Part shown: in pieces, positions 1-64,000 of the stretch | Layout of the letters: the number at the start of each line of letters is the position of its first letter | Position numbering within the stretch: position 1 is the first letter of the stretch | NCBI GenBank assembly: GCA_020848545.1 | Contig: JADLHZ010000123.1 | Coordinates: 1-64,000, forward strand | DNA length: 64,000 nucleotides | Source of the DNA: Deltaproteobacteria bacterium | GTDB taxonomy: Bacteria > Myxococcota > JADLHZ01 | Direction: 5' to 3' | Translations under genes and position numbers: made by a program | The notes under the pieces: model-generated | Told to the model about the DNA's origin: nothing | What the model saw: only the letters and a program-made list of their open reading frames with translations | The model's database searches: none

Positions 1-99
1 ATAGTCGGCCGTCTCGAACAAGATCCGCGCGCGCAGATTTGCTCTGTTGCAGACGTGATAAACCAACCCACCTTTGTCGATTCGCGGCTTCTTCGGCAT
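1..99 (-). CDS. REP-associated tyrosine transposase (Y1_Tnp), N-terminal fragment at window edge
   Basis: The reverse strand from base 99 reads MPKKPRIDKGG, then LVYHVCNRANLR, and runs off the window at residue 33. A basic MPxxPR start followed by G-x-x-Y-H-V-x-x-R is the usual N-terminus of the IS200/IS605-like Y1 transposases associated with REP palindromes (RAYTs). The catalytic HUH motif and Tyr would lie outside the window, so activity cannot be judged. Two short palindromes just upstream of its start fit a RAYT/REP arrangement. Family assignment rests on 33 residues only. Confidence 0.7.
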   Translation of the reverse strand, partial: MPKKPRIDKGGLVYHVCNRANLRARILFETADY

Positions 100-161
100 A
101 TGATTCCCCCACTGCAGCGCCGCTAGCCGATCGCAAGCCGTCTGGGTGGCCGAAGAAGCGA

Positions 162-180
162 GTGTCCGAAAATGGGACAC
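162..180. repeat. Small palindrome beside the RAYT fragment (GTGTCC/GGACAC)
   Basis: GTGTCC at 162-167 is complementary to GGACAC at 175-180 across a 7-base A-rich loop. It could form a 6-bp hairpin. It shares the core AGTGTCC with the next palindrome, as expected of paired REP-like units next to a RAYT gene. This role is inferred from position and symmetry only. Confidence 0.5.
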
Positions 181-188
181 AGCTGAAG

Positions 189-205
189 TGTCCAACTTCT
201 GGACA
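189..205. repeat. Second small palindrome (TGTCCA/TGGACA)
   Basis: TGTCCA at 189-194 pairs with TGGACA at 200-205 around a 5-base loop. It lies 9 bases from the first palindrome and begins with the same AGTGTCC word, so the two look like diverged copies of one unit. Confidence 0.5.
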
Positions 206-230
206 AAAAATAGGTCCCTGGGACCTTTTT
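205..230. terminator. Intrinsic terminator ending the ABC-2 operon, possibly bidirectional
   Basis: AGGTCC (212-217) and GGACCT (221-226) form a perfect 6-bp stem with a CTG loop. An A-run at 205-210 becomes a U-run for minus-strand transcripts, and a T-run at 226-230 serves the plus strand. The minus-strand permease stop codon (229-231) abuts the hairpin. This is the clearest rho-independent terminator in the window. Confidence 0.8.
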
Positions 231-1017
231 ACCCGCCGGCGGAGGTGTAGTGGCGGATCGAGCGCAGCCAGACGACGCGGGCGGCGAGGAAGAAGGCGGC
301 GGCCGTCGCCAGAGCGATGAGCACGTCGGTGACGGCGAGACGGCCGAGCAGCGCGAGCGCCGGGTAGGTCGTCATCAACGCCAACGGAATCACGAAGGTG
401 AAGACGAACGAGAAGACGCCGCGGAAGACGGAAGCCGGCCAGCGCGCCGCGTCGTAGATCGACATGAACAGGTACGACAGATTGTCGACCTTCACGAAGC
501 GAAACGCGAGCGAGATGACGACGATGAAGATCGCGTAGAGGATCGCGACCGCCGAGACGAGCAAGAGCGCCATCAACGCGACCGCGCCGACGGACGGCGT
601 GTAGCCGAGCTGCACGAGCGCGTAGACGAGCACCAGCGCGCCGCTGACCACGTCGCTCGTGCGCCAGAGCTCGAACCGCGACGTCGACACGAGCAGCTGC
701 GCGTCGGCAGGCTTCAGCAAGAGAAAGTCGAGCGTGCCCTTGCGCACCTGTTCGACGACCGCTTGCAGCGACGGTTGGATCGCGCCCGAGAGGCAGCCCT
801 TCAACATCGTGAAGCATGCGACCACGACGAGCGCCTCGGGCCACGTCCAGCCGGCGACGCTCTTGCGATTCGAATACAAGACGAACAACGGCACGATCGA
901 CGACGCCGTCCAAAACACCGCCATCACAGCGTTCAGCACGAAGTCGACGCGGTACTGCAGCGCAACGAGCACCGATCGCCGGAGCTGAACCCCGAGAATC
1001 GCGAGCGTGCGGCTCAT
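229..1017 (-). CDS. ABC-2 type transporter permease (distal permease of heteromeric pair)
   Basis: This 262-residue inner-membrane protein has about six hydrophobic segments and belongs to the ABC-2 permease class (ABC-2 family transporter, as in antibiotic/viologen exporters). I start it at ATG 1017 (MSRTLAILGVQLRRS) because that codon overlaps the upstream stop as ATGA. A longer in-frame reading begins with Arg-rich non-membrane sequence typical of a GC-rich shadow frame. It is the last gene of a three-gene operon with a second permease and one ATPase, so the transporter is probably a permease heterodimer driven by an ATPase homodimer. Substrate unknown. Confidence 0.85.
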   Translation of the reverse strand: MSRTLAILGVQLRRSVLVALQYRVDFVLNAVMAVFWTASSIVPLFVLYSNRKSVAGWTWPEALVVVACFTMLKGCLSGAIQPSLQAVVEQVRKGTLDFLLLKPADAQLLVSTSRFELWRTSDVVSGALVLVYALVQLGYTPSVGAVALMALLLVSAVAILYAIFIVVISLAFRFVKVDNLSYLFMSIYDAARWPASVFRGVFSFVFTFVIPLALMTTYPALALLGRLAVTDVLIALATAAAFFLAARVVWLRSIRHYTSAGG

Positions 1018-1808
1018 CCGCCGAACACTTGGTAGCGGCGCAGCCCGGCGCGAAACACGAGCAGCGCCGAGAGCAAGAAGCCGCCGATGTACGCCGACTG
1101 CACGAGGAGGCCGCGCAGCGTCGCCGCCGTGTCGATCTGGCCGAGCAGCGTCTGCACCGGCAGCGAGATCATGTACGGAAACGGCAGCCACGCGATCGCC
1201 TCACGCAGCCCGGCCGGAAACAGCGCCAGCGGCATCAGGTAGCCGGAGAAGACGAAGTAGAGCCCGAGCCAGAAGTCCATCAGCGACACGGCGCTCTGCC
1301 AGTGCATCGCCAAAGCGCCGATCAGCAACTGCGCCGTGAAGCCGATCGCCCAAGCGCCGAGGATCACCAAGGGCGCGAGCGCCCACTGCGCCCATGACGA
1401 CGTGAAGCCGCCGCCGACGTACGCCGCCGCGAAGATGAACACCGGCGTCAGGACCACGAGGCGCAGCGGAAACGCCGCCAAGTTCTCGGCGCAGTAGTTG
1501 ACGAAGGGATGCAGCGGCCGCAGCAGGCGCTGGCCCATGGTCCCCGAGCGGATCTCTTCGGTCATCTGCCAGACGACCCACGCGCCGCTGAGCAAGCGCA
1601 CGATCAAGGTGACGATGAAGTACGCCGCGATCTCCGCCGGACCGAAGCCCCCGATCGGCGCTTCTTCGGCGACCGTGCTCCATAAGAGCCACATGACGAG
1701 CGGCATGTTGGTCGCGAGGAACCAGACGATGAACTCGCCGCGATACGCGACGGCCTCGGCGAAGGCGACGCGCAGCAAGCCGGCGAACATCGAGCCGAAA
1801 CGCTTCAC
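1014..1808 (-). CDS. ABC-2 type transporter permease (proximal permease)
   Basis: A 264-residue protein starting at GTG 1808, which overlaps the ATPase stop as GTGA. It has an amphipathic N-terminus (VKRFGSMFAGLLRVAF) and about six membrane segments. A charged segment after the second helix (QMTEEIRSGTMGQRLLRP) matches the coupling region of ABC-2 permeases, where E-x-I-R-x-G-T is typical. It is translationally coupled on both sides (GTGA upstream, ATGA downstream), which supports equal stoichiometry with its partners. Likely an exporter; no substrate can be read from sequence. Confidence 0.88.
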   Translation of the reverse strand: MKRFGSMFAGLLRVAFAEAVAYRGEFIVWFLATNMPLVMWLLWSTVAEEAPIGGFGPAEIAAYFIVTLIVRLLSGAWVVWQMTEEIRSGTMGQRLLRPLHPFVNYCAENLAAFPLRLVVLTPVFIFAAAYVGGGFTSSWAQWALAPLVILGAWAIGFTAQLLIGALAMHWQSAVSLMDFWLGLYFVFSGYLMPLALFPAGLREAIAWLPFPYMISLPVQTLLGQIDTAATLRGLLVQSAYIGGFLLSALLVFRAGLRRYQVFGG

Positions 1809-2788
1809 GCGCGCGCCTCGCGGCTCTTCGCGAACAATTCGGCGAGCACTTCCTCGAGCGGCGCGTTCTCGGCGAGCAAATCGACGATCGGCAGCTCGGC
1901 GAACGCCTTCTGCACGACGCCTCGCAGCTCGCCGGCCGGCACTTGAATGACCGCCGATCGCGCCGCCTGATCGACGACGCGCCCCAGCCCTTGCAGCCGC
2001 GCGGCCACCACGTCCTCGCCGAAGCGCAGCGTCACGCGCTTCTCCGGCCGTTGTTGCTCGACCAGGCCGCTCAGGGTGCCGTCGAAGATCAAGCGACCGT
2101 GATCGATGACGATGATGCGCGGGCAGAGCGCCGCGACGTCGTCCATGTCGTGGCTCGTCAGCAGCACCGACGCGCCGGTCTCTTCGTTGTAGCGCTTGAT
2201 GAAGCCGCGCACGACGCCTTGCATCGTCACGTCGAGGCCGATGGTCGGCTCGTCGAGGAACAAGACGCGCGGCCGATGCAGCAAAGCCGCCGCGAGCTCG
2301 CACGTCATGCGCTCGCCGAGCGAGAGCTGGCGCGTCGGCTTGAACATGACGTCGTCGATCCTCAACGCGAGGACGAGCTCGTCGAGGGTCCGCTTGAACA
2401 CCGCGCGATCGAGCCCGTAGATCGCGCGGTTGAGCTCGAAGGTCTCGGCCGGCGGCAGATCCCAGATGAGCTGCTGCTTCTGCCCGGTGACCAGCATGAT
2501 CGATGAGAGAAACTCGCGCGAGCGCAGCGCCGGAACATGCCCGAGCACCGACACTTCGCCGCTCGTTGGATGCAAGAGGCCCGAGAGCATCTTGAGCGTC
2601 GTCGTCTTGCCGGCGCCGTTCGGCCCGAGGAAACCGACGCGCTCGCCGGGCGCGATGGAGAACGAGATGTCATCGACCGCGCGGACGCTCTCGTACTGCC
2701 GCTTCCACAACGAGCGGAGCGCCTGCGCGATGCCGGGCTGCCGCTTGTGCACCTGGTAGTGCTTCGTCAGATGCGAAACGGAGATCAT
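1805..2788 (-). CDS. ABC-2 transporter ATP-binding protein
   Basis: A 327-residue ATPase energising the two downstream permeases. Visible motifs are Walker A GPNGAGKT (residues 55-62), signature LSLGERM (155-161), Walker B VLFLDEP (175-181) and H-loop SHD. The LSLGERM variant of LSGGQ is common in the daunorubicin/viologen-exporter branch of ABC ATPases, which also carries an extended C-terminal domain like the roughly 90 residues after the H-loop here. First gene of the operon. The start at ATG 2788 gives MISVSHLTKHY, a normal beginning. The divergent hydrolase gene starts 66 bases away. Confidence 0.93.
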   Translation of the reverse strand: MISVSHLTKHYQVHKRQPGIAQALRSLWKRQYESVRAVDDISFSIAPGERVGFLGPNGAGKTTTLKMLSGLLHPTSGEVSVLGHVPALRSREFLSSIMLVTGQKQQLIWDLPPAETFELNRAIYGLDRAVFKRTLDELVLALRIDDVMFKPTRQLSLGERMTCELAAALLHRPRVLFLDEPTIGLDVTMQGVVRGFIKRYNEETGASVLLTSHDMDDVAALCPRIIVIDHGRLIFDGTLSGLVEQQRPEKRVTLRFGEDVVAARLQGLGRVVDQAARSAVIQVPAGELRGVVQKAFAELPIVDLLAENAPLEEVLAELFAKSREARA

Positions 2789-2854
2789 GCCGTGCGGCTA
2801 CACCGAAACCGGCAGCGATTGAAAACGGGCCGAGGAAAATCTACAGCGGACCGC

Positions 2855-3901
2855 ATGCAGAAGCTCTCGGGCCTCGAAGCAGCGCGCACCGTCTCTTCAC
2901 CGCTAGAACGACTGCGCGCGCTCGAGAAAGCGGCGCCGGCCGTGCGCGATCATCTCCTGCAAGAAGGCCCGGTGCGCGCCCTGAAAGTGTGCCCGCTGGT
3001 GTCGCTCCCCTACCCGACGACGTACGGCTTCTCCGGCGCGGCGTTGAGCCCGGCGCCGTACCTGTGGATCCAGAACCGCCTCGTGATCGTGCAGTACGAA
3101 GCAGAGAACGGCCGGCGCACGCTGCTCTTCGAAGCGAGCGACACCGACCGTGGCAGCGCGGCGCCGTTCTACAAGCAGCGCATGGAGAGCTTCGGCCCCT
3201 TCCTCACCGATCGCGTCCTGTCGCAGCGCTTCGCCACGGTGCCGGAAGCGCTCGCGAAGAACGGCCTCTCGCCGGACGACGTCGACGAGCTCTTCTTCGA
3301 TCACCTGCACCTGCAAGATCTGCGTGGCTGGCTCGGCGACGGCGAAAGGCCCGGCCTGTTTCCGCGCGCGAAGCTGCTCGTGCACCGCAAGGAATGGCAG
3401 ACCGCTCGCGCGCCGCATCCGCTGCAAGCGCCGTGGTACGTGCCGAACGCGCAAGACAACGTGCCGAAAGATCGCGTGGTGCTGCTCGACGGCGACGTGC
3501 ACTTGGGCAAAGGGCTCGCACTCGTCTTCACGCCCGGTCACACCGAAGGCAACATGTCGCTTGCGGTCGTCACACCGCGTGGGCTCTTCGTCAGCAGCGA
3601 GAACGGCATCGCCGCCGACAGCTGGGCGCCGGAGCACTCGGCGATCGCCGGCGTCAAACGACACGCGCGCGCGATGGGCTTCGCTGTGGTGATGAACGGC
3701 AACACGCGCGACGGCTCCGCCGAGCAGTACACGTCGATGATCCTGGAGCGCGCGCTCGCCGGCCCGTCGGCGATGAACCCGGACTTTTGCAACGTGCTGC
3801 CGTCGTCGGAGCTCGTGCCGTGGGTGCTCGCGCCGGGGCTACGGCCGTCCTTCAGCCACGGCGACATTTCGTTCGGCACGCTGAGGAAACGCGAACAGTA
3901 G
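2855..3901 (+). CDS. Metallo-beta-lactamase-fold hydrolase
   Basis: A 348-residue predicted cytoplasmic hydrolase. It shows a zinc site HLHLQD (150-155, HxHxxD), a second His in TPGHTEGN (226-233), and a later Asp-rich loop. These are the usual landmarks of the MBL fold, although the first motif is HxHxxD rather than the full HxHxDH. The ATG at 2855 is chosen over upstream in-frame sequence that overlaps the divergent ABC gene. The sequence AATCTACAG ends 8 bases before the ATG and no Shine-Dalgarno is visible. Substrate unknown; the gene stands alone. Confidence 0.75.
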   Translation: MQKLSGLEAARTVSSPLERLRALEKAAPAVRDHLLQEGPVRALKVCPLVSLPYPTTYGFSGAALSPAPYLWIQNRLVIVQYEAENGRRTLLFEASDTDRGSAAPFYKQRMESFGPFLTDRVLSQRFATVPEALAKNGLSPDDVDELFFDHLHLQDLRGWLGDGERPGLFPRAKLLVHRKEWQTARAPHPLQAPWYVPNAQDNVPKDRVVLLDGDVHLGKGLALVFTPGHTEGNMSLAVVTPRGLFVSSENGIAADSWAPEHSAIAGVKRHARAMGFAVVMNGNTRDGSAEQYTSMILERALAGPSAMNPDFCNVLPSSELVPWVLAPGLRPSFSHGDISFGTLRKREQ

Positions 3902-3943
3902 CTTTGCGCGAACGTGAACTTGACACCGGGACGCGCGGCGGCA

Positions 3944-3950
3944 TGCTACC
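3944..3950 (+). promoter_or_regulatory. -10-like element TGCTACC, leaderless spacing
   Basis: TTGACA at 3920-3925 is followed 18 bases later by TGCTACC (3944-3950). The ATG at 3956 follows after 5 bases with no ribosome-binding site, so transcription would start at or near the start codon. Confidence 0.5.
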
Positions 3951-3955
3951 GCGCC

Positions 3956-5125
3956 ATGATGAAACGACTCCCCCTCGCCTGTCTTTCGTTCCTGTTCGCG
4001 TGCGGCGATAGCGAAGCGCCGAAGGCCGATGCTGCGCCCGAGGCGGCGAAGACCGGCGGCACGGGCGCCGCTGCACCCACGGCTGCGACCGGCCCGTTCC
4101 AGCTCGGCAAAGACGAGAAGCTCACGGCCGAGAACCTCGAGAAGCTCTTTCAGAACGTCGCGACCTGCAAATTCGACTCGACCGGCGCTGGCTTGACGAG
4201 CTGCCCCGCCGACAAGTGGATCTACGCCGCAACCCACGAAGACAGCCACGGCGACAGCGACACGCGCAGAAAGTTGGAGCGCGAGGTCGCCCTGAAGATG
4301 TTGAAGGACGCGTCGCCGCAAGTCCGCTTCCGCGCCGCCGATCTCGTGATCTACCGCGAAGACAGCCGCGCCGACGTCGCCGACGCTGCGCTGAAGGAGC
4401 AAGATCCAAACGCGCGCGTCGCCATGGCTACGCGGGTGGTGCAAATGGCGAGCGCCGACGCCGCGTCGAAGAAAGCGTGGCTTGCGTTCGCCGACGACAA
4501 AGAGCCGCGCATCCGCCGTGAAACTGCCTACCAAGGGAAGAACATCGAGGATCCGGCCGTGCTCGAGAAGCTCGTGGCCATGGCCGAGGGCGACGCCGAC
4601 GAACAGACGCGCGCCACAGCCTGTCGCGCGGTCGGCTATCACGCTGACGCGGCGAAGGTGAAATGGTTCGAGAAGATGCTCGTCGCGGCGACGCCGCCGC
4701 AGGTCTACGATCGCTGCCTCATCGGCCTCACCAAGATGTGGCTCGAGGACGAGAACGCGAACAAGGACGCGTACAAGCTGAGCCTCAAGCTGCTCGGCAA
4801 GGGCCCCTTCCGTCCGGCGGCGCCCTCGGTGGAGATCAGCAACGACTTCGGCGACCTGCCGGCGAAGATCAAAGAGTCGCCCGACGCTTGGAAGAAGAAG
4901 ACCTTCGTCAAGGTGCCGGAGATCGGCGCCGCGCTGCTCTCGACCGTGAAGGCGAAGGACGCCGATCCGTACCTGCGCGAGGCCTTGGTCGAGGCGCTGC
5001 CGAAATACGGCGTCAAGAAGAAGGACCTCGTCGCCGTGCGCAAGTCGTTGCCGAAGACGCTCCCCGAGAACCTCCAGAGCTTGGCGAAGAAGCTCGACGA
5101 CACGATCGCGACGTTGAAGAAGTAG
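3956..5125 (+). CDS. HEAT-repeat lipoprotein
   Basis: A 389-residue predicted lipoprotein. The N-terminus is MMKRLPLACLSFLFAC, with a lipobox LFAC followed by Gly-Asp, then a low-complexity Ala/Pro/Lys linker to about residue 45. The rest is helical, with repeated patterns such as SPQVRFRAADLV, DKEPRIRRETAYQ and DEQTRATACRAVG, which look like HEAT-type repeats used for protein contacts. Asp-Gly after the lipid Cys does not give a clear inner- or outer-membrane signal. No enzymatic motif is seen. Convergent with the patatin gene, 6 bases apart. Confidence 0.7.
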   Translation: MMKRLPLACLSFLFACGDSEAPKADAAPEAAKTGGTGAAAPTAATGPFQLGKDEKLTAENLEKLFQNVATCKFDSTGAGLTSCPADKWIYAATHEDSHGDSDTRRKLEREVALKMLKDASPQVRFRAADLVIYREDSRADVADAALKEQDPNARVAMATRVVQMASADAASKKAWLAFADDKEPRIRRETAYQGKNIEDPAVLEKLVAMAEGDADEQTRATACRAVGYHADAAKVKWFEKMLVAATPPQVYDRCLIGLTKMWLEDENANKDAYKLSLKLLGKGPFRPAAPSVEISNDFGDLPAKIKESPDAWKKKTFVKVPEIGAALLSTVKAKDADPYLREALVEALPKYGVKKKDLVAVRKSLPKTLPENLQSLAKKLDDTIATLKK

Positions 5126-5131
5126 TTCCCG

Positions 5132-7378
5132 CTAAAACGGCAGGTTGAACTGCACGCCCGCGCTCGGGATGATCGCCCAGAGGTGCGCTTCGCCACGGCG
5201 CATCGGCGGCAGATACACCGCGGCGATCTGCAAGCGCAGCCGCTCGAACAACGACAAGGCGAGGTAGGTCTCGGTCGAGACACGCGAGCACGGCTGCGCG
5301 CCGGCGGCGAAGCACGCGCGCGACAAGAAGCCGTCGCCGGTCGAGAAGAGGAAGCCCGCGCGCAGGCCGAGGCGCCATTGAAAGGTGCTCGAGCTCAAGG
5401 GCAGCGGCTCGAACTCGGCGCCGACGTATGGCGTCAGCCCGAAGTACGGCGTCGACGACGAGGCCAAGGAGCTCAGGCCGTCGAAGCTCAGCGCCGCCGA
5501 GAAGCGCAGCCACGCCCAGTCGGACGCCGGCTTCGTCATGCTCCAGCCGAGCTCGATCGCCGGGCCAACCGTCGCGTGCAGGATGTGATCGGGCGGTTGA
5601 TACGTGATGCTGTTCAGCAGAGGCGCGCCGGCCAAACGCAAGAGGCCCGACGCCTCCGGCTGCACGTCGGTGAACTTCGCGACGAGCTTCGCGAGCTCGG
5701 CGCGCACTTGCCGCCGCGCGTGGCGGGCGTCTTTGCGCTTCAGCCCGAGCTCGTCGAAGAGGAACTGCTCCTCGCCGAGCAGGCGCAGCGTGTAGTCGAG
5801 ATCGGGCTCGTTGTCGCCGCGCTGCCACGATCCTTTGCGCGCTTTAATCCCGGGCACGCGCGGCGGATCTTCGCCCTTCATGCCGCGCCGGCAGAGCTCG
5901 TGCGAGGTCTGCGTGATCCCTTTGGCCGGCAGATCCTGACAGTGCGCGTAGAGACGATCGATCGTCACCTGCAACAAGATGCGAAAGTCCTCGAGCTGCG
6001 CGCCGTCGCAGGCGAGCGCCGCCGTTGGATCTTCGTCGAGCACCGCGTGCATGCACATGAACGGCTGCCACGCAGGATGGATCGCGCCGTGCTCGTCGCG
6101 CGCAACGAAGTTCTCCGGCATCGCGAGATCGTGGCCGAGCGATGGAAAGCCCTGCGCCACCGCCTCCATCAGCCGATGCGCGTCGTGCATGCCGAGGTAG
6201 AAGTCGAAGATGCGCAGCTGCACGTCGAAGAAGCCGAAGAACGCGGCGAGCAGCGAGCTCGTCGTCGGATAGTAGCTCATGCCGACCGCGACCTGCTTCA
6301 GGAGCACCGGGTGTCGCTCGAACAACCCGTAGAGCGTCTTCGTCTCCGCCGTCTCGATGAAGCTGCCGATGAACGCTTGCGCGAGCGACCAATACGACAC
6401 CGTGGGGTCGCCCTCGGCCTGCGTCATCGACGGATAGGCCGTCACGTGCGGATCGATGAACCAGAACTGCATGTTCGGCGGAATCACCGTTTGGCGGCGC
6501 GTCGGCACCTCCATGAAGCCCCAGCCGCCATCGGGCTTCTTCTCGAGGCCGTGGGTGACAGCGCGCGCAGCGAGGCGCATCGGCTGGTTGTCGAACACAC
6601 CGCCGTCGATGAAGAGGTCCTGCGTCGACTCTTCCGGCGTGCAGTGCGCCTTCGATCCTTCCACGCCTTCAGTGCTGCAGTAGCGCAGGCGCACGGGCTC
6701 GAACGCGAATGGGAATGCCGCCGACGCGAACAAGAGATCCGCGATGGGCTCGAAGCTGCCTTTGCCGGCGCCGTCGATCGGCAGCAGCGGGTCGCCCAGA
6801 GGAAAACCAGGATCGACGTAGTGATCGAGGCGCGGCGGCTTCCCCTCGCCTTCTCCGCGGATGCGCAGCACGAACTTCTCTTCGATGCGCGGGAGCTTCA
6901 GCACGCCGGTGCTGACCTCGAGCTCCTTCGGCACGAGCCGTGTCGTCGCCACGCCGAACACGAAGTCGCACCACGCGGGCAGGCCGCCGCGCCACTTCTG
7001 CGACAGCTCGTCCATCACCGGCTGCAGCGCGCGGCGAGAGAAGAGCGCCGTCGGCTTCACTTCGCCGGGCACGAAGAGCTGCTTCAGCCCGACGCCGATC
7101 CACGCGCGGAACAAGAGCGTCAGCGTGGGGTCGTTCTCGGGCTCGCTGCACACGCTCAACGCCGCGAGCAACGCGTTCAAGCTGCCCGCAGACGCGCCCG
7201 TGGCCACGTGCAAGTCGAACTTGTCGCGGTTCCGCTTCAGCGTTTCCGAAAAATAATAGAGGTACCCCGCCTCGTAAGCGCCGAGCGACACGCCGCCAGA
7301 AACCGTGATCGAAAGCGGGATCTTCGCGACCGGCTGCGACGCAGGCTCAGCGGCGATGAGAAGGAGCGCGAAGATCAC
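5132..7378 (-). CDS. Patatin-like phospholipase with C-terminal beta-barrel-like domain
   Basis: A 748-residue patatin-family lipase. It has an oxyanion motif GGVSLGAYEAG (28-38), nucleophile elbow GASAG with Ser63, and catalytic Asp in DGG (258-260), a complete Ser-Asp dyad. A short hydrophobic N-terminus (MIFALLLIAA) may be a signal peptide. From about residue 590 the sequence alternates polar and hydrophobic residues and ends in GVQFNLPF, like an outer-membrane barrel closing strand with terminal Phe. The tail is too short for the 16-strand barrel of PlpD-type autotransporters, and I see no POTRA domain. The GTG start at 7378 is the only one near the hydrophobic stretch. Confidence 0.85.
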   Translation of the reverse strand: MIFALLLIAAEPASQPVAKIPLSITVSGGVSLGAYEAGYLYYFSETLKRNRDKFDLHVATGASAGSLNALLAALSVCSEPENDPTLTLLFRAWIGVGLKQLFVPGEVKPTALFSRRALQPVMDELSQKWRGGLPAWCDFVFGVATTRLVPKELEVSTGVLKLPRIEEKFVLRIRGEGEGKPPRLDHYVDPGFPLGDPLLPIDGAGKGSFEPIADLLFASAAFPFAFEPVRLRYCSTEGVEGSKAHCTPEESTQDLFIDGGVFDNQPMRLAARAVTHGLEKKPDGGWGFMEVPTRRQTVIPPNMQFWFIDPHVTAYPSMTQAEGDPTVSYWSLAQAFIGSFIETAETKTLYGLFERHPVLLKQVAVGMSYYPTTSSLLAAFFGFFDVQLRIFDFYLGMHDAHRLMEAVAQGFPSLGHDLAMPENFVARDEHGAIHPAWQPFMCMHAVLDEDPTAALACDGAQLEDFRILLQVTIDRLYAHCQDLPAKGITQTSHELCRRGMKGEDPPRVPGIKARKGSWQRGDNEPDLDYTLRLLGEEQFLFDELGLKRKDARHARRQVRAELAKLVAKFTDVQPEASGLLRLAGAPLLNSITYQPPDHILHATVGPAIELGWSMTKPASDWAWLRFSAALSFDGLSSLASSSTPYFGLTPYVGAEFEPLPLSSSTFQWRLGLRAGFLFSTGDGFLSRACFAAGAQPCSRVSTETYLALSLFERLRLQIAAVYLPPMRRGEAHLWAIIPSAGVQFNLPF

Positions 7379-7485
7379 AAGACTCAGCGTCTACACGCAG
7401 CTCGAAACTGCGCGCGAGGGAGCGAGCCCGACGCACGCAGCTCCCCAAGCCATGCGGCGCTCGAGCTCGCCTCCCAAAGGGGGCT

Positions 7486-7502
7486 CCGGCGCGCAGCGCC
7501 GG
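7486..7502. repeat. GC-rich inverted repeat in the 175-base gap before the patatin gene
   Basis: CCGGCG (7486-7491) and CGCCGG (7497-7502) form a 6-bp stem with a 5-base loop. There is no T-run. It could act as a rho-assisted terminator for the upstream minus-strand lipoprotein gene, or be incidental in GC-rich DNA. Nothing else is recognisable in 7379-7553. Confidence 0.35.
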
Positions 7503-7553
7503 TGGGGGTGGCCCAACAGAGCGGATGACGAAACGAGCGCAGCGAGTTTCATG

Positions 7554-8432
7554 TCAGAAGAGATCGTCGATCTTCGCGAGCAGCGCCTCGGCCTTCTTCT
7601 TCTCCACGGTGTTCTCCGGCACGACGTCCGGCAACACGTTCGAGTCGGCCGCGAGCACTTCCTTCAGCAGCTTCTCGAACGACGCGCGATCCTGCTTCTT
7701 CGTCATCAGCGCCTCGGCCATCAGCACCTTCGTCGACAAATAATTCGGCGCGAGCGAGAGCGACTTGTTGAAGCTCTCCTCGCTCTTCTTCAGGTCGCCG
7801 CCCGCGAACGCCGGCGCCACCGCGTACATCGCGCCGAAGTAGCGGAGCGGCGCCGCGTAGAAGTAGTTCTCGTTGATCTCGACGAGGCGGCTCATCATCG
7901 CCTTGATCTTGTCCTTCCAGAACAGGATCTTCGTCATGCCTTCGGCGCGCGCCCAGCGGCCGAGGTTCGTCGCGTACCAGTAGACGGACGGCACCGCGGC
8001 TTCGTTGATCGCCTTGACCGCTTCTTCGATTTTCTTGCCGTCCTTCATCATCTTTGCGAACTCGGGGCACGCGAGGATGAGGCCCTGCTCGCCGGCCTCC
8101 AAGCCCTTCTCGTAGCTCTTCAACATGTCGTCTTTGCGTCCGGCGATGCCGTAGTGGCCGTCGGCGACGAAGTAGTAGGCGCGGCTCAGCTTCGCCAAGC
8201 GATCGGCAGTCGGAGCTTTGGCGGCGGCGTCGGCGTACGCGACGACGGCAGCCTCGGCCTTCCCGAGGTCCAGGCGCTCGGCGAAGAGCGCCTCAGCTTT
8301 GGCGTCGAGCTGCGTCGCTTCGTCGGCGGAGACGGTCGCTTGCGAGGTCGGTTGCTTATCGCTCTCCCACGCGGCGGTGCGACCGGCGCAAGCAGCCGCG
8401 AGAAGACAGAGGACGATCGGGAAACGTTTCAT
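7554..8432 (-). CDS. TatT-like lipoprotein (TRAP transporter T-component family)
   Basis: A 292-residue predicted lipoprotein with signal MKRFPIVLCLLAAAC (lipobox AAAC). The mature part is all-helical with TPR-like pairs and the family-like segment SVYWYATNLGRWARAEG. This matches the TRAP-associated TatT family (T. pallidum Tp0956 type), which forms trimeric ligand-binding lipoproteins. No TRAP permease or periplasmic P-subunit is nearby, so transport function is not supported by context. A GGAGGG Shine-Dalgarno precedes the ATG, and TGCTAGC further upstream resembles the -10 words seen elsewhere. Confidence 0.75.
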   Translation of the reverse strand: MKRFPIVLCLLAAACAGRTAAWESDKQPTSQATVSADEATQLDAKAEALFAERLDLGKAEAAVVAYADAAAKAPTADRLAKLSRAYYFVADGHYGIAGRKDDMLKSYEKGLEAGEQGLILACPEFAKMMKDGKKIEEAVKAINEAAVPSVYWYATNLGRWARAEGMTKILFWKDKIKAMMSRLVEINENYFYAAPLRYFGAMYAVAPAFAGGDLKKSEESFNKSLSLAPNYLSTKVLMAEALMTKKQDRASFEKLLKEVLAADSNVLPDVVPENTVEKKKAEALLAKIDDLF

Positions 8433-8517
8433 GGATGCTCCCTCCGAGGGTGCCGCCCGCTAGCAAACGCCCGGCACCTTTACAACGCCCGCGACCATCT
8501 GAGACCTTCGCCGGAAG

Positions 8518-8952
8518 ATGTTCGTCGCGATCGCGCGCTTGACCCTCGCCTTCGACAGCGGCCGCCAAGCGCAGAGCAAGAAGAGCGTCGTACAAAGACT
8601 GGCCGACAAGGCGCGCCGCCGCTTTGGTGCGTCGATCGCCGACGTCGACCCGAACGGCCCGGGCAACCAGGCGACGATCGGCGCCGCGATCGTCTCAGGC
8701 AGCCGCAACCGCGCGACGTCCGAGCTCGAAGCCTTCGTCGAGTTCGTGCGCAGCGATACCGACGCGCACCTGCGGGAGGAGCTCACCGAGGTGTACTCGT
8801 TCTCGGAGCTCGCGGCCCTCGGCGAGCCGACCTTGGCCGACGTCGAAGGCTTGAAGCACAGCCACTTCGACGACAGCGACGAGCGCAAGAAGCAACAGCG
8901 CTTGGAAGAGCTGCGCACCGCGCGCCGCCGGCGAGACGACGGCGATGAGTGA
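8518..8952 (+). CDS. DUF503 family protein (YlxP-like)
   Basis: A 144-residue protein. The first 95 residues fit DUF503: MFVAIARLTLAF, then KSVVQRLADKARRRFGASIADVD. In many bacteria the family sits beside rbfA/truB and is linked to translation or ribosome biogenesis, but its function is not established. Here the neighbour is a ferredoxin-NADP reductase whose ATG overlaps this gene's end by 8 bases, so the two are co-translated. The C-terminal 35 residues are highly charged (KKQQRLEELRTARRRRDDGD) and may be an added tail. Confidence 0.75.
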   Translation: MFVAIARLTLAFDSGRQAQSKKSVVQRLADKARRRFGASIADVDPNGPGNQATIGAAIVSGSRNRATSELEAFVEFVRSDTDAHLREELTEVYSFSELAALGEPTLADVEGLKHSHFDDSDERKKQQRLEELRTARRRRDDGDE

Positions 8953-9643
8953 CCCGAACGCGACGGTCGCCGAGCGCGAAGACCTGCATCGTGATCTTGC
9001 GATCCTCCGCATCGCGCCGGACACGCCGCGCGCGTTCATGCCGGGCCAGCACTTGCAGGTCGGAATCTTTGGCTCGGACGGCAGCCGCGTCAGTCACTAT
9101 TATTCGCTCGCCTCGGCGCCGGCGAGCCCGCTGCTCGAGGTCTTCGTCGCGCTCGCCGACGAGGAGCACCGGGCGTCGTGTCCCGCCGCCGGCACGCGCG
9201 TCTTCGTCGGCGATCGGGCGAACGGCGATCTCGATCTCTTGCGCACACCGCCAAAGAGCCTCGTCGTCATGCTCGCCACCGGCACCGGGATCTCGCCGTT
9301 CATGTCGATGCTGCGCGCGAACATCGCCGGCGATCGCCGCATCGTGCTCATTCACGCCGTCCGCGACGAACGCGATCTCGGCTACAAGAAAGAGCTCGAA
9401 GCTCGACGCAGCGACCGCTTCGTCTACGAACCGATCGTCAGCCGCGACCCCGGCTGGCGCGGGCGCAAGGGGCGCGTGCAGCAAGCGCTCGACGACTTCC
9501 CGTCGATCGCCGGCGCGCCGCTCACGCCGAACGGCACCCACGTGTTCGTCTGCGGCAACCGCGCGATGGTCGACGAGGTGACGGCGTCGCTCATGACACG
9601 TGGCTTCGCCGAGCAGAACCTGCACTTCGAACGCTATTGGTGA
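8945..9643 (+). CDS. Ferredoxin-NADP reductase
   Basis: A 232-residue FAD- and NADP-binding flavoenzyme of the plant-type/Fpr superfamily, moving electrons between NADPH and ferredoxin or flavodoxin. The FAD isoalloxazine motif is HYYSLAS (51-57), the pyrophosphate-binding motif is ATGTGISPF (111-119), the nucleotide motif is VFVCGNRAMV, and the chain ends with aromatic ...HFERYW, the C-terminal stacking residue of bacterial Fpr. Length is slightly below the 250-260 of E. coli Fpr. Its end overlaps the convergent histidine kinase gene by 10 bases. Confidence 0.88.
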   Translation: MSDPNATVAEREDLHRDLAILRIAPDTPRAFMPGQHLQVGIFGSDGSRVSHYYSLASAPASPLLEVFVALADEEHRASCPAAGTRVFVGDRANGDLDLLRTPPKSLVVMLATGTGISPFMSMLRANIAGDRRIVLIHAVRDERDLGYKKELEARRSDRFVYEPIVSRDPGWRGRKGRVQQALDDFPSIAGAPLTPNGTHVFVCGNRAMVDEVTASLMTRGFAEQNLHFERYW

Positions 9644-11163
9644 TCGCCGGCTTGCACGAGCCTGCGCACGACGTCGCGCAGCGTGTCGGGCTCGAAGGGC
9701 TTCTCTAGGCGCGTGTTGGCGATCTTCGCGAAGAACTCGATCGCGCTCGCCGAGAATGCCCCACCGCTCATGAACAAGGTGCGCGGCGCGAGCTCGGGCG
9801 CCAAGCGCGTGAGCTCGGTGAAGACCTCGATGCCGCTCATCTCCGGCATCATCACATCGAGGATCACGGCCGCCGGGCGGTTGCCCTCGGCGATCCACTG
9901 CAACGCCTGCTTGCCGCTCGTGAAGCTGATGACGTCTTGCTCCTGCGCGAGCGTTCGGCGCACGCCGGCCGCGACCATCGGCTCGTCGTCGACGACGAGG
10001 ATCAGCCCACGGCGGGCGGAGACGCTCGCGCCTGCGCCGGCCGTGCTCGCCTGCGACGTCTCGGCGGGCAGATCCAGGATGAAGCTAGTGCCCTTGTGGG
10101 GCGTGCTCTGCACCTCGATCGTTCCGCCGAGCTTGGTGACGATGTCGCGGCAAATCGCCAGGCCGAGGCCCGTGGCGCCGCTCTTCTGCTTCGTGGTGAA
10201 GAACGGCTCGAAGATGCGCGGCAAGATCGCCGTCGGGACGCCGTGGCCGCTGTCCTTGACGAAGATCGACACACGATCGGCCGCCGTGGCGCGCACCGAC
10301 ACGCGGATCTCGTTCTTGTCGACGGCGCCCTCGCCGATCGCCTGAGCCGCGTTGAGCAAGAGGTTCAAGAACACCTGCGCGAGCTTGCCCTCGATGCCGC
10401 GCACGAGCGGGGTCTCTTCGAAGTCCTTCACCAAGCGCGCGCGATGCCGGATCTCGTTCCAGCCCATGGTGATCGCCGACTCGATCGGCCGGCGCACGTC
10501 GATGGCACCGACGCGCTCGTCGTCGAAGCGCGAGAACATCTTCAGGTCGCGCACGATCAAGCGCACGCGCTCGGCGCCGTGGCGGGCGTCGTCCAAGGCC
10601 GAGAGCGCGTGGCTCGCCACCGGGCCGAGCGTGGCCATCTCTTCGATCGCGTAGCCCACGTTGGCCACGACGAAGGCGAGCGGATTGTTGATCTCGTGGG
10701 CGACGCCCGCGGCGAGCGTCCCGATCGTGGCCAGCCGATCCGAGAGCGCGAGCCGAGCCTGCATCGCTTTTTCGGCGCTCACGTCGCGAAACACGGTGAG
10801 GGCGTACGCCACCTCGCCGTTCTCGTGCACCGGCGCATAATAGAGGTCGAGCAAGATGCGCTCGCCCGGTGCCCGCTCGATCTCCATGTCGGTGAGCCAA
10901 CCGGTCTCGCCGCGCAGCGCCCGCAAGATCCCGAGCTCTTCGATGGGATAGAGCGTCTCGGTGCCCGCCCGATACACCTTGTAATGTTCAGGGATCGTCG
11001 AGGAGGCGACCTTGGTCACGGCAGGATCGACCTGGCGGCCGAGGATCTTCGCGGCGGCGGCGTTGAAGAACGCGGGCTTGCCTTGGCGATCCATGACGAG
11101 CACCGCCATCGGCAGGGCGTCGAGCGCAGCGCGCAGGATCGAGGTGTTCGCGCCGTTCGTCAT
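9634..11163 (-). CDS. Hybrid sensor histidine kinase with PAS and C-terminal receiver domain
   Basis: A 509-residue soluble signalling protein with no membrane segment, so it senses in the cytoplasm. Order: PAS (about 5-125), HisKA with phosphorylatable His156 in GVAHEINNPL, N-box NLLLNAAQA (267-275), G1 DSGHG (304-308), G2 TGLGLAI (331-337), then a receiver (386-505) with acidic pocket VDDE and Asp436 in ILDVMMP. The NtrB-like H-box suggests an NtrB/FixL-type kinase. A receiver on the kinase points to an internal brake or a phosphorelay. No partner regulator is adjacent. The ATG lies 23 bases downstream of tRNA-Leu on the same strand. Confidence 0.92.
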   Translation of the reverse strand: MTNGANTSILRAALDALPMAVLVMDRQGKPAFFNAAAAKILGRQVDPAVTKVASSTIPEHYKVYRAGTETLYPIEELGILRALRGETGWLTDMEIERAPGERILLDLYYAPVHENGEVAYALTVFRDVSAEKAMQARLALSDRLATIGTLAAGVAHEINNPLAFVVANVGYAIEEMATLGPVASHALSALDDARHGAERVRLIVRDLKMFSRFDDERVGAIDVRRPIESAITMGWNEIRHRARLVKDFEETPLVRGIEGKLAQVFLNLLLNAAQAIGEGAVDKNEIRVSVRATAADRVSIFVKDSGHGVPTAILPRIFEPFFTTKQKSGATGLGLAICRDIVTKLGGTIEVQSTPHKGTSFILDLPAETSQASTAGAGASVSARRGLILVVDDEPMVAAGVRRTLAQEQDVISFTSGKQALQWIAEGNRPAAVILDVMMPEMSGIEVFTELTRLAPELAPRTLFMSGGAFSASAIEFFAKIANTRLEKPFEPDTLRDVVRRLVQAGDHQ

Positions 11164-11169
11164 CGCTCA

Positions 11170-11175
11170 ATGCTA
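11170..11175 (-). promoter_or_regulatory. -10-like element TAGCAT before the hybrid kinase
   Basis: On the minus strand TAGCAT is followed by 6 bases and the ATG at 11163, without a Shine-Dalgarno. I find no convincing -35 because that position falls inside tRNA-Leu, so the mRNA could instead be released from a tRNA-containing transcript. Confidence 0.35.
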
Positions 11176-11186
11176 CCAAGAAAATG

Positions 11187-11270
11187 TGCCGGCGGTCGGA
11201 ATCGAACCGACACGCCCGTGAAGGCGCGGGATTTTGAGTCCCGTGCGTCTACCAATTCCGCCACGCCGGC
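11187..11270 (-). tRNA. tRNA-Leu (anticodon CAA)
   Basis: The 84-base minus-strand sequence folds as a cloverleaf. The acceptor stem is GCCGGCG/CGCCGGC with discriminator A. The D arm contains GGTAGA, and the anticodon stem CGGGA/TCCCG encloses loop CTCAAAA (anticodon CAA, decoding UUG). A long variable arm with stem CGCC/GGGCG marks a class II tRNA, and the T arm is GTCGG-TTCGATT-CCGAC. The 3' CCA is not encoded. A TGCTACC element 19 bases upstream is the likely promoter -10. Confidence 0.97.
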
Positions 11271-11289
11271 ATCCCAAGTGGCGGCGGTC

Positions 11290-11296
11290 GGTAGCA
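11290..11296 (-). promoter_or_regulatory. Probable -10 of tRNA-Leu (TGCTACC)
   Basis: TGCTACC on the minus strand ends 19 bases before the mature tRNA 5' end. The same heptamer precedes two lipoprotein genes in this window (3944-3950 and 27687-27693), which supports it as a -10 variant of this organism. Confidence 0.4.
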
Positions 11297-11306
11297 GAAA
11301 TGCGGA

Positions 11307-11312
11307 TAGAAT
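11307..11312 (+). promoter_or_regulatory. -10-like TAGAAT with adjacent Shine-Dalgarno, kinase gene
   Basis: TAGAAT lies 10 bases before the ATG at 11323. A strong AAGGAGGG occupies 11315-11322, directly against the start codon. That is too close for ordinary Shine-Dalgarno use, so initiation may be leaderless or use a very short leader. Confidence 0.45.
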
Positions 11313-11322
11313 AAAAGGAGGG

Positions 11323-13278
11323 ATGAACGAAGCTCTCGGCCACACCGTCGCGACCCGCGTCGGGCCCTATGAAATGACCCGTCGCGTGGCCGAAGAGGCG
11401 CGGGTCATCGTGTTCGAAGCGCGCTGCACACGCACGGGTCGCGAGGTGTGGCTGCGCTTGCTCAAGCCGGATCTCGCAGGCGATCCGCGCGCCCGGGCCC
11501 AGTTTCACCGAGAAGCCCGCGCGTTGCTCCGCCTCGTGCACCCGAACGTCGTGGCGGTCATCGATTATGCCGGCAAAGACGCCGAGGTCCCGTTCATCGC
11601 CACGGAGCGGCTCGACGGCAAGACCCTGCAAGATCATATCGACGCTGGCGGGCCGGTGTCAGCGGCGAAAGAGATCATCGCGCAGGCGGCCGCCGGCCTC
11701 GCCGAAGCGCACAAAGAGGGCCTCGTCCATCGCGGCGTCTCGCCGGCCGCCGTGTTCGTCGAAGCGTCGGGCCGGGCCGTCCTCACCGGCTTCAGCTTGG
11801 TCGGCGCCAGCGTTGCGACCAGCGAGACCTTCGTGTCGCAGAAGACGGCGATCGTCGTCGCCGACGCGTTCGCGGCGCCGGAGATCCTCCGCGGCGCTTC
11901 GCCGGACGCGCGCAGCGACGTCTACGCCTTGGCAACGACGCTGCTGCACGCGCTCTTCGGCGGCACTGTTTCACGCACGAGCGACGCGCAAGACGCCGCG
12001 CTCCTCGCCGAGGTCGCCAAGTGGCGCGCCGATGATCCCGCGGCACGCCCCGGCGACGCGAGCGCGATCGCAGAGGCCTTGGCGACGCCGGATCCGCGGG
12101 CCGCCGTGCGTGCTTGGCTCGGCGGCGACACGGTGCCGGCCGTCCCGAGGAAGCGAGCGCCGGCCGAAGAGCCGGGCGATCCGAAGGCGGCGTTCACGGC
12201 AGCGACTGGCGGCCGCTACACGCTCGGCGAGCTGCTCGGCGAAGGCGGCATGGGCAAGGTCTACCGCGCGCGCGACACGCGCCTCCTGCGCGACGTCGCC
12301 GTCAAGATGATCACCGGCGCCGTCGACGACGAGATGCGCCGGCGTTTTCACCGCGAAGCGCGGGCGATGGGCAAGCTGCGGCATCCGAACATCGTCGAGG
12401 TGCTCGACTACTCGGGGCAGGACGCCCAGCACCCGTTTCTCGTGCTCGAGCTCATCGACGGCATCACGCTCGCGGCGCTCATGCGCTCGACGAAGGTGCC
12501 GGAGGCGGCGGCGCTCGCCATCGCCTACGAGATCGCGGCGGCGCTCGCGTGCGTGCACGGCGAAGGCTTCGTGCACCGCGACGTGAAGCCGGACAACGTC
12601 TTCATCGACGAGCTCGGCCGCGTCGTGCTCGCGGACTTCGGCATCGTCCGCGCGAGCGCGACTGGGCACGGCGCCACCTTCGCGGCGATCGGCTCCGGCT
12701 TTTCGGGCGACACCGCGTCGATCGGCAGCCCCTACTACGCGTCGCCCGAGCAGATCTTCGATCCAGCCAATGCGGGACCGGTCTCCGATCTCTTTTCGCT
12801 CGGCTCGGCGCTGCAGGCGATCCTGACGGGGCTCTTGCCGATCGACGCGAAGAACGTCGGCGAGTGCCTAGGCAAGCTCTCGCGCGGCGAGCTGCGGCCG
12901 CTGTCCGCCGAGCTCTCGGCCGACGTCGCCGGGCTCGTGCGCCTGTTGCATGCGAAGGCGCCGAAGGCGCGGCCCGAGAGCGCCGACGCCGTGTGCCGAG
13001 ACATCGAGGGGATGCTCGCCGCGCGCCGGGTGATCGATCGCAAGCGCGAGCTCAGACGCTTTCTCGGGCTGCAGCCGGACAGCAGCGCGCAGACGTACGC
13101 GGTGGTCAAAGAGAAGTTGAAGGTGGAGAGCGGCGCCCGCACGACCGAAACGCCGCGCAAGGCCAACACGACGAGACCGCTGCCGCGCGATCTCGCGCCG
13201 CCGCGGCGCCTCTGGCCGCTGGTCGCCGCCGTCGTCGTCACGATCACCGTCGCCGCGCTGGCGTGGCTCGCGCGCTGA
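11323..13278 (+). CDS. Tandem pseudokinase-Ser/Thr protein kinase, C-terminal membrane anchor
   Basis: A 651-residue Hanks-type protein with two kinase folds. Domain 1 (about 14-265) has lost the catalytic residues: the VAIK Lys is Arg45 (VWLR), HRD is HRG (136-138), KPxN is SPAA, and DFG is GFS (156-158). Domain 2 (about 299-560) is intact: glycine loop GEGGMGKVY, Lys328 in VAVK, HRD 418-420, KPDN, DFG 438-440. A C-terminal hydrophobic helix (WPLVAAVVVTITVAALAW) anchors it, so the kinases face the cytoplasm. The likely role is membrane signalling with domain 1 as regulator or scaffold. It is divergent from tRNA-Leu and has no obvious partner gene. Confidence 0.93.
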   Translation: MNEALGHTVATRVGPYEMTRRVAEEARVIVFEARCTRTGREVWLRLLKPDLAGDPRARAQFHREARALLRLVHPNVVAVIDYAGKDAEVPFIATERLDGKTLQDHIDAGGPVSAAKEIIAQAAAGLAEAHKEGLVHRGVSPAAVFVEASGRAVLTGFSLVGASVATSETFVSQKTAIVVADAFAAPEILRGASPDARSDVYALATTLLHALFGGTVSRTSDAQDAALLAEVAKWRADDPAARPGDASAIAEALATPDPRAAVRAWLGGDTVPAVPRKRAPAEEPGDPKAAFTAATGGRYTLGELLGEGGMGKVYRARDTRLLRDVAVKMITGAVDDEMRRRFHREARAMGKLRHPNIVEVLDYSGQDAQHPFLVLELIDGITLAALMRSTKVPEAAALAIAYEIAAALACVHGEGFVHRDVKPDNVFIDELGRVVLADFGIVRASATGHGATFAAIGSGFSGDTASIGSPYYASPEQIFDPANAGPVSDLFSLGSALQAILTGLLPIDAKNVGECLGKLSRGELRPLSAELSADVAGLVRLLHAKAPKARPESADAVCRDIEGMLAARRVIDRKRELRRFLGLQPDSSAQTYAVVKEKLKVESGARTTETPRKANTTRPLPRDLAPPRRLWPLVAAVVVTITVAALAWLAR

Positions 13279-13284
13279 CTTTGC

Positions 13285-13290
13285 GCTAGG
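13285..13290 (+). promoter_or_regulatory. -10-like GCTAGG, leaderless spacing
   Basis: GCTAGG ends 8 bases before the ATG at 13299, inside the 20-base gap after the kinase gene. No Shine-Dalgarno is present. Confidence 0.35.
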
Positions 13291-13298
13291 CCCTGCGC

Positions 13299-13955
13299 AT
13301 GGCCGAGCCGCTCGCGTTCTACTTCGACTTCATCTCGCCCTACGCCTACCTCGCTTGGCACGGCGTCCATCGCCTCGCCGAGAAGCACGGCCGCAGCGTG
13401 ACGCCGGTGCCGATCTTGTTCGCGTCGCTGTTGAACGCGCACGGCCACAAAGGTCCGGCGGAGATCGAGCCGAAGCGCCTCTATACCGGCAAGCACGTGA
13501 TGCGCCTCGGCCACGATCACGGCCTGCGCTTGGTGCCGCCGCCGGTGCATCCGTTCAACCCACTGCTTCCACTGCGCGTCGCGTGCATCGCCATGCCAGC
13601 GGCCGACAAGCGGCGCTTGATCACCGCGATCTACGACGCGATCTGGGCCGAGGGCGGCGGCGTGCATGATGAACCGCTGCTCGCGCGCGCGTTGACTGCC
13701 GCTGGCTTCGACGCCGCCGCGCTGATCGCCGAAGCGAAGACCGACGCCGTGAAGCTCATGCTGCGCGAGCAGTCGGATCGCGCGCTCGCGCTCGGCTGCT
13801 TCGGCGTCCCGACCATCGTCGCCGACGGCGAGCTGTTCTGGGGCTTCGACGCGTTCCCGCACATCGATCGCTTCCTCGCCGGCAAGGATCCGATCGACCC
13901 GGTGCAGCTGGAGAAGTGGAAAAAGGCCGTGGTCTCCGGGGCGAAACGCATCTGA
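13299..13955 (+). CDS. 2-hydroxychromene-2-carboxylate isomerase-like (DsbA/kappa-GST fold)
   Basis: A 218-residue protein of the HCCA isomerase/DsbA-like family, glutathione-dependent in characterised members of naphthalene catabolism. The N-terminus YFDFISPYAYLAW carries the catalytic-type Ser13 followed by Pro14, and the C-terminal half has the family cis-Pro loop GVPTIVADGELFWG. No aromatic-degradation genes are nearby, so the substrate is probably different. DsbA proper is excluded by the lack of a CxxC motif. The gene is isolated, with its own -10-like element upstream. Confidence 0.85.
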   Translation: MAEPLAFYFDFISPYAYLAWHGVHRLAEKHGRSVTPVPILFASLLNAHGHKGPAEIEPKRLYTGKHVMRLGHDHGLRLVPPPVHPFNPLLPLRVACIAMPAADKRRLITAIYDAIWAEGGGVHDEPLLARALTAAGFDAAALIAEAKTDAVKLMLREQSDRALALGCFGVPTIVADGELFWGFDAFPHIDRFLAGKDPIDPVQLEKWKKAVVSGAKRI

Positions 13956-14040
13956 CAAACTTTTACAACTGCTTGCGCCGCTCTGACCACGGGCCTCGCG
14001 CGCTTCGCTAACCTCCTCGGAACCACTGGAGGACACCATC

Positions 14041-15351
14041 GTGATCATCAAATCTTTGCTCTTGCTGTCGACCTTGCTCCCGAGCGCCGCCGACGCCCAC
14101 GGCGTCTTGAAGCTGCGCGCCGGCTTCTCGAACCCCGTGCTGCTCGCCAACACCGCCCACACGACCTACCTGAAGATCGCCATCGAAGGAGAGCCCATCG
14201 AGCAGGCGAGCGCGCGCGGCCCGATCAACCTCGCTGTCGTCATCGATCGCTCGGGCTCGATGGGCGGCGACAAGATTGAGCGCGCCAAGGAAGCAGCGAT
14301 GATGGTGGTCGATCGCTTGGGGCCGAACGACATCTTGAGCGTGCTCGCGTACGACGACTCGGTCACGGTGCTCGTGCCGGCGACGAAGGTGGGCGATCGC
14401 GAGGAGATCAAAGCGGCGATCGCGCGGCTCTACGTGGGCGGCAGCACCGCGCTCTTCGCCGGCGTGAGCAAGGGAATCTCAGAGGTGCGAAAGTTCCTCG
14501 ACGCGCGCCGCACGAACCGTGTCATCCTGCTGAGCGACGGCCAAGCAAACGTCGGCCCGTCGTCGCCGAACGAGCTCGGGCGCCTAGGCATGTCCGCGGC
14601 CAAGGAAGGCATCTCGATCACGACGATCGGCATCGGCCTCGGCTACAACGAAGATCTGATGAGCCAGCTCGCGCTGAAGAGCGACGGCAACCACGCGTTC
14701 GCCGCCAACGCCGCGGACTTGAATCGCCTCTTCGACAGCGAGCTCGGCGACGTGATGAGCGTCTGCGCGAAGGGCGTCGTCGTGCAGATCGACTTCGGCC
14801 CGGGCGTGAAGCCGATGCGCGCGCTGAACCGCGAGGTCGAGATCCACGGCCGTACGGCGACCTTTACCTTGAACCAGGTCTACGCCAAGCAAGAGAAGTA
14901 CGTGCTCTTCGAGGTCGCGGTCGATCCGGGAAAAGCCGGCAGTGAGCGCGACGCTGTCCTCGCCACCGCGCGCTTCAAGAACCGGGACGGCAGCGATGCA
15001 AGCCCGGTCAAGGTGCAGGGCCGCGTCGCCTTCACCGCCGCCGCCGCCGAGATCGACGCGAAGGAAGATCGCGAAGTGCAGGTGGCGGTCACCGAGTCCA
15101 TCGCCGTCGAGAACAACCGCGTCGCCATCGAGCTGCGCGACCAAGGCAAGCTCAAAGAGGCGCAGGAGCGCATGGAGCAGAACTCGTCGTACGTCGACCA
15201 GCAAGCGACGCGGCTCGGCTCGAAGAAGCTGAAGAGCTTGGGGCAAGCGACGAAGTCGAACGCCGCGAACCTCGACGAGCAGAAGTGGAACGCGACGCGC
15301 AAGCAGATGCGCAAGGACGAGCACGAGATCAACACGCAGCAGAGTTATTGA
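14041..15351 (+). CDS. Secreted VWA-domain protein
   Basis: A 436-residue protein with signal peptide MIIKSLLLLSTLLPSAADA. The von Willebrand A domain (about 62-240) has a complete MIDAS: DRSGSM (69-74), the Thr in GGSTALFAG, and Asp in LLSDGQ. This indicates a metal-dependent adhesive or protein-binding surface in the periplasm or outside. The C-terminal 100 residues are charged and helical. The GTG start is chosen because GGAGG lies 9-13 bases upstream and the signal peptide begins there. A -10-like GCTAAC occurs further upstream at about 14006. Members of this class often act in surface assembly; no direct partner is visible. Confidence 0.82.
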   Translation: MIIKSLLLLSTLLPSAADAHGVLKLRAGFSNPVLLANTAHTTYLKIAIEGEPIEQASARGPINLAVVIDRSGSMGGDKIERAKEAAMMVVDRLGPNDILSVLAYDDSVTVLVPATKVGDREEIKAAIARLYVGGSTALFAGVSKGISEVRKFLDARRTNRVILLSDGQANVGPSSPNELGRLGMSAAKEGISITTIGIGLGYNEDLMSQLALKSDGNHAFAANAADLNRLFDSELGDVMSVCAKGVVVQIDFGPGVKPMRALNREVEIHGRTATFTLNQVYAKQEKYVLFEVAVDPGKAGSERDAVLATARFKNRDGSDASPVKVQGRVAFTAAAAEIDAKEDREVQVAVTESIAVENNRVAIELRDQGKLKEAQERMEQNSSYVDQQATRLGSKKLKSLGQATKSNAANLDEQKWNATRKQMRKDEHEINTQQSY

Positions 15352-15377
15352 AGCGTCACTCTCGGAGGGCGACATGT

Positions 15378-15450
15378 CACAGGAGAAAGGGAGAATGGGA
15401 GTCTTGGACCAGCTGTTTGGGCCTTCCTCCCTTTCTCTCCTTCTCCTGTG
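15378..15450. repeat. Long purine/pyrimidine inverted repeat between VWA and sensor kinase genes
   Basis: CACAGGAGAA at 15378-15387 pairs perfectly with TTCTCCTGTG at 15441-15450. After a bulge, AAGGGAG on the left can pair with CTCCCTT on the right. One arm is nearly all purine. It would form a long imperfect hairpin after the VWA stop. It may end that transcript or encode a structured RNA. There is no terminal T-run. Confidence 0.5.
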
Positions 15451-15477
15451 GATTTGGATCCCACCGGCGTTCGCTTC

Positions 15478-15483
15478 TAGAGT
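15478..15483 (+). promoter_or_regulatory. -10-like TAGAGT, leaderless spacing
   Basis: TTGGAT at 15454-15459 and TAGAGT at 15478-15483 are 18 bases apart. The ATG at 15490 follows 6 bases later with no Shine-Dalgarno. Confidence 0.5.
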
Positions 15484-15489
15484 ACGGTG

Positions 15490-17076
15490 ATGCGCGCCGC
15501 GCCAACGACTCAGCACGCCGCCTCGAGAGCCTTCGTGCTCTTCGCGATCGCCGCCGTCGTGCTCCTCGCCTTCATGTCGCAGCGCGCGTTTTCGCGATCG
15601 CAGCTCGAGCGCGAGCGTCAGTTCAGGGCGCTCGCGCAAACGCGGCTCGCGCAGGTCGCGCAAGATCTGCAAACGGAGCTCGGCCACATCGAGCGCGATC
15701 TCGCGCGTGCGGTCGAAGACGGCGCGCCGCTCACCGTCGCCGACGCCCGCAAGAAGACCCGCGAACAAGCCTTGATCCGCCAAGCGTTCATCGTCGATCG
15801 CACGAGCGGCGCCCTCACGTTTCCGCGGGACGACGCCGACGCGAGCAGCCAAGAGCGCGAGTTCCTGCGGCAAACCCGCAGCGTCTTCGACGGCAGCAGC
15901 GTGCTCTTCGAAGCGACGGCGCCGGAGACCGAGCGTACGAGCAACAAGAGCCGGCAACGCGGCGACACCGTGAGCGGCCTCGCGGCGCACAACGAGCAGG
16001 GCTGGATCCGCCGCTTCTGGGACGACGGGCAACAGTGGCTGTTCTGGAAGAACGGCGAGCGCGCGATCGTCGGCGCGCACATCGAGCGCATCGCGTTCTT
16101 GGCCCGGCTCGCCGCCAGCGTGAACGAATCACAGGATCTCGGGCGCGTGATCCTGCGCGACGCCAAAGCAGCCGTCGTGCAGCAATGGGGCGGACTGGGC
16201 GACGCTGCCGTCATCGACGAGCTCGCGCTGTCGCCGCCGCTCGACGGCTTCCGCTTGGCCTACGTCGCCTCGCGCGAGCAGACCGCGCAGCTCGTGCGTG
16301 CGGGCGCCACCGCCGAAGCCTTCTCGCTCGCCGCGGTGTGCGTCGTGCTCGCGCTCGGCGCGGCCCTCGTTTGGCGCGAGCAGCGACGCGCGTTCGTCGA
16401 GGCACAGACCCGCGTCGGCTTCGTCACCCAAGTCTCGCACGAGCTGAAGACGCCGCTGACGAACATCCGCCTCTACGCCGAGCTGCTCGAGCGGGAGATC
16501 GACGTCGACGCGGCGCCCGCGCAAAAGCACCTGGCCGTCATCACCAGCGAGAGCCAGCGCCTGAGCCGGCTCATCGAGAACGTTCTTTCGATGTCGCGCG
16601 AACGCACGCTCCGCGTGGAAGAGGTCGCCGTCGACGCGGTCGTCGAGCAGACCTTGGCGCAGCATCGCCCTGCGCTCGAACAACGCGGCTTTGCGATCGC
16701 GACCGATCTGCAGGCGCCCGCCACGCTGCGCACCGACGCCGACGCGCTCGCGCAGATCTTGGCAAACCTGCTGAGCAACGTAGAGAAGTACGCCGCGAGC
16801 GGAAACTTCGTCAGCGTCGCCACCCGCTCCGACGATCGCACGGTGACGATCCGCGTCCGTGACAAGGGCCCCGGCGTTCCCGATAAAGATCGCGAGCGCA
16901 TCTTCGAGCCCTACGTCCGGCTCGACGACGCGATCACCGAAGGCGCGAGCGGCACCGGCATCGGCCTCGGCATCGCCCGCGATCTCGCGCGCCGCCTCGG
17001 CGGTGATCTCGTCTGCGTCGCGGCAGAAAACGGCGGCGCCGAGCTCGTGCTCACGCTGCCACGGAGAATCCCATGA
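15490..17076 (+). CDS. Membrane sensor histidine kinase
   Basis: A 528-residue sensor with TM1 (about 14-31), a 240-residue periplasmic region, TM2 (about 275-295), HisKA with His317 in QVSHELKTPLTNI, an N-box (LLSNVEKY), and ATP-lid motifs DKGPGVP and GTGIGLG. The first Asn of the N-box region is kept and the catalytic core looks complete. The stop overlaps the response-regulator ATG as ATGA, so the two form one coupled pair. The periplasmic region has no recognisable domain. A GTG three bases upstream of the ATG is an alternative start. Confidence 0.93.
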   Translation: MRAAPTTQHAASRAFVLFAIAAVVLLAFMSQRAFSRSQLERERQFRALAQTRLAQVAQDLQTELGHIERDLARAVEDGAPLTVADARKKTREQALIRQAFIVDRTSGALTFPRDDADASSQEREFLRQTRSVFDGSSVLFEATAPETERTSNKSRQRGDTVSGLAAHNEQGWIRRFWDDGQQWLFWKNGERAIVGAHIERIAFLARLAASVNESQDLGRVILRDAKAAVVQQWGGLGDAAVIDELALSPPLDGFRLAYVASREQTAQLVRAGATAEAFSLAAVCVVLALGAALVWREQRRAFVEAQTRVGFVTQVSHELKTPLTNIRLYAELLEREIDVDAAPAQKHLAVITSESQRLSRLIENVLSMSRERTLRVEEVAVDAVVEQTLAQHRPALEQRGFAIATDLQAPATLRTDADALAQILANLLSNVEKYAASGNFVSVATRSDDRTVTIRVRDKGPGVPDKDRERIFEPYVRLDDAITEGASGTGIGLGIARDLARRLGGDLVCVAAENGGAELVLTLPRRIP

Positions 17077-17747
17077 AGGTGCTCATCGCCGAAGACGATC
17101 CGAACATCCTGGCCGGCTTGAAGGATCTGCTGGAAGGCGAAGGCTACACGTGCGCGACCGCCAAGGACGGCGACGCTGCGCTCACGCTCTTCGACTCGAC
17201 GGCACCCGACCTCGTGGTCCTCGACATCATGATGCCGAAGAAGAGCGGCTACGACGTGTGCCGGGCGATCCGCGCGAAGAACGCGGCCGTCCCGGTCATC
17301 TTCCTCAGCGCCAAGAGCGAGGAGGTCGACAAGGTGGTCGGGCTCGAGCTCGGCGCCGACGACTACGTCATGAAGCCGTTCGGCGCGCGCGAGCTCTTGG
17401 CCCGCATCCGCAGCGTGACCCGCCGCGCGATCGCACAGAAGACTCCGGCGCGCGCGTTTCGCCTCGACGACCTCGACGTGCTTCCAGAGCGCCTCGTCGC
17501 GGTGCGCGGTAAGAGCGAGATCGAGCTCAGCCTGCGCGAGGTGAAGCTGCTCGAGCTCTTCTTCGAGCGGCGCGGCGTCGCCCTCGACCGCGACACGATC
17601 TTCAATCGCTGCTGGGGCCCCGAGCACTACCCGAACAGCCGCACCCTCGACCAAGCGATCCTGCACTTGCGCAAGAAGATCGAGCGCGATCCGAAGAACC
17701 CGAAGATCATCCGCACCGTGCACGGCGTCGGCTACATGGCGGCCTGA
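17073..17747 (+). CDS. OmpR-family response regulator
   Basis: A 224-residue two-domain regulator. The receiver (1-118) has acidic pocket AEDD (6-9), phosphorylation site Asp51 in VVLDIMMP, the switch Ser in FLSAKS and Lys in VMKPFGA. A winged-helix DNA-binding domain follows (about 128-222) with typical LSLREVKLLELFF and SRTLDQAILHLRKKIE segments and the closing VHGVGYM hairpin. Co-translated with the upstream sensor kinase, which is its cognate partner. Targets are unknown; the polysaccharide deacetylase gene next door is the nearest candidate. Confidence 0.95.
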   Translation: MKVLIAEDDPNILAGLKDLLEGEGYTCATAKDGDAALTLFDSTAPDLVVLDIMMPKKSGYDVCRAIRAKNAAVPVIFLSAKSEEVDKVVGLELGADDYVMKPFGARELLARIRSVTRRAIAQKTPARAFRLDDLDVLPERLVAVRGKSEIELSLREVKLLELFFERRGVALDRDTIFNRCWGPEHYPNSRTLDQAILHLRKKIERDPKNPKIIRTVHGVGYMAA

Positions 17748-17795
17748 GCGCGCGGAAAAAGGCAGTGACCGCTTCGCCTTCGCCCGGGCGTGGGC

Positions 17796-17801
17796 TATAC
17801 G
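17796..17801 (+). promoter_or_regulatory. -10 TATACG, leaderless spacing
   Basis: TTCGCC (17773-17778), a 17-base spacer and TATACG (17796-17801) precede the ATG at 17807 by 5 bases. This supports ATG 17807 rather than GTG 17765, which would lie upstream of the promoter. Confidence 0.55.
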
Positions 17802-17806
17802 ACGCT

Positions 17807-18742
17807 ATGCTTCCGAAGAGTCGGCACGTGTACTTCGACGCCGTTTCGAGGCGGCTCCCGATGAGCGTCTTGCGCGCGATGATGCGCGAGAGCCTGCGCG
17901 GCTTGAACCTCGCGCTCTACTTGCACCGCGTCGCCGAGGCGCACCGGCCGACCGATCGCGTCCCGGGCCTCACGATCAAAGGCAGCTCTCTCGACGTCGT
18001 CCTCGGCGAGCTCTCGGCGCTGGCGTCGATCACGCAGACCACCGTCACCTTCGATGACGGCTACAAGGACGCGGCCGACTACGTCGACACCCGCGCGCCG
18101 CGCTTTTCGTCGCTGCGCTTCTTGTTCAACGTCTGCCCACAGAAAGCGGAGCAGCGCGCGGGCTTTCGCTGGGATCTACACGAGCACCTGCGCGGCACCG
18201 GCGGTCACGCGCCGGACAACGTTGATCAGTTCCTGTGGGAGAACGCCGACGTCGCGAACGAAAACGCGCGCGAAGAGCTGAAGGGCCTCGCCGATCGCGA
18301 GCCCTTCCGCCTGGCGACGGTCGACGAGGTGAAGGCGCTCGCGCGGCACTCGAACGTGTCGCTCGGCAACCACAGCAACTGCCACTTTCCGCTCTGCCGC
18401 TTGAACGACGAAGACCTGCAACGTGAGCTCGAGAGCAGCAAGCGCGACTTCGAGCGCCACTTCGGCCCGATGCGCCACTTCGCCTTTCCCTTCGGCTTTC
18501 CAGGCGTGCACTTCGGCCGCCGCGAGATCACGCTGCTGCGCAACTTAGGGGCCGAGCGCATCTGGTCGACGAAGGAGTCGCCCTACGCGAGCCAGTGGCA
18601 AACGCCGGGGGCCGTTCTGCCGCGCGTGCAGCTGCTCGGCACGTGGAGCGTCAAGCACATGCTCCTGTGGATCACCCAGCGCGCGACGGTGTACCGCTTC
18701 CGCCGGGCGCGGCGCGTCGAGCACGGCGATTTTCCGCTCTGA
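17807..18742 (+). CDS. Polysaccharide deacetylase (NodB homology)
   Basis: A 311-residue carbohydrate esterase 4-like protein. It shows the metal/catalytic motif TFDDGYKD (81-88), the His pair motif LGNHSNCH (186-193, H-S-x-x-H), and an R/FPxG-like region FAFPFGFPGVHFG. Enzymes with these motifs remove N-acetyl groups from glycans. No signal peptide is seen, so it may act on cytoplasmic, lipid-linked sugars, as in several exopolysaccharide loci. The start is placed at ATG 17807 on promoter grounds. It opens the surface-glycan island. Confidence 0.88.
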   Translation: MLPKSRHVYFDAVSRRLPMSVLRAMMRESLRGLNLALYLHRVAEAHRPTDRVPGLTIKGSSLDVVLGELSALASITQTTVTFDDGYKDAADYVDTRAPRFSSLRFLFNVCPQKAEQRAGFRWDLHEHLRGTGGHAPDNVDQFLWENADVANENAREELKGLADREPFRLATVDEVKALARHSNVSLGNHSNCHFPLCRLNDEDLQRELESSKRDFERHFGPMRHFAFPFGFPGVHFGRREITLLRNLGAERIWSTKESPYASQWQTPGAVLPRVQLLGTWSVKHMLLWITQRATVYRFRRARRVEHGDFPL

Positions 18743-18761
18743 GCGGCGGTGCTTTTCGCCA

Positions 18762-19352
18762 TTAGATCGATACGCTCGTCACGACGACGCGCTTACCGTT
18801 GCTGTCGAAGCCGATGACGTAGAGCTCCTCGTCGGCGGTCGTTTGGTTCTGCGCGTAGATCGACATCGCGTAGCCCGCCACCTTCGCGCCGGCGTCGAGG
18901 ACCTCGTTGAAGTCACCGTAGGTGTACGTATTTCCGTCGTTCTTCTTCAGGTAGGCCGCGATCTCGTCGCGCATCGCGTGGCGCACGCTCACCGGCAGGC
19001 TGAGGATGCTCACCTCGCCCATCTGGGCGCCGAGCTGCCGGCGGAGCACTTCTTCGACCCGCTTCGTGCGCTCTGCCGCGGTGAGCGTGCTCGCGACGCC
19101 GACGCCGGAAAGGCCCCGGCTCGCGAGGAACTTGCGCGCGTACTCACGCGCCGGTGCCGTCGACTTCGCGTCGAGGTAGAGCGCGTTCGTCATCAGCAGG
19201 AGATCATTGGCGTCCGGGTCGCTCGCCTGCATGGCCGCGACCGGCGCGAGCGTCTTCACCATCTCGGCGCGGACGATCGTGGAGCCGCTCGGGCTCGTCG
19301 CTTTTTGGGCCTCATCGAAGCGGGAACGGGTGATCGCAAATTGACTCGGCAT
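18762..19352 (-). CDS. Hypothetical protein
   Basis: I do not recognise this 196-residue protein. It lacks a signal peptide or membrane segment, is mainly helical and ends in a short beta-rich stretch (YVIGFDSNGKRVVVTSVSI). The start at ATG 19352 is supported by AAGGAAGG 5-12 bases upstream and by a GATACT -10-like word about 26 bases upstream, so the mRNA has a normal leader. It is convergent with the deacetylase gene and lies downstream of the degenerate P-loop gene with a 102-base gap. Confidence 0.7.
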   Translation of the reverse strand: MPSQFAITRSRFDEAQKATSPSGSTIVRAEMVKTLAPVAAMQASDPDANDLLLMTNALYLDAKSTAPAREYARKFLASRGLSGVGVASTLTAAERTKRVEEVLRRQLGAQMGEVSILSLPVSVRHAMRDEIAAYLKKNDGNTYTYGDFNEVLDAGAKVAGYAMSIYAQNQTTADEELYVIGFDSNGKRVVVTSVSI

Positions 19353-19454
19353 GGTGCCTTCCTTTCGGGGGCACGAGTATCGGCGGCGGCGGCCGCTTGG
19401 CCGTACGATTTTTCGCTTGGCGCGACTACCGGGGCAGATGGCGCGCGCGCCAGG

Positions 19455-19934
19455 TCAGCCGCGCGCTTGCACGGTCACGCAGCCGATGAACTTTTCGCGC
19501 CCGACGATCGCGACCACGCGCTGCATGTCGGCCACATAGGTGCGCTCCAAGTGCGCGACGAGCAGGACAGCGTCGGCGGCGCGAACGAGCGCTGCAGCCG
19601 CGGGCGTCTCCACCGGCGAGGCGGTGTTGAAGATCACCTTGTGCCCGAGCTGCGCGAAGGTCTGCAGCTTTTGCTGCGCTTCGCCGACTTCCGCCAGGCC
19701 CACGCGGTTGGCGTCGATCGTCTGCACCTGGACGAGGCCGCGCATCTCGGCGACCTCCTTGAGCGACTTGACGATGTTCGCCGTGCTGGCGCCAGCGGCG
19801 GCGGGAACGACGGCCAAAGAATTCCACGGCTCACGCTCGAGCGAGAACCACAGCTCCTGCGCTTGTTGGTCCGGCACGAGGTAATCGTAGAGGAGCTGGT
19901 CGAGCTGCGTCGGGGGAGCCAAAGCAGGTTTCAT
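19455..19934 (-). CDS. Degenerate P-loop ATPase related to bacterial tyrosine kinases/MinD (CpsD-like)
   Basis: A 159-residue protein with the framework of a capsule-type BY-kinase but damaged motifs. The Walker A position reads AAGAST (46-51), with Ala49 where GK[ST] has Lys. The Walker A' region reads VQTIDAN instead of LLIDADxR. The Walker B-like strand is VIFNTASPVETPAAAAL, and a hydrophobic strand DAVLLVAH follows. There is no C-terminal Tyr cluster, and it is shorter than a full kinase domain (about 220). It probably keeps a structural role in polysaccharide assembly without ATP hydrolysis. Its start overlaps the WecG-type gene as ATGA. Confidence 0.65.
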   Translation of the reverse strand: MKPALAPPTQLDQLLYDYLVPDQQAQELWFSLEREPWNSLAVVPAAAGASTANIVKSLKEVAEMRGLVQVQTIDANRVGLAEVGEAQQKLQTFAQLGHKVIFNTASPVETPAAAALVRAADAVLLVAHLERTYVADMQRVVAIVGREKFIGCVTVQARG

Positions 19935-20698
19935 CGTAACCTCTCCTTCGCCATGCGCACGAAAATGCCGGCGATGGCCCTATCCCTTACGAGATAACGA
20001 TGCGCTAGCCGTTTTGGTTCCTGAAAGAGCCGATAGAGCCACTCGAGGCCGACCTTCGACATCCACGCGGGCGACCTTTGCAGCTCACCGGCGATGAAGT
20101 CGAGCGAGGCGCCGATGCCGAGGCCGACGACGCCGGGCAGCGCCGGCAAGAAGCGCTGCATCCACAGCTCCTGCTTCGGACATCCGAGCGCGACGAGCAG
20201 AAGCTGCGGATCCGCTGCCTTCATCTTGGCGACGACCGGCGCCTGATCGTCGAGCTTCTTCAGATCGATCATCGGCGAGTCGTAGCCGACGACTTGCAAG
20301 CCCGGATAGCGCGCCTCCAAGATCGCTTTGGCCTTCTGGTTCACGCGCTCGCTGGCGCCCAAGAAGTAGACTCGTAGGCCCTTTTTGGCGCCCTTTTCGA
20401 GCAAGGGCTCGACGAGATCCGATCCCGAGACCTTCTCTTTGATCGGCAGGCCGAGCGCGCGCGACATCCAAATCAACGGCATGCCGTCCGGGATCGACAG
20501 AAACGCGTCGGCGTACGCTGAGACGAGCGCCGGATCCTCTTCGGCCAGGCACACGTGATCGACGTTCGGCGTGACGACGAAGCCCCCGCTCTTCAGGTCG
20601 ATGCGCTGCAGGATGTGATCGATCGACTCAGCGAGCGTCACCGCGTGCGCGTAGATCTTTCCGTAATTGACCCGTTCCAACGGGCGCGACATGATCAT
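19931..20698 (-). CDS. WecG/TagA/CpsF family glycosyltransferase
   Basis: A 255-residue GT26 enzyme that in characterised members adds a ManNAc or related sugar to a polyprenyl-linked acceptor. Recognisable features are the N-terminal TPNVDHV (43-49), SIPDGMPLIWMSR (68-80), the nucleotide-binding VYFLGAS, and the family motif ALGCPKQELWM. The C-terminus is basic and amphipathic (EWLYRLFQEPKRLAHRYL), as in membrane-attached members. The start ATG 20698 overlaps the acyltransferase stop as ATGA; a second Met two codons on is an alternative. Part of a four-gene minus-strand glycan operon. Confidence 0.93.
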   Translation of the reverse strand: MIMSRPLERVNYGKIYAHAVTLAESIDHILQRIDLKSGGFVVTPNVDHVCLAEEDPALVSAYADAFLSIPDGMPLIWMSRALGLPIKEKVSGSDLVEPLLEKGAKKGLRVYFLGASERVNQKAKAILEARYPGLQVVGYDSPMIDLKKLDDQAPVVAKMKAADPQLLLVALGCPKQELWMQRFLPALPGVVGLGIGASLDFIAGELQRSPAWMSKVGLEWLYRLFQEPKRLAHRYLVRDRAIAGIFVRMAKERLR

Positions 20699-21285
20699 GC
20701 TTTCTTCACCGTTCCTACGGGGCCTTTGCGTTCGCGGGCGCTCACCACGCTCTCCGCAGGCTTGACGATCGATCCCGCCGGCACGCTCTTCGTGACGACG
20801 GCGCCGGCCATGATCTTCGTGCCTTCGCCGATGGTGATCGGTCCGATCAACGTGCAGCCGGGCCCGATGTGTACGTCATTCTCGAGCGTCGGTGCGCCGC
20901 TCTCCCGGGTCTCGGGATCGATGCCTTCCCCGAGCGTCACGTTGTGAAAGAGGATGCAGCCTTGGCCCACGCGCGCGCGGTGGCTGAGCACGAGCCCGGT
21001 GCCATGGACGATCGAAACGCCGGGCGCGATCTCGGTGTCCCAGTGGATCTCGGCGGCGTAGATGTGGCGAATGAGCCGCGAGGCGACCTGCGCCGCGCCG
21101 GGGATGCCGCTGTCTTTGGCGAGGCGCATGAAGCGCGTGGCGATCATCATCTGAAAGCCGATCTTCTTCACCGCGTCGAAGGGCAAGCGCGCCGTCGGGA
21201 TCTTCTCGTGGTGATACTTCTCGCGATAGCGCTGGAGCGAAGCGTAGTCGGCGCGGACGGCGCTCAGGAATCGAGTGAGGCTCAC
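20695..21285 (-). CDS. Serine acetyltransferase-like hexapeptide O-acyltransferase
   Basis: A 196-residue left-handed beta-helix acyltransferase. Hexapeptide turns include VSIVHGTGLVLSH, VGQGCILFHNVTLG and NDVHIGPGCTLIG. His in the HGTGLV loop matches the CysE-type catalytic site. An N-terminal helical segment precedes the helix domain, as in serine acetyltransferases, but the setting between glycan genes makes a sugar O-acetyltransferase more likely than cysteine synthesis. GTG 21285 overlaps the preceding stop (GTGA). The longer reading upstream is an out-of-register extension over the neighbour gene. Confidence 0.85.
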   Translation of the reverse strand: MSLTRFLSAVRADYASLQRYREKYHHEKIPTARLPFDAVKKIGFQMMIATRFMRLAKDSGIPGAAQVASRLIRHIYAAEIHWDTEIAPGVSIVHGTGLVLSHRARVGQGCILFHNVTLGEGIDPETRESGAPTLENDVHIGPGCTLIGPITIGEGTKIMAGAVVTKSVPAGSIVKPAESVVSARERKGPVGTVKKA

Positions 21286-21938
21286 GGCGCACCTCCGGCG
21301 ACGACAGGTTCTTCGGGGCAGACGAACTTCGCGGGATCGATCGTACCGATCTGCTTGGCCGGCACACCGCCCCAAATCGTGAACGCAGGCACGTTCTTGT
21401 TGACCAAGGAGTGCGCCCCGATGACGGCGCCACGGCCGATGCGCACACCGGGGAGCACGCTCGAACGGGTGCCGATCCACACGTCACTCTCGATGTGCAC
21501 CGGCTCCGGCGGCGGCCGCAGGCTGCGATCATAAATGTCGTGAAAGTGCGAGTCGACGATCATCGCGAAGGGGCCGAAGCGTACGCGATCGCCGATCGTG
21601 ATCTCTTGGTTACAGCCGATCGACATGCCGTAGTTCAGGCTGCAAGCTTTGCCGATCGTGAGGCGCGCGCCCGGGGCCGTCACGAGCTCCAGCGGGACGA
21701 GCACCGAGCGCAGCACGGTGTGGTCGCCGATCACCAGCACACCTTGGTTATCGATGCGCGGTTTGCCAAGGGTTCGCACGCCCTTGCCGACGCTCGTCAG
21801 CTCGCGCAAGTAGAGCGGCGCGAGCGCGAGGCTGAGCGCGTACTCTGAGGCCTTCTTCGCCCGCGCCTTCAACGGCATCGCTTCGTCCCGCGCCCATTTC
21901 TGGCGGGCGTCGTCTAGAAGTCGCATCAGCGCATTCAT
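21282..21938 (-). CDS. Acyltransferase of the maltose/WbbJ acetyltransferase type
   Basis: A 218-residue hexapeptide-repeat transferase. The MAT-like catalytic region is VRFGPFAMIVDSHFHDIYDR, where SHFHD corresponds to the active-site His of galactoside/maltose acetyltransferases. It is followed by VHIESDVWIG and VRIGRGAVIGAHSLVNKNVP. First gene of the minus-strand operon, which shares a 95-base bidirectional promoter region with the GT2 gene. Two different O-acyltransferases in one operon suggest a repeat unit acylated at two positions. Confidence 0.88.
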   Translation of the reverse strand: MNALMRLLDDARQKWARDEAMPLKARAKKASEYALSLALAPLYLRELTSVGKGVRTLGKPRIDNQGVLVIGDHTVLRSVLVPLELVTAPGARLTIGKACSLNYGMSIGCNQEITIGDRVRFGPFAMIVDSHFHDIYDRSLRPPPEPVHIESDVWIGTRSSVLPGVRIGRGAVIGAHSLVNKNVPAFTIWGGVPAKQIGTIDPAKFVCPEEPVVAGGAP

Positions 21939-22007
21939 GTGCTTCTCTTGCCATGATAATCGGCCTCCACGCCAAAGGCCTGACGAAGTTTTCCCTGCCC
22001 CACCCTT

Positions 22008-22020
22008 GTATCGTTGATAC
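22008..22020. promoter_or_regulatory. Palindrome GTATC-GTT-GATAC in the divergent glycan promoter
   Basis: A perfect 5-bp inverted repeat lies in the 95-base gap between the two divergent glycan operons. GATACT on the plus strand and GATACA on the minus strand both resemble -10 words, so the element could be two overlapping promoters, an operator, or both. Confidence 0.4.
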
Positions 22021-22033
22021 TTTTGCAGAGCCG

Positions 22034-23065
22034 ATGAAGCTCAGCGTCGTCATCTCCACGTTCAACCGGCCGAAGCTGCTCGGCGAGCTCCTGGCGGCGC
22101 TCTCCGTCCAAACGCTGCCGCCGAACGAGTTCGAGGTGATCGTCATCGACGACGGGTCGAAGGAGCCGGTGGCGCCGCAGCTCGCAACGCTGCGCACGCC
22201 GTACGCGCTCACGGTCTTGACCCAGCAGAACTCGGGTGTCGCAGCGGCGCGGCACAAAGGCATCGAGCACGCCCGCCACGAGATCATCGTGGTGACCGAC
22301 GACGACATGCTGGTGCCGCCCAGCTTCCTCGCGGAGCACAAGAAGGCGCACCTGGGCGGCCACACGCTCGTGCTCGGCCACATCGGCGAGGAAGAGGCGC
22401 TCGGCAAGAAGCCGCTCTTCGAGCGCATGCACGCCACGCAGCTGAAGAAGTTCGTGGAGCACTACAAGAACAACCCGGAGGCCGTGCGCGGCGTTCATGT
22501 CTGCACCGGCAACGTCTCGTTCCGCCGCGCGGACTACATGCGGGTCGGCGGCTTCGATCGCACGCTCGGCCGCAGCGAAGATCGCGAGCTCGGCGCACGC
22601 CTCGAAAAAGCCGGCGCCAAGCTCATCTTCTCCCACGCAGCCCGCACCACGAACCGCAGTGACCACACCGATCTCGACGTGTGGATGAAGCGCAACTACC
22701 TCTACGGCGTGTACGATTCGCGCATCGCCAAGAAGCACCCGGACGTCGAGACCGCCGATCCTTGGCGCTTTCTGTTCTTGGTGAACCCGCTGTCGCGAAC
22801 GTTTCTGCTCGTGAGCGTCGCTTCGCCGGACGCAGGTAAGGTGCTTAGCCGCTTCACCTACAGCCTCGCCGAAACGATCGACGCGCTGGCGAGGGCGCAG
22901 CCAGCGCCGACGATCGCCACGAGGCTGCTCGAACGACTGGCGAACGCGGGCGCCACCCTCGCGTACGGCGTCGAATATTTTCGCGGCGTGCGCGAAGAGG
23001 CCGGCTCGTTCCTGGACGCGACGCTCGGCTTCGCCGGGTACATGAAGAAGAGACGCGCGCGATGA
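22034..23065 (+). CDS. Family 2 glycosyltransferase
   Basis: A 343-residue GT-A fold transferase. It has N-terminal MKLSVVISTFNRP, nucleotide-binding VIVIDDGS (35-42), metal site DDDM (89-92), an acceptor region with GNVSFRRADYMRVGGFD, and an ED-like GRSEDRELGAR motif serving the catalytic base. No strong membrane helix is seen, so it works at the cytoplasmic face on nucleotide sugars. ATG 22034 is chosen; an upstream in-frame ATG at 21953 would read through the divergent promoter. It begins the plus-strand arm of the glycan island and overlaps the next gene as ATGA. Confidence 0.93.
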   Translation: MKLSVVISTFNRPKLLGELLAALSVQTLPPNEFEVIVIDDGSKEPVAPQLATLRTPYALTVLTQQNSGVAAARHKGIEHARHEIIVVTDDDMLVPPSFLAEHKKAHLGGHTLVLGHIGEEEALGKKPLFERMHATQLKKFVEHYKNNPEAVRGVHVCTGNVSFRRADYMRVGGFDRTLGRSEDRELGARLEKAGAKLIFSHAARTTNRSDHTDLDVWMKRNYLYGVYDSRIAKKHPDVETADPWRFLFLVNPLSRTFLLVSVASPDAGKVLSRFTYSLAETIDALARAQPAPTIATRLLERLANAGATLAYGVEYFRGVREEAGSFLDATLGFAGYMKKRRAR

Positions 23066-23910
23066 GCCACGCCATCTACTTTCCGCACTCGCCCATCGCC
23101 GGCCGCGAGACGCCAGAGTACCTCGATCACAAAGGCAACCAGCTCTACGTCGTGCACCATCAGCAGCCGAAAGAAGCGGTCGCCGTCGTCGTGCTGGCCG
23201 GGCCGATGAGCCTCGAACGGTCGCAGAGCTACCTCACCTGGGTGCGCTGGGCGCGGACGCTCGCGTGCAACGGCTACGACGTCTATCGCTTCGACTACCG
23301 CGGTGTCGGCGAGAGCACCGGCGCGTTTCGCGAGCAGACCTTCGACACCTGGCTCGACGATCTGCGCACGGTGGTGGCGCTCGCGCGATCGCGGCACACC
23401 GGCGCGCGCGTCCTCGCCAACGGCATCCGGCTCGGCGCGCTCTTGTCGCAGCGCTGTCACGACGAGGCGAGCGTCGACGGCTGCCTGTTGTGGGAGCCGC
23501 CGGTCAACGGCAACGCGATGCTGACGGACATGCTGCGGCGCAAGCTCGCGGCCGACTACATCGAGCAAGTCGGCGAGCGAAAGACGCGCGAGGCGTACAT
23601 CGCCGACCTCGAAGCCGGCCTCGATGTAGAGGTCGAAGGCTACCCGTGGACGCGCGCGCTCTGGCGCAGCAGCAAGGACTACGTCTTTGCCGAGCCGAAG
23701 CAGCGCTCGAGCACGTGGCACACGATCTACTTGGACGGCCGTGGACCGGAGAAGCTGCCGAACGCGCGCTACGAAAGCGTGAAGGTGCCGCGGCCGGCGT
23801 TTTGGCTGCAGAGCCAGCACCTGGTCGCCGACCTCGACGACTTGTTCACGAAGAGCCTCGGCTGGATGGCGCGCTGTTCGAGCCCGGTGAACAACGGTAG
23901 TTTTACGTGA
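23062..23910 (+). CDS. Alpha/beta hydrolase resembling exosortase-A-associated hydrolase 2
   Basis: A 282-residue alpha/beta-hydrolase-fold protein with the typical strand-turn FDYRGVGES (78-86). The nucleophile elbow reads GIRLG (121-125), with Arg where GxSxG has Ser. As I recall the exosortase-A-associated hydrolase 2 family (TIGR03101), a GLRLGALL elbow is its hallmark, so this looks like a family trait and not decay. Family members sit in exopolysaccharide loci and their reaction is not established. Translationally coupled to the upstream GT2 gene (ATGA) and followed by the hydrolase-1-like gene. Confidence 0.7.
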   Translation: MSHAIYFPHSPIAGRETPEYLDHKGNQLYVVHHQQPKEAVAVVVLAGPMSLERSQSYLTWVRWARTLACNGYDVYRFDYRGVGESTGAFREQTFDTWLDDLRTVVALARSRHTGARVLANGIRLGALLSQRCHDEASVDGCLLWEPPVNGNAMLTDMLRRKLAADYIEQVGERKTREAYIADLEAGLDVEVEGYPWTRALWRSSKDYVFAEPKQRSSTWHTIYLDGRGPEKLPNARYESVKVPRPAFWLQSQHLVADLDDLFTKSLGWMARCSSPVNNGSFT

Positions 23911-23923
23911 CGGAGAGCTGCAC

Positions 23924-24886
23924 TTGAGACGCGCGATGCAATTGCAGATCGGCGGCGACCTGATGACGGGCACCGCGCACGTGACGGCGGAGCGCCGCTC
24001 GAACGTCGGCATGCTCTTCATCAACTTCGGCTACGTGCCGCGCGACGGCCACGGCGGGCTCGCCGCGCAGACTTGCGACGCCCTCGCGGCGAGCGGCGTG
24101 CCGGCGTTTCGCTTCGACCTGCCGCGCATCGGCGATACGCCCGGCGAGCTGCCGTCGCACACGCACCAGTTCTTCGACCTCGTGACGAGCGGCGGCTTCA
24201 CGCAAGCGACGGCCGCGCTCGTGCAGACCCTGTGCGAGCGCGAGCAGCTCGACGGCGTGTGCCTCGGCGGGCTCTGCGGCGGCGCCGTCACCGCGATCTT
24301 CGCCGCCGAGCGCGAGCCGAGCAAAGTGCGGGCGCTCGTTCTGCTCGAGCCCGAGATGTACGTCACCGAGCCGAAGGCGAAGAAGGAAGACGCGGCGGCG
24401 GCCCCGAAGCGCTTGCGTAAGCGCGATCGTCTCCTCGCCGCATTGAAGCGGCTGCCGCAGGGCGATCGCGTCGAAGCGCTCGGCGTGAAGCTGACGAAGA
24501 AGATCGGAGCGAGCGCGTTCAACTACTGGGGCTGGATGCGCTTCCTCACCTACGAGGGCAAGCGCGGCCAATGGATCCCGCTGCCGCGCAAGATGATCTT
24601 GGACTTCGTGCTCTCGTCGTCGACCTTGCCCGAGGTCACGAACATGCCGCTCGCGAGCGCGTGGCAGCGTTACGTGCAACAGAAGCGGCCGGTGCTCGTC
24701 ATCACGGCGGATCAGAAATTGCGCGAGGTGTTCTTCGATCGCATCAACCGCGTGGTCCTGCGCAAGGTCGACACGCAGAGCATGCGCCACGTGCGCTTGA
24801 AGGGCACGAACCACATCTTCACGACCGGCGGCGCCATAGAGACCGTGATGGGGCACGTCGTGCCGTGGGTGCAGAGGTTGGCGTGA
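23924..24886 (+). CDS. Alpha/beta hydrolase resembling exosortase-A-associated hydrolase 1, Cys nucleophile
   Basis: A 320-residue alpha/beta hydrolase with strand-turn FDLPRIGDTPGE and elbow GLCGG (116-120), placing Cys118 at the nucleophile position. A C-terminal NHIF supplies a likely catalytic His. A Cys elbow and the early FGYVPRDG segment recall exosortase-A-associated hydrolase 1 (TIGR03100), the usual neighbour of hydrolase 2. I start at TTG 23924 because GGAGAG lies 5 bases upstream; ATG 23936 is an alternative. Its stop overlaps the MauG-like gene as GTGA. Confidence 0.7.
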   Translation: MRRAMQLQIGGDLMTGTAHVTAERRSNVGMLFINFGYVPRDGHGGLAAQTCDALAASGVPAFRFDLPRIGDTPGELPSHTHQFFDLVTSGGFTQATAALVQTLCEREQLDGVCLGGLCGGAVTAIFAAEREPSKVRALVLLEPEMYVTEPKAKKEDAAAAPKRLRKRDRLLAALKRLPQGDRVEALGVKLTKKIGASAFNYWGWMRFLTYEGKRGQWIPLPRKMILDFVLSSSTLPEVTNMPLASAWQRYVQQKRPVLVITADQKLREVFFDRINRVVLRKVDTQSMRHVRLKGTNHIFTTGGAIETVMGHVVPWVQRLA

Positions 24887-25950
24887 GGTGGTTCTTCGTC
24901 TGCGCGTGGCTCGCCGCGTGCGAGGATCACCGAGACATGTTGCTCCCGGAAGCGCTGCCGAAGGCCCGTGGCAACGCGGTCGCCGACGACGAGCGCGCGG
25001 CCCTGCTCGGCTTTCAGATCTTCTTCGACGCGCGCTTCGCCAGCGACAACGAGACGCGGTGCGCGACCTGCCACGCGCCCGAGCGATCGTTCGCCGACGG
25101 CTTGGCTACGCCGCGCGCCGGTGTCCCGCGTAACGCGCCGACGATCTTCAACGCGGCGAGGAACGGCTGGCAGTTCTGGGACGGGCGCGCCGACTCCTTG
25201 TGGTCGCAGCCGCTCTTTGCGTTCGAGAGCCGCGCCGAAATGGACTTCGGCCGCATCGAGATCGCGCAGCGCATCGCCAAGAGCTATCGCGCGCCGTACG
25301 AGAGCGTGTTCGGAGCGCTGCCCGAGCTCGAGCGTTTTCCGGCGCGCGGCCGGCCCGGCGAGGCGTCGTACGATGCGCTGTCAGCCGAGGATCGCGCGGC
25401 GATCGATCGCGTGGCGGCGAACGTGGGCAAGGCGCTCGAAGCGTACATGCGGCGCGTGGCGACGGGGCGCGCGGGCTTCGATCGTTGGTTGCTCGGCGAA
25501 GGGCGCGCGATCTCGACAGAGGCGGTGCGCGGCGTCGACGCGTTCGTGGCAGCACGCTGCGCGACGTGCCACTCGGGGCCAACGCTGAGCGACGATCGTT
25601 TCCACGTCGTCGTGCTCGGCGACGAGGGCGATCCCGGCCACGCCGGCGGCCAGGCGATCTTGGCGGCGTCGGTGTTTCGCGCGGACGGCGCCTTCGCTGA
25701 CGTCGATGATCTCCCGCCGCTCGACTACGGCGAGCCGCTACCGCACGCGTTTCGCACGCCGTCCTTGCGCAACGTCGCGCTGACGGCGCCGTACTTTCAC
25801 GATGGCAGATTTGCGACCATGGAAGACGCTGTGCGCGGGCACGACGGCGTCACCTTGTCGGCGGCGGCGATGGCGGACGTCGTCGCGTTTCTGCGATCGC
25901 TCGACGGCGAGTATCCGAAGCCGCCGTGGAACAACTGGCCGGAGAAGTAG
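24883..25950 (+). CDS. Dihaem cytochrome c peroxidase/MauG family lipoprotein
   Basis: A 355-residue protein with lipobox LAAC (10-13) and two haem c sites, CATCH at 60-64 and 226-230. The fold matches bacterial dihaem peroxidases and MauG-like enzymes: NAPTIFNAARNG and WDGRADSL after haem 1, and RTPSLRNVALTAPYFHDG near the C-terminus. It is periplasmic or membrane-anchored and would reduce peroxide or oxidise a protein partner. The GTG start at 24883 overlaps the hydrolase stop, linking it to the glycan operon, although a metabolic connection is not evident. Confidence 0.9.
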   Translation: MRWFFVCAWLAACEDHRDMLLPEALPKARGNAVADDERAALLGFQIFFDARFASDNETRCATCHAPERSFADGLATPRAGVPRNAPTIFNAARNGWQFWDGRADSLWSQPLFAFESRAEMDFGRIEIAQRIAKSYRAPYESVFGALPELERFPARGRPGEASYDALSAEDRAAIDRVAANVGKALEAYMRRVATGRAGFDRWLLGEGRAISTEAVRGVDAFVAARCATCHSGPTLSDDRFHVVVLGDEGDPGHAGGQAILAASVFRADGAFADVDDLPPLDYGEPLPHAFRTPSLRNVALTAPYFHDGRFATMEDAVRGHDGVTLSAAAMADVVAFLRSLDGEYPKPPWNNWPEK

Positions 25951-25980
25951 TCGACGAGAAGTCGTCGACGGAACAGTGAG

Positions 25981-27678
25981 CTACTTGCGAAAGCACTTCG
26001 CCTCGTCGAACCCCTGTGGCGCGGCGACATTCTCGGAGTACCCCAAGTTGTCCCACGTGCGCTCGTCCACGTACGGCGTGTTCTGCAAGTAGTAACGCTG
26101 CCCCGTGCGCATCCAGTAGTCGCGCGAGAACTCCACGCGCTCCGCGGTCGAGTGATAGAGCACCTGCCCGAAACCGACCGCCGCTTCCGCCATCGTCAGC
26201 GCGTTCGCCGGAAAGTCGTTGCACAGCCGCTGCTCGCCGTTGACGAACATCACGACGCGATCGCGACGGATGAACAGCGCGATCTTCGTCCGCGGCGCGA
26301 GCACCGTGAGATCGTCGAGCATCGGCGCCGTCAGCTTGCCGCTCGCGTCTTGCTGTCGATACCATCCGGGCGGCGCGACGTTCGGGTTGTCGTACTGCGC
26401 CGGGCTCACGTTGACGACGTTGTCGCGGTCGCCGGCGCCGGCCGTATTCACCATCACGCGCACGTCGCTCTCGGGCCGCGTGTCGGTCGGGCCGAGATCG
26501 AAGGGCCAGCCGTCGCGCGGAAACACCTGCAGACAGTTCCACCCAGCGACGCTCGGGTTGCGGCCATCGGGCTGATAGAAGAACGCCGTCTGCACGATGA
26601 GGCCTTTGAGCAAGCCGTTGGCGTCCATCGTCTCGCCCGCCGCCGCAGCGCCGCATAGGACGAACCACCAGTAGCGCCGCTGCGTCGAGTTCGAGTGCAC
26701 GTCGAAGCTCACTTGCAGGTACTTCCCCGACGCTGCAGGGAGCTGTGCCGCCTGCCGCGGGTAGGCGATGTTCGTCGAGAAGATGTTCTGCTGCCAATCG
26801 GCGAGCACCGTGTGCAGCTTGCCGCGCTCGATGAAGGTCTGCGAGTCGTCCGCTCCGTAGGTGTAGAACGACCACTTCTGGTTCTGGAAGATCTTCCCCT
26901 GCTGCGTGCGCGAGTGGCTGCTGTTGCTCACGAAGACCGGCTGATCGTCCGACGCGAAGTCATCGAAGAAGGTCGCGCTCGCGGGCGAGGCGACGGGCGT
27001 GATCTTCAACGCGGTGCGCGCCAAGACGACCGGCGCCGCCAACATCGGATCTGCCGGTGCCGCCAGCGCGCCTGGACCATGGCCGTTCCTGATCAGGCTG
27101 CCGTACGCCGCGCGAATCTCGGCCTCGGTGAAGATCGAGAACGGCACCCGATCGGCGGGCGGCACTTCGTCGCTCGTCACGGTCAGATCCTTGTGCCGGA
27201 CGCCGAGCACGCCCGTGAACGGACACGCGCGATCCACCGCCTCGACGACCACGATCGCGTCGGCCCCGAGGCCAGTCACCTCGAGGCGGCGCATCAGCTC
27301 ATGCGAGGCCGGCGCCTCGGCGTTTCGCTGCCGATACCCCGCGCAGTGCACATCGCCGCCGACGACGCGCGTGCCGTCGAGCGAGACGCCGGCGGCCAAG
27401 CGATAGGCGCGATAGTCCTTGGCGCCGCTGACCGCCGGCAGCTCCAAGACTGCGCTGTCGCGATCGACAACGACCGTCACGGCGTCCATCTCGGCCGCCG
27501 ACGACCACGCGAGCGTCGTCCCGTCTTCGCCCGCCGGCGCCGTCGGGTTCGCGACGACGACCGCCGCGGCGCCCTTCTGCACGAGGTCAGGCGCGACGAC
27601 TTCCGGATCGACGGGCTTCGTCTCGGAAGGCTTCGTGCAAGCGACGAGGAGAAACGACAAAACGACTGAACGACGCAC
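25981..27678 (-). CDS. Large secreted lipoprotein of unknown function
   Basis: A 565-residue protein starting at GTG 27678 (VRRSVVLSFLLVAC, lipobox LVAC). Residues about 50-200 are beta-rich, and about 230-540 include FDDFASDD, WSFYTYGADD and VRVMVNTAGAGDRDNVVNV. These resemble a concanavalin-like beta-sandwich, but I cannot name a family. The GTG start is favoured over ATG 27708 because TGCTACC ends 8 bases before it and the lipoprotein signal begins there. Four or more Cys could form disulphides. Convergent with the dihaem protein gene. Confidence 0.65.
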   Translation of the reverse strand: MRRSVVLSFLLVACTKPSETKPVDPEVVAPDLVQKGAAAVVVANPTAPAGEDGTTLAWSSAAEMDAVTVVVDRDSAVLELPAVSGAKDYRAYRLAAGVSLDGTRVVGGDVHCAGYRQRNAEAPASHELMRRLEVTGLGADAIVVVEAVDRACPFTGVLGVRHKDLTVTSDEVPPADRVPFSIFTEAEIRAAYGSLIRNGHGPGALAAPADPMLAAPVVLARTALKITPVASPASATFFDDFASDDQPVFVSNSSHSRTQQGKIFQNQKWSFYTYGADDSQTFIERGKLHTVLADWQQNIFSTNIAYPRQAAQLPAASGKYLQVSFDVHSNSTQRRYWWFVLCGAAAAGETMDANGLLKGLIVQTAFFYQPDGRNPSVAGWNCLQVFPRDGWPFDLGPTDTRPESDVRVMVNTAGAGDRDNVVNVSPAQYDNPNVAPPGWYRQQDASGKLTAPMLDDLTVLAPRTKIALFIRRDRVVMFVNGEQRLCNDFPANALTMAEAAVGFGQVLYHSTAERVEFSRDYWMRTGQRYYLQNTPYVDERTWDNLGYSENVAAPQGFDEAKCFRK

Positions 27679-27686
27679 GCCGCCCC

Positions 27687-27693
27687 GGTAGCA
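27687..27693 (-). promoter_or_regulatory. -10-like TGCTACC, leaderless spacing for the lipoprotein gene
   Basis: TGCTACC on the minus strand is followed by 8 bases and GTG 27678. It lies inside the reading that would start at ATG 27708, so the promoter and the longer start are mutually exclusive alternatives. Confidence 0.4.
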
Positions 27694-27723
27694 GGCCGAA
27701 AGTGACATCGTCCATTCAAATGA

Positions 27724-27729
27724 TACCCT
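27724..27729 (+). promoter_or_regulatory. -10-like TACCCT with -35 GTGACA, leaderless spacing
   Basis: GTGACA (27702-27707), a 16-base spacer and TACCCT (27724-27729) precede the ATG at 27736 by 6 bases, with no Shine-Dalgarno. The -35 matches the consensus at five of six bases. Confidence 0.5.
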
Positions 27730-27735
27730 TCGCGC

Positions 27736-28488
27736 ATGCGCACGAGCGACACCGGCGCCGCGCCCGAGTGGGACCAGGGCCTCAGCTGGCTCGCGCTCCT
27801 CTACGGCATCTACTGTGCCGCCTACGAGGCTACCGCCTCGCACGATGAGCTGCAGATCGCGTTTGGAATCGAGATGGTCATCGTCGCGTTGCTCGACTTC
27901 GTCTGGTTACGCGCGCCTGCCTCGCTCGGCGCCGGGCTCATCGTTACTGGCATCGCCGCGCCGGTGACCTTCGTCGGCGTGGCGCCGCTGTACTGGCACA
28001 CCTTTCACATGTTTCGCGGCGAAGCGTTCTGGTCGGGCGTTGTGCTCGGCACCGTCGTCATGATCCCGCTCGTGCTCCTCGGCCTCATCGTGCTGAAGAA
28101 CCTGACCACGATTCCGAAGCGCACAGATCCGTCGTGGTTTCAGCCGGTGCGATGGACACTGCGTGGCGGCCTGTGGACGATGGTGCTCGCGTTTCGCGTC
28201 GGCGATTGGAACAGCGGCGTGCCGCTCGTCATCGGTGGCGCCGCGCTCGCCCTGACCAGCCTCGCGATCGCACTTCCCTATCGCATCGCGGTCAAGCCCG
28301 GCGGCATCGGCCGTTTCCTCATGTTCCTCGGCGGCAGCGCGCTCGTCGTCACTTGCGTGGCGAAAGCCGGCGCCGGCCGTCACATGAGCGGCTCCGAAGC
28401 GATGGTCGGCGTGATCCCAGCGGGGCTGCTGCTCGCGATCGGCGCTCTCATCGCGTGGAAGCGAAGCGGCAAACCGCCGCCCACGTGA
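27736..28488 (+). CDS. Polytopic membrane protein of unknown function
   Basis: A 250-residue inner-membrane protein with about seven or eight hydrophobic helices (for example GLSWLALLYGIYCAAYE near the N-terminus and AMVGVIPAGLLLAIGALIAW at the end) and basic loops. I recognise no family and see no catalytic motif. The ATG at 27736 fits the leaderless promoter just upstream. It is divergent from the large lipoprotein gene and convergent with the FAD oxidoreductase gene, so it is a single-gene unit. Confidence 0.75.
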   Translation: MRTSDTGAAPEWDQGLSWLALLYGIYCAAYEATASHDELQIAFGIEMVIVALLDFVWLRAPASLGAGLIVTGIAAPVTFVGVAPLYWHTFHMFRGEAFWSGVVLGTVVMIPLVLLGLIVLKNLTTIPKRTDPSWFQPVRWTLRGGLWTMVLAFRVGDWNSGVPLVIGGAALALTSLAIALPYRIAVKPGGIGRFLMFLGGSALVVTCVAKAGAGRHMSGSEAMVGVIPAGLLLAIGALIAWKRSGKPPPT

Positions 28489-28498
28489 CTCGGGACTC

Positions 28499-29767
28499 CT
28501 AGGCCGCTTGCAGATACCGCGCTTCGACGCCCAAGCGCTCCGCGATCTGCGCTGCGCTGCGCACGCCGTCCTCGTGAAAGCCGATCCCGAGATACGCGCC
28601 GGCGAAGTGCAAGCGATCCCGCCCTGACAATTCGAGCAAGCGCTGCGTCGCTGGCAATGACACGGCGTTATAGCGCGGATGATCATAGGTGAAGCGGCCG
28701 CGCACGCTCGCCGGATCGATGAAGCGCGTCTGGTTCAAGCTGACGAGCGCAGGCTCCTCGACCGGCAGGCTCTGCAGCTGGTTCATGTGGTAGGTCACGG
28801 TCGCCGCGCCGTTGCCCTGCTCGTGCATGTGGAAGTTCCACGACGACCAGGCTTTCTTCCGCTTCGGCAGCACCGACGCGTCGCCGTGCAAGACGACGTC
28901 GTTCGCTTCGAAGCCGATCGATCGCAACGCGCTCATCTCGGCGTCGGTCGCGCCTTCGATCACGCGCGCCGCGATGTCGGCGTGGAGCGCGCACACGACC
29001 TCGTCGAAGCGCTCGGGCTCGCCGCCGTTCGCCGTCACCCACATCGCCTCGGACGTTCGTCTGATCTTCGTCACCGGCGACGAGAGCCGCACGCGCGCGC
29101 CCAAGATCTGCGCGAGCTTGTCGACGTACGCCCGCGTGCCGCTCGGAAACGCGTACCACTTCGGCAGGTCGCGCGGCGTCGCCAAGCCATGGTTACAGAC
29201 GAAGCGCCACCACGCCGAGAACGGCATCTCGCGGCACTTCTGAAAGTCGATCGACCACACCGTCGCCGTCAGCGGCAGCACGACGTGCTCGGTCAGCGCT
29301 TCGCCGAAGCCGTGCCGGTCGAGCACTTCGCCGAGGCTCGTCGTCGGATCGTTCTGGTAACGCTTCGCCGCCCGCGAGAAACGCGGCAAGTCCCACATCA
29401 GTTGATATGGGAGACGCGTGAAGCTCTTGCGCCAAAGCTGCGAGAACGAGCCCGGATCGTGCGTCGCGAACTCGACGCGGCGGACGTCGTCGCGCACCGA
29501 GAGCGCCATGTTCGTCCGCACCAGGTCGATCTCCAAGTGCTTCAACAGCCGCAAGAAGAGCGGATACGTACGATCGTTGATGACGACGACGGCGGTGTCG
29601 ACCGCGAGCGTCTTGCCGCCGAAGGCAGCGTCGACCGTGTGCGCGTGACCGCCGAGCCGAGGCGCCGCTTCATAAAGGACGACCTCCGCCCGATCCGAGA
29701 GCATGTACGCCGCGACCAGCCCCGAGATTCCCCCACCGACGACCGCCACCCGGCGTACTGGCCTCAT
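28499..29767 (-). CDS. FAD-dependent oxidoreductase (COG2907-type amine oxidase fold)
   Basis: A 422-residue flavoprotein. The Rossmann motif VVGGGISGLVAAY (9-21) with the following Glu in VVLYEAAPRLGGHAHT binds FAD. The C-terminal FAD motif is LHFAGAYLGIGFHEDGVRSA. The overall pattern is that of the predicted NAD/FAD-binding proteins (COG2907), which in many genomes accompany DUF1365 and cyclopropane-fatty-acid synthase genes; neither is present here. Likely substrate is a lipid or isoprenoid. GGGAGG lies about 10 bases before the ATG. Confidence 0.87.
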   Translation of the reverse strand: MRPVRRVAVVGGGISGLVAAYMLSDRAEVVLYEAAPRLGGHAHTVDAAFGGKTLAVDTAVVVINDRTYPLFLRLLKHLEIDLVRTNMALSVRDDVRRVEFATHDPGSFSQLWRKSFTRLPYQLMWDLPRFSRAAKRYQNDPTTSLGEVLDRHGFGEALTEHVVLPLTATVWSIDFQKCREMPFSAWWRFVCNHGLATPRDLPKWYAFPSGTRAYVDKLAQILGARVRLSSPVTKIRRTSEAMWVTANGGEPERFDEVVCALHADIAARVIEGATDAEMSALRSIGFEANDVVLHGDASVLPKRKKAWSSWNFHMHEQGNGAATVTYHMNQLQSLPVEEPALVSLNQTRFIDPASVRGRFTYDHPRYNAVSLPATQRLLELSGRDRLHFAGAYLGIGFHEDGVRSAAQIAERLGVEARYLQAA

Positions 29768-29930
29768 GCGCGCTGCCTCCCTATCTTGCCCGTCTCTGGA
29801 ACGTGCGGCGGCAGGTTAACTCAAATGAAGGAGCGTCACCAATGGGTTCGGGGCATTTTGTCACAGGGCATTCGTCCTTGACTTCGTTCGCGAAATCTCT
29901 GAGTGCGGCGGGCCCAGCGTGAAGGAAACC

Positions 29931-31040
29931 ATGTCGGCGAAGCGCGACTATTACGAAGTTCTGGCGGTCGCTAAAGACGCCGACGATAAGACGATCAAGA
30001 GCGCGTACCGCAAGCTCGCGCTGCAGTTTCACCCGGACCGCAACCCGGGCGACGCGAGCGCCGAGGCGAAGTTCAAAGAAGCGGCCGAAGCGTACGAGGT
30101 CCTATCGAGCGCCGAGAAGCGCCAGATCTACGATCGCTACGGTCACGAGGGCCTGCGCGGCGCCGCCGGCGGTCCCGGCTTCTCCGGCGTCGAAGACATC
30201 TTCTCGAGCTTCGGCGACATCTTCGGCGATCTCTTCGGCATGGGCGGCCAAGGCGGCGGCCGTGGCCGGGGCCGCACCCGCGCGCGCCGCGGCGACGACA
30301 TGCGCTACGATCTCAGCATCGGCTTTCGCGAGGCCGCATTCGGCCTCAAGAAGTCGATCGAGGTCACCACGCACTCGCCTTGCACGACCTGCGAAGGCAG
30401 CGGCGCCAAGCCTGGCACGAGCCGCGAGACCTGCAGGACCTGCGGCGGTCGCGGCGACGTCATGCACGGCCAAGGCATGTTCATCATCTCGACGACGTGC
30501 CCCACCTGCCGCGGCGAAGGTTCACGCATCGCGAGCCCGTGCGAAAACTGCTCCGGCCGCGGCGTCACGCCGAACAAGTCGACGATCGAGGTCGACGTCC
30601 CGGCGGGCATCGCCGACGGCATGAGCCTGCGCTACGTGGGCAAGGGCGAAGCCGGCGCGCAGGGCGGCCCGGCGGGCGATCTCTACGTCGTCATCCGCGT
30701 CGAGGAAGACGAGGTCTTCGAACGGCGCGACGACGATCTCATCGTGCAAGTGGGCGTCAACATCGCGCAGGCGGCGCTCGGCGATCGCATCAAGGTGCCG
30801 ACGCTCGCCGGCGAGCAAGAGATCGATCTGCCGGCCGGCACGCAGCCCGGCGATCACACGGTCCTGCGCCGCGAGGGGCTGCCGAGCTTGCGCGACGGCC
30901 GCCGCGGGAACTTGATCGTCGTCTTCCGCGTCGAGGTGCCGACCGAGATCTCGAGCGAGCAACGAGAGCTATTGAACAAGCTGAATGAGTCGCTCGGGAA
31001 CAAGCCGGTGGCGAAGAAGAAGCGGGGCTTCTTCAAGTGA
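29931..31040 (+). CDS. dnaJ: Chaperone protein DnaJ
   Basis: A 369-residue type I Hsp40. Order: J domain (5-70) with HPD 34-36, Gly/Phe-rich region (about 75-120), and four zinc motifs [24 protein letters not shown] and CENCSGRG (Cys 151/154, 168/171, 190/193, 204/207). The C-terminal substrate-binding domains follow. It stimulates DnaK ATPase and delivers unfolded clients. ATG 29931 is preferred over GTG 29919 because GAAGGA lies 4-9 bases upstream and the J domain begins normally. No dnaK or grpE is adjacent, so this may be one of several DnaJ copies. Confidence 0.97.
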
Positions 31041-31043
31041 GCC

Positions 31044-31394
31044 TCAACGCTTGCGCAGCTCGCCTTTGATCGTCGACGAGCGCGCGCCTTGGAAGATCAC
31101 CGTCGCCGGTTCGTAGCCCGGCTTCGAGAGCACCGCCTTGTAGATCCCGTCCGGCAGATCGTTCGGCAGATCGAGCGGCGTCGTGCCACGTTCAGTGCCC
31201 TCGATCGTCACGGTCGCGCCCGCGGGGGACGACTCGAAGTGGACGATCTCCTTCGTCCCGCTCGAACTACCGAGAAAACGCGGTACGCCGAGCAGCGCCG
31301 CGCGCATCGCGTCTTCGTACGCTTCCCACAGCGTAGTCGATCCCTGCACGTCGGTGAAGACGAGGGTCACGTTGCCCGTGGGAGCGCCGGTCAT
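31044..31394 (-). CDS. Class III cyclase N-terminal remnant fused to a PEGA domain
   Basis: A 116-residue protein. Residues 8-37 (NVTLVFTDVQGSTTLWE, then AMRAALLGV) match the beginning of a class III nucleotidyl cyclase catalytic domain, with the metal Asp in FTDVQGST. The cyclase then stops and residues 50-102 form a PEGA domain (HFESSPAGATVTIEGTERGT, then GYEPATVIF). The second metal Asp and the dimer-complementing residues are absent, so it cannot be an active cyclase alone. Its ATG overlaps the deoC stop (ATGA). It looks like a deletion-born fusion that has been kept in frame. Confidence 0.75.
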   Translation of the reverse strand: MTGAPTGNVTLVFTDVQGSTTLWEAYEDAMRAALLGVPRFLGSSSGTKEIVHFESSPAGATVTIEGTERGTTPLDLPNDLPDGIYKAVLSKPGYEPATVIFQGARSSTIKGELRKR

Positions 31395-32296
31395 CAGTAC
31401 TTGCCGGCGCTCGCGGGCTTCGAGCCCGTGACGATGCCGACGCTCGCCGACGCGCCGATACGGGTGGCGCCGGCGCCGAGCATCTTCTTCGCGTCCTCTG
31501 TCGTGCGGACGCCGCCGGAGGCTTTGACGCCCATGTCGGGTCCGACGATGCGGCGCATGAGGGCGATGTCCTCGGCCGTGGCGCCGCCTGGGCCGAAGCC
31601 GGTCGAGGTCTTCACGTAGGCGGCGCCCGCCACCTTCGACAGCGTGCAGCCGATCACCTTCTCGTCGTAGCTCAGGCCGCCGGTCTCCAAGATCACCTTG
31701 ACCGGGAAGTCGCCCGCTGCGCCGACGACCGCGCAAATATCGTTCAACACCGTCGCGTAGTCCTTCGACTTCATCGCGCCGATGTTCATCACCATGTCGA
31801 TCTCGCGCGCGCCGTTTCGGATCGCTTCCTTCGTCTCGAACGCCTTGGCGTGCGGCGTGCCGGCGCCGAGCGGGAAGCCGACGACCGCGATCGGCTTGAC
31901 GCTCGATCCGTGCAGCTCTGCAGCGACGAAACGAATGTTCGACGCGTTCACGCACACGGTGGCGAAACCGTATTTCTTCGCTTCCGCGCACGCCTTCGCG
32001 AGATCGTCTTTGGTCGCTTCGGGCTTCAGCAGCGTGTGATCGATGAACGGCGCGATGTCTGCCGGCGGCGCGTCGTTGCCCGCGAGCTGGGCAATACGAT
32101 CGAGGCCCGCTTCGCGCAGTTGACGCACGTCATCCGGGCGCTTCGTCGCGCAGCCGCCACACGTGCTGCAGGTGGCGCCCGAGACGGTCTTTCCTGGCTC
32201 CTCGGCGCTGCACGGACCGCGCGCCTGCGGACCGCCTTGGGCCACCGTCGCCAGGACGCGGCGGGTGATTTCGCTGATCAGTTGCTCGGTGCTCAT
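31394..32296 (-). CDS. deoC: Deoxyribose-phosphate aldolase with extended, possibly targeting, N-terminus
   Basis: A 300-residue class I aldolase cleaving 2-deoxyribose-5-phosphate to glyceraldehyde-3-phosphate and acetaldehyde. The Schiff-base Lys229 lies in VKTSTGFG. The partner Lys in [10 protein letters not shown] and Asp168 in EIDMVMNIG are kept. The core begins about residue 78 ([19 protein letters not shown]). The first 77 residues are extra: an amphipathic helix [20 protein letters not shown], a Pro/Gly linker and a CSTCGGC cluster (43-49). Helix-plus-linker extensions like this are known as encapsulation peptides on microcompartment enzymes. Downstream of the large lipoprotein gene by 36 bases. 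Confidence 0.93.
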
Positions 32297-32332
32297 TCGG
32301 TCGGCCGCATAACAGAGGGCCGGTGCCGAGGT

Positions 32333-34402
32333 CTACTTCACCACGGCGCTCATCTTGAACTGCGGCGGGCTCGTCGTATTCGTCCGCAAGGAGTCATAAG
32401 CGTTGTAGCCGAGGTTCGTCAGCGTGGTGCCGGCCGGCGGATTCGAGCCAGCCGCCGGCGGCACCGGCGCGATCGCGTCGAACGCGACGCCCTGGCCCGC
32501 CGGGTTGCCGAAGAAGCTGAGCTTGAAGCCGCTGACCGGCATGCCCTGGGCGGGAAACGTTCCCGCTGGAAACGTGTGCGGCGTGAACATGGGCCCGGGC
32601 GCCAGCTTGTCCACCGACTGTTGGTTGAGCGGCACCAAGAAGATCGTCGCCAACGCCCCGAGCGGCGCAGCCGTGAAGACGCAGCGCGACGGCGCCGGCG
32701 TTCCCGTCGCGGGCGTGAGGGCGGCGATGATCACGTGCTCCTTCAGGCCGGTGAACGTATTCGCCGCGAGATCGCGAAAGATGGTCAGCTCGTTTTGATT
32801 CTCGGTGAGCGTGGTCGCGAACCAGGCGTCGAACTGCTGAAACGACTGCACCCGGCAGCCGAGATCGCCGCGCACCGTGAACATGCGCGCGCCAAAGGCC
32901 CGCGTCGGGACGCCAGCGCCGTTGATCGGGTGCACGGTGAGGATGAACTGCATCGTCGCGCGATCGGCGGCGATGGCGCCCGTCGGCACCGCGAGCTGCC
33001 CGAGCCGCAGAGGCATCGGCGACACACCAGCCCCGGAGAGCACCGGCATGCGCAGCGTCCCGGTCTGCGTCGCGAACGGCTGCCAGATGCCACCGCTCGC
33101 CTTCTCGGTGCCCTTCAGCGTGCGGTCGATCGCCGGCGTCACCCTCAGCACCACTTCATTGTTGTAGTCGAAGTCGACGCTGCCATCGGCGTGCCGCGCA
33201 ACGATCGTGACGTTCATGTCGGTCGTGTTGTCGAAGTTCGGCTCCTCGCTGAGCGCGCCGAGATCGCCCGTCATGTTTTGCCGCGCAGGGCTGGCCGACG
33301 GCGGCGAAATATACACAGAGAAGCGCGGCGGTTGCGCCGACCCCGGAGGCGTCACTTGCGTGCCGTCGCTTCCGGGCGGTGCCGTCGTGTTGTCGCCGGG
33401 CACCGTCGTGCCCCCAGGTCCGGTGCCGCCCGCGGTGCCACCCGTGCCGCCACCGGCGACGACCAGATCGCGCACCTTCACGAGCGTGCCGGTCGCGACC
33501 GAGACCTTGCCTTTGTCCACGTGCACCGCGACCGGCGGGTTGACCGCGAAGAGCTTGCCGGCGAACTGCGCGAAGCAGCTCAGTTGATAGTCACCTACGG
33601 GAAGCACGAGCACGCTCGCCGGGCCGAGCTGACTCGCCTGCGTGATGCTGCCGACCCGGATCTTCGCCACCATGTCGACCGGAAAGCCGTCTCGCGGAGC
33701 CTGCGCGTGCGCCACGGCGAGACACGAGAGATCGTCTGGCACCTTGGCGATCGGCTGGTTGTTCGCGTCGACGAGGCCGACGAGCGACGGCTTCAAGATC
33801 TGCGGCACGACGACGCCGGCCGGATACATCTTGAACCTCACCGTCTGCTCGGCGCCCGCTTGCAACGCCACGTTCACGGCCGCCGCCACGTAATTCGGGA
33901 TCGGCGCTTTGTCTGCCGCCGCCGGTGCGCCGAAGCCGTAGAGAAAGAGCGATTGGTGCGGGCCCGACGGGACGTCGACGCTGAAGGTGCTCGTGCCGTC
34001 GTCGAGCGCGACTTCGGTGTAGAACACGGGCGGCGGCGGCGGTTGGCCGGCGGCGTTCGGCTCGGTCTCGGGAACAGCGACGGCGCCGGTCTGCGGGCCG
34101 CTCGGGGCATCGGCGCCGCGCGCGCCGGTGTTCATCGGCGGCTTCGGATCGCCGATCGTCACGCTGCCCGCACCCGGCGGTGGCGGCGCGCTCGTGCTGA
34201 TCGTCTCGCCGGCGTCGGACGCGGCGCGATCCTCTTGCGCTGCAGCGTCTGCCAGCGGCGCCGTGAGGACGAGCAGGCCGAGGGAGCTCACCGGCACTTG
34301 CATCTGGGCGAACTGTCCGACGTCGACAGTGATCTTCGTCGGCGCTTGGCGCTCGGTGCAGGCGAGGAGAAAGAAGAGCGGGGCGAATTTGAAGTGGCGC
34401 AT
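32333..34402 (-). CDS. Large lipoprotein, Pro/Gly-rich linker, unknown function
   Basis: A 689-residue protein with signal MRHFKFAPLFFLLAC (lipobox LLAC). Two beta-rich regions (about 110-300 and 385-689) flank a low-complexity Gly/Thr/Pro segment (about 315-370, GGGTGGTAGGTGPGGTT). I see no catalytic motif. It follows the FecR-domain gene by 21 bases on the same strand and so likely belongs to the same envelope operon. It may be a surface-exposed or periplasmic structural lipoprotein. Confidence 0.7.
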   Translation of the reverse strand: MRHFKFAPLFFLLACTERQAPTKITVDVGQFAQMQVPVSSLGLLVLTAPLADAAAQEDRAASDAGETISTSAPPPPGAGSVTIGDPKPPMNTGARGADAPSGPQTGAVAVPETEPNAAGQPPPPPVFYTEVALDDGTSTFSVDVPSGPHQSLFLYGFGAPAAADKAPIPNYVAAAVNVALQAGAEQTVRFKMYPAGVVVPQILKPSLVGLVDANNQPIAKVPDDLSCLAVAHAQAPRDGFPVDMVAKIRVGSITQASQLGPASVLVLPVGDYQLSCFAQFAGKLFAVNPPVAVHVDKGKVSVATGTLVKVRDLVVAGGGTGGTAGGTGPGGTTVPGDNTTAPPGSDGTQVTPPGSAQPPRFSVYISPPSASPARQNMTGDLGALSEEPNFDNTTDMNVTIVARHADGSVDFDYNNEVVLRVTPAIDRTLKGTEKASGGIWQPFATQTGTLRMPVLSGAGVSPMPLRLGQLAVPTGAIAADRATMQFILTVHPINGAGVPTRAFGARMFTVRGDLGCRVQSFQQFDAWFATTLTENQNELTIFRDLAANTFTGLKEHVIIAALTPATGTPAPSRCVFTAAPLGALATIFLVPLNQQSVDKLAPGPMFTPHTFPAGTFPAQGMPVSGFKLSFFGNPAGQGVAFDAIAPVPPAAGSNPPAGTTLTNLGYNAYDSLRTNTTSPPQFKMSAVVK

Positions 34403-34423
34403 CGCTGGCCCCCGGTTGCCGCG

Positions 34424-35344
34424 CTACTCGCGGACTTCGATGATCGCTTTGAGGCGCGTCGCCGCAGCGCGATCGTTCGCTTTCTGAAACACGTCGCTGC
34501 CGCGCTGGCGCTGCTCGATGACGTCTTGAGCGCCGCCGACGCGCGGCTTGTGATCACGGCTTTGCCCCGCGCCAGGGCCTTGGTTGTCACGCGGCGCGCC
34601 GCCGCCAGCGTTGCCCTTCGCCATGCGGTCGCGCGCGTTCGCCGCCGCTTTGTCGACCTTGTCGCCGATCGCCTTGCCGCCGTCGGCCGCGCGATCGTTG
34701 CGCCTGTCACCGCCGCCGCCGCCGCCGCTGCCGCGCGCTTGGTCGAGCAGCATCGCGGTTTGGCTCACGCCGAGATCGCGCACGGCGCGAAAGCCGTTGA
34801 GCCCGACGATCGCCGCCTTGCCGGCGCCGATGAGCCGCTGCTCGCCGCCCGCCTTCACGTTCACGCTGCCTTCGCCGACTTGGATCTCGCAGTCGCTGTC
34901 CGGCGATTGCATGAGCACGCCGAAGTTCGTGCCGCGCACACCGGCGACGGCGCTCGACGTCTGCACTTCGAAGCTGCTGTCGGACGAGAGGAGCTTCGAC
35001 ACGCTCGCCCACAAGCGGCCAACGACGAGCTTCACCGAGATGGTCTTCTTCTCGGCGCTCGCGTCGGAGCGGAGCTGCGCCATCTGCGCCTTCGAGTTCG
35101 CGCCGAGGCGAATCAGAGAGCGATCGTAGAGCCGCACGCGCGCTTGGCTCGAATCTTCGGTGATGACGGCGTCGGTCTCACGCACCTCGGTGCCGAGCGC
35201 CGCGGTGACGACCTCGCCGCTGCCGCGCTGCACTTTGACGACGCCTTGGATGTACACGATGACGGAGGGGGTCTGGGGGAGCTCGTCGGCGAACGCAGGG
35301 AGGGCGACGGCGAGCATGAGGAAGAGCGGTGCGATGAACTTCAT
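34424..35344 (-). CDS. FecR-domain periplasmic protein
   Basis: A 306-residue protein with a cleavable signal (MKFIAPLFLMLAVALPAFA). A FecR domain spans about 45-150: LYDRSLIRLGANSKAQ, then the conserved FEVQTSSAVAGVRGTNFGV. The second half is Gly/Arg/Asp-rich and disordered. The FecR domain here is not paired with a sigma factor or receptor. FecR-domain proteins beside TPR/barrel proteins are a recurrent envelope arrangement in Proteobacteria. ATG 35344 is chosen with GGAGG upstream, and TAGAGT further up is a -10 candidate. Confidence 0.87.
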   Translation of the reverse strand: MKFIAPLFLMLAVALPAFADELPQTPSVIVYIQGVVKVQRGSGEVVTAALGTEVRETDAVITEDSSQARVRLYDRSLIRLGANSKAQMAQLRSDASAEKKTISVKLVVGRLWASVSKLLSSDSSFEVQTSSAVAGVRGTNFGVLMQSPDSDCEIQVGEGSVNVKAGGEQRLIGAGKAAIVGLNGFRAVRDLGVSQTAMLLDQARGSGGGGGGDRRNDRAADGGKAIGDKVDKAAANARDRMAKGNAGGGAPRDNQGPGAGQSRDHKPRVGGAQDVIEQRQRGSDVFQKANDRAAATRLKAIIEVRE

Positions 35345-35367
35345 AGGCGGACGGCCTCCATCCTGAA

Positions 35368-35421
35368 TGATCACTCTAACCCGCTACGCGGCCGAAGGTT
35401 GTGATCCACGATACGTGATCA
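35368..35421. promoter_or_regulatory. Three GTGATC half-sites upstream of the FecR gene
   Basis: TGATCAC (35368-35374), GTGATC (35401-35406) and GTGATCA (35415-35421) occur in the gap between the barrel and FecR genes. The outer two are inverted relative to each other. The same core forms a palindrome before sctV at 61808-61817. Operator function is inferred. Confidence 0.35.
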
Positions 35422-37089
35422 ATATTGCCCGATCAGCGTCAGACCCACCACGTGGCGGCGGTAGGTATAGAGATCATAAGGAGTTCGGTCGCCGTTTTGG
35501 AAGGCATCGTTGTGCGTGTAGGTGTAGCTCGCCTGGATGCCGAAATAACGCACGATGTTGTAGCGCACGTTGAGCGCCACCTCGTAGCGTTGCTCGGCGC
35601 GGATCGGCGTTGCTTGGCTGTAGAAGCGGAAGTTCAAGCTGCCCACCGCGCCGATGCTCAAGAGCTCCTTGTAGCGAAAGCGCAGGATCGCCGACGCACG
35701 CGCGCCGTGCAGCCGAAAGTTCTTACCGGTCGTGTGCTCGTTGTCATAGGCAGCGCTGGCGCTCGCGTCGAACCACCAGAACGGCACGCTATAATAGAGG
35801 CCGCCTGAGTAGATCATGCCGTCGCGATCGTTGGCGGTCGTCGGCGGGCTCAAGCGCGGGTCGATGAACGAGCGGAACTCGACGTTGCCCACGAGATAGA
35901 GGGAGTGGCGCGGCCAAAAGCTGACGCCGACGAAGGGCGCGCCGCCGATCGACTCGATGAGGTGCGTGCGAAACGCCGCCGTCCAGGTGCCGCGGTAGTT
36001 GGCGTCGACGCCGAATTCGAGCTTCACCTTGTCGCCGAAGCCGCTGAAGAAGCCGACGCGCGCCGCCGGCCCGCCGAAGTCGAACCCGCGGAGGCTCGCC
36101 CGATCGTGGTTCGCGTTCAGGAACTCGCCTTCGATCTCGAGCGTGAACTTCTCCGAGGCGACGGGTCGAAAGGTGGCGCGCAGGTTTTCGACGAAACGAA
36201 AGCCCGAGCGTGGCTCCGGCAAGAGCTGCGCTTGCACGTCGGGATCGTTCGGATCCGGCGCGTTTTGCAGGACGGTCGAGTTCAAGCCCGCCGCGCTGGC
36301 CGCGCCGATCGACACGTTCGTGTCGTACTCCGTCGCAAAGTCCAAGCGCACGTTGAACCACGGCATGTAGCGATCGGCCCCGGCGCTGCTTTCGCCGCCG
36401 CTCGTCGCGAGCCCCGCCAACGGCTGCAGCTTCGCCTTCAGCTCCGGCGTCGGCGCGATGGGCAGCGCTTCTTTGGCGTAGCTGCCGGCCTGCGGATCGT
36501 CGAGCTGCGCCGCCACGATCGCGTGGTAGGCCGCCGCATAGGCCGCGGTGACGTCGTCTCCTTTTCGTGCCGCGTCGAAGCGCGCCTTGGCCGTTGGATA
36601 GTCGTCGCTTTCGAGCGCGATGAGGCCGAGGTAGTGCGCGGCGCGCAGATCGATCGGGTTCTTTTCCAGATAGCCTTCGAAGGCCATCTTCGCTTCGGTC
36701 GCGCGCTTCATCGTGTAGAGCAAGAGCGCGCGTTCGTAAGGCGCGAGCGGGTGCGCGGGGTTCAACTGCACGGCGCGGTTCAGGTGCTGCAGCGCGAGGT
36801 CTTGATTGTTCTGCGCCTCTTCGAAGCGCGCCGAGGCGAACCAAACATCGGCGTCGTCCGGCACGAGCTCGCGCGCATAAGCGTAGAGGTTCCGCGCGGC
36901 TTTGACGTCTTCCGTTTGCTCGGCCTCGGCGATGGCGATGTCAGCCTCGACCGAGCGCTCGAACGCCTCCTTGCCTTCGGCGGCATGGAGCACGCCTGGG
37001 GTGACAATGATGGCGAGCGCGAAAGCGAAAATCCCTCTATCGAAAGCCCGCTTGCGTTTGCTAAGCCCCTCGCATCGCTGGTCGCACAT
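35419..37089 (-). CDS. TPR-repeat protein with C-terminal outer-membrane beta-barrel
   Basis: A 556-residue envelope protein. A hydrophobic signal (GIFAFALAIIVTPGVLHA) is preceded by a basic stretch. TPR-like helices cover about 50-235, for example DLALQHLNRAVQLNPAHPLA. From about 245 the sequence alternates like a barrel (VRLDFATEYDTNVSIG through YEVALNVRYNIVRYFG) and ends ...VVGLTLIGQY with a terminal aromatic. Such proteins include polysaccharide exporters and the Slam/DUF560 group; I cannot choose between them. ATG 37089 is used because the longer frame overlaps the divergent gene. Confidence 0.78.
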   Translation of the reverse strand: MCDQRCEGLSKRKRAFDRGIFAFALAIIVTPGVLHAAEGKEAFERSVEADIAIAEAEQTEDVKAARNLYAYARELVPDDADVWFASARFEEAQNNQDLALQHLNRAVQLNPAHPLAPYERALLLYTMKRATEAKMAFEGYLEKNPIDLRAAHYLGLIALESDDYPTAKARFDAARKGDDVTAAYAAAYHAIVAAQLDDPQAGSYAKEALPIAPTPELKAKLQPLAGLATSGGESSAGADRYMPWFNVRLDFATEYDTNVSIGAASAAGLNSTVLQNAPDPNDPDVQAQLLPEPRSGFRFVENLRATFRPVASEKFTLEIEGEFLNANHDRASLRGFDFGGPAARVGFFSGFGDKVKLEFGVDANYRGTWTAAFRTHLIESIGGAPFVGVSFWPRHSLYLVGNVEFRSFIDPRLSPPTTANDRDGMIYSGGLYYSVPFWWFDASASAAYDNEHTTGKNFRLHGARASAILRFRYKELLSIGAVGSLNFRFYSQATPIRAEQRYEVALNVRYNIVRYFGIQASYTYTHNDAFQNGDRTPYDLYTYRRHVVGLTLIGQY

Positions 37090-37091
37090 GA

Positions 37092-38210
37092 GTGCCTTGG
37101 GGATACCGTAGATTGCTGGACGTTCCAAACTTTCGTCGGGCGCGCGCATACCTTTGCCTACCCGTGGCGGTCGTACTCGTCGCGGCGGCGGCGGGCAGTG
37201 TCTCGGCCTACGACAAGAGCGAGGGCGAAGCCTTTCACGACGCGTACTGGCGCTGCGAGCGCTTGGCGAAGGCGAAGGACGACCCCAAGCGCTTCAGTGC
37301 AGCCCGGGCATGCGTCTTTCCGCTGATCGACCAAGCCAAGAAGAAGAAGACCAAGGCCGAGCTCGCGTATCGGGCGTGCGAGTGGCTCGAGAAGGCCGCC
37401 GATGAGGATGTCGTGAAGCTCGGCGAAGCGCGCGCGGCGTTCCTGCAAGTCGGCGTCACTTACGTTGGCGAAGAGATGGCGGCGCGGGCGCGCTTTCGGG
37501 CGGCGCGGCTCTTGGAAGATGCGCTCGGTGATCCTGCGCGCGCCGACGCCGAGTACCGCGCGATCATCCGCGACGCGCCGAACGCGATCGCCGCGTTGAA
37601 CGCCCTCGTGCACGTCGAGCAGGCGCTGCCATCGAACGACGCTCGCGTGCAGCTCTACGAACGCGAGCTCACCGCGCGGCCGCACACCGCGCTCGCTCCG
37701 GTGCTGCTCACGCGCATGGGCCACGCGGCGCTCGCGTCGCCGCAGCTCGCCGCGCGCGCGGTGAAGGTGTTCGACGTGCTCTCACGGCAGGATTCGGCGA
37801 AGAGCGACGACGCCTTGTACTTTGGCGCCAAAGCCCGGGTGATGACCGGCGACTACCCGGGCGCCATCGCCGCGCTCGAAAAGCTCTGCGCCACGAAGGA
37901 GACGACGCCGATCCCGAAGCAGCTTTTGCCGGGCGACCTGCACTCGAGCCGCATGGACGACGCGCGCTTCTTGCTCGGCGAGATCATGCGCGACAGCCTG
38001 GGCGACGATCGCCGCGCCGAGCATCACTTCCGTTTGCTCGTCGAGGAGTCGCCCGCGAGCCGCCTCGTCGACGACGCGCTGCAGGCCGTCGCGGCGATGC
38101 ACCTCGTGCGTGGCGATCGCAAGGCGGCTGCGGGCGTTTACAAGGAGCTCTTGAAGCTGCGGCCGAACTCGCGCTTCAAGAAGGCCGCCGCGGAGCTCGG
38201 TGTCTTGTGA
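37092..38210 (+). CDS. Periplasmic TPR protein (start uncertain)
   Basis: A 372-residue protein if begun at GTG 37092. A signal peptide with core YLCLPVAVVLVAAAAGSVSA ends near residue 40, so the real start may be TTG 37113 or GTG 37161. The mature part has many short helical repeats (TPR/SEL1 type), such as RAARLLEDALGDPARADAEY and EHHFRLLVEESPASRLVDDALQ. This suggests a periplasmic scaffold. It overlaps the first Mla-like ATPase gene as GTGA, so it belongs to that operon and may be an accessory factor of the transporter. Confidence 0.75.
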   Translation: MPWGYRRLLDVPNFRRARAYLCLPVAVVLVAAAAGSVSAYDKSEGEAFHDAYWRCERLAKAKDDPKRFSAARACVFPLIDQAKKKKTKAELAYRACEWLEKAADEDVVKLGEARAAFLQVGVTYVGEEMAARARFRAARLLEDALGDPARADAEYRAIIRDAPNAIAALNALVHVEQALPSNDARVQLYERELTARPHTALAPVLLTRMGHAALASPQLAARAVKVFDVLSRQDSAKSDDALYFGAKARVMTGDYPGAIAALEKLCATKETTPIPKQLLPGDLHSSRMDDARFLLGEIMRDSLGDDRRAEHHFRLLVEESPASRLVDDALQAVAAMHLVRGDRKAAAGVYKELLKLRPNSRFKKAAAELGVL

Positions 38211-38959
38211 CCTTGGCGGCGACCAACCTCGGCTTCGGCTTCGGCCGCCGCGCGCTGTTTTCGCGGCTCGCGCTGAGCATCGCGCCCGGCGAGATCGTCG
38301 GGCTCATCGGGCCACCCGAGGCAGGAAAGAGCGTGCTCTTGAAGCTGCTCTCCGGCTTGCTCGATCCGAGCGCCGGTGAGGTCACGCTCGACGGCCAGTC
38401 GTTCGCCGGCAAGAGCGAGGCCGAACGTTATCCCCTCCGCCGCCACATCGGCATGCTCTTTCAGAACACCGCGCTCTTCGACTCGCTCACGATCTACGAC
38501 AACGTCGCGTTCCCGCTGCGCGCGCTAGTCCGCATGGGCGACGCGATCGATGAGGGCGCGATCGATCGCCGCGTGAAGGAAGCGTTGGCATCCGTCGGCC
38601 TGATCGATTCGGCGCACCAGTTTCCGCACGAGCTCTCGGGCGGCATGAAGAAGCGCGCCGGCCTCGCCCGCGCCACGGTGACGAAGCCGCGCTACTGCTT
38701 TTACGACGAGCCCACGGCCGGCCTCGATCCCGTGACGTCGGCGAAGATCTACGCGCTGATCCGCGCGCACATCGAGCGCGACGGCGCCGGCGCGCTCATC
38801 ATCTCGAACGAGCTCGACACGCTGCTCCCTGCCTGCCATCGCGTGCTCATGCTCTACGACGGGGCCCTCGTTTTCTCGGGAACGCCGGCCGAGCTCGAGC
38901 GCGCGAGCCATCCAGCCGTGCGCCAGTTCGCCACCGGCGCCAACGAAGGACCGTTATGA
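38207..38959 (+). CDS. MlaF-like ATPase A (H-loop His replaced by Asn)
   Basis: A 250-residue ABC ATPase of the MCE/Mla lipid-transport group. Walker A is GPPEAGKS (35-42), Q-loop MLFQNTALFDS, signature LSGGM (143-147) and Walker B YCFYDEP (163-169) with catalytic Glu. The switch region reads IISNELD, so the H-loop His is Asn201 (codon AAC at 38807). The C-terminal RQFATGANEGP is the MlaF-type tail. With its own signature intact but no H-loop His, it would supply Walker motifs to a degenerate site when paired with ATPase B. GTGA overlap with the TPR gene and ATGA overlap with permease 1. Confidence 0.92.
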   Translation: MTLAATNLGFGFGRRALFSRLALSIAPGEIVGLIGPPEAGKSVLLKLLSGLLDPSAGEVTLDGQSFAGKSEAERYPLRRHIGMLFQNTALFDSLTIYDNVAFPLRALVRMGDAIDEGAIDRRVKEALASVGLIDSAHQFPHELSGGMKKRAGLARATVTKPRYCFYDEPTAGLDPVTSAKIYALIRAHIERDGAGALIISNELDTLLPACHRVLMLYDGALVFSGTPAELERASHPAVRQFATGANEGPL

Positions 38960-39726
38960 GCGCCTTGGTCCGCAGGCTCGGCGCGCCCGTGACCTCCGCC
39001 GCAAGAGACGCCGGCGGCATGACGTTGATCGCCTGGCGTGCGTTGCGCGCGTTGTATCCCTTGAACATCGAGCGCGAAGAGCTCGTGCGGGCGATGTATA
39101 AATTCGGCTACATGTCGCTGCCGATCGTCGCGGTCACGGCGTTCTTCGCCGGCGGCATCATGGTGCTGCAAGCGGCGATGTACGTGGCCCAGTACGGCGC
39201 GTACACCTTCGTCGGTTGGGCCGCGGGCTTCGTCACGCTGCGCGAGATGGGCCCCTTGCTCATCGGCCTGATGTTCTCGGGCCGCGTCGGCGCCAACAAC
39301 GCCGCCGAGCTCGCGACGATGACCATCACCGAGCAGGTCGACGCGCTCCGCGTGTTGGCGATCGATCCCTTCCGCTACCTCGTCGTGCCGCGGCTCTTTG
39401 CGATGATCGTGATGCTCTTCTGCCTGACGGCGATCGGCGACCTCGTGGCGATCGGCGGTGGCGCCTTGATCGCGCGCCTGGTGCTCGGCATCGAGTTTCG
39501 CCTGTTCTTCGACAGCGTCAGCGCGATGGTGGTGATGGGCGATCTGACCATCGGGCTCGTGAAGTCCGCCGTCTTCGGCCTCGCGATCGGCGTCGTCTCG
39601 AGCCACTTCGGCCTCACGGTGAAGGGCGGCGCCCGCGGCGTCGGCCACGCCGTCAACGCTTGTGTCGTCGGCAACGCGATCCTGATCTTCGTCGTCGACT
39701 ACTTCATCACGGCGCTCGGCACATGA
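38956..39726 (+). CDS. MlaE-like permease 1
   Basis: A 256-residue MlaE/DUF140-family inner-membrane permease with an amphipathic N-terminal helix and about five membrane segments. The coupling region VGANNAAELATMTITEQVDAL has the conserved E-x-x-x-M-x-x-x-E-Q-x-D-A-L pattern that docks on MlaF. It is a clear paralogue of the next gene, but only the coupling and core helices match well. Overlaps both neighbours by 4 bases (ATGA), implying coupled translation. Confidence 0.93.
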   Translation: MSALVRRLGAPVTSAARDAGGMTLIAWRALRALYPLNIEREELVRAMYKFGYMSLPIVAVTAFFAGGIMVLQAAMYVAQYGAYTFVGWAAGFVTLREMGPLLIGLMFSGRVGANNAAELATMTITEQVDALRVLAIDPFRYLVVPRLFAMIVMLFCLTAIGDLVAIGGGALIARLVLGIEFRLFFDSVSAMVVMGDLTIGLVKSAVFGLAIGVVSSHFGLTVKGGARGVGHAVNACVVGNAILIFVVDYFITALGT

Positions 39727-40511
39727 TCGCTTTGACGCAGCTGCTCGGCGCACAAACGATCTGGCTCTTCGAGCAGTTCCTCGGCCTACGCTCGCTGTTT
39801 TGGCGCACCGTGGCCTCGCTCCTGCGCCGCCGCTTCCGGCGCAGCGAAGTCATCGAGCATGCGTACAACTTCGCGAACAAGAGCCTGCTCTTCCTCTTCG
39901 TCACGATGGGCTTCGTCGGCATGATCATGGTCTTCCAAGCGTGCTTCCAGGCGCAGCGCTTGCTCGGCGACATGACGCTCATCGGCCCGGCCTTCTTGCA
40001 GCTCGTCATCCGCGAGTTCGCGCCGACGATCGGCGGCCTGATGATCGCCACGCGCGTCGGCGCCGGCATCGCCGCCGAGATCGGCAGCATGAACGTCACC
40101 GAGCAGATCGACGCCTTGCGCATGAACGGCGCCGATCCCGTCGATCACTTGGTGGCACCGCGCATCCTCGCCGGCGTGGTCACGATGTTGAGCCTCGGCA
40201 TCTTCGGCGCGCTCTTCATGTTCCTCGTCGGCGGCGTGACGGCGAAGGCGGCGTTCTCGGTGCCCTACTCCACCTTCTTCAACATGGGCCTGATCAAGCC
40301 GCTCGACGTCATGTCGTTTCTGAACAAGTGCGTCGTCTACGGCTTCGTCATCCCGCTCGTCGCGGCGCACGCCGGCTTCGTCGCGCGCGGCGGCTCCGAG
40401 GGCGTCGGCTCGGCCACCACGCGCTCGGTCATCGAGTGCTCGCTGTGGATCCTGATGTTCGATCTCGGCATCGGCGCGTTCTACTTCATCCTGCAGCGGG
40501 CGATCGGGTGA
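39723..40511 (+). CDS. MlaE-like permease 2
   Basis: A 262-residue second MlaE-family permease. The coupling motif is AAEIGSMNVTEQIDALRMNG, preceded by REFAPTIGGLMIATRVGAG. Its N-terminus is longer and more basic (ASLLRRRFRRSEVIEHAY) than permease 1. E. coli MlaE acts as a homodimer. Having two different permeases directly side by side, each beside its own ATPase, argues for a heterodimer here. GTGA overlap with ATPase B. Confidence 0.93.
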   Translation: MIALTQLLGAQTIWLFEQFLGLRSLFWRTVASLLRRRFRRSEVIEHAYNFANKSLLFLFVTMGFVGMIMVFQACFQAQRLLGDMTLIGPAFLQLVIREFAPTIGGLMIATRVGAGIAAEIGSMNVTEQIDALRMNGADPVDHLVAPRILAGVVTMLSLGIFGALFMFLVGGVTAKAAFSVPYSTFFNMGLIKPLDVMSFLNKCVVYGFVIPLVAAHAGFVARGGSEGVGSATTRSVIECSLWILMFDLGIGAFYFILQRAIG

Positions 40512-41248
40512 TCCGCTTCGAGCACATCAAGAAGTCGTTCGGCGAGAAGGTCGTGCTCGACGACGTCTCGTTCGACATCCCGAAGGGCCGCGTGCAGTTC
40601 GTCATCGGCATGTCGGGCACCGGCAAGAGCGTGCTCATGAAGCACCTCGTCGGCCTCTTGAAGCCGGACAGCGGCGACGTGTGGCTCGACGGCGAGAACA
40701 TCACGCGCCTCACCGAGCGCGAGTTCTACCGGGTGCGCAAGAAGTGCGGCATGGTCTTTCAACACTCGACGCTCTTCGACTCGATGACCATCCTCGAGAA
40801 CATCGCCATGCCGATCCGCAAGCACTTCGCGCTCGACTCGAAGGCGGCGAACGCCCGCGCGATGGAGGCGCTCGAGCTCGTGCACCTGGGAAAAGAGGCG
40901 AAGCGCCTGCCACCGGAGCTCGGCGCCGGCGTGAGGAAGCGCGCCGCGATCGCCCGCGCCTTGGCGTTGAAGCCCGACTACTTGATCTACGACGAGCCGA
41001 CGACCGCGCTCGACCCCATCGCCGCGCGGCGCATCGACGGCCTCATCCGCGAGATGAGCGACAAGACGGGCGTCACCAGCTTGGTCGTCTCGCACGACGT
41101 GCGCAGCATCTTCGCCATCTCGGACTCGGTGGCGTTCCTCTATCGCTCGAAGCTGCAGTTCCTCGGCACGCCGGCGGAGCTGAAGGCGACGACGGATCCC
41201 ATCGTGAAGCAGTTCATCAACGGCCTCTCGCAGGGTCCGATCACGTGA
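40508..41248 (+). CDS. MlaF-like ATPase B (degenerate signature LGAG)
   Basis: A 246-residue ABC ATPase. Walker A is GMSGTGKS (34-41), Q-loop MVFQHSTLFDS, Walker B YLIYDEP (158-164) and an intact H-loop VVSHD with His196. The signature is LGAGV (138-142) in place of LSGGM. This is the mirror of ATPase A, which keeps the signature and loses the His. In a heterodimer the B Walker/His plus A signature would form the one consensus hydrolysis site. The C-terminal KQFINGLSQGPIT is the MlaF-type tail. Start GTG 40508. Confidence 0.92.
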   Translation: MIRFEHIKKSFGEKVVLDDVSFDIPKGRVQFVIGMSGTGKSVLMKHLVGLLKPDSGDVWLDGENITRLTEREFYRVRKKCGMVFQHSTLFDSMTILENIAMPIRKHFALDSKAANARAMEALELVHLGKEAKRLPPELGAGVRKRAAIARALALKPDYLIYDEPTTALDPIAARRIDGLIREMSDKTGVTSLVVSHDVRSIFAISDSVAFLYRSKLQFLGTPAELKATTDPIVKQFINGLSQGPIT

Positions 41249-41685
41249 GCCTGAGCTGGGGCGGCGTCGCGAGCTTCGTGTTCTTCAGCGTCTGGCCGGT
41301 GCCGGGCATCGTCGCCAGCATCCCGCTCGCGATCCTGAAGCTCGACTATCCGCCGCTCATCGTGCCGCTCGTGGCGACGCCCCTGGCGTTCATTCAGGTG
41401 CTGCTCGTCGACGTCGCGTGGACGCAATTGCAACGCTGGAAGCCGGTGAGGAACGTGCTCGAGAAGAAGCGCTCGCCTCGCCTCGATCGCATCCTGCAAA
41501 GTGGCGGCTCGTTTTGGCCGGTGTTTCTCGGCACCCCGTTTCTCGGCCCTGGGCTGGTCATGATCTTCATGCGCTACGCGAACATCTCGCTGAAGAAGGT
41601 GGGCGTGCCGATCTTCCTCTCGATCTTCGCGGTGGCGCTGGTGCTGACGGCGCTGTGCGTTTTCATCCCGGCCTGGTTCACCTAA
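41245..41685 (+). CDS. Small membrane protein, possibly small-multidrug-export-like
   Basis: A 146-residue protein with four predicted membrane segments, starting at GTG 41245, which overlaps the ATPase B stop. The topology and the segment IVASIPLAILKLDYPPLIVPLV are weakly like COG2426 small multidrug export proteins, but the match is not decisive. The segment GTPFLGPGLVMIFMRYANIS is distinctive. Co-translation with the Mla-like genes makes it a candidate accessory subunit. No MCE (MlaD) domain is present here or elsewhere in the operon. Confidence 0.7.
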   Translation: MSLSWGGVASFVFFSVWPVPGIVASIPLAILKLDYPPLIVPLVATPLAFIQVLLVDVAWTQLQRWKPVRNVLEKKRSPRLDRILQSGGSFWPVFLGTPFLGPGLVMIFMRYANISLKKVGVPIFLSIFAVALVLTALCVFIPAWFT

Positions 41686-41726
41686 TTCAACTGGACGCCC
41701 GCGCGCGCAGGCCGCAAAATAGAAGG

Positions 41727-42725
41727 ATGCGCGCCGTCGTCCCGATCGTCCTTTGCCAGTGCTTGGCCGCGTGCAGCCTGCGCCCGCTCGTCGTCCCGAT
41801 GCACGGCGGCGCCTTTGCGATGACCAAGCAGGACGGCTTCTCGCTCGTCGCCGACGCTGGCGCGTGGGATGGCTATCCGTCGGACTTGGAAGACATGGCG
41901 ACGCCGGTCGCGGTGGAGCTGCGCAACGACACCGGCCGCGAGATCCGCTTCAAGCTCGCCGACGCGACGCTCACCGACGACAAGGGCCGCGCGTATCAGG
42001 CCTGGCGCGTCGAAGGCCCTGAAGATCGCGCCGGCCAGCCGCAGCCGAAGCAAGATCTCGGCGTCGAGCCCGAGGACGCGCCGAGCGAGCAGCCGTCGTC
42101 GCAGCCGTCGAAGTCGAAGACACCGACCGAGTGGCCAGCGCCGCCCGCCGCTACAAAGGTGCAATCGATCGACTCGGACGGCGCGCCCGCCGCGCCTGTG
42201 CCAGCCGTCTATCATCCGGGCGAAGACGCGCTGATCACGCCGGCTGCGCGCGGACCCGGTGCGCCGCCACGCTTCGGTGGCTACCGGCCTCCTGGCGGCG
42301 GTTACCGGCCCGGCGGGGGCTATCGTGCGCCCGGCGGTTATCGCGGCCCTGGACACTACCGGGGTCCCAACGTTTATCGGGGTCCCGGCGTCTACGTCGG
42401 CCCGCGCGTGTACGTTGGCCCGAGCTACTCTCCTTATTACTACTCGCCCTGGTACTCGGGCTGGAGCTTCGGCTGGGGCGGCGGCTACTACGGCAACTAT
42501 TACGGCGGGTACTACCGAGGCTCGCCGCCGCCGCGTTATGACGACGTCGCGCGCCTGGCGATCAAAGACACGTTGATCGAGCCAGGCGGCGTCACCCGCG
42601 GCTTCATCTACTTCGAGCGCGCGACCGACGTCGCCGAGTCACTCACGCTGCACGTGCCGCTGCGCGATGCCAGCACGAATGAAGTCGTGTCCGAGCTGAA
42701 GGCAGTGTTCATCGTTCAGCGCTAG
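41727..42725 (+). CDS. Lipoprotein with Gly/Tyr/Arg-rich repeats
   Basis: A 332-residue lipoprotein (MRAVVPIVLCQCLAAC, lipobox LAAC). An N-terminal beta-rich part (about 20-95) and a C-terminal part (about 270-332) flank a Pro/Gly/Tyr/Arg region with imperfect repeats such as GGYRPPGG, GGYRAPGG and YRGPGVYVGP, then a Tyr-rich stretch. Such segments are often disordered and surface-exposed or phase-separating. GAAGG sits directly before the ATG, and AAAATAG upstream is a weak -10. Its stop overlaps the convergent amidotransferase stop by 4 bases. Confidence 0.75.
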   Translation: MRAVVPIVLCQCLAACSLRPLVVPMHGGAFAMTKQDGFSLVADAGAWDGYPSDLEDMATPVAVELRNDTGREIRFKLADATLTDDKGRAYQAWRVEGPEDRAGQPQPKQDLGVEPEDAPSEQPSSQPSKSKTPTEWPAPPAATKVQSIDSDGAPAAPVPAVYHPGEDALITPAARGPGAPPRFGGYRPPGGGYRPGGGYRAPGGYRGPGHYRGPNVYRGPGVYVGPRVYVGPSYSPYYYSPWYSGWSFGWGGGYYGNYYGGYYRGSPPPRYDDVARLAIKDTLIEPGGVTRGFIYFERATDVAESLTLHVPLRDASTNEVVSELKAVFIVQR

Positions 42726-43543
42726 GCGATCCCGGCGCGCGGGCCGATCATCTTGAACCCAGGCACCGGCGAGCGATCGATACGCACGAGCGACCGCTCC
42801 TCGATGAGCTGCCACGGCTCGTCAGTCATCACCTCGGACGCGATCAAGATCGCGCGGCGGCCGCTCGACCACGGCGTCTCGACGACGGCGCCGGTCTCTT
42901 CCGACACCCGCCGGCTGACCAGGGGATCGCCGGCGCTGCGCTCGAGCAAGTAAAGCGAGCGGCCGAAGCGGTGCGCGTAGCAAGTCTCGCCGTTCGACAT
43001 CAGGAAGTTCACCGAGCCGAACGCTTCGCCACGCGCCGTCATCTCATCGCACGCCTTGCGCAAGACATCGTCGAAGCGCGCATCGGGCACGTTCAGCTCG
43101 CACGCCGCGGCGTCGAGGCGGCTCAGCAAGAAGGCGAGCAAGATCTCGCTGTCTGTCTCGCCCTGGCGTTCGGCGAGGCGCGCTGGCGAGCACTGCCGCG
43201 CGAGCCAATCGACGTCGACGATGGTGCCGTTGTGGCAGAACACCCAGCTCCCGCGCACGAAGGGATGCGTATTCCGGTGCGAGAGCTCGCCGATCGTCCG
43301 CTTGCGCACGTGCGCGACCATCGACACGCCGCGCGAGCCGAGCGCCACCTCGTGAAAGCGCGAATCGGTGTCGGCGCACTCCGCGGCCTTCTCGACGTGC
43401 CAGCCGACGGAATGGGCGAAGACGGCGAGGCCCCAGCCGTGCGGATGCTCGCGCGAGAGCGCACAAAGGCTCTTCGGGGCCTCTCGGAGAATCATCCGAT
43501 ACTCGACGGCTTCGTTCGAAAAGATCCCGAGCAAGCGGCACAT
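42722..43543 (-). CDS. Class II glutamine amidotransferase (YafJ/EgtC-like)
   Basis: A 273-residue Ntn-type amidotransferase. MCRLLG at the N-terminus exposes Cys2 as nucleophile after Met removal, which fixes the start at ATG 43543. HGWGLAVF, HVRKRTIG and THPFVRGSWVFCHNGTI match the class II glutaminase pattern (Arg, Asn-Gly and Asp binding glutamine). There is no synthase domain, as in YafJ/EgtC-like proteins; in EgtC the reaction is hydrolysis of a gamma-glutamyl compound. The substrate here is unknown. TTACACT about 14 bases upstream is a -10 candidate. Confidence 0.9.
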   Translation of the reverse strand: MCRLLGIFSNEAVEYRMILREAPKSLCALSREHPHGWGLAVFAHSVGWHVEKAAECADTDSRFHEVALGSRGVSMVAHVRKRTIGELSHRNTHPFVRGSWVFCHNGTIVDVDWLARQCSPARLAERQGETDSEILLAFLLSRLDAAACELNVPDARFDDVLRKACDEMTARGEAFGSVNFLMSNGETCYAHRFGRSLYLLERSAGDPLVSRRVSEETGAVVETPWSSGRRAILIASEVMTDEPWQLIEERSLVRIDRSPVPGFKMIGPRAGIA

Positions 43544-43695
43544 GCGTGGTGAGCCGTAGTGTAACGTGCTGCGGCAAAAAAGGCAGAAAAACGTTGCCTC
43601 GTATCCACTTTTGTCGTGCTTAGTGGTGCTTAACGTCAACTTTCGTGGACGTCACGAGCCTCCCTGCCGAGAACGATGGTGGAGGCCAGGACCCC

Positions 43696-44463
43696 ATGAG
43701 CGAACCCATCGGAAAGTACAACCACTACTTCACTGCGACCCGCGGTTTTGACGGCAGCGTCACCGCCGAAATTTTCACCATCAAGGTGGACCCGAGCACG
43801 CAAGCGACGATCTTCGACAAGCGGACGAAGACCTACGAGAACGCGGCCGTGGCTGCCTACGACCTGACGTGCTGCGAAGGCATCCCGGTCACGGCCGATG
43901 CGCTCGACAAAGCTGCGCCGGTGCCCTACGGCCCGCCGCCGCTCGACGCCGGTCAACAGGCCGCGCTGAAGGCGATGGAGCCGCCGAAGACGAAGGCCGA
44001 GAAGAAGAAAGACGAGCCGAAGACGGCAGCGCCAAAGAAGGCCGGTACGGTCGTTCGCATGCCGCGCCAAGAGCACATCGAGAACGCGTCGAAGGTGTTC
44101 GCGCTGAAGAAGACCGACATCGGCCCGATGGCCGTGAAGACCGGCGAGCTGCAGACCGCGCTCGCGAGCCTGATCAAGAAGGGCGTCATCGCGGGCGACC
44201 TCGGCAAGACCGGCCCGGCCAAGAACGGCATCGACAAGGACTTCGGCGGCAAGACCATGCACGCCTACAACGCGGCCGTTGCCGCAGTGATGAAGAAGTA
44301 CCCGAACACGAAGTCGACCGAGCTCGTCGCGGCGATCATCAAGCTCGACCAAGAGCCCGTCGCGCAGGCGCCGGAAGTGAAGAAGGTCGAACCGAAGAAG
44401 ATCGACCCGAAGAAGCCGATCCCGGTGAAGCCCGTCATCCTCAAGAAGACCGGGACGCACTAG
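43696..44463 (+). CDS. Lys/Pro-rich hypothetical protein
   Basis: A 255-residue protein I do not recognise. Residues 1-70 form a compact, mixed alpha/beta region (NHYFTATRGFDGSVTAEIF). A Lys/Ala/Pro-rich linker (about 90-115) follows, then a helical region (about 120-210) and a basic tail of VKKVEPKKIDPKKPIPVK type. There is no signal peptide or membrane segment. The linker-and-tail composition suggests nucleic-acid or surface binding. ATG 43696 is chosen because GGAGG lies about 12 bases upstream. The 152-base gap before it holds nothing else I can identify. Confidence 0.6.
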   Translation: MSEPIGKYNHYFTATRGFDGSVTAEIFTIKVDPSTQATIFDKRTKTYENAAVAAYDLTCCEGIPVTADALDKAAPVPYGPPPLDAGQQAALKAMEPPKTKAEKKKDEPKTAAPKKAGTVVRMPRQEHIENASKVFALKKTDIGPMAVKTGELQTALASLIKKGVIAGDLGKTGPAKNGIDKDFGGKTMHAYNAAVAAVMKKYPNTKSTELVAAIIKLDQEPVAQAPEVKKVEPKKIDPKKPIPVKPVILKKTGTH

Positions 44464-44483
44464 CCCTCGTCGCTGCGCTCCGC

Positions 44484-44505
44484 CGGCATGCAGAATCGCA
44501 TGCCG
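44484..44505. terminator. Hairpin between convergent genes
   Basis: CGGCATGC (44484-44491) and GCATGCCG (44498-44505) form a perfect 8-bp stem with a 6-base loop between the stops of the Lys-rich gene and the citrate synthase gene. No T-run follows, but position and symmetry fit a shared transcription end. Confidence 0.5.
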
Positions 44506-44536
44506 ATCGGGCTCGTATTGTTCATGGCCGTCCGTT

Positions 44537-45607
44537 TCACGGACAGCCCGCTTCCGCCCCCACGTAAGTCGACGCCGGCCGAATCAAGCGCCCCGTCCGC
44601 CGCTGCTCTGCCACATGCGCGAGCCACCCAGCTGTCCGCCCGCACGCAAACATCGGTGAAAACGCCGCGCGATCGATCCCGACCGCGTCGAGCAAGACCG
44701 CCGTGTAGAACTCGACGTTCACGTCGAGCGAACGGTCCGGATACTTCGCCTTCAACGCCTTCCTCGCGACACCTTCGACGGCGCGCGCGAGCGTCAGCCG
44801 CGGCGAATCCTTGCCGAGCGCTTTGGTCGCCGCTTCGAGCACCGCCGCCCGCGGATCGCGCGTCTTGTAGACGCGGTGGCCCATGCCCATGATGCGGCGG
44901 CCGGCGGCGATCTCGCCGTCGATCCACGCCTCCGCCCGCTCCGGCGTACCGATGGCGTCGAGCATGTCGAGCACCGGCCCGGGCGCCCCGCCATGCAACG
45001 GGCCCTTCAGCGCGCCGATCGCCGCGACGACGGCCGACACCGCGTCGGAGCCGGTCGATGCCACGACGCGCGCGGCGAAAGTAGACGCGTTCATGCCGTG
45101 GTCGCAGACCGTGACGAGGTAGCGCTCGAGGCCTCGGGCCGCCAGAGGGTCGTGCGCGCCGGTCATCATTCGGTGCAGATCAGCGGCGTGCGCGAGCGAG
45201 GGATCCGGTGCCAGCACGGGCTCGCCGCGCGCGCGCCGATACCACTGCGCCGTTGCCACCGAGGTCGCCGCGAGCAGCTCGAACGCGGTCTCGAGCTCGG
45301 TGTCTGTCTCGGACAGCGTCGCCAGCGCCGCGCGCAACGCGTCCATGCCGTTCGCGGCCACGGGCGCGCTCAGCCGCCTCGCCACCCGCACCCGCGCCGC
45401 CGCGAGCCGCTCCTTCACCTGCGCCTCGGTCGTCGCAAGGCCGGCCGCCGTGAACAACCGCGCGGTCGCCGCCTCGAAGCTCGCGCTTTCGCCGAGCGCT
45501 TCGACGTCGGCGCCCGCGATGACGAGCACGCCTTCGTCGCCGCGCACGTCCGAGAGCGCCGTTTCTGCTGCGACCACACCTTCGAGGCCATTTGCTGTTG
45601 CTTTCAT
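44537..45607 (-). CDS. Citrate synthase, CitA-like
   Basis: A 356-residue enzyme condensing acetyl-CoA with oxaloacetate (or propionyl-CoA, as methylcitrate synthase). Active-site segments are CDHGMNASTFAARV, LKGPLHGG and MGMGHRVYKTRDPRA. The third catalytic position reads DVNVEFYTA with Glu in place of the usual Asp, a substitution also found in actinobacterial CitA-type enzymes as I recall them, so it need not mean loss of activity. CGRTAGWLAHVAEQ and a RPASxYVG tail are standard. ATG 45607 is 24 bases from the divergent HTH-citrate synthase gene. Confidence 0.9.
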   Translation of the reverse strand: MKATANGLEGVVAAETALSDVRGDEGVLVIAGADVEALGESASFEAATARLFTAAGLATTEAQVKERLAAARVRVARRLSAPVAANGMDALRAALATLSETDTELETAFELLAATSVATAQWYRRARGEPVLAPDPSLAHAADLHRMMTGAHDPLAARGLERYLVTVCDHGMNASTFAARVVASTGSDAVSAVVAAIGALKGPLHGGAPGPVLDMLDAIGTPERAEAWIDGEIAAGRRIMGMGHRVYKTRDPRAAVLEAATKALGKDSPRLTLARAVEGVARKALKAKYPDRSLDVNVEFYTAVLLDAVGIDRAAFSPMFACGRTAGWLAHVAEQRRTGRLIRPASTYVGAEAGCP

Positions 45608-45665
45608 GCGCTGAGTGTTAAACCTCGGCTTATGGTTGATCAACGTAGATTCGACAATCAACGTA
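45608..45665. promoter_or_regulatory. Divergent promoter and direct repeats between the two citrate synthase genes
   Basis: On the minus strand TTGATC, 17 bases and TAACAC point to the CitA-like gene, ending 7 bases before its ATG. On the plus strand TTGCTG, 18 bases and TGTTAA point to the HTH gene. ATCAACGTA occurs twice (45639-45647 and 45657-45665), 18 bases apart, overlapping the minus-strand -35. A DNA-binding HTH in the adjacent gene makes these plausible operator half-sites. Confidence 0.45.
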
Positions 45666-46882
45666 AGACCATCTCGGCCAAGGAAGCGGCGCGGCGTATG
45701 GGCGTGCAGGTGCGAACGCTCTACGCTTACGCCGCGCGCGGCCTCCTGCGCAGCCTGCCCCGCCAGCGCGGCCTCGCCCACGACTACCTCTTGGACGACG
45801 TCGAGCGGCTCATCGCGCGCAAGCGGGCGCACTCTGGGCACACCGTCGCAGCGGCCGGTGCGCTGCGCTGGGGCGAGCCGGTGCTCGAGACGGCGATCAG
45901 CGACATCGACACGCGCGGGCCGATCTACCGTGAGCATGCCGCGGTCGCCCTCGCCCGCGCCGGCGTCTCGTTCGAGCGGACGGCCGAGCTCTTGTGGACC
46001 GGCGTGCTTCCGCGCGCCGAGCCCGCCTGGCCGCGCGACGCCAGCTTGCTGCGCCGAGTCCCGCGCGCGAAGGCTCCAGGCACGCTGGCCGCGCTCACGC
46101 ATACCCTCGCCGCGCTCGGCAGCGACGACGACACGCGCCTCGGCGAGCCGGAAGCGGCGACGCTGGCGTTCACCCGCGCGCTCGTGCCGGTGCTCGCCGC
46201 GTCCGTCGGGGCGAACGCGGCGCGGGCGTTCGCCGGCTCCAACGTCGCGGCGATCCTGCTGCGCGCGCTCGGCGGCGATACCAGCGTAAAGGCCGAGCGT
46301 CTCTGTCACAGCGCGCTGGTGCTCACCGCCGATCACGAGCTCAACGCCTCGACCTTCGCCGCGCGCGTCGCAGCCTCTGCCGGCGCCGACATCTACGCAT
46401 GCCTCACCGCGGCCGCTGCCGTCGCGTCGGGGCCGGAGCACGTCGGCCACGCGCGCCGCGTCGAGGCGATGATCGACGAGATGCCCTCGCCGAAGGACGC
46501 GCGGCGCGTGCTGCTCGCGAGGATCGCCCGCGGCGAAGCGATCCCAGGCTTCGGCCATCGCATCTATACAAAGGGCGACCCGCGCGCGGCGCCGCTCTTC
46601 GAAGGGGCGAAGGCGCTCGCCCCAAAGAACCCGCGCGTGCAGAAGGTCTTCGCGGCGATCGCCGCGATGGAAGATCTCGGCCGCGAGCCGCCGACCGTCG
46701 ACCCCGCGCTCGTCGCCACCGGCGCGGCGCTCGGTCTACTGCCCGGCGCAAGCACCCTGCTCTTCGCGCTCGGCCGCACCGCCGGTTGGATCGCGCACGT
46801 GCTCGAGCAGCGCCGCGCAGGCTACCTGGTACGGCCGCGCGCGCGCTACGTGCCACTTGACCCGGGAACTTCACCGGAATAG
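45632..46882 (+). CDS. Citrate synthase-like protein with N-terminal DNA-binding HTH
   Basis: A 416-residue fusion. Residues 13-65 form a MerR/excisionase-type winged helix (ISAKEAARRMGVQVRTLYAY, then a LPRQRGLAHDYLLDDVERLI wing). Residues about 85-410 are a citrate synthase fold: ADHELNASTFAARV, SGPEHVGHARRV (GPLHGG altered), PGFGHRIYTKGDPRA, VDPALVATGAALG and FALGRTAGWIAHVLEQ. HTH-fused citrate synthases are a known but little-studied group. The altered substrate loop suggests a ligand-sensing regulator or a narrower enzyme. It is divergent from a canonical paralogue, which it may control. Confidence 0.88.
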   Translation: MVDQRRFDNQRKTISAKEAARRMGVQVRTLYAYAARGLLRSLPRQRGLAHDYLLDDVERLIARKRAHSGHTVAAAGALRWGEPVLETAISDIDTRGPIYREHAAVALARAGVSFERTAELLWTGVLPRAEPAWPRDASLLRRVPRAKAPGTLAALTHTLAALGSDDDTRLGEPEAATLAFTRALVPVLAASVGANAARAFAGSNVAAILLRALGGDTSVKAERLCHSALVLTADHELNASTFAARVAASAGADIYACLTAAAAVASGPEHVGHARRVEAMIDEMPSPKDARRVLLARIARGEAIPGFGHRIYTKGDPRAAPLFEGAKALAPKNPRVQKVFAAIAAMEDLGREPPTVDPALVATGAALGLLPGASTLLFALGRTAGWIAHVLEQRRAGYLVRPRARYVPLDPGTSPE

Positions 46883-46913
46883 ACGCGTCGCGCCGTTGGT
46901 TCCGACCCCGTTC

Positions 46914-46927
46914 GGAGCAGCGGCTCC
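46914..46927. repeat. Small inverted repeat before skp
   Basis: GGAGC (46914-46918) and GCTCC (46923-46927) form a 5-bp stem just upstream of the skp Shine-Dalgarno AAAGGAGAT. It could shape the leader or end the upstream transcript. The evidence is weak. Confidence 0.25.
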
Positions 46928-46942
46928 GACCAAAGGAGATCC

Positions 46943-47479
46943 ATGAGGTACTTGGCTTTATCGGCGTTCGCGCTCTCTCTCGTTTCCGGTACCTTCGTGG
47001 CCGCGGCCCAGGCCGACACGCCCGCCTTCAAGATCGGCTACGTCGACATGCAGTCGGCGCTGAACCTGATCGAAGAGGGCAAGAAGGAAAAGAACAAGCT
47101 GAAGAAGGACTTCGACGTCAAGCAGAAGCGGCTCGACGACATGCAACAAGAGCTGAAGAAGTCGAAAGAAGACTACGACAAGCAGTCGGCCATGCTCAAA
47201 GACGACGTGCGCATGAAGAAGCAGACCGAGCTGCAAGAGAAGTTCATGAAGCTGCAGCAAGAGTACGTCGCCATGCAGAAGGATCTCAGCGAGCGCGAGC
47301 AGGCCGTCACGCGCGAGATCTTCGGCAAGATGAAGGGCATCATCGAGAAGATCGGCGATCGCGACAACTACACGCTGATCCTCGAGCGGAATGAAGGCAA
47401 CGTCCTCTACTTCAAGAAGCACATGGACATCACCGACGAGGTGGTCCGCATCTACAACTCGCAATTCAAGGTCAACTGA
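46943..47479 (+). CDS. skp: Periplasmic chaperone Skp/OmpH
   Basis: A 178-residue secreted protein with signal MRYLALSAFALSLVSGTFVAAAQA and cleavage near residue 24. The mature part begins FKIGYVDMQSALN, the usual first strand, followed by a Lys/Glu/Gln-rich coiled coil (about 45-130) and a closing strand YTLILERNEGNVLYF. This is the trimeric jellyfish-type chaperone that holds unfolded outer-membrane proteins. Good Shine-Dalgarno (AAAGGAGA). It heads the lpx cluster, as in many Proteobacteria, although bamA, the usual upstream gene, is replaced here by the HTH-citrate synthase. Confidence 0.93.
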   Translation: MRYLALSAFALSLVSGTFVAAAQADTPAFKIGYVDMQSALNLIEEGKKEKNKLKKDFDVKQKRLDDMQQELKKSKEDYDKQSAMLKDDVRMKKQTELQEKFMKLQQEYVAMQKDLSEREQAVTREIFGKMKGIIEKIGDRDNYTLILERNEGNVLYFKKHMDITDEVVRIYNSQFKVN

Positions 47480-47484
47480 CCTCC

Positions 47485-48519
47485 GTGGCCACGCTCGGCG
47501 AGCTCGCAAAACTCGTCGGCGGCGAGCTGCGCGGCGATCCCAACATCGCGATCGAAGCCCTGATGCCCCTGGAATATGCGGGCGCCGGGCACGTGTCGTT
47601 CTTCGCCAACCCGAAGTACGAAGCGGCGGCGAAGGCCACGCAAGCGAGCGCCCTCATCGCGAAGGCACCGCTCGAGGGCGGTCCGCAGCAGCTCATCGTC
47701 CACCCCGATCCCTACTTGGCCGCGGCGAAGGTGGCGCGCTTCTTCCATCCGCCGGACCTGCGTCCGCCCGGCCGGCACCCGAGCGCGGTCGTCGACGCGG
47801 GCGCCACAGTGTCACAAAAAGCTTACATCGGTCCGCTCGCGGTGGTGGAAGCCGGCGCGACCATCGAAGACGGCGCGCAGCTCCACGCGCAGTGCTACGT
47901 GGGCGAAGGCGCGTCGGTCGGCGCCGCCACGATCTTGTACGCCGGCGTGAAGCTGATGAAGGGCACGCAAGTCGGCGCCCGCTGCATCTTGAACGCGGGG
48001 GTCGTCATCGGCTCCGAGGGCTTCGGCTTCGCCGAGGACAAGGCGGCCGAGCCTGGCAAGGTCAGGGTGAAGGTGCCGCAGCTCGGCATCGTCGTCATCG
48101 GCGACGACGTCGAGATCGGCGCCAACAGCACGATCGATCGGGCGACCTTCGGCGTCACCCACATCGGCAACGGCACGAAGATCGACAACCTGGTGCAGAT
48201 TGGCCACAACGTTCGCACCGGCGAAGACTGCGTGCTGGTCGGCCAAGTCGGCGTCGCCGGCTCCGCGAAGCTCGGACGGCGCGTGATCTTGGGCGGCCAG
48301 TGCGGCATCGGCGGCCACATCACGATCGGCGACGACGTCATGGTGCAGGCGCAGAGCGGCGTGAACAAATCGGTGCCCGCCGGCAAGCAGATCGGCGGCA
48401 CTCCGGCGCTCGATCACCGTGAATACATCCGCCAACAAATGGCCCTGCGCTCACTCGACGAGATACGCAAAAAGGTCTACGGCATCAGGCCCGCGGGCAG
48501 CCGCGACTCGGAGAAATAG
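47485..48519 (+). CDS. lpxD: UDP-3-O-acylglucosamine N-acyltransferase
   Basis: A 344-residue lipid A biosynthesis enzyme adding the N-linked acyl chain to UDP-3-O-acyl-GlcN. The N-terminal uridine-binding domain (1-95) has ISFFANPKY-like HVSFFANPKYEAA. The hexapeptide beta-helix (about 100-300) carries the catalytic His in NLVQIGHNV (about 239). C-terminal helices close the trimer. GTG 47485 lies 6 bases after the skp stop. fabZ, normally between lpxD and lpxA, is missing from this cluster. Confidence 0.95.
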   Translation: MATLGELAKLVGGELRGDPNIAIEALMPLEYAGAGHVSFFANPKYEAAAKATQASALIAKAPLEGGPQQLIVHPDPYLAAAKVARFFHPPDLRPPGRHPSAVVDAGATVSQKAYIGPLAVVEAGATIEDGAQLHAQCYVGEGASVGAATILYAGVKLMKGTQVGARCILNAGVVIGSEGFGFAEDKAAEPGKVRVKVPQLGIVVIGDDVEIGANSTIDRATFGVTHIGNGTKIDNLVQIGHNVRTGEDCVLVGQVGVAGSAKLGRRVILGGQCGIGGHITIGDDVMVQAQSGVNKSVPAGKQIGGTPALDHREYIRQQMALRSLDEIRKKVYGIRPAGSRDSEK

Positions 48520-48523
48520 AGAG

Positions 48524-49327
48524 ATGGCGAACGACATTCATCCGACCGCGATCGTCGAAAAGGGCGCCGAGCTCGACGGCGTCAAGGTCGGTCCTTACTG
48601 CGTCGTCAAGGCCGGCGTGCACATCGGCAAGGGCAGCATCCTGCACGGGCAGTGCTGGGTCGAAGGCGACACCGTGCTCGGCGAGAACAACCAGATCTTC
48701 CCGTTCGCCGCGATCGGCACGCCGCCGCAGGACATCAAGTACAACGGCGAGCCCACGCGCCTGCGCATCGGCAGCCACAACTTCTTCCGCGAAGCGAGCA
48801 CCGTTCACCGCGGCACGGCGCAGGGCAACAGCGAAACGAAGGTCGGCTCGCACTGCCTGGTCATGGCCAACGCGCACATCGCGCACGACTGCGTCGTCGG
48901 CGATCACGTGATCATGGCGAACGGCTCGGCGCTCGCCGGCCACGTCCAGGTCGCGAGCTACGTGACGATGGGCGGCATGTGCGGCGTACACCAGTTCGCG
49001 AGGGTCGGCGCCCGGGCGTTTCTCTCGGCCGGCACGCTCATCTCGCTCGACGTGCCGCCGTTCACCATCGCCGACGGCCGCCGCGCCGGGCTCGTCGGCA
49101 TCAACGTCATCGGGCTGAAGCGCGCCGGGTTCTCGCAAGAGCGCATCGTGGCGCTGCGGCGCATGTACAAAGAGTTCTACACGCCCGGCCGCCAGCGCGC
49201 CGAAGCCATCGCCACCGCCGAAGCGATCGGCGGCGAAGACGTGAAGCTCTTCTTGGACTTCGTCAAATCGTCGACGCGCGGCATCGTACATCCACGCCGC
49301 GACATCGACGGCGACAACAACGACTAG
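48524..49327 (+). CDS. lpxA: UDP-N-acetylglucosamine acyltransferase
   Basis: A 267-residue first enzyme of lipid A synthesis, transferring an acyl chain to the 3-OH of UDP-GlcNAc. It starts MANDIHPTAIVEKGAELDG and runs through hexapeptide coils. The catalytic His is in ANAHIAHDC, and the acyl-ruler and substrate region includes IGTPPQDIKYNGEPT and MGGMCGVHQFARVG. C-terminal helices follow (ERIVALRRMYKEFYTPG). ATG 48524 has GAGAG directly upstream and lies 4 bases after lpxD. Confidence 0.96.
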   Translation: MANDIHPTAIVEKGAELDGVKVGPYCVVKAGVHIGKGSILHGQCWVEGDTVLGENNQIFPFAAIGTPPQDIKYNGEPTRLRIGSHNFFREASTVHRGTAQGNSETKVGSHCLVMANAHIAHDCVVGDHVIMANGSALAGHVQVASYVTMGGMCGVHQFARVGARAFLSAGTLISLDVPPFTIADGRRAGLVGINVIGLKRAGFSQERIVALRRMYKEFYTPGRQRAEAIATAEAIGGEDVKLFLDFVKSSTRGIVHPRRDIDGDNND

Positions 49328-50131
49328 GTGAGAACCCACCTGTCTTTGATCGCCGGCAACGGCGACTTTCCCCGCATGTTCGTCGAGTCCGCGCGCGCGC
49401 AAGGCGTGGAGGTCAGCGCCGTCGGCTTCAAAGGCGAGACGCTGCCCGTCATCGAGGGCCTCGTCGCGAAGATGAAGTGGATCGAGATCGGCCAACTACA
49501 GCCGCTCGTCGACGCGTTGCTCTCGTACCCCTCGCGTGAGGTGGCGATGGCCGGCGGCATCAGGAAGGTGCGCTTCTTCATGCCGATGCGGCCCGACGCG
49601 CGCGCGCTGAAGGTGGCAAAAAGCCTGTGGGCGAAGAAAGACGACGGCATCCTGCGCGCAGTCGCTCGCGAGCTCGAGAGCGACGGGCTCACCGTCGTCG
49701 CCTCGACGATCTACCTGGAGAAAGCGATGGCGACCCAAGGCGTGCTGACGAAGCGCACGCCGAGCGATCGCGAGCGCGCGGATCTCGAGTGCGGCCTGCA
49801 GCTTGCGCGCGAGATCGGCGCGGCAGACATCGGCCAAACCGTGGTCGTCAAGGACGGCGTGCCGGTGGCGATCGAGGCGATCGAAGGCACGGACGCGTGC
49901 ATCGAGCGCGGCGGCAAGTGGGCGAAGGGCGAAGCGGTCGTCGTCAAGATGCTGAAGCCGGGCCAAGACGTACGCTTCGATCTGCCGGCGATCGGGCCGA
50001 AGACGATGAAGGTGATGAAGAGCGCGGGCGCGCGCGTGCTCGGCGTCGAGGCGGGGCACGTGTTGATGATCGAAAGAGACGAGACGTTGCGGCTGGCGGA
50101 TAAATACGGTTTGACGGTGGTGGGACTGTAA
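49328..50131 (+). CDS. lpxI: UDP-2,3-diacylglucosamine diphosphatase LpxI
   Basis: A 267-residue LpxI (DUF1009) protein, the alternative to LpxH that hydrolyses UDP-2,3-diacylglucosamine to lipid X in many non-gamma Proteobacteria. The N-terminal domain starts LSLIAGNGDFPRMFV. The C-terminal catalytic part has GQTVVVKDGVPVAIEAIEGTD and DVRFDLPAIGPKT, with the Asp/Glu pair used for metal binding. The GTG start directly follows the lpxA stop. Lipid A assembly would still need lpxB and lpxK, which are not in the window. Confidence 0.94.
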   Translation: MRTHLSLIAGNGDFPRMFVESARAQGVEVSAVGFKGETLPVIEGLVAKMKWIEIGQLQPLVDALLSYPSREVAMAGGIRKVRFFMPMRPDARALKVAKSLWAKKDDGILRAVARELESDGLTVVASTIYLEKAMATQGVLTKRTPSDRERADLECGLQLAREIGAADIGQTVVVKDGVPVAIEAIEGTDACIERGGKWAKGEAVVVKMLKPGQDVRFDLPAIGPKTMKVMKSAGARVLGVEAGHVLMIERDETLRLADKYGLTVVGL

Positions 50132-50133
50132 AG

Positions 50134-50173
50134 ACCGGCGACGGCGACGGCGACGTCAACGGCGACGGCAACG
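50134..50173. repeat. Imperfect GGCGAC hexamer repeats before pdxJ
   Basis: The 52-base gap holds several GGCGAC or near copies (GGCGACGGCGACGGCGAC, then a looser pair). This is a simple repeat, perhaps length-variable, ending 10 bases before pdxJ. GAGGGTGAGAG then provides the ribosome-binding site. Confidence 0.6.
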
Positions 50174-50183
50174 AGGGTGAGAG

Positions 50184-50897
50184 ATGAGACTGGGCGTCAA
50201 CATCGATCATGTCGCCACGCTGCGCGAGGTACGCAAGGCGGCATATCCGGATCCGGTGCAGGCCGCTTTCTTGGCCGAAGAGGCCGGCGCCGATCAGATC
50301 ACCGTGCACCTGCGCGAAGACCGCCGGCACATCCAGGAGCGCGATCTCGAGTTGCTGCGGCAAACGGTCCGCACGAAGCTGAACCTCGAGATGGCGGCGA
50401 CGCAAGAGATGCTGAACGTCGCGCTCGAAGTGAAGCCGGACACCGTCACGCTGGTGCCCGAGCGCCGGGAAGAGCTGACGACCGAGGGCGGGCTCGACGT
50501 CGTTCAACGTAAAGAATCGATTACATCGATCGTCCGCTTGCTGCACGACGCGGACATCACGGTGATGCTCTTCATCGACCCTGACCTCGACCAGGTACGG
50601 GCCGCCCACAAGGCCGACGCGAGCGGCATCGAGCTGCACACCGGCAAGTACGCCGAAGCGCACTCCGGGGCGCAACAGGCCCGAGAAATCGAGCGCTTGG
50701 CCGAGTCGATCCAGCTCGCCAAGAAGCTCGGCCTCGGCATCGCGGCGGGACACGGCTTACATTATCAGAACGTGGCCCCCCTCCTCCGCTTCCCTGAGCT
50801 CGAGGAGCTCAACATCGGCCACGCGATCGTCGCCCGCGCGGTCATGACCGGCATGAAAGACGCCGTGCGCGACATGGTGCGGGCGCTCGAACGGTAG
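50184..50897 (+). CDS. pdxJ: Pyridoxine 5'-phosphate synthase
   Basis: A 237-residue TIM-barrel enzyme closing the pyridine ring from 1-deoxyxylulose-5-phosphate and aminoacetone-phosphate. The start [17 protein letters not shown] and motifs [30 protein letters not shown] and IELHTGKYA are characteristic; the catalytic His/Glu set is present. It ends before the NAD(P)HX repair gene, a neighbour pair common in bacteria. Length matches the family. Confidence 0.97.
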
Positions 50898-50905
50898 GAG
50901 ACCGT

Positions 50906-52471
50906 GTGAACGCGCCGCGGCACAAGATGAAGAACGGAATCTTCGCCAAAGAACGCCTGAGCGCGCGGCTCACCCGCATCGTGAGCGCAGACAGGATGCG
51001 CGCCATCGAGGCCGAATGCTTCGCGCACAGCCTGCCGGCGGCGACGATCATGGAGAGCGCCGGGATGGCGGTGGCAGAGCGCGTGCTCGCTCGCCTGCGC
51101 GCAAACCGCCAGCATCGCGTGACCGTCGTCTGCGGCAAGGGCAATAACGGCGCCGACGGCATGGTCGCCGCGCGGCACTTGGCGCAGGCCGGCGCCGACG
51201 TCGTGCTCTGCTGCATCGATCCTGGCGCAGCGAGCGAAGCCAACGCCGTACAGCGCCGCTACCTCGAGAAGTTTTCGGTGCGCATCCTCGACGAGGGCGA
51301 TCTCGACTTGGCGATCGCCGCCGCCGATGTGGTCGTCGACGCGTTGCTCGGCATCGGCGCCAAGCAGCCGCTGAAGACCGCCTACGCCCGCGCCGTGAAG
51401 GCGATGAACGCGCACGCCCGTTGGATCGTCGCGGTCGACGTGCCGAGCGGCGTGAGCGGCGAGCCTGGCCTCAGCGTCGAAGCGTCCGAGACCGTGACTG
51501 CGCACGCGATGAAGAGCGAGATGTTGCAGCTCCCGCAGCGCGCCGCGTGCGGCGAGATCGTGGTTGCAGACATCGGCATCCCCGACGCGCTCTTCGTGAA
51601 CGAAGACGGCTACGCCATCGACGCGCGCTTCGTGCACGAGAAGCTCCCGCTCGAGCGCGGCCGCGCCGGCGCGACCAACGTGCACAAAGGAACCTTCGGT
51701 CACGTCGCGATGATCGGCGGCAGCAAGGGCAAGAGCGGCGCGATCGCGTTGGCGGCGATCGCGGCGCTGCGGGCCGGCGCCGGCCTGTGCACCGTGCTCG
51801 ACGGCAAGAGCGGGGCGAAGAGGCCGCCGGCGCCCGAGATCATGACGGCGCCACTCGCGCTCGATCCGCGCTACACGGCGCTGTGCATCGGCCCCGGGCT
51901 CGCGGGCGCGCTTTCACCCGCGGCGCTCGTTCGCATGCTCGCCGCGTGCTTTATGCCCGTGGTGCTCGACGCCGACGCGTTGAACGCCATCGCGACCCTC
52001 GGCGGCGAAGGCCTGACGAAGCTCGGCCCGGGCCCGCGCATCCTCACGCCGCATCCCTTGGAGCTCGCGCGCCTTGCGGGCGTCGAGACCGAGGCGATCC
52101 AGAGCGATCGCTTGGGCCATGCGAGTCGGATCGCCAAGGAGTCTGGCGCGATCGTCGTCTTGAAGGGCGCGAACACCGTGATCGCCGATCCGAGCGGCGG
52201 CTTCGCCGTCAACACGAACGGCGGTCGTGAGCTCGCCAAGGGTGGAAGCGGCGACGTGCTCGCCGGGATCATCGCCGGCCTCATCGCGCAAAAACCGCTC
52301 CGCGCGCGCGACGACGGCGCCTTCGTCGCCGCCGCGGCCGCCGTACACTTGCACGCGCTCGCCGCCGAGATCGCTGGCGAGCAGAAGGCGCGGGCGAGCG
52401 TGCTCGCGTCGGACATCTGCGAGCGCTTACCGGACGCGATGCGCCTGGCCGAGCTGCGAGCCCGCGCGTGA
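50906..52471 (+). CDS. nnrD: Bifunctional NAD(P)HX epimerase/dehydratase
   Basis: A 521-residue metabolite-repair enzyme. The N-terminal YjeF_N epimerase (about 25-235) has VVCGKGNNGADGMVAARHL and VAVDVPSGVSG. The C-terminal ADP/ATP-dependent dehydratase (about 255-515) has GTFGHVAMIGGSKGKSGA, ILTPHPLELARL, VLKGANTVIADP and the active-site NTNGGRELAKGGSGDVL. Together they recover hydrated NADH/NADPH. GTG 50906 has TAGGAGA upstream. The tsaE start overlaps the end as GTGA, a frequent neighbour pair. Confidence 0.95.
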   Translation: MNAPRHKMKNGIFAKERLSARLTRIVSADRMRAIEAECFAHSLPAATIMESAGMAVAERVLARLRANRQHRVTVVCGKGNNGADGMVAARHLAQAGADVVLCCIDPGAASEANAVQRRYLEKFSVRILDEGDLDLAIAAADVVVDALLGIGAKQPLKTAYARAVKAMNAHARWIVAVDVPSGVSGEPGLSVEASETVTAHAMKSEMLQLPQRAACGEIVVADIGIPDALFVNEDGYAIDARFVHEKLPLERGRAGATNVHKGTFGHVAMIGGSKGKSGAIALAAIAALRAGAGLCTVLDGKSGAKRPPAPEIMTAPLALDPRYTALCIGPGLAGALSPAALVRMLAACFMPVVLDADALNAIATLGGEGLTKLGPGPRILTPHPLELARLAGVETEAIQSDRLGHASRIAKESGAIVVLKGANTVIADPSGGFAVNTNGGRELAKGGSGDVLAGIIAGLIAQKPLRARDDGAFVAAAAAVHLHALAAEIAGEQKARASVLASDICERLPDAMRLAELRARA

Positions 52472-52926
52472 GCGTGCTCCTCGGCGACGTGGACGCGACG
52501 CGACGTTTCGGCGAATGGCTCGCGCGCATGCTCGTGGCTGGTGACTGCGTCGCGCTCAGCGGGCCGCTCGGCGCCGGCAAGACCACGCTCGTACAAGGGC
52601 TCGCGTGGGGGCTCGGGCTCGATCGCAAGGAGCTCGCGCCGAGCCCGACCTACGCGATCGCGTTGACGTACCCGACGAAGCCGATCCTCCACCACATCGA
52701 TCTCTATCGCGTGGACGATCGCGCCGGCACCTTGCTCTCGGACGACTACTTCACGAGCGACGCGGTGACGGTCATCGAGTGGCCCGAGCGCGCGCCGCTG
52801 TGGGTTCCCGAGCGGCGCTTCCTACTGACGCTTTCGATCGAGGGCGAGGCGCGGCGGGCGTCGATCGCAGCGAGTGACGCGGCGATGGCCGAGCGGCTCG
52901 CGCGGGTACCAGCGTTTGCGGGCTGA
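52468..52926 (+). CDS. tsaE: tRNA t6A biosynthesis ATPase TsaE
   Basis: A 152-residue P-loop protein required with TsaB/TsaD for N6-threonylcarbamoyl-adenosine at position 37 of ANN-decoding tRNAs. Walker A is SGPLGAGKTT, preceded by the short strand VALSG and followed by the switch region PSPTYAIALTYP. HHIDLYRVDD and VTVIEWPERA are typical of the family (the last holds the conserved Glu-Trp). Co-translated with nnrD (GTGA). Confidence 0.95.
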   Translation: MSVLLGDVDATRRFGEWLARMLVAGDCVALSGPLGAGKTTLVQGLAWGLGLDRKELAPSPTYAIALTYPTKPILHHIDLYRVDDRAGTLLSDDYFTSDAVTVIEWPERAPLWVPERRFLLTLSIEGEARRASIAASDAAMAERLARVPAFAG

Positions 52927-52938
52927 GGCCGCGGGGGC

Positions 52939-52944
52939 TATACA
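52939..52944 (+). promoter_or_regulatory. -10 TATACA with -35 TTGCGG, leaderless spacing
   Basis: TTGCGG (52916-52921), a 17-base spacer and TATACA (52939-52944) precede the ATG at 52951 by 6 bases, with no Shine-Dalgarno. The -35 overlaps the tsaE end. This is one of the best-matched promoters in the window. Confidence 0.6.
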
Positions 52945-52950
52945 TCCGTG

Positions 52951-53328
52951 ATGGCCGCAAAGAAGCTCGTCTTCCTGCTCGACGATATGCCGATCTTGTC
53001 GAAGCTCTACAGCGAGGTGCTCGCGCGCCACGGCTATGACACCGCCATCGTCACCTCGTCGGATGAGGCCTACTCCGACTTGCTGAAACGGCCGAAGAAG
53101 CCAGCGTGCCTCGTGCTCGACGTCAACGTCATGGGGTCGATGACTGGCATCGAGCTGTGCAAGAAATTACGCGACGAGCCCGACTATCAACGCGTGCCGA
53201 TCATCATGCTCACCGCCAACCCGTCGTGCGAAGAAGACGCCCGCACCGCCGGCGCCGACGCGTTCTTCACCAAGCCGTGCAAGCTCGACGCGTTCGTCGA
53301 GGTGATCGACGCCGTGACCGCGATCTAA
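52951..53328 (+). CDS. Single-domain response regulator
   Basis: A 125-residue stand-alone receiver. The acidic pocket is FLLDDM (8-13), the phosphoacceptor Asp is in LVLDVNVMGS (about 57), the switch Thr is in IMLTANPS, and the Lys is in FFTKPCK. There is no output domain, so it probably works in a phosphorelay or by protein contact (CheY/Spo0F-like). A GTG three bases upstream is an alternative start. The hybrid kinase at 9634-11163 is the nearest relay-type kinase but is far away. Confidence 0.92.
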   Translation: MAAKKLVFLLDDMPILSKLYSEVLARHGYDTAIVTSSDEAYSDLLKRPKKPACLVLDVNVMGSMTGIELCKKLRDEPDYQRVPIIMLTANPSCEEDARTAGADAFFTKPCKLDAFVEVIDAVTAI

Positions 53329-53329
53329 G

Positions 53330-54109
53330 GTGATCGACGATCTCGCCGACCCGCGCCTCGCGCCGTTCAAAGATCTGCGGGCCGATCGCGATCGCCGCGG
53401 CGATCCGACCTTCGTCTGTGAGGGCTCGTTCTGCATCCGCCGCGCGCTCGAGCACCGCCGCTTCGTCGTCGAGACGGTGCTCGCGACCGCAGCGCAGCTC
53501 GCCACGCTCACGCCGCTCCTTTACGACGGCGTCGCTGTGCTCGAAGCGTCGAACGCGCTGATCATGGAGCTCACCGGGTTCAAGTTTCACCGCGGCTGTC
53601 TCGCCACCGTGCGAAAGCCTGCGCTCGCGGCGCCCGACTTCTCACCGCTCGCCGGCACGCCGCGGTCGCGCGTGGTGTTCGGCGAAGCGGTGAGCAACCC
53701 GTCGAACGTGGGCTCGCTCATCCGTAACTGCCGCTCGTTCGGTGTGTCGATGCTGGTGCTCGACAAGAGCTCCGCCGATCCCTTCTCGCGGCGCGCGGTG
53801 CGGACGGCGATGGGCAACGTCTTCGCGCTACCGCTCGCGATCGTCGACGAAGTCGGGCCCGCGATCGGCGCGTACCGCCGCGCGACGGGCGCCGAGGTGT
53901 GGGCAGCCACGCTCGGCGATCGCTCGCAGCGTTTGGATCACCAAGCTGCGCCGGCCCACGCCGGGCTCGTCGTCGGTACCGAGAATACGGGGCTGCTTCC
54001 GTCCACGGTGGCCGCGTGCTCGCGCGAGGTGACGATCCCGATGGCGGAGGGCGCCGATTCGTTGAACGTCGCCGCCGCGAGCGCCGTCTTGCTCTATGCG
54101 ATGCGCTGA
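53330..54109 (+). CDS. SpoU/TrmH-family RNA 2'-O-methyltransferase
   Basis: A 259-residue SPOUT methyltransferase using AdoMet to 2'-O-methylate RNA. The three SpoU motifs are visible: NPSNVGSLIRNC (motif 1, catalytic Arg), LVVGTENTGL (motif 2) and IPMAEGADSLNVAAASAV (motif 3, the knot). The N-terminal substrate-binding extension (about 20-105, TFVCEGSFCIRRAL) is that of rRNA/tRNA 2'-O-ribose methyltransferases. GTG 53330 lies one base after the receiver stop, so they are co-expressed. Exact target unknown. Confidence 0.93.
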   Translation: MIDDLADPRLAPFKDLRADRDRRGDPTFVCEGSFCIRRALEHRRFVVETVLATAAQLATLTPLLYDGVAVLEASNALIMELTGFKFHRGCLATVRKPALAAPDFSPLAGTPRSRVVFGEAVSNPSNVGSLIRNCRSFGVSMLVLDKSSADPFSRRAVRTAMGNVFALPLAIVDEVGPAIGAYRRATGAEVWAATLGDRSQRLDHQAAPAHAGLVVGTENTGLLPSTVAACSREVTIPMAEGADSLNVAAASAVLLYAMR

Positions 54110-54124
54110 GCGTAGTCACAGCGC

Positions 54125-55930
54125 ATGGACTCCCCCGCGCAGCCGGCCCAGAAGTTCAAGAGCCTCGTCGACCTCTACGAGGTGAGCGCCAAGAAATACG
54201 CGACACGGCCGCTCTTCGGACAGAAGAAGGGCGACATCTGGGTGTGGCAAACTTACAGAGAGTTCGCCGAGCAGTGCGACGCGGCGCGCTCGGGGCTCGC
54301 GGCGATCGGCCTTCAGCGCGGCGATCGCCTCGCGATCATCTCGAACAACCGCCCCGAGTGGGCGATGGCCGCCTACGCGAGCCACGGCCGCGGCGCCGCG
54401 ATCGTGCCGATGTACGAGCAGCAGAACGAGAAGGAATGGAAGTACATCCTGAACGACTCGGGCAGCAAAGTGGTGCTGGCGGCGACGCCGCAGATCGCCG
54501 AGCGCGTGCTCGAGTTCAAGAAGGATCTCTCGGGGCTCGAGCATGTCATCTGCTTGCAACACACCGACAAGACGCTCACCTGGGCGGGCCTGCTCGAGAA
54601 GGGCAAGGTGCCGACGGCGTCGATCGCGCCGGCGCTCGATGACATCGCCAACGTGCTTTATACCTCCGGCACCACCGGCAATCCGAAGGGCGTGATCCTC
54701 ACGCACGGCAACATCGTCAGCAACATCAACGCGATTCACGAGATGGTGCCGATGCGGGAGCAAGACTGCTCGCTCTCGTTCCTGCCTTGGGCGCACGCGT
54801 TCGGTCAGACTGCCGAGCTACACACGCTCTTCTCGCTCGGCGCAGCGATGGCGCTCGTCGATCAGATCGAGAAGATCCAGCAGTACATGGGCGAGGTGAA
54901 GCCCACGGTGCTCGTCAGCGTGCCGCGCATCTTCAACCGCATCTACACGGGCGTCCAGCAGCGCATGCAGAAAGAGAGCGCGGTCAAACGCGCGCTCTTC
55001 TCCTCGGCGATGAAAAACGCGGCGAAGCGCCAAGAGCTCATGAAGCGCTATCAGACGAGCGCCGTCGTCGAGCTGAAGCACAAGCTCTTCGACAAGCTCG
55101 TGTTCAGCAAGGTGCGCGATCGCTTCGGCGGCCGGCTGCGCTACGCGGTGAGCGGCGGCGCGGCCATGTCGCGCGAGGTCGCCGAGTTCATCGATCGCTT
55201 GGGCATCATGGTGCTCGAAGGCTTCGGCCTCACCGAGACATCGCCGGTCGTGTCGGTGAATACGCCGGACGCGCGCAAGATCGGCTCGGTGGGGCGGCCG
55301 CTGAAGGGCGTGCGCGTGGTGATCGACAAGGAAGCGAGCGGCGATTCTGTGCACGGCGAGGTCGTGATCTACGGCCCGAACGTGATGAAGGGCTATTACA
55401 AGCTCGACCAAGAGACCGCGCAGGTGTTCACCAAAGACGGGGGCTTTCGCACCGGCGACCTCGGCTACTTGGACGAGGGCGGCTTCCTCTTCATCACCGG
55501 CCGCATCAAGGAGCAGTACAAGCTTGAGAACGGCAAGTACGTGGCGCCCGCGCCGCTCGAGGAGCAGCTCAAGCTGAGCCCCTACGTGTTGAACGCGATG
55601 GTCTACGGCGACAACAAGCTCTACAACGTGGCGCTCCTCGTCGCGAACGTCGACGCGGTGAAGGCGTGGGCGAGCGAGAACGGAAAGTCCCTGCCGGCCG
55701 AGACCGACCTACTGCTCGCCCATGCCGACGTGCGCGCGCTGTTCAAGGGCGAGATCGAGCGCTGCTCGGCAGAGTGGAAGGGCTTCGAAGCGGTAAAGGG
55801 CTTCATGCTCATCGGCGAAGACTTCACGACGACGAACGGCATGCTGACGCCGAAGATGAGCTTGAAGCGCCGCGTGATCATGGAGCGCTACAAGCCGATG
55901 CTCGACGCGCTCTACGGCCAAAAAAGCTGA
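54125..55930 (+). CDS. Long-chain acyl-CoA synthetase (AMP-forming)
   Basis: A 601-residue adenylate-forming ligase activating fatty acids with ATP and CoA. P-loop YTSGTTGNPKG (about 179-189), A4/A5-like LPWAHAFGQ and EGFGLTETSP, A7 FRTGDLGYLDEGGFLFITGR, and the A8 hinge IKEQYKLENGKYVAP are all present. The A10 Lys region is NGMLTPKMSLKRR. Its size and the bacterial FadD15-like sequence indicate a long-chain or FACS-like enzyme. No membrane signal. 16 bases separate it from the methyltransferase gene. Confidence 0.95.
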   Translation: MDSPAQPAQKFKSLVDLYEVSAKKYATRPLFGQKKGDIWVWQTYREFAEQCDAARSGLAAIGLQRGDRLAIISNNRPEWAMAAYASHGRGAAIVPMYEQQNEKEWKYILNDSGSKVVLAATPQIAERVLEFKKDLSGLEHVICLQHTDKTLTWAGLLEKGKVPTASIAPALDDIANVLYTSGTTGNPKGVILTHGNIVSNINAIHEMVPMREQDCSLSFLPWAHAFGQTAELHTLFSLGAAMALVDQIEKIQQYMGEVKPTVLVSVPRIFNRIYTGVQQRMQKESAVKRALFSSAMKNAAKRQELMKRYQTSAVVELKHKLFDKLVFSKVRDRFGGRLRYAVSGGAAMSREVAEFIDRLGIMVLEGFGLTETSPVVSVNTPDARKIGSVGRPLKGVRVVIDKEASGDSVHGEVVIYGPNVMKGYYKLDQETAQVFTKDGGFRTGDLGYLDEGGFLFITGRIKEQYKLENGKYVAPAPLEEQLKLSPYVLNAMVYGDNKLYNVALLVANVDAVKAWASENGKSLPAETDLLLAHADVRALFKGEIERCSAEWKGFEAVKGFMLIGEDFTTTNGMLTPKMSLKRRVIMERYKPMLDALYGQKS

Positions 55931-55939
55931 CGCCGCGGC

Positions 55940-56629
55940 ATGGACGCCCTCTACCAAAGCGCGTGGCATCATCCGGGGATCGCCTGGACTGCGAACGCGC
56001 TGCTGCTCGTCTTCGGAATGCGCCTCGTGCCTGGGTACCTGAAGCGCTTCGTCGGCCTGGCGCTCATCGCGATCTGCCTGGACGCGTGGCTCACGGGCGC
56101 GTTGGCCCCGCCGATCGCGAAAGAGCACGGCAAGGCCGTCGGCATCGTCTTCGTGATCCTCGGCGACCTGCGCTACTTCTATTTGCTCGAACGTTTCACG
56201 CGAACGAGCGCGTCGTTGCCGCGCGTGCTCGGCATCGCGACGGCGATCGCGTTCATCGTCCCGCTCTGGCAGACGGCGATCATGCAGCTCTGGCCCGCGC
56301 CGTTTCAGACCTCGCGCACGATCTTCTTGTCGTACGAGGCGCTGTTCGTGCTCGTCTGCGTGCTCCTGTGGCAGGTGCTCTACGCGTCGCGCGTCGTCGC
56401 ATTGACGCCGGCGTTCGCGGTGTTCTTGCAGCGGCTGACGGCGTTCGAGCTCGTGCAATACGTCGCATGGGCCACGATCGACGTGCTGCTGCTGAATGGC
56501 CAAGAATGGGCGCTCGCGCTACGGGTCGTGCCGAATATTCTCTACTACGGAGGCTTTCTGTGGTTCGTCGCGCTGAACGCTCCGCCGCTGGAAGACACCG
56601 CGCCCGTGCCGGCGCCGCAGCGCTCCTGA
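55940..56629 (+). CDS. Polytopic membrane protein of unknown function
   Basis: A 229-residue inner-membrane protein with about six hydrophobic helices (GIAWTANALLLVFGMRLV, GIATAIAFIVPLWQTAIM, ALFVLVCVLLWQVLYA and others) and a Pro-rich end. I do not recognise the family. Its last 70 bases overlap the next gene in another frame. Its position between acyl-CoA ligase and cytochrome c genes suggests a membrane step, but no reaction can be assigned. Confidence 0.72.
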   Translation: MDALYQSAWHHPGIAWTANALLLVFGMRLVPGYLKRFVGLALIAICLDAWLTGALAPPIAKEHGKAVGIVFVILGDLRYFYLLERFTRTSASLPRVLGIATAIAFIVPLWQTAIMQLWPAPFQTSRTIFLSYEALFVLVCVLLWQVLYASRVVALTPAFAVFLQRLTAFELVQYVAWATIDVLLLNGQEWALALRVVPNILYYGGFLWFVALNAPPLEDTAPVPAPQRS

Positions 56630-57405
56630 TCCTGCTCGGCGCCGCGCCGGCAGAGCGCGCCATCGTCTTCAAGGACAGCGCCGGCAAAGAGACGCGGCTC
56701 ACGCTCAGCGAGATGTTGGCGGTGAGCCCCGCCGTAGAGATCAGCGCGCGGGACGACGAGTACGGCGGCCGTAAGAAGCGCTACCGTGCGTTCTTGTTCG
56801 CGCCGGTGCTCGAGCGTGCGCTCAAGAAGAAAGCGTTCGGCGACGACGAGGCGATGCTGCGTGCGCTCGATGGCTACGTCGTCAGCATGCGCGCGCAGAA
56901 GCTCGTCGACGAAAAAGCGTACATCGCTTTCGACGATCTCGACGTGCCAGGCTTCGAGCCGGTGGGCCCGAAGCGCACGAGCCCCGGGCCCTTCTACCTC
57001 GTCTGGGCGAAGGACGAGCAGCACGACCTCGTCGCCTATCCACGCCCATATCAGCTCGCGTCGGTCGCGCTGGAATCGTTCGACGCGCGCTTCCCGCACA
57101 CGCGACCGACCGGATTCGCCGCCGGCACGCCCGAGATGCAGGGCTTTCTGATCTTCAAGGGCGTGTGCGTGCATTGTCACGCGGTCAATCGCGAAGGCGG
57201 CCGCGTCGGGCCCGAGCTCAACGTGCCGAAGAACGTGACCGAGTATTGGCCCGAAGCGCAGATCCGGGCCTACGTGAAGGATCCGAAGTCGCTGCGCTAC
57301 GGCAACATGCCGCCGAACCCGCAGCTCTCGGAAGTGGACCTCGATCACGTGATGGCGTATTTGCGCGCCATGGCGAAGCAGAAGCACGACACGGGCGCGC
57401 CGTGA
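56560..57405 (+). CDS. Mono-haem cytochrome c protein
   Basis: A 281-residue exported protein starting at GTG 56560. GGAGG lies 6-11 bases upstream, giving signal VVRRAERSAAGRHRARAG followed by AALLILLGAAPAERA. Residues about 30-160 are an unassigned beta-rich domain (IVFKDSAGKETRLTLSEML), slightly like molybdopterin-oxidoreductase-type folds. The haem c site is CVHCH (about residue 205), with Met in RYGNMPPNPQLS as sixth ligand. Probably a periplasmic electron carrier or sensor. The 70-base overlap with the preceding gene is unusual. Confidence 0.8.
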   Translation: MVRRAERSAAGRHRARAGAAALLILLGAAPAERAIVFKDSAGKETRLTLSEMLAVSPAVEISARDDEYGGRKKRYRAFLFAPVLERALKKKAFGDDEAMLRALDGYVVSMRAQKLVDEKAYIAFDDLDVPGFEPVGPKRTSPGPFYLVWAKDEQHDLVAYPRPYQLASVALESFDARFPHTRPTGFAAGTPEMQGFLIFKGVCVHCHAVNREGGRVGPELNVPKNVTEYWPEAQIRAYVKDPKSLRYGNMPPNPQLSEVDLDHVMAYLRAMAKQKHDTGAP

Positions 57406-58364
57406 CCGCGAAGAGCGTCGCCGTCGCCGCCCCGAGCGATGCTCATCGTCTGTTCAGCGATCGTGCGCGCGCCTTGCTCGACGAACGGTGCATCGTCCCG
57501 GCGCTGCCCGCGGCGCTCGGCAAGGTGTGCGTCAGCGGCATCGGCGGATCGGAAGGTCCCGCGCGCGTGCACGCGGCGGCGCTGCGCGCGGCCGGGATCA
57601 ATGCTTCGTTCGTGCCGGTGAGCGGCGTGCCCAGCGAGGTGGCCGACGAGCTGCGCCTGTTCTCGCAGAACCTCTCGCCGAACGCGTGCTTGGCGCTGAC
57701 GGCCGCGACGCGCTTTTCGCGGCGGGTGCTCGTGACCGCGCAAGCGCCGGCGGATCCGAAGGTCCGGCGCTTCGTCGACGGCGGCGGTACGTGCGTGTTT
57801 CATCCCCCGGCGACCGAGCTCGGCCTGCTCGTGCGCATCGTCGGCCCGACGATCGCGACGCACGTGGCCCTCGGCACCTCCCCGGCCGTGCTCGGCGATC
57901 GCGCGCGGACGGCGTTCGAGCGCGGGCGAGCGATCGCCGCAACGATCGACGCCGGCGCGCTCTCGGGATCGGTGGCGTTCGTCACGAGCGGCGACGGCGG
58001 CGAGCGCGCGTTCGGGCTGCGCTGGAAGTGGCTCGAGACGCTCGGCGTGTGCGATCCGCCGATCTACGACGTGTTGTCGTTCATCCACGGACCGTTTCAG
58101 CTTTGGCACGATCGGCCGATGATCTTCTTCTCGCTGCGTTCGGCGGGCGACGACGCCGCGCTCTGGGCCGCGTTCGCGAAGGTCGTGCGGCCGGCGCAGC
58201 GGGTCGTCGCGTTCGAGGCGACGGCGTCGGGTCCGATGGCGTGGTTCGAGCACGACGCGATCGAGAACGCGCTCTTGTGCCGTGCGCTCGAGCTGGGAGT
58301 TGGCCACGGGACGTCCTGGCGTGGGGTCGGCGAGGATCGCGCGATGTACGAGATCGGCGGGTAG
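57402..58364 (+). CDS. SIS-domain-like protein
   Basis: A 320-residue cytoplasmic protein. The segment VCVSGIGGSEGPARVHAAAL (near residue 42) followed by FSQNLSPNACLALTAA resembles the glycine-rich phosphosugar loop and Ser/Gln loop of SIS (sugar isomerase) domains. IHGPFQLWHDRPM recalls the E/H-G-P substrate loop of GlmS-type isomerases. I do not see glutaminase or HTH domains, so the exact role is open. GTG 57402 overlaps the cytochrome stop (GTGA), placing them in one operon. Confidence 0.65.
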   Translation: MTAKSVAVAAPSDAHRLFSDRARALLDERCIVPALPAALGKVCVSGIGGSEGPARVHAAALRAAGINASFVPVSGVPSEVADELRLFSQNLSPNACLALTAATRFSRRVLVTAQAPADPKVRRFVDGGGTCVFHPPATELGLLVRIVGPTIATHVALGTSPAVLGDRARTAFERGRAIAATIDAGALSGSVAFVTSGDGGERAFGLRWKWLETLGVCDPPIYDVLSFIHGPFQLWHDRPMIFFSLRSAGDDAALWAAFAKVVRPAQRVVAFEATASGPMAWFEHDAIENALLCRALELGVGHGTSWRGVGEDRAMYEIGG

Positions 58365-58368
58365 GCGT

Positions 58369-59601
58369 TCACCGCCCGAGGTAGCGCCGCACGAGCGCCC
58401 GTTGCCGCGACTCCAACGACTGCTCGACGCCGTCGATGAACACGTGCTCGGCGACGCTCGTCACCTCCAAAGGATCGCCCGACCACAGCACGAAGCTCGC
58501 GCGCTTGCCGACCGCGATCGATCCAAGCTCGGCGCCGCGCCCGTAGAGCTCGGCCGGCGCGCGCGTGATCGCGGCGAGGGCGACGTGATGCGGGAGCCCG
58601 TAAGCCACAGCCTGCCCCGCTTCCTGGCGCAGCCGTGTGATGCTCACCGACGCCATCGTCGAGATCGCAAACGAGACATGCGCTCGATGTAATAATGTCA
58701 ATACATCGTCGCGCGCCCCGAGTTGATCGAAGTCCTGCGGCGTTTGCCCGCTCGGCGTCACGATCACCATCGTCTTCGCCGCCGCGAGCGCCTCGCTGAC
58801 CAAGTACGCTTCGGCGCCGCCCAAGATCGCGATGCGGATCTGCTGCTCCTTCGCGAAGCCGAGCGCGGCCACGATGTCCGACGCACGGTTCGCCTCGAGC
58901 ACGAGCAGCGCCTTCTGTTCGATCACCGGCAAGAGCGCCTCCAAGTGCGCGAGGCCCACGCTCAACGGCCGCGTGTCGCCGCTCTCGATCGCGCGCTTGT
59001 TCGCCCGATAGAAGCGCGCATCGGCGAACGCTTCGCGCAGCTTGAGCCACAGCGCGGCGCGGCTGTTCCCTGCGCTCAACGCCGCGTGCTCTCCGACCGA
59101 GCCGAAGATCACGAGCGGGCGCAAGGGATCCAAGGTCGCCTTCTCCCTGGCCTCGAACCACACGCCGCGACCGCCGACGATCTCGCCGCCGCTCGCCGTG
59201 ACGCCAAAGAGCACGCCGGAGGCGCGCGCCAACGGGATCCACACGCTGCGCGGATTGAATGCTTCAATCGGCGACAGCGCCGGCGCGATCGCGGCCCGCG
59301 GACCATCCTCCCGCGCGATTTTTTCGGCGCCGATCTCGGTGAGCCCGAGGCTGGTCACCGTCTCGATGAACGCCGGTGCCAAGACGCGGCCGAGGCCGTC
59401 GATGTGCACCGCCCCCTCCGGCGCGGGCACCGAGCCCGTGAGACCGACGCTCACGATCTTGCCGCCGCTCGTGAGCACGCTCGCGTCCTTCGCCACGCTG
59501 CCGTCGTCGAGCGACTCCAACGTCACGTGCTCGATCACGCACGCCGACTGCGTGCAGTCGTAGCGCATCGCAGAGAGGACCAAGCACAACGCCGTGATCA
59601 T
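58369..59601 (-). CDS. Amidohydrolase-fold protein without metal ligands
   Basis: A 410-residue protein with the beta-sandwich/TIM-barrel pattern of imidazolonepropionase-type amidohydrolases. It has N-terminal VLAPAFIETVTSLGL and C-terminal GSIAVGKRASFVLWSGDPLEV. The metal motif HxH after strand 1 (normally DxHxH) is replaced by ETVTS, and I find no compensating His pair. It is the second gene of a pair with an intact paralogue (ATGA overlap) and may be a structural or regulatory partner. A weak signal-like N-terminus (MITALCLVLSA) suggests export. Confidence 0.82.
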   Translation of the reverse strand: MITALCLVLSAMRYDCTQSACVIEHVTLESLDDGSVAKDASVLTSGGKIVSVGLTGSVPAPEGAVHIDGLGRVLAPAFIETVTSLGLTEIGAEKIAREDGPRAAIAPALSPIEAFNPRSVWIPLARASGVLFGVTASGGEIVGGRGVWFEAREKATLDPLRPLVIFGSVGEHAALSAGNSRAALWLKLREAFADARFYRANKRAIESGDTRPLSVGLAHLEALLPVIEQKALLVLEANRASDIVAALGFAKEQQIRIAILGGAEAYLVSEALAAAKTMVIVTPSGQTPQDFDQLGARDDVLTLLHRAHVSFAISTMASVSITRLRQEAGQAVAYGLPHHVALAAITRAPAELYGRGAELGSIAVGKRASFVLWSGDPLEVTSVAEHVFIDGVEQSLESRQRALVRRYLGR

Positions 59602-61040
59602 CGCGCCACCTCCGCCGTCAGCCCGAGCTCGAAGTCACTCGGCCGCGCGCGCGCGCGATCGAAGACCACCTCACCTTCGATCAAGACGTGCGTCGGGCGC
59701 GTGTAGACGGAGAGCGGCGAGCCGTCCCACACGACGAGATCGGCGAGCTTGCCGGCCTCGAGCGTGCCGACGTCGCGATCGATCCCGAGCGCCCAGGCCG
59801 GATTCTTCGTCACCCACGTGAGCGCATCCTCGTCGGAGAGCGTGAGCCCGGCACGGCGGCCCGCCACGAGCGCCTTGGCTGCCTCTTGGTTCAAGTGGCG
59901 AATGTCGCCGGCCGAGTCCGAGTGGATGATCGCGCGGGCGCCGGCCGCATGTACGATCGCCGCGTTCTCCGCGACGCCGTCGAACGCTTCGATCTTGAAG
60001 CCCCACCAATCGGCCCAGGTGCTGACCGCGACGCCCTCTTCGGCGAGCCGCGGCGCCAGCTTGTACGCCTCGAGCGCGTGATGAAACGAGCGGATGTGAA
60101 AGCCGAACTCCTTGGCGAGGTCGAGCATGATCGCCATCTCGTCGGCGCGGTAGCAGTGGTTGTGCACCAGGATCTTTCCGTCGAGCACCAACGCGAGCGT
60201 CTCCAGCGCGAAGTTGCGATCCGGCGGATCCGGCGGATCGTCGGCCTTCGCGCCTTTCTTCGGCCGCGCGTCGGGCGTCTGCCGCTTCTGCCACGCGGCG
60301 AGATCGCGCTCGTACTTCTGCCAGCGCCGCCGGTACTCCAACGCCCGTTGAAACTCCTTGCGATAGCCAAGCACGTTCCCCATCCGCGTCATCGGCGTGC
60401 GCTTCTTCTCGCTGCCATAGACGCGCTTCGGATTCTCGCCGCACGCGATCTTGAGCCCCTGCGGCGCGTTCGCGACCCGCATCGCCCGCGCGCTCGTCTC
60501 GGGACGCAGCTTCGCGACGAAAGAACGGCCGCCGATCAAGTTCGCCGATCCCGGCAACACTTGGATCGTCGTCACGCCGCCGGCGAGCGCGCGGCGCAGC
60601 CCGGGATCCTGCGGCCAGAACGCGTGCTCGGCCCACACGTCGGGCGTCGTCGGATCGCTCATCTCGTTGCCGTCTTGATGCGCCTCGACGTTCGGCTCCG
60701 CGTACACGCCGAGGTGCGAGTGCGTGTCGATGATCCCGGGCGTGAGCACGCGGCCGGCGGCATCGATCACCGTCGCGCCGGCGAGCGCCTTGTCGCCTTC
60801 GCCGACCTCCGCGATGCGATCGTCCTTCACGACGAGGTAGCCCTTCTCGATCGTCCGTCCGGCGAGCGTGTAGATCTTCGCGTTCTTGATGAGCAGCGTC
60901 TGCTTCAGCGGCGTGTGGACCGGCGCTGATGCCGACTGCGGCGGCGACCACGGCGGCAACGGCGGCGGCGCTTCCTGCGGCGGCGGTTCAGCGGCGGCGG
61001 CGGCGCAGGCGGTCAGGAGAAGCAACGGAAGAACGCGCAT
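59598..61040 (-). CDS. Amidohydrolase, exported lipoprotein
   Basis: A 480-residue metal-dependent hydrolase with lipobox LLTAC (MRVLPLLLLTAC). The metal site is intact: IIDTHSHLG (HxH), HNHCYRADE, SFHHALEA and HSDSAGDIRH. The Pro-rich linker (about 18-45) is typical of surface lipoproteins. An Arg/Lys-rich insert (about 225-275) interrupts the barrel. Likely an imidazolonepropionase-type peptidase or deaminase acting outside the inner membrane. Paired with the metal-less paralogue, a layout also seen in other phyla. Confidence 0.88.
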   Translation of the reverse strand: MRVLPLLLLTACAAAAAEPPPQEAPPPLPPWSPPQSASAPVHTPLKQTLLIKNAKIYTLAGRTIEKGYLVVKDDRIAEVGEGDKALAGATVIDAAGRVLTPGIIDTHSHLGVYAEPNVEAHQDGNEMSDPTTPDVWAEHAFWPQDPGLRRALAGGVTTIQVLPGSANLIGGRSFVAKLRPETSARAMRVANAPQGLKIACGENPKRVYGSEKKRTPMTRMGNVLGYRKEFQRALEYRRRWQKYERDLAAWQKRQTPDARPKKGAKADDPPDPPDRNFALETLALVLDGKILVHNHCYRADEMAIMLDLAKEFGFHIRSFHHALEAYKLAPRLAEEGVAVSTWADWWGFKIEAFDGVAENAAIVHAAGARAIIHSDSAGDIRHLNQEAAKALVAGRRAGLTLSDEDALTWVTKNPAWALGIDRDVGTLEAGKLADLVVWDGSPLSVYTRPTHVLIEGEVVFDRARARPSDFELGLTAEVAR

Positions 61041-61062
61041 CGCGGTGTCCTACCGCGTCGGC

Positions 61063-61719
61063 TCACCGGCAGCTATCGTTCTGGTCCATGAAGAGCGTGC
61101 CGTTGCACAGCTCTTCCAAGTTCGAGCAGGTGTCGGCTTCCATCGTCACCGCCGGCGCCGGCCCCGTCTTGTCGCAGAGGTTCATGCCCGAGCGATCGCA
61201 GTTGAAGCGGTTCTTCGCCGCCGTGGTCTCGGTGGGCTCAGCGCGCGTCTTCGGGCTGCGCATGACGTCTTCGAGCGGCACCTCCATCACCGGCGCGTCC
61301 GACACGCTGAGATCGGCGCGTCCGAAGTGCTCTGCCACGGTCACGACCTGCTTGAGCGACGGCGACTGCACGTACCACTCGATGGTCATGCCGGCGCCCC
61401 ACAAGCACGCCGGCTGCGCTTTGCAATCCGACGCCGTCTTCTGCGCCGCGCACGTGGCTCCCGAGCCGGCACAGCTGCCGATGCTCGTCGGGATGGCCGG
61501 GCAGTCGCCGGTCGTCACGACGTCGCCGTTCGCCTGAATCGCAACCGAGAGATCGCAGGGCGTCTTCACGCCTTCGATGGTGATCCGCGCCTTCAACTGC
61601 GTGGCCGGCGGCATCGCGCACTGGGCTTTGGTCAGCGGGAAAGGCAAGGTCACGGCCGAGGTCGCCGGCGCCGAACCACACGCGAAGAGAACGATCGCCG
61701 AAAGAGAAGCCAAGCGCAT
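61063..61719 (-). CDS. Cys-rich lipoprotein
   Basis: A 218-residue lipoprotein starting at ATG 61719 (MRLASLSAIVLFAC, lipobox LFAC). The mature protein has ten or more Cys arranged as if in several disulphides (CPAIPTSIGSCAGSGATCAA, CKAQPACLWG, NRFNCDRSGMNLCDK). No known family is recognised, and the pattern recalls secreted adhesion modules. The longer frame up to 61782 runs through the repeat region and is not favoured. Divergent from sctV. Confidence 0.72.
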   Translation of the reverse strand: MRLASLSAIVLFACGSAPATSAVTLPFPLTKAQCAMPPATQLKARITIEGVKTPCDLSVAIQANGDVVTTGDCPAIPTSIGSCAGSGATCAAQKTASDCKAQPACLWGAGMTIEWYVQSPSLKQVVTVAEHFGRADLSVSDAPVMEVPLEDVMRSPKTRAEPTETTAAKNRFNCDRSGMNLCDKTGPAPAVTMEADTCSNLEELCNGTLFMDQNDSCR

Positions 61720-61732
61720 GTCTGCTCCACGT

Positions 61733-61760
61733 ATCACCGAGACGAGATCACCGAGACGAG
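61733..61760. repeat. Tandem 14-base repeat ATCACCGAGACGAG x2
   Basis: Two perfect tandem copies (61733-61746 and 61747-61760) lie just upstream of the Cys-rich lipoprotein, followed by a partial TATCAC. Each unit contains GTGAT on the minus strand, so three GTGAT words are spaced 14 bases apart. It may be an operator array or a slippage product. Confidence 0.7.
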
Positions 61761-61807
61761 TATCACAGACTCTGACGCCCATGGCCAGCGCCGGCGGACA
61801 TCATAAT

Positions 61808-61817
61808 AGTGATCACT
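61808..61817. promoter_or_regulatory. Palindrome AGTGATCACT upstream of sctV
   Basis: A perfect 10-base palindrome overlaps the expected -35 position (GTGATC, 61809-61814) of the sctV promoter. It shares the GTGATC core with the tandem repeat nearby and with 35368-35421. A repressor or activator site is likely but not proven. Confidence 0.45.
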
Positions 61818-61831
61818 GACGCCGGCCGGTG

Positions 61832-61837
61832 TACATT
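61832..61837 (+). promoter_or_regulatory. -10-like TACATT, leaderless spacing
   Basis: TACATT ends 8 bases before the ATG at 61846, with no Shine-Dalgarno. The palindrome at 61808-61817 sits where the -35 would be. Confidence 0.45.
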
Positions 61838-61845
61838 CACCCACC

Positions 61846-63996
61846 ATGGAAAAGATCATCGCCGCCTTCACCAAGGGCGACTTCAGCCAGATCTTGAACC
61901 GCTACTCCGACATCGCGCTCGCGGTGGCGGTCGTGGCGGTCATCGGCATGATGATGGTGCCGCTGCCGACGTTCATGTTGGACGCGCTGCTCGTATTGAA
62001 CATCGCCATCGCCGTCACGATGCTGATGATCTCGATCTATATCGCCAACCCGCTCAAGCTCTCGGCGTACCCCACCATCATTCTCGTCACGACGATGTTC
62101 CGCCTCGCGCTGAACGTCTCGGCCACGCGCCTCATCTTGTTGACCGGCGAGCCCGGCGCCGTCATTCACGCGTTCGGCGACTTCGTCATCCGCGGGAACT
62201 TCGTCGTCGGCGCCGTCATTTTCTTGGTGCTCGTGCTCATCCAATTCCTCGTCGTGTCGAAGGGCTCGGAGCGCGTCGCCGAAGTCGCCGCGCGTTTCAC
62301 GCTCGACGCCATGCCCGGTAAGCAGATGTCGATCGACGCCGACTTGCGCGCCGGCGCCTTCGATCTCGACGAAGCGCGCCGCCGCCGCGCCGAGCTGAAC
62401 CGTGAGTCGCAGCTCTTCGGCTCGATGGACGGCGCGATGAAGTTCGTGAAGGGCGACACCATCGCCGGCCTGATCATCGTCGTCATCAACATCACCGCCG
62501 GCATCATCATCGGCGTCGTGCAAAAAGACATGACCGCCGGCGAAGCCGTGCAGAAGTACTCGCTGCTCACCATCGGTGACGGCCTCGTCGAAATCATTCC
62601 CTCGCTCGTCTCGTCGTTGACCGCCGGCATGATCGTGACGCGCGTCGCCTCGGAAGACGAAAACGCCAACCTCGGTAAAGACATCGGCGCGCAGATCATG
62701 GCGCAGCCGAAAGCGTTCGCGATCGCCGCGGGCTTGCTCTTCGGCATCTCGATCGTCCCCGGCCTGCCCTTCGTGCCGTTCTTCGGCATGGCGGCGGTGC
62801 TCGGCGGCGCGGCGTACGCGTTGATGCGCACGAAGAAGCTCAAGGAGACCGGCGCGGCAGGCGGCCCGGCGAACGAGATTCAGCAAGTCGCGCAGGAGCA
62901 GCGCGAGAAGAAGATCGAGGCGGCCAAAGCGCAAGAAGGCCAAGCGCAGCAGATGCTGCCGGTCGTGACACCGATCGCTTTGGAAGTCGCCGGCAACCTG
63001 ATCCCGCTCGTCGAAGGCACGGCCGACAACAACAAGTTCCTCGGCGAGATGGTGCCGATGATGCGCGACGGTCTCTTCTACGAGCTCGGCGTGAAGTTCC
63101 CCGGCATCCGCGTCCGCGGCAACGAGAGCGATCTCCCTGAAGGCACGTACATCGTGATGATCAACGAGATCCCGATCGTCAGCGGCAACGTGTCGCTCGA
63201 CAAGGTGCTCGTCAACGACACCGTCGATCGTCTGACGCTCTTGAACATCCAAGGTGAAGAGGCGGTGAACCCTGCCAACGGCTCGGAGTGCGCGTGGATC
63301 CCGGCGCAGTTCGCGTCGATCGCCGAGCAGGCCGGCCTCACCACGTGGGACTCGGCCGGCTACATGGTGCTGCATTTGTCGAGCGTGCTGCGCAAGAACG
63401 CCGCGGAGTTCGTCGGCATCCAAGAAGTGCAGAACATGCTCGAGCAATTGGAGCAGGCGTTTCCGGCGCTGGTGAAGGAAGTCGTGCCGAAGGCCGTCTC
63501 GCACTTTCAGCTCACGGACATCTTGCGCCGCTTGGTCGAGGAAGAGATCTCGATCCGCGACTTGCGATCCATTCTCCAAGCTTTGGCCGAGTGGGGCCAA
63601 GTCGAGAACGACACCGTCATGCTCACCGAGTACGTGCGCAACGCGCTGAAGCGTTACATCAGCCACAAGTACACGCGCGGCGGAAATACGCTCGTCGTCT
63701 ACCTCTTGGATCCGCAGATCGAAGAGACCGTGCGCTCGTCGATTCAGCACACGCAGTCCGGTTCGTACTTGGCGCTCGAGCCGGAAGTGACGCAGGAGAT
63801 CCTGACCGCCGTGCGTAACGAAGTCGGTAACCTGCCGCCGACCGCGCAGAACCCAGTGATTCTGACGACGATGGAGATTCGGCGTTATTTCCGTAAGCTC
63901 GTCGAGCTCGAGTTCCCGCACCTCGCCGTGCTGTCGTATCAAGAGCTGTCGCCGGATATGAACATCCAGCCGATCGCGCGCATCAGCCTCGAGTAA
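61846..63996 (+). CDS. sctV: Type III secretion export gate protein SctV
   Basis: A 716-residue FlhA/SctV-family inner-membrane protein. About eight N-terminal helices (to about residue 330) contain the FHIPEP-type FRLALNVSATRLILL and SERVAEVAARFTLDAMPGKQ. SctV-like rather than FlhA-like wording appears in ESQLFGSMDGAMKFVKGDTI and LTIGDGLVEIIPSLVS. A charged linker (about 335-375) leads to a cytoplasmic domain that forms the nonameric ring gating substrates. The gene is complete, ending 4 bases before the window edge. No other secretion gene is in view, so a flagellar role cannot be fully excluded. Confidence 0.88.
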   Translation: MEKIIAAFTKGDFSQILNRYSDIALAVAVVAVIGMMMVPLPTFMLDALLVLNIAIAVTMLMISIYIANPLKLSAYPTIILVTTMFRLALNVSATRLILLTGEPGAVIHAFGDFVIRGNFVVGAVIFLVLVLIQFLVVSKGSERVAEVAARFTLDAMPGKQMSIDADLRAGAFDLDEARRRRAELNRESQLFGSMDGAMKFVKGDTIAGLIIVVINITAGIIIGVVQKDMTAGEAVQKYSLLTIGDGLVEIIPSLVSSLTAGMIVTRVASEDENANLGKDIGAQIMAQPKAFAIAAGLLFGISIVPGLPFVPFFGMAAVLGGAAYALMRTKKLKETGAAGGPANEIQQVAQEQREKKIEAAKAQEGQAQQMLPVVTPIALEVAGNLIPLVEGTADNNKFLGEMVPMMRDGLFYELGVKFPGIRVRGNESDLPEGTYIVMINEIPIVSGNVSLDKVLVNDTVDRLTLLNIQGEEAVNPANGSECAWIPAQFASIAEQAGLTTWDSAGYMVLHLSSVLRKNAAEFVGIQEVQNMLEQLEQAFPALVKEVVPKAVSHFQLTDILRRLVEEEISIRDLRSILQALAEWGQVENDTVMLTEYVRNALKRYISHKYTRGGNTLVVYLLDPQIEETVRSSIQHTQSGSYLALEPEVTQEILTAVRNEVGNLPPTAQNPVILTTMEIRRYFRKLVELEFPHLAVLSYQELSPDMNIQPIARISLE

Positions 63997-64000
63997 ATCG

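Follow-up and report, generated by a model that had tools for sequence, protein, structure and literature searches.

Can an MlaFE-type lipid transporter be built on two different ATPases, each defective in a different half of the ATP site? In ABC ATPases each nucleotide is held between the catalytic motifs of one nucleotide-binding domain (NBD) and the signature motif of its partner (PMC7367683), and the solved MCE-linked ABC transporters that we considered have two copies of one ATPase. The question is raised by an operon from a Deltaproteobacteria bacterium of the phylum Myxococcota (assembly GCA_020848545.1). It lies in the window, a stretch of 64,000 nucleotides (contig JADLHZ010000123.1, positions 1 to 64,000), and codes for two MlaF-like ATPases, A and B, and two MlaE-family permeases.

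The operon and its surroundings

The genes for ATPase A, permease A, permease B, and ATPase B follow one another in that order on the forward strand (38207-41248), neighbors sharing 4 bases, either ATGA or GTGA (Table 1). This order is established, as are the motifs described below. The first-pass annotation had reported the four genes, their 4-base overlaps, and the two kinds each of ATPase and permease. All of this held, and the run is longer than it stated: the chain of overlaps also takes in a TPR ORF, whose end overlaps ATPase A by 4 bases, and a 146-aa ORF 3' of ATPase B.

Both permeases score above the PF02405 cut-off. Permease B is divergent from permease A (34% identical), and PDB matches of the latter include MlaE and YrbE1A chains; for all four proteins the nearest solved structures are Mla chains. 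MlaF chains are the closest in the PDB to both ATPases, which score 155.9 (A) and 209.4 (B) bits against the NCBIfam MlaF model, below its equivalog cut-off of 441. The TPR ORF matches TPR_6 (E 2.8e-11) and may in fact start downstream of 37092, since it overlaps a divergent gene ending at 37149. The 146-aa ORF had no family match in Pfam, and a gene for the MlaB STAS-domain subunit was not found with Pfam among the overlapping genes, to which that search was confined. Just upstream of the operon, and divergent from it, are genes for a FecR-domain protein and another TPR protein. The window also contains two citrate-synthase-domain ORFs on opposite strands in a divergent arrangement; the forward one additionally has a weak MerR-type helix-turn-helix match before that domain.

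Table 1. Positions of the genes discussed. Locations without a prefix refer to the window; prefixes denote other contigs or retrieved loci.
Feature	Location	Strand	Remarks
FecR-domain protein	34424-35374	-	
TPR protein	35419-37149	-	
TPR-repeat protein, 372 aa	37092-38210	+	Putative N-terminal signal sequence; first gene of the overlapping run
ATPase A, MlaF-like	38207-38959	+	GTG start; ABC_tran (Pfam); best NCBIfam model MlaF
Permease A, MlaE family	38956-39726	+	PF02405, E 2.5e-67
Permease B, MlaE family	39723-40511	+	PF02405, E 3.6e-51
ATPase B, MlaF-like	40508-41248	+	ABC_tran (Pfam); best NCBIfam model MlaF
Hydrophobic multi-TM ORF, 146 aa	41245-41685	+	Overlaps the end of ATPase B; operon membership uncertain
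Citrate-synthase-domain ORF	44537-46558	-	
Citrate-synthase-domain ORF	44876-46882	+	
Orphan MCE gene of the window genome	C59:49916 onward		340 aa
UbiB/ABC1 gene	L065:2580-4280		
UbiB/ABC1 gene	L066:7382-9067		
UbiB/ABC1 gene	L067:5734-7440		
UbiB/ABC1 gene	L068:3271-4971		
UbiB/ABC1 gene	L069:5708-7402		
UbiB/ABC1 gene	L217:6716-8419		
UbiB/ABC1 gene	L051:8261-10069		
UbiB/ABC1 gene	L058:1848-3740		
UbiB/ABC1 gene	L285:2-823		

Complementary motif changes in the two ATPases

ATPase A retains the signature LSGGM (residues 143-147, Ser codon at 38636) and the Walker B DE (167-168, Glu168 codon at 38708), and has Asn201 (codon AAC at 38807) in place of the H-loop His. ATPase B carries the degenerate signature LGAGV (138-142, Gly139 codon at 40922) and keeps both the DE (162-163, Glu163 codon at 40994) and the H-loop His196 (codon at 41093). 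The first-pass annotation had read these motifs in the same way. The defects are arranged in trans, such that in an A/B pair one composite site would be consensus and the other degenerate.

We classified 198 MlaF-type ATPases by residue, counting loss of the Glu and/or the His as a catalytic-side defect. Intact enzymes numbered 81, while 60 had only a catalytic-side defect and 57 only a signature defect. None of the 117 degenerate ATPases had both defects in one chain, and the Walker A Lys was present in all 198. Many of these entries are close relatives and not independent events. In the window's phylum, ATPase B homologues always have a broken signature, LG[PAQHKD]G or VGPG, with the Glu and His intact. 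In ATPase A homologues the SGG is invariant, and the His, the Glu, or both are lost depending on lineage, as expected if one composite site has eroded repeatedly. The f8-family A proteins, for instance, also carry Glu to Asp; their H-loop position aligns with Ala or Pro, with an uncertainty of one column. The single exception among the A proteins read is in G190 (L214:940-1707), where B has the signature VGPG and A still has the catalytic Glu and the H-loop His; this genome may represent an evolutionary intermediate. In the tree, ATPase A branches are longer than B branches. Because homologues conserve both patterns (SGG lost with Glu and His kept in B, SGG kept with Glu and/or His lost in A), a chance origin of the changes in the window is excluded.

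Conservation and co-occurrence in the window's phylum

To collect relatives, 58 genomes of the phylum were searched with permease B and tandem permease loci were then retrieved. No stretch of the permease-B alignment was conserved enough for a degenerate-pattern search, but a search with the single protein worked. The operon recurring in relatives has the order (A)-permease A-permease B-B-MCE with the same complementary defects. ATPase A sits in the operon in most genomes. It is unlinked in six (G004, G024, G029, G033, G037, and G040), with the SGG intact and Asn or Thr for the His; in three of the six the permease operon is near a contig end and linkage is not fully testable there. Four other operons (G095, G096, G100, and G097; L212-L213, L218, and L281) are split between the permease genes by about 1 to 9 kb, leaving blocks of A-permease A and permease B-B-MCE. 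The tandem permeases of L054-L057 and L059 were rejected as members of the same asymmetric system, each locus having one intact ATPase. The window genome itself (8.0 Mb) encodes two further MlaE proteins besides those in this operon, four in all, in other MlaFE loci with intact ATPases (LSGGM with SHD or THD).

We then ran A and B profiles over 195 genomes of the phylum with a cut-off of about 286 bits, excluding ordinary MlaF by reading or linkage. A cut-off on profile score alone was rejected, since below about 287 bits true B proteins (G182, G183, and G090) are interspersed with ordinary MlaF (G092-G094). ATPase B was found in 59 genomes, 57 of which also encode A, including three with divergent A genes in the operon. 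The two types of defect co-occur across many families, even with A encoded elsewhere. A Fisher test of the co-occurrence gave p of about 1e-41 when genomes were the units and 5e-6 when families were; neither value is corrected for relatedness, and many of the genomes counted are close relatives. The counts are approximate and should be read as "at least", because both further members and ordinary intact MlaF are found just below the cut-off. The former include A/B pairs in G183 and G090 and a B at a contig start in G182.

Some genomes depart from the pattern. Of the two with B in which no A was found, G111 has a contig edge upstream of B; the other, G001 (L044), encodes B, both permeases, and MCE with no recognizable A and is a real exception. 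An A without a full B match occurs in four genomes, three of which end at a contig edge inside permease B or B. The fourth, G017 (L217), has A without B and is unexplained. G009 (L051) encodes A and both permeases but no recognizable B. Together with G190, the exceptions G001, G009, and G017 count against an asymmetric pair.

The first-pass annotation had inferred a heterodimer of A and B in which one site is consensus and the other degenerate, naming co-occurrence of the His and signature changes in related genomes as a check and separate expression of the two halves as a refutation. The changes do co-occur, and the comparison strongly supports the heterodimer, the pairing itself being inferred. 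The refutation is partly met by the six genomes with an unlinked A, yet these keep the complementary defect.

The asymmetric motif pattern beyond the window's phylum

A search of 144 genomes of the Bdellovibrionota (the phylum of L205) gave 22 matches, from which 20 loci were retrieved. The asymmetric pattern is present in all 20, with substitutions differing from those of the window's phylum. There, A has the signature [IL]SGGM, a Walker B DD, and, in 19 loci, Asn for the His; B has [IL]SYGM with DE and SHD. Each locus encodes two permeases, and all but one, which is truncated, an MCE protein. ATPase B proteins of the two phyla form sister clades (support 95/92), so the pair possibly predates both phyla or was exchanged. 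Acidobacteriota (the phylum of L207, 149 genomes) served as a control, and all five matches were ordinary, intact ATPases.

Probable periplasmic partners

The window's operon has no MlaD-type MCE gene, as the first-pass annotation had noted. Three MCE genes were found elsewhere in the genome: one with the MlaFE genes of contig C32, one near those of C25 on the other strand, and an orphan with no adjoining transporter on the available contig. The MCE tree places the orphan with MCE proteins of asymmetric systems and apart from the clade of ordinary ones (100/100), although its deep branching order is weak. In both phyla an MCE gene stands directly 3' of the operon in most relatives, normally one per two permeases. 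Since MCE adjoins the operon in relatives and the window genome has an orphan of that type, the periplasmic partner is likely an MCE protein encoded at another locus, a pairing that is again inferred.

TPR proteins are encoded ahead of A not only in the window but also in L064, L065, L066, and L068. The window's protein has weak but significant similarity (1e-6) to that of L064, where A is unlinked, and those of L064, L065, and L068 are clearly related to each other. Because it resembles TPR proteins adjoining ATPase A in other genomes, the TPR protein is likely to be an additional accessory, probably a periplasmic component, and not a substitute for MCE.

Proposed mechanism

The likely reading is an MlaFE-type lipid transporter in which A and B form a heterodimer, giving one consensus site and one that is degenerate. 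It rests on the complementary changes, which co-occur, never share a chain among the 198 ATPases, and appear again in a second phylum through other substitutions. In this view permeases A and B would lie in the inner membrane with ATPases A and B below, forming a hetero-tetramer of the MCE-linked, type VIII kind. Each ATP site would be composite, its Walker motifs and H-loop supplied by one ATPase and its signature by the partner. The Walker motifs, Glu, and His of B with the LSGGM of A would make a complete site, expected to hydrolyze ATP. The Walker motifs of A, with Asn for the His, and the LGAGV of B would make a degenerate site that probably binds ATP without normal turnover, given that none of the ATPases read has lost its Walker A Lys. 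If TM287/288 and TAP are a guide, this site would stabilize the dimer while the consensus site hydrolyzes (PMC5216877, PMC12422388). Some activity may remain at the site of the window's ATPase A, since it retains the catalytic Glu. Only an A/B pairing yields one complete site; an A2 dimer would have two sites without the His, and a B2 dimer two without a consensus signature.

A ring of a single MCE protein, a hexamer by analogy, would carry lipid across the periplasm with help from the TPR protein. A lipid cargo is assumed from the role of the permease and MCE families in lipid transport, and the direction of transport is undetermined. No physical or biochemical evidence is available for the A/B pairing, the ATPase asymmetry, the MCE assignment, or the cargo and its direction, all of which are inferred.

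Alternative explanations

The operon might instead encode two homodimeric transporters, A2 with permease A and B2 with permease B, the motif changes being tolerated quirks of particular lineages. Each permease does adjoin its own ATPase, and G001 has B, both permeases, and MCE without a recognizable A. Against this, A2 sites would lack the His, and in many lineages also the Glu, while B2 sites would lack a consensus signature. Both genes are nonetheless retained with their opposite motifs strictly conserved, and the two permeases normally share one MCE gene. We consider this explanation very improbable. Just as improbable, in our view, is that ATPase A is a regulatory or dominant-negative paralogue, and that B forms homodimers or pairs with an ordinary MlaF encoded in a different operon. 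The unlinked A genes, the kinase gene adjoining A in several lineages, the longer A branches, and the intact MlaF-like ATPases also encoded in the window genome could be cited in its favor. However, the SGG and the Walker A Lys are invariant in all A proteins read, as expected for a site working in trans, and A lies within the operon in most genomes.

The first-pass annotation had also suggested the TPR protein as a possible periplasmic partner in place of MCE. In its favor are the overlap of the window's TPR gene with A and the TPR proteins encoded ahead of unlinked A genes in other genomes. This suggestion failed and was rejected as very unlikely, given the MCE genes 3' of the operon in most relatives of both phyla and the orphan MCE of the asymmetric-system type on C59. 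MCE remains the most likely partner, with TPR probably an addition to it.

Relation to known systems

The preferred A/B heterodimer has no exact counterpart among the systems compared. MlaFEDB of E. coli, A. baumannii, and P. aeruginosa has the same permease and ATPase families and an MCE partner such as we infer for our system, its LSGGM-type signature is matched by A, and the ATPase C-terminal tail in the operon, ending GPL/GPI, resembles that of MlaF. In MlaFEDB, however, one kind of MlaF and one kind of MlaE are present in two copies each, unlike the two different ATPases and two different permeases here, and the operon run has no MlaB, MlaC, or MlaA gene. The operon does not meet the definition of a symmetric MlaFEDB (one ATPase gene, one permease gene, and two consensus sites). 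Mycobacterial Mce1 (YrbE1A/YrbE1B-MceG) combines a heterodimeric pair of MlaE-type permeases with MCE proteins (PMC9882608), as inferred for our system. Mce1 has an MceG homodimer and six different MCE proteins, whereas our system has a predicted ATPase heterodimer and, in relatives, one MCE gene. With two ATPases and no MCE gene, the operon also falls outside the definition of an actinobacterial Mce system (six MCE genes and an MceG homodimer).

The exporters TM287/288, TAP, and BmrCD pair a consensus with a degenerate site, one NBD having lost catalytic-side residues and the other deviating in its signature, as here (PMC5216877, PMC12422388). CFTR is likewise a heterodimeric-type ABC protein with a degenerate site. 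These exporters have a type IV fold and other partners, whereas the MlaE fold is type VIII, and homology is limited to the NBDs. The minimal MlaEFD of the Veillonella type resembles the asymmetric system in having an MCE protein longer than E. coli MlaD and no MlaA or MlaC in the operon; its long MlaD is proposed to form a trans-envelope bridge (PMC10665443). Unlike our operon, it has a single MlaE and a single MlaF, modeled as 2:2:6, and that paper does not mention Myxococcota, Bdellovibrio, or a heterodimer. An asymmetric pair of MCE ATPases was not described in any of the literature searched, which excluded most subscription papers and all bioRxiv preprints.

An asymmetric Mla-type system would bring to an unrelated permease fold the degenerate-site design described in exporters, among them TM287/288 and TAP. 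The direction in which Mla moves lipid, inward or outward, is a matter of dispute (PMC7367683). In a transporter that is asymmetric by nature the two sites could be inactivated one at a time, which would allow a direct test of what ATP binding and ATP hydrolysis each contribute to lipid flow. A bolder reading is that these operons form an ancient, separate class of MCE transporter with an obligately asymmetric ATPase pair, common to Myxococcota and Bdellovibrionota and accompanied in part of its range by a UbiB/ABC1 kinase and a TPR protein. We lean slightly against it at present. If it is true, one site would hydrolyze while the other holds ATP, an arrangement that might contribute to determining which way lipid flows.

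Linkage to UbiB/ABC1 kinase genes

In L065-L069 and L217, ATPase A has a UbiB/ABC1-kinase gene as its neighbor, either immediate or separated from it by a TPR gene; in L051, L058, and L285 the kinase gene is directly 5' of A (Table 1). The adjacency spans several families and includes genomes with A far from the permeases; in the window genome the closest ABC1 kinase is unlinked to the operon. If it reflects a shared function of UbiB kinases and MCE transporters, this would to our knowledge be new. The repeated linkage suggests a connection of UbiB to envelope lipid transport, and an association with a mitochondrial membrane contact site has already been reported for Cqd1, a yeast relative of UbiB (PMC10214851).
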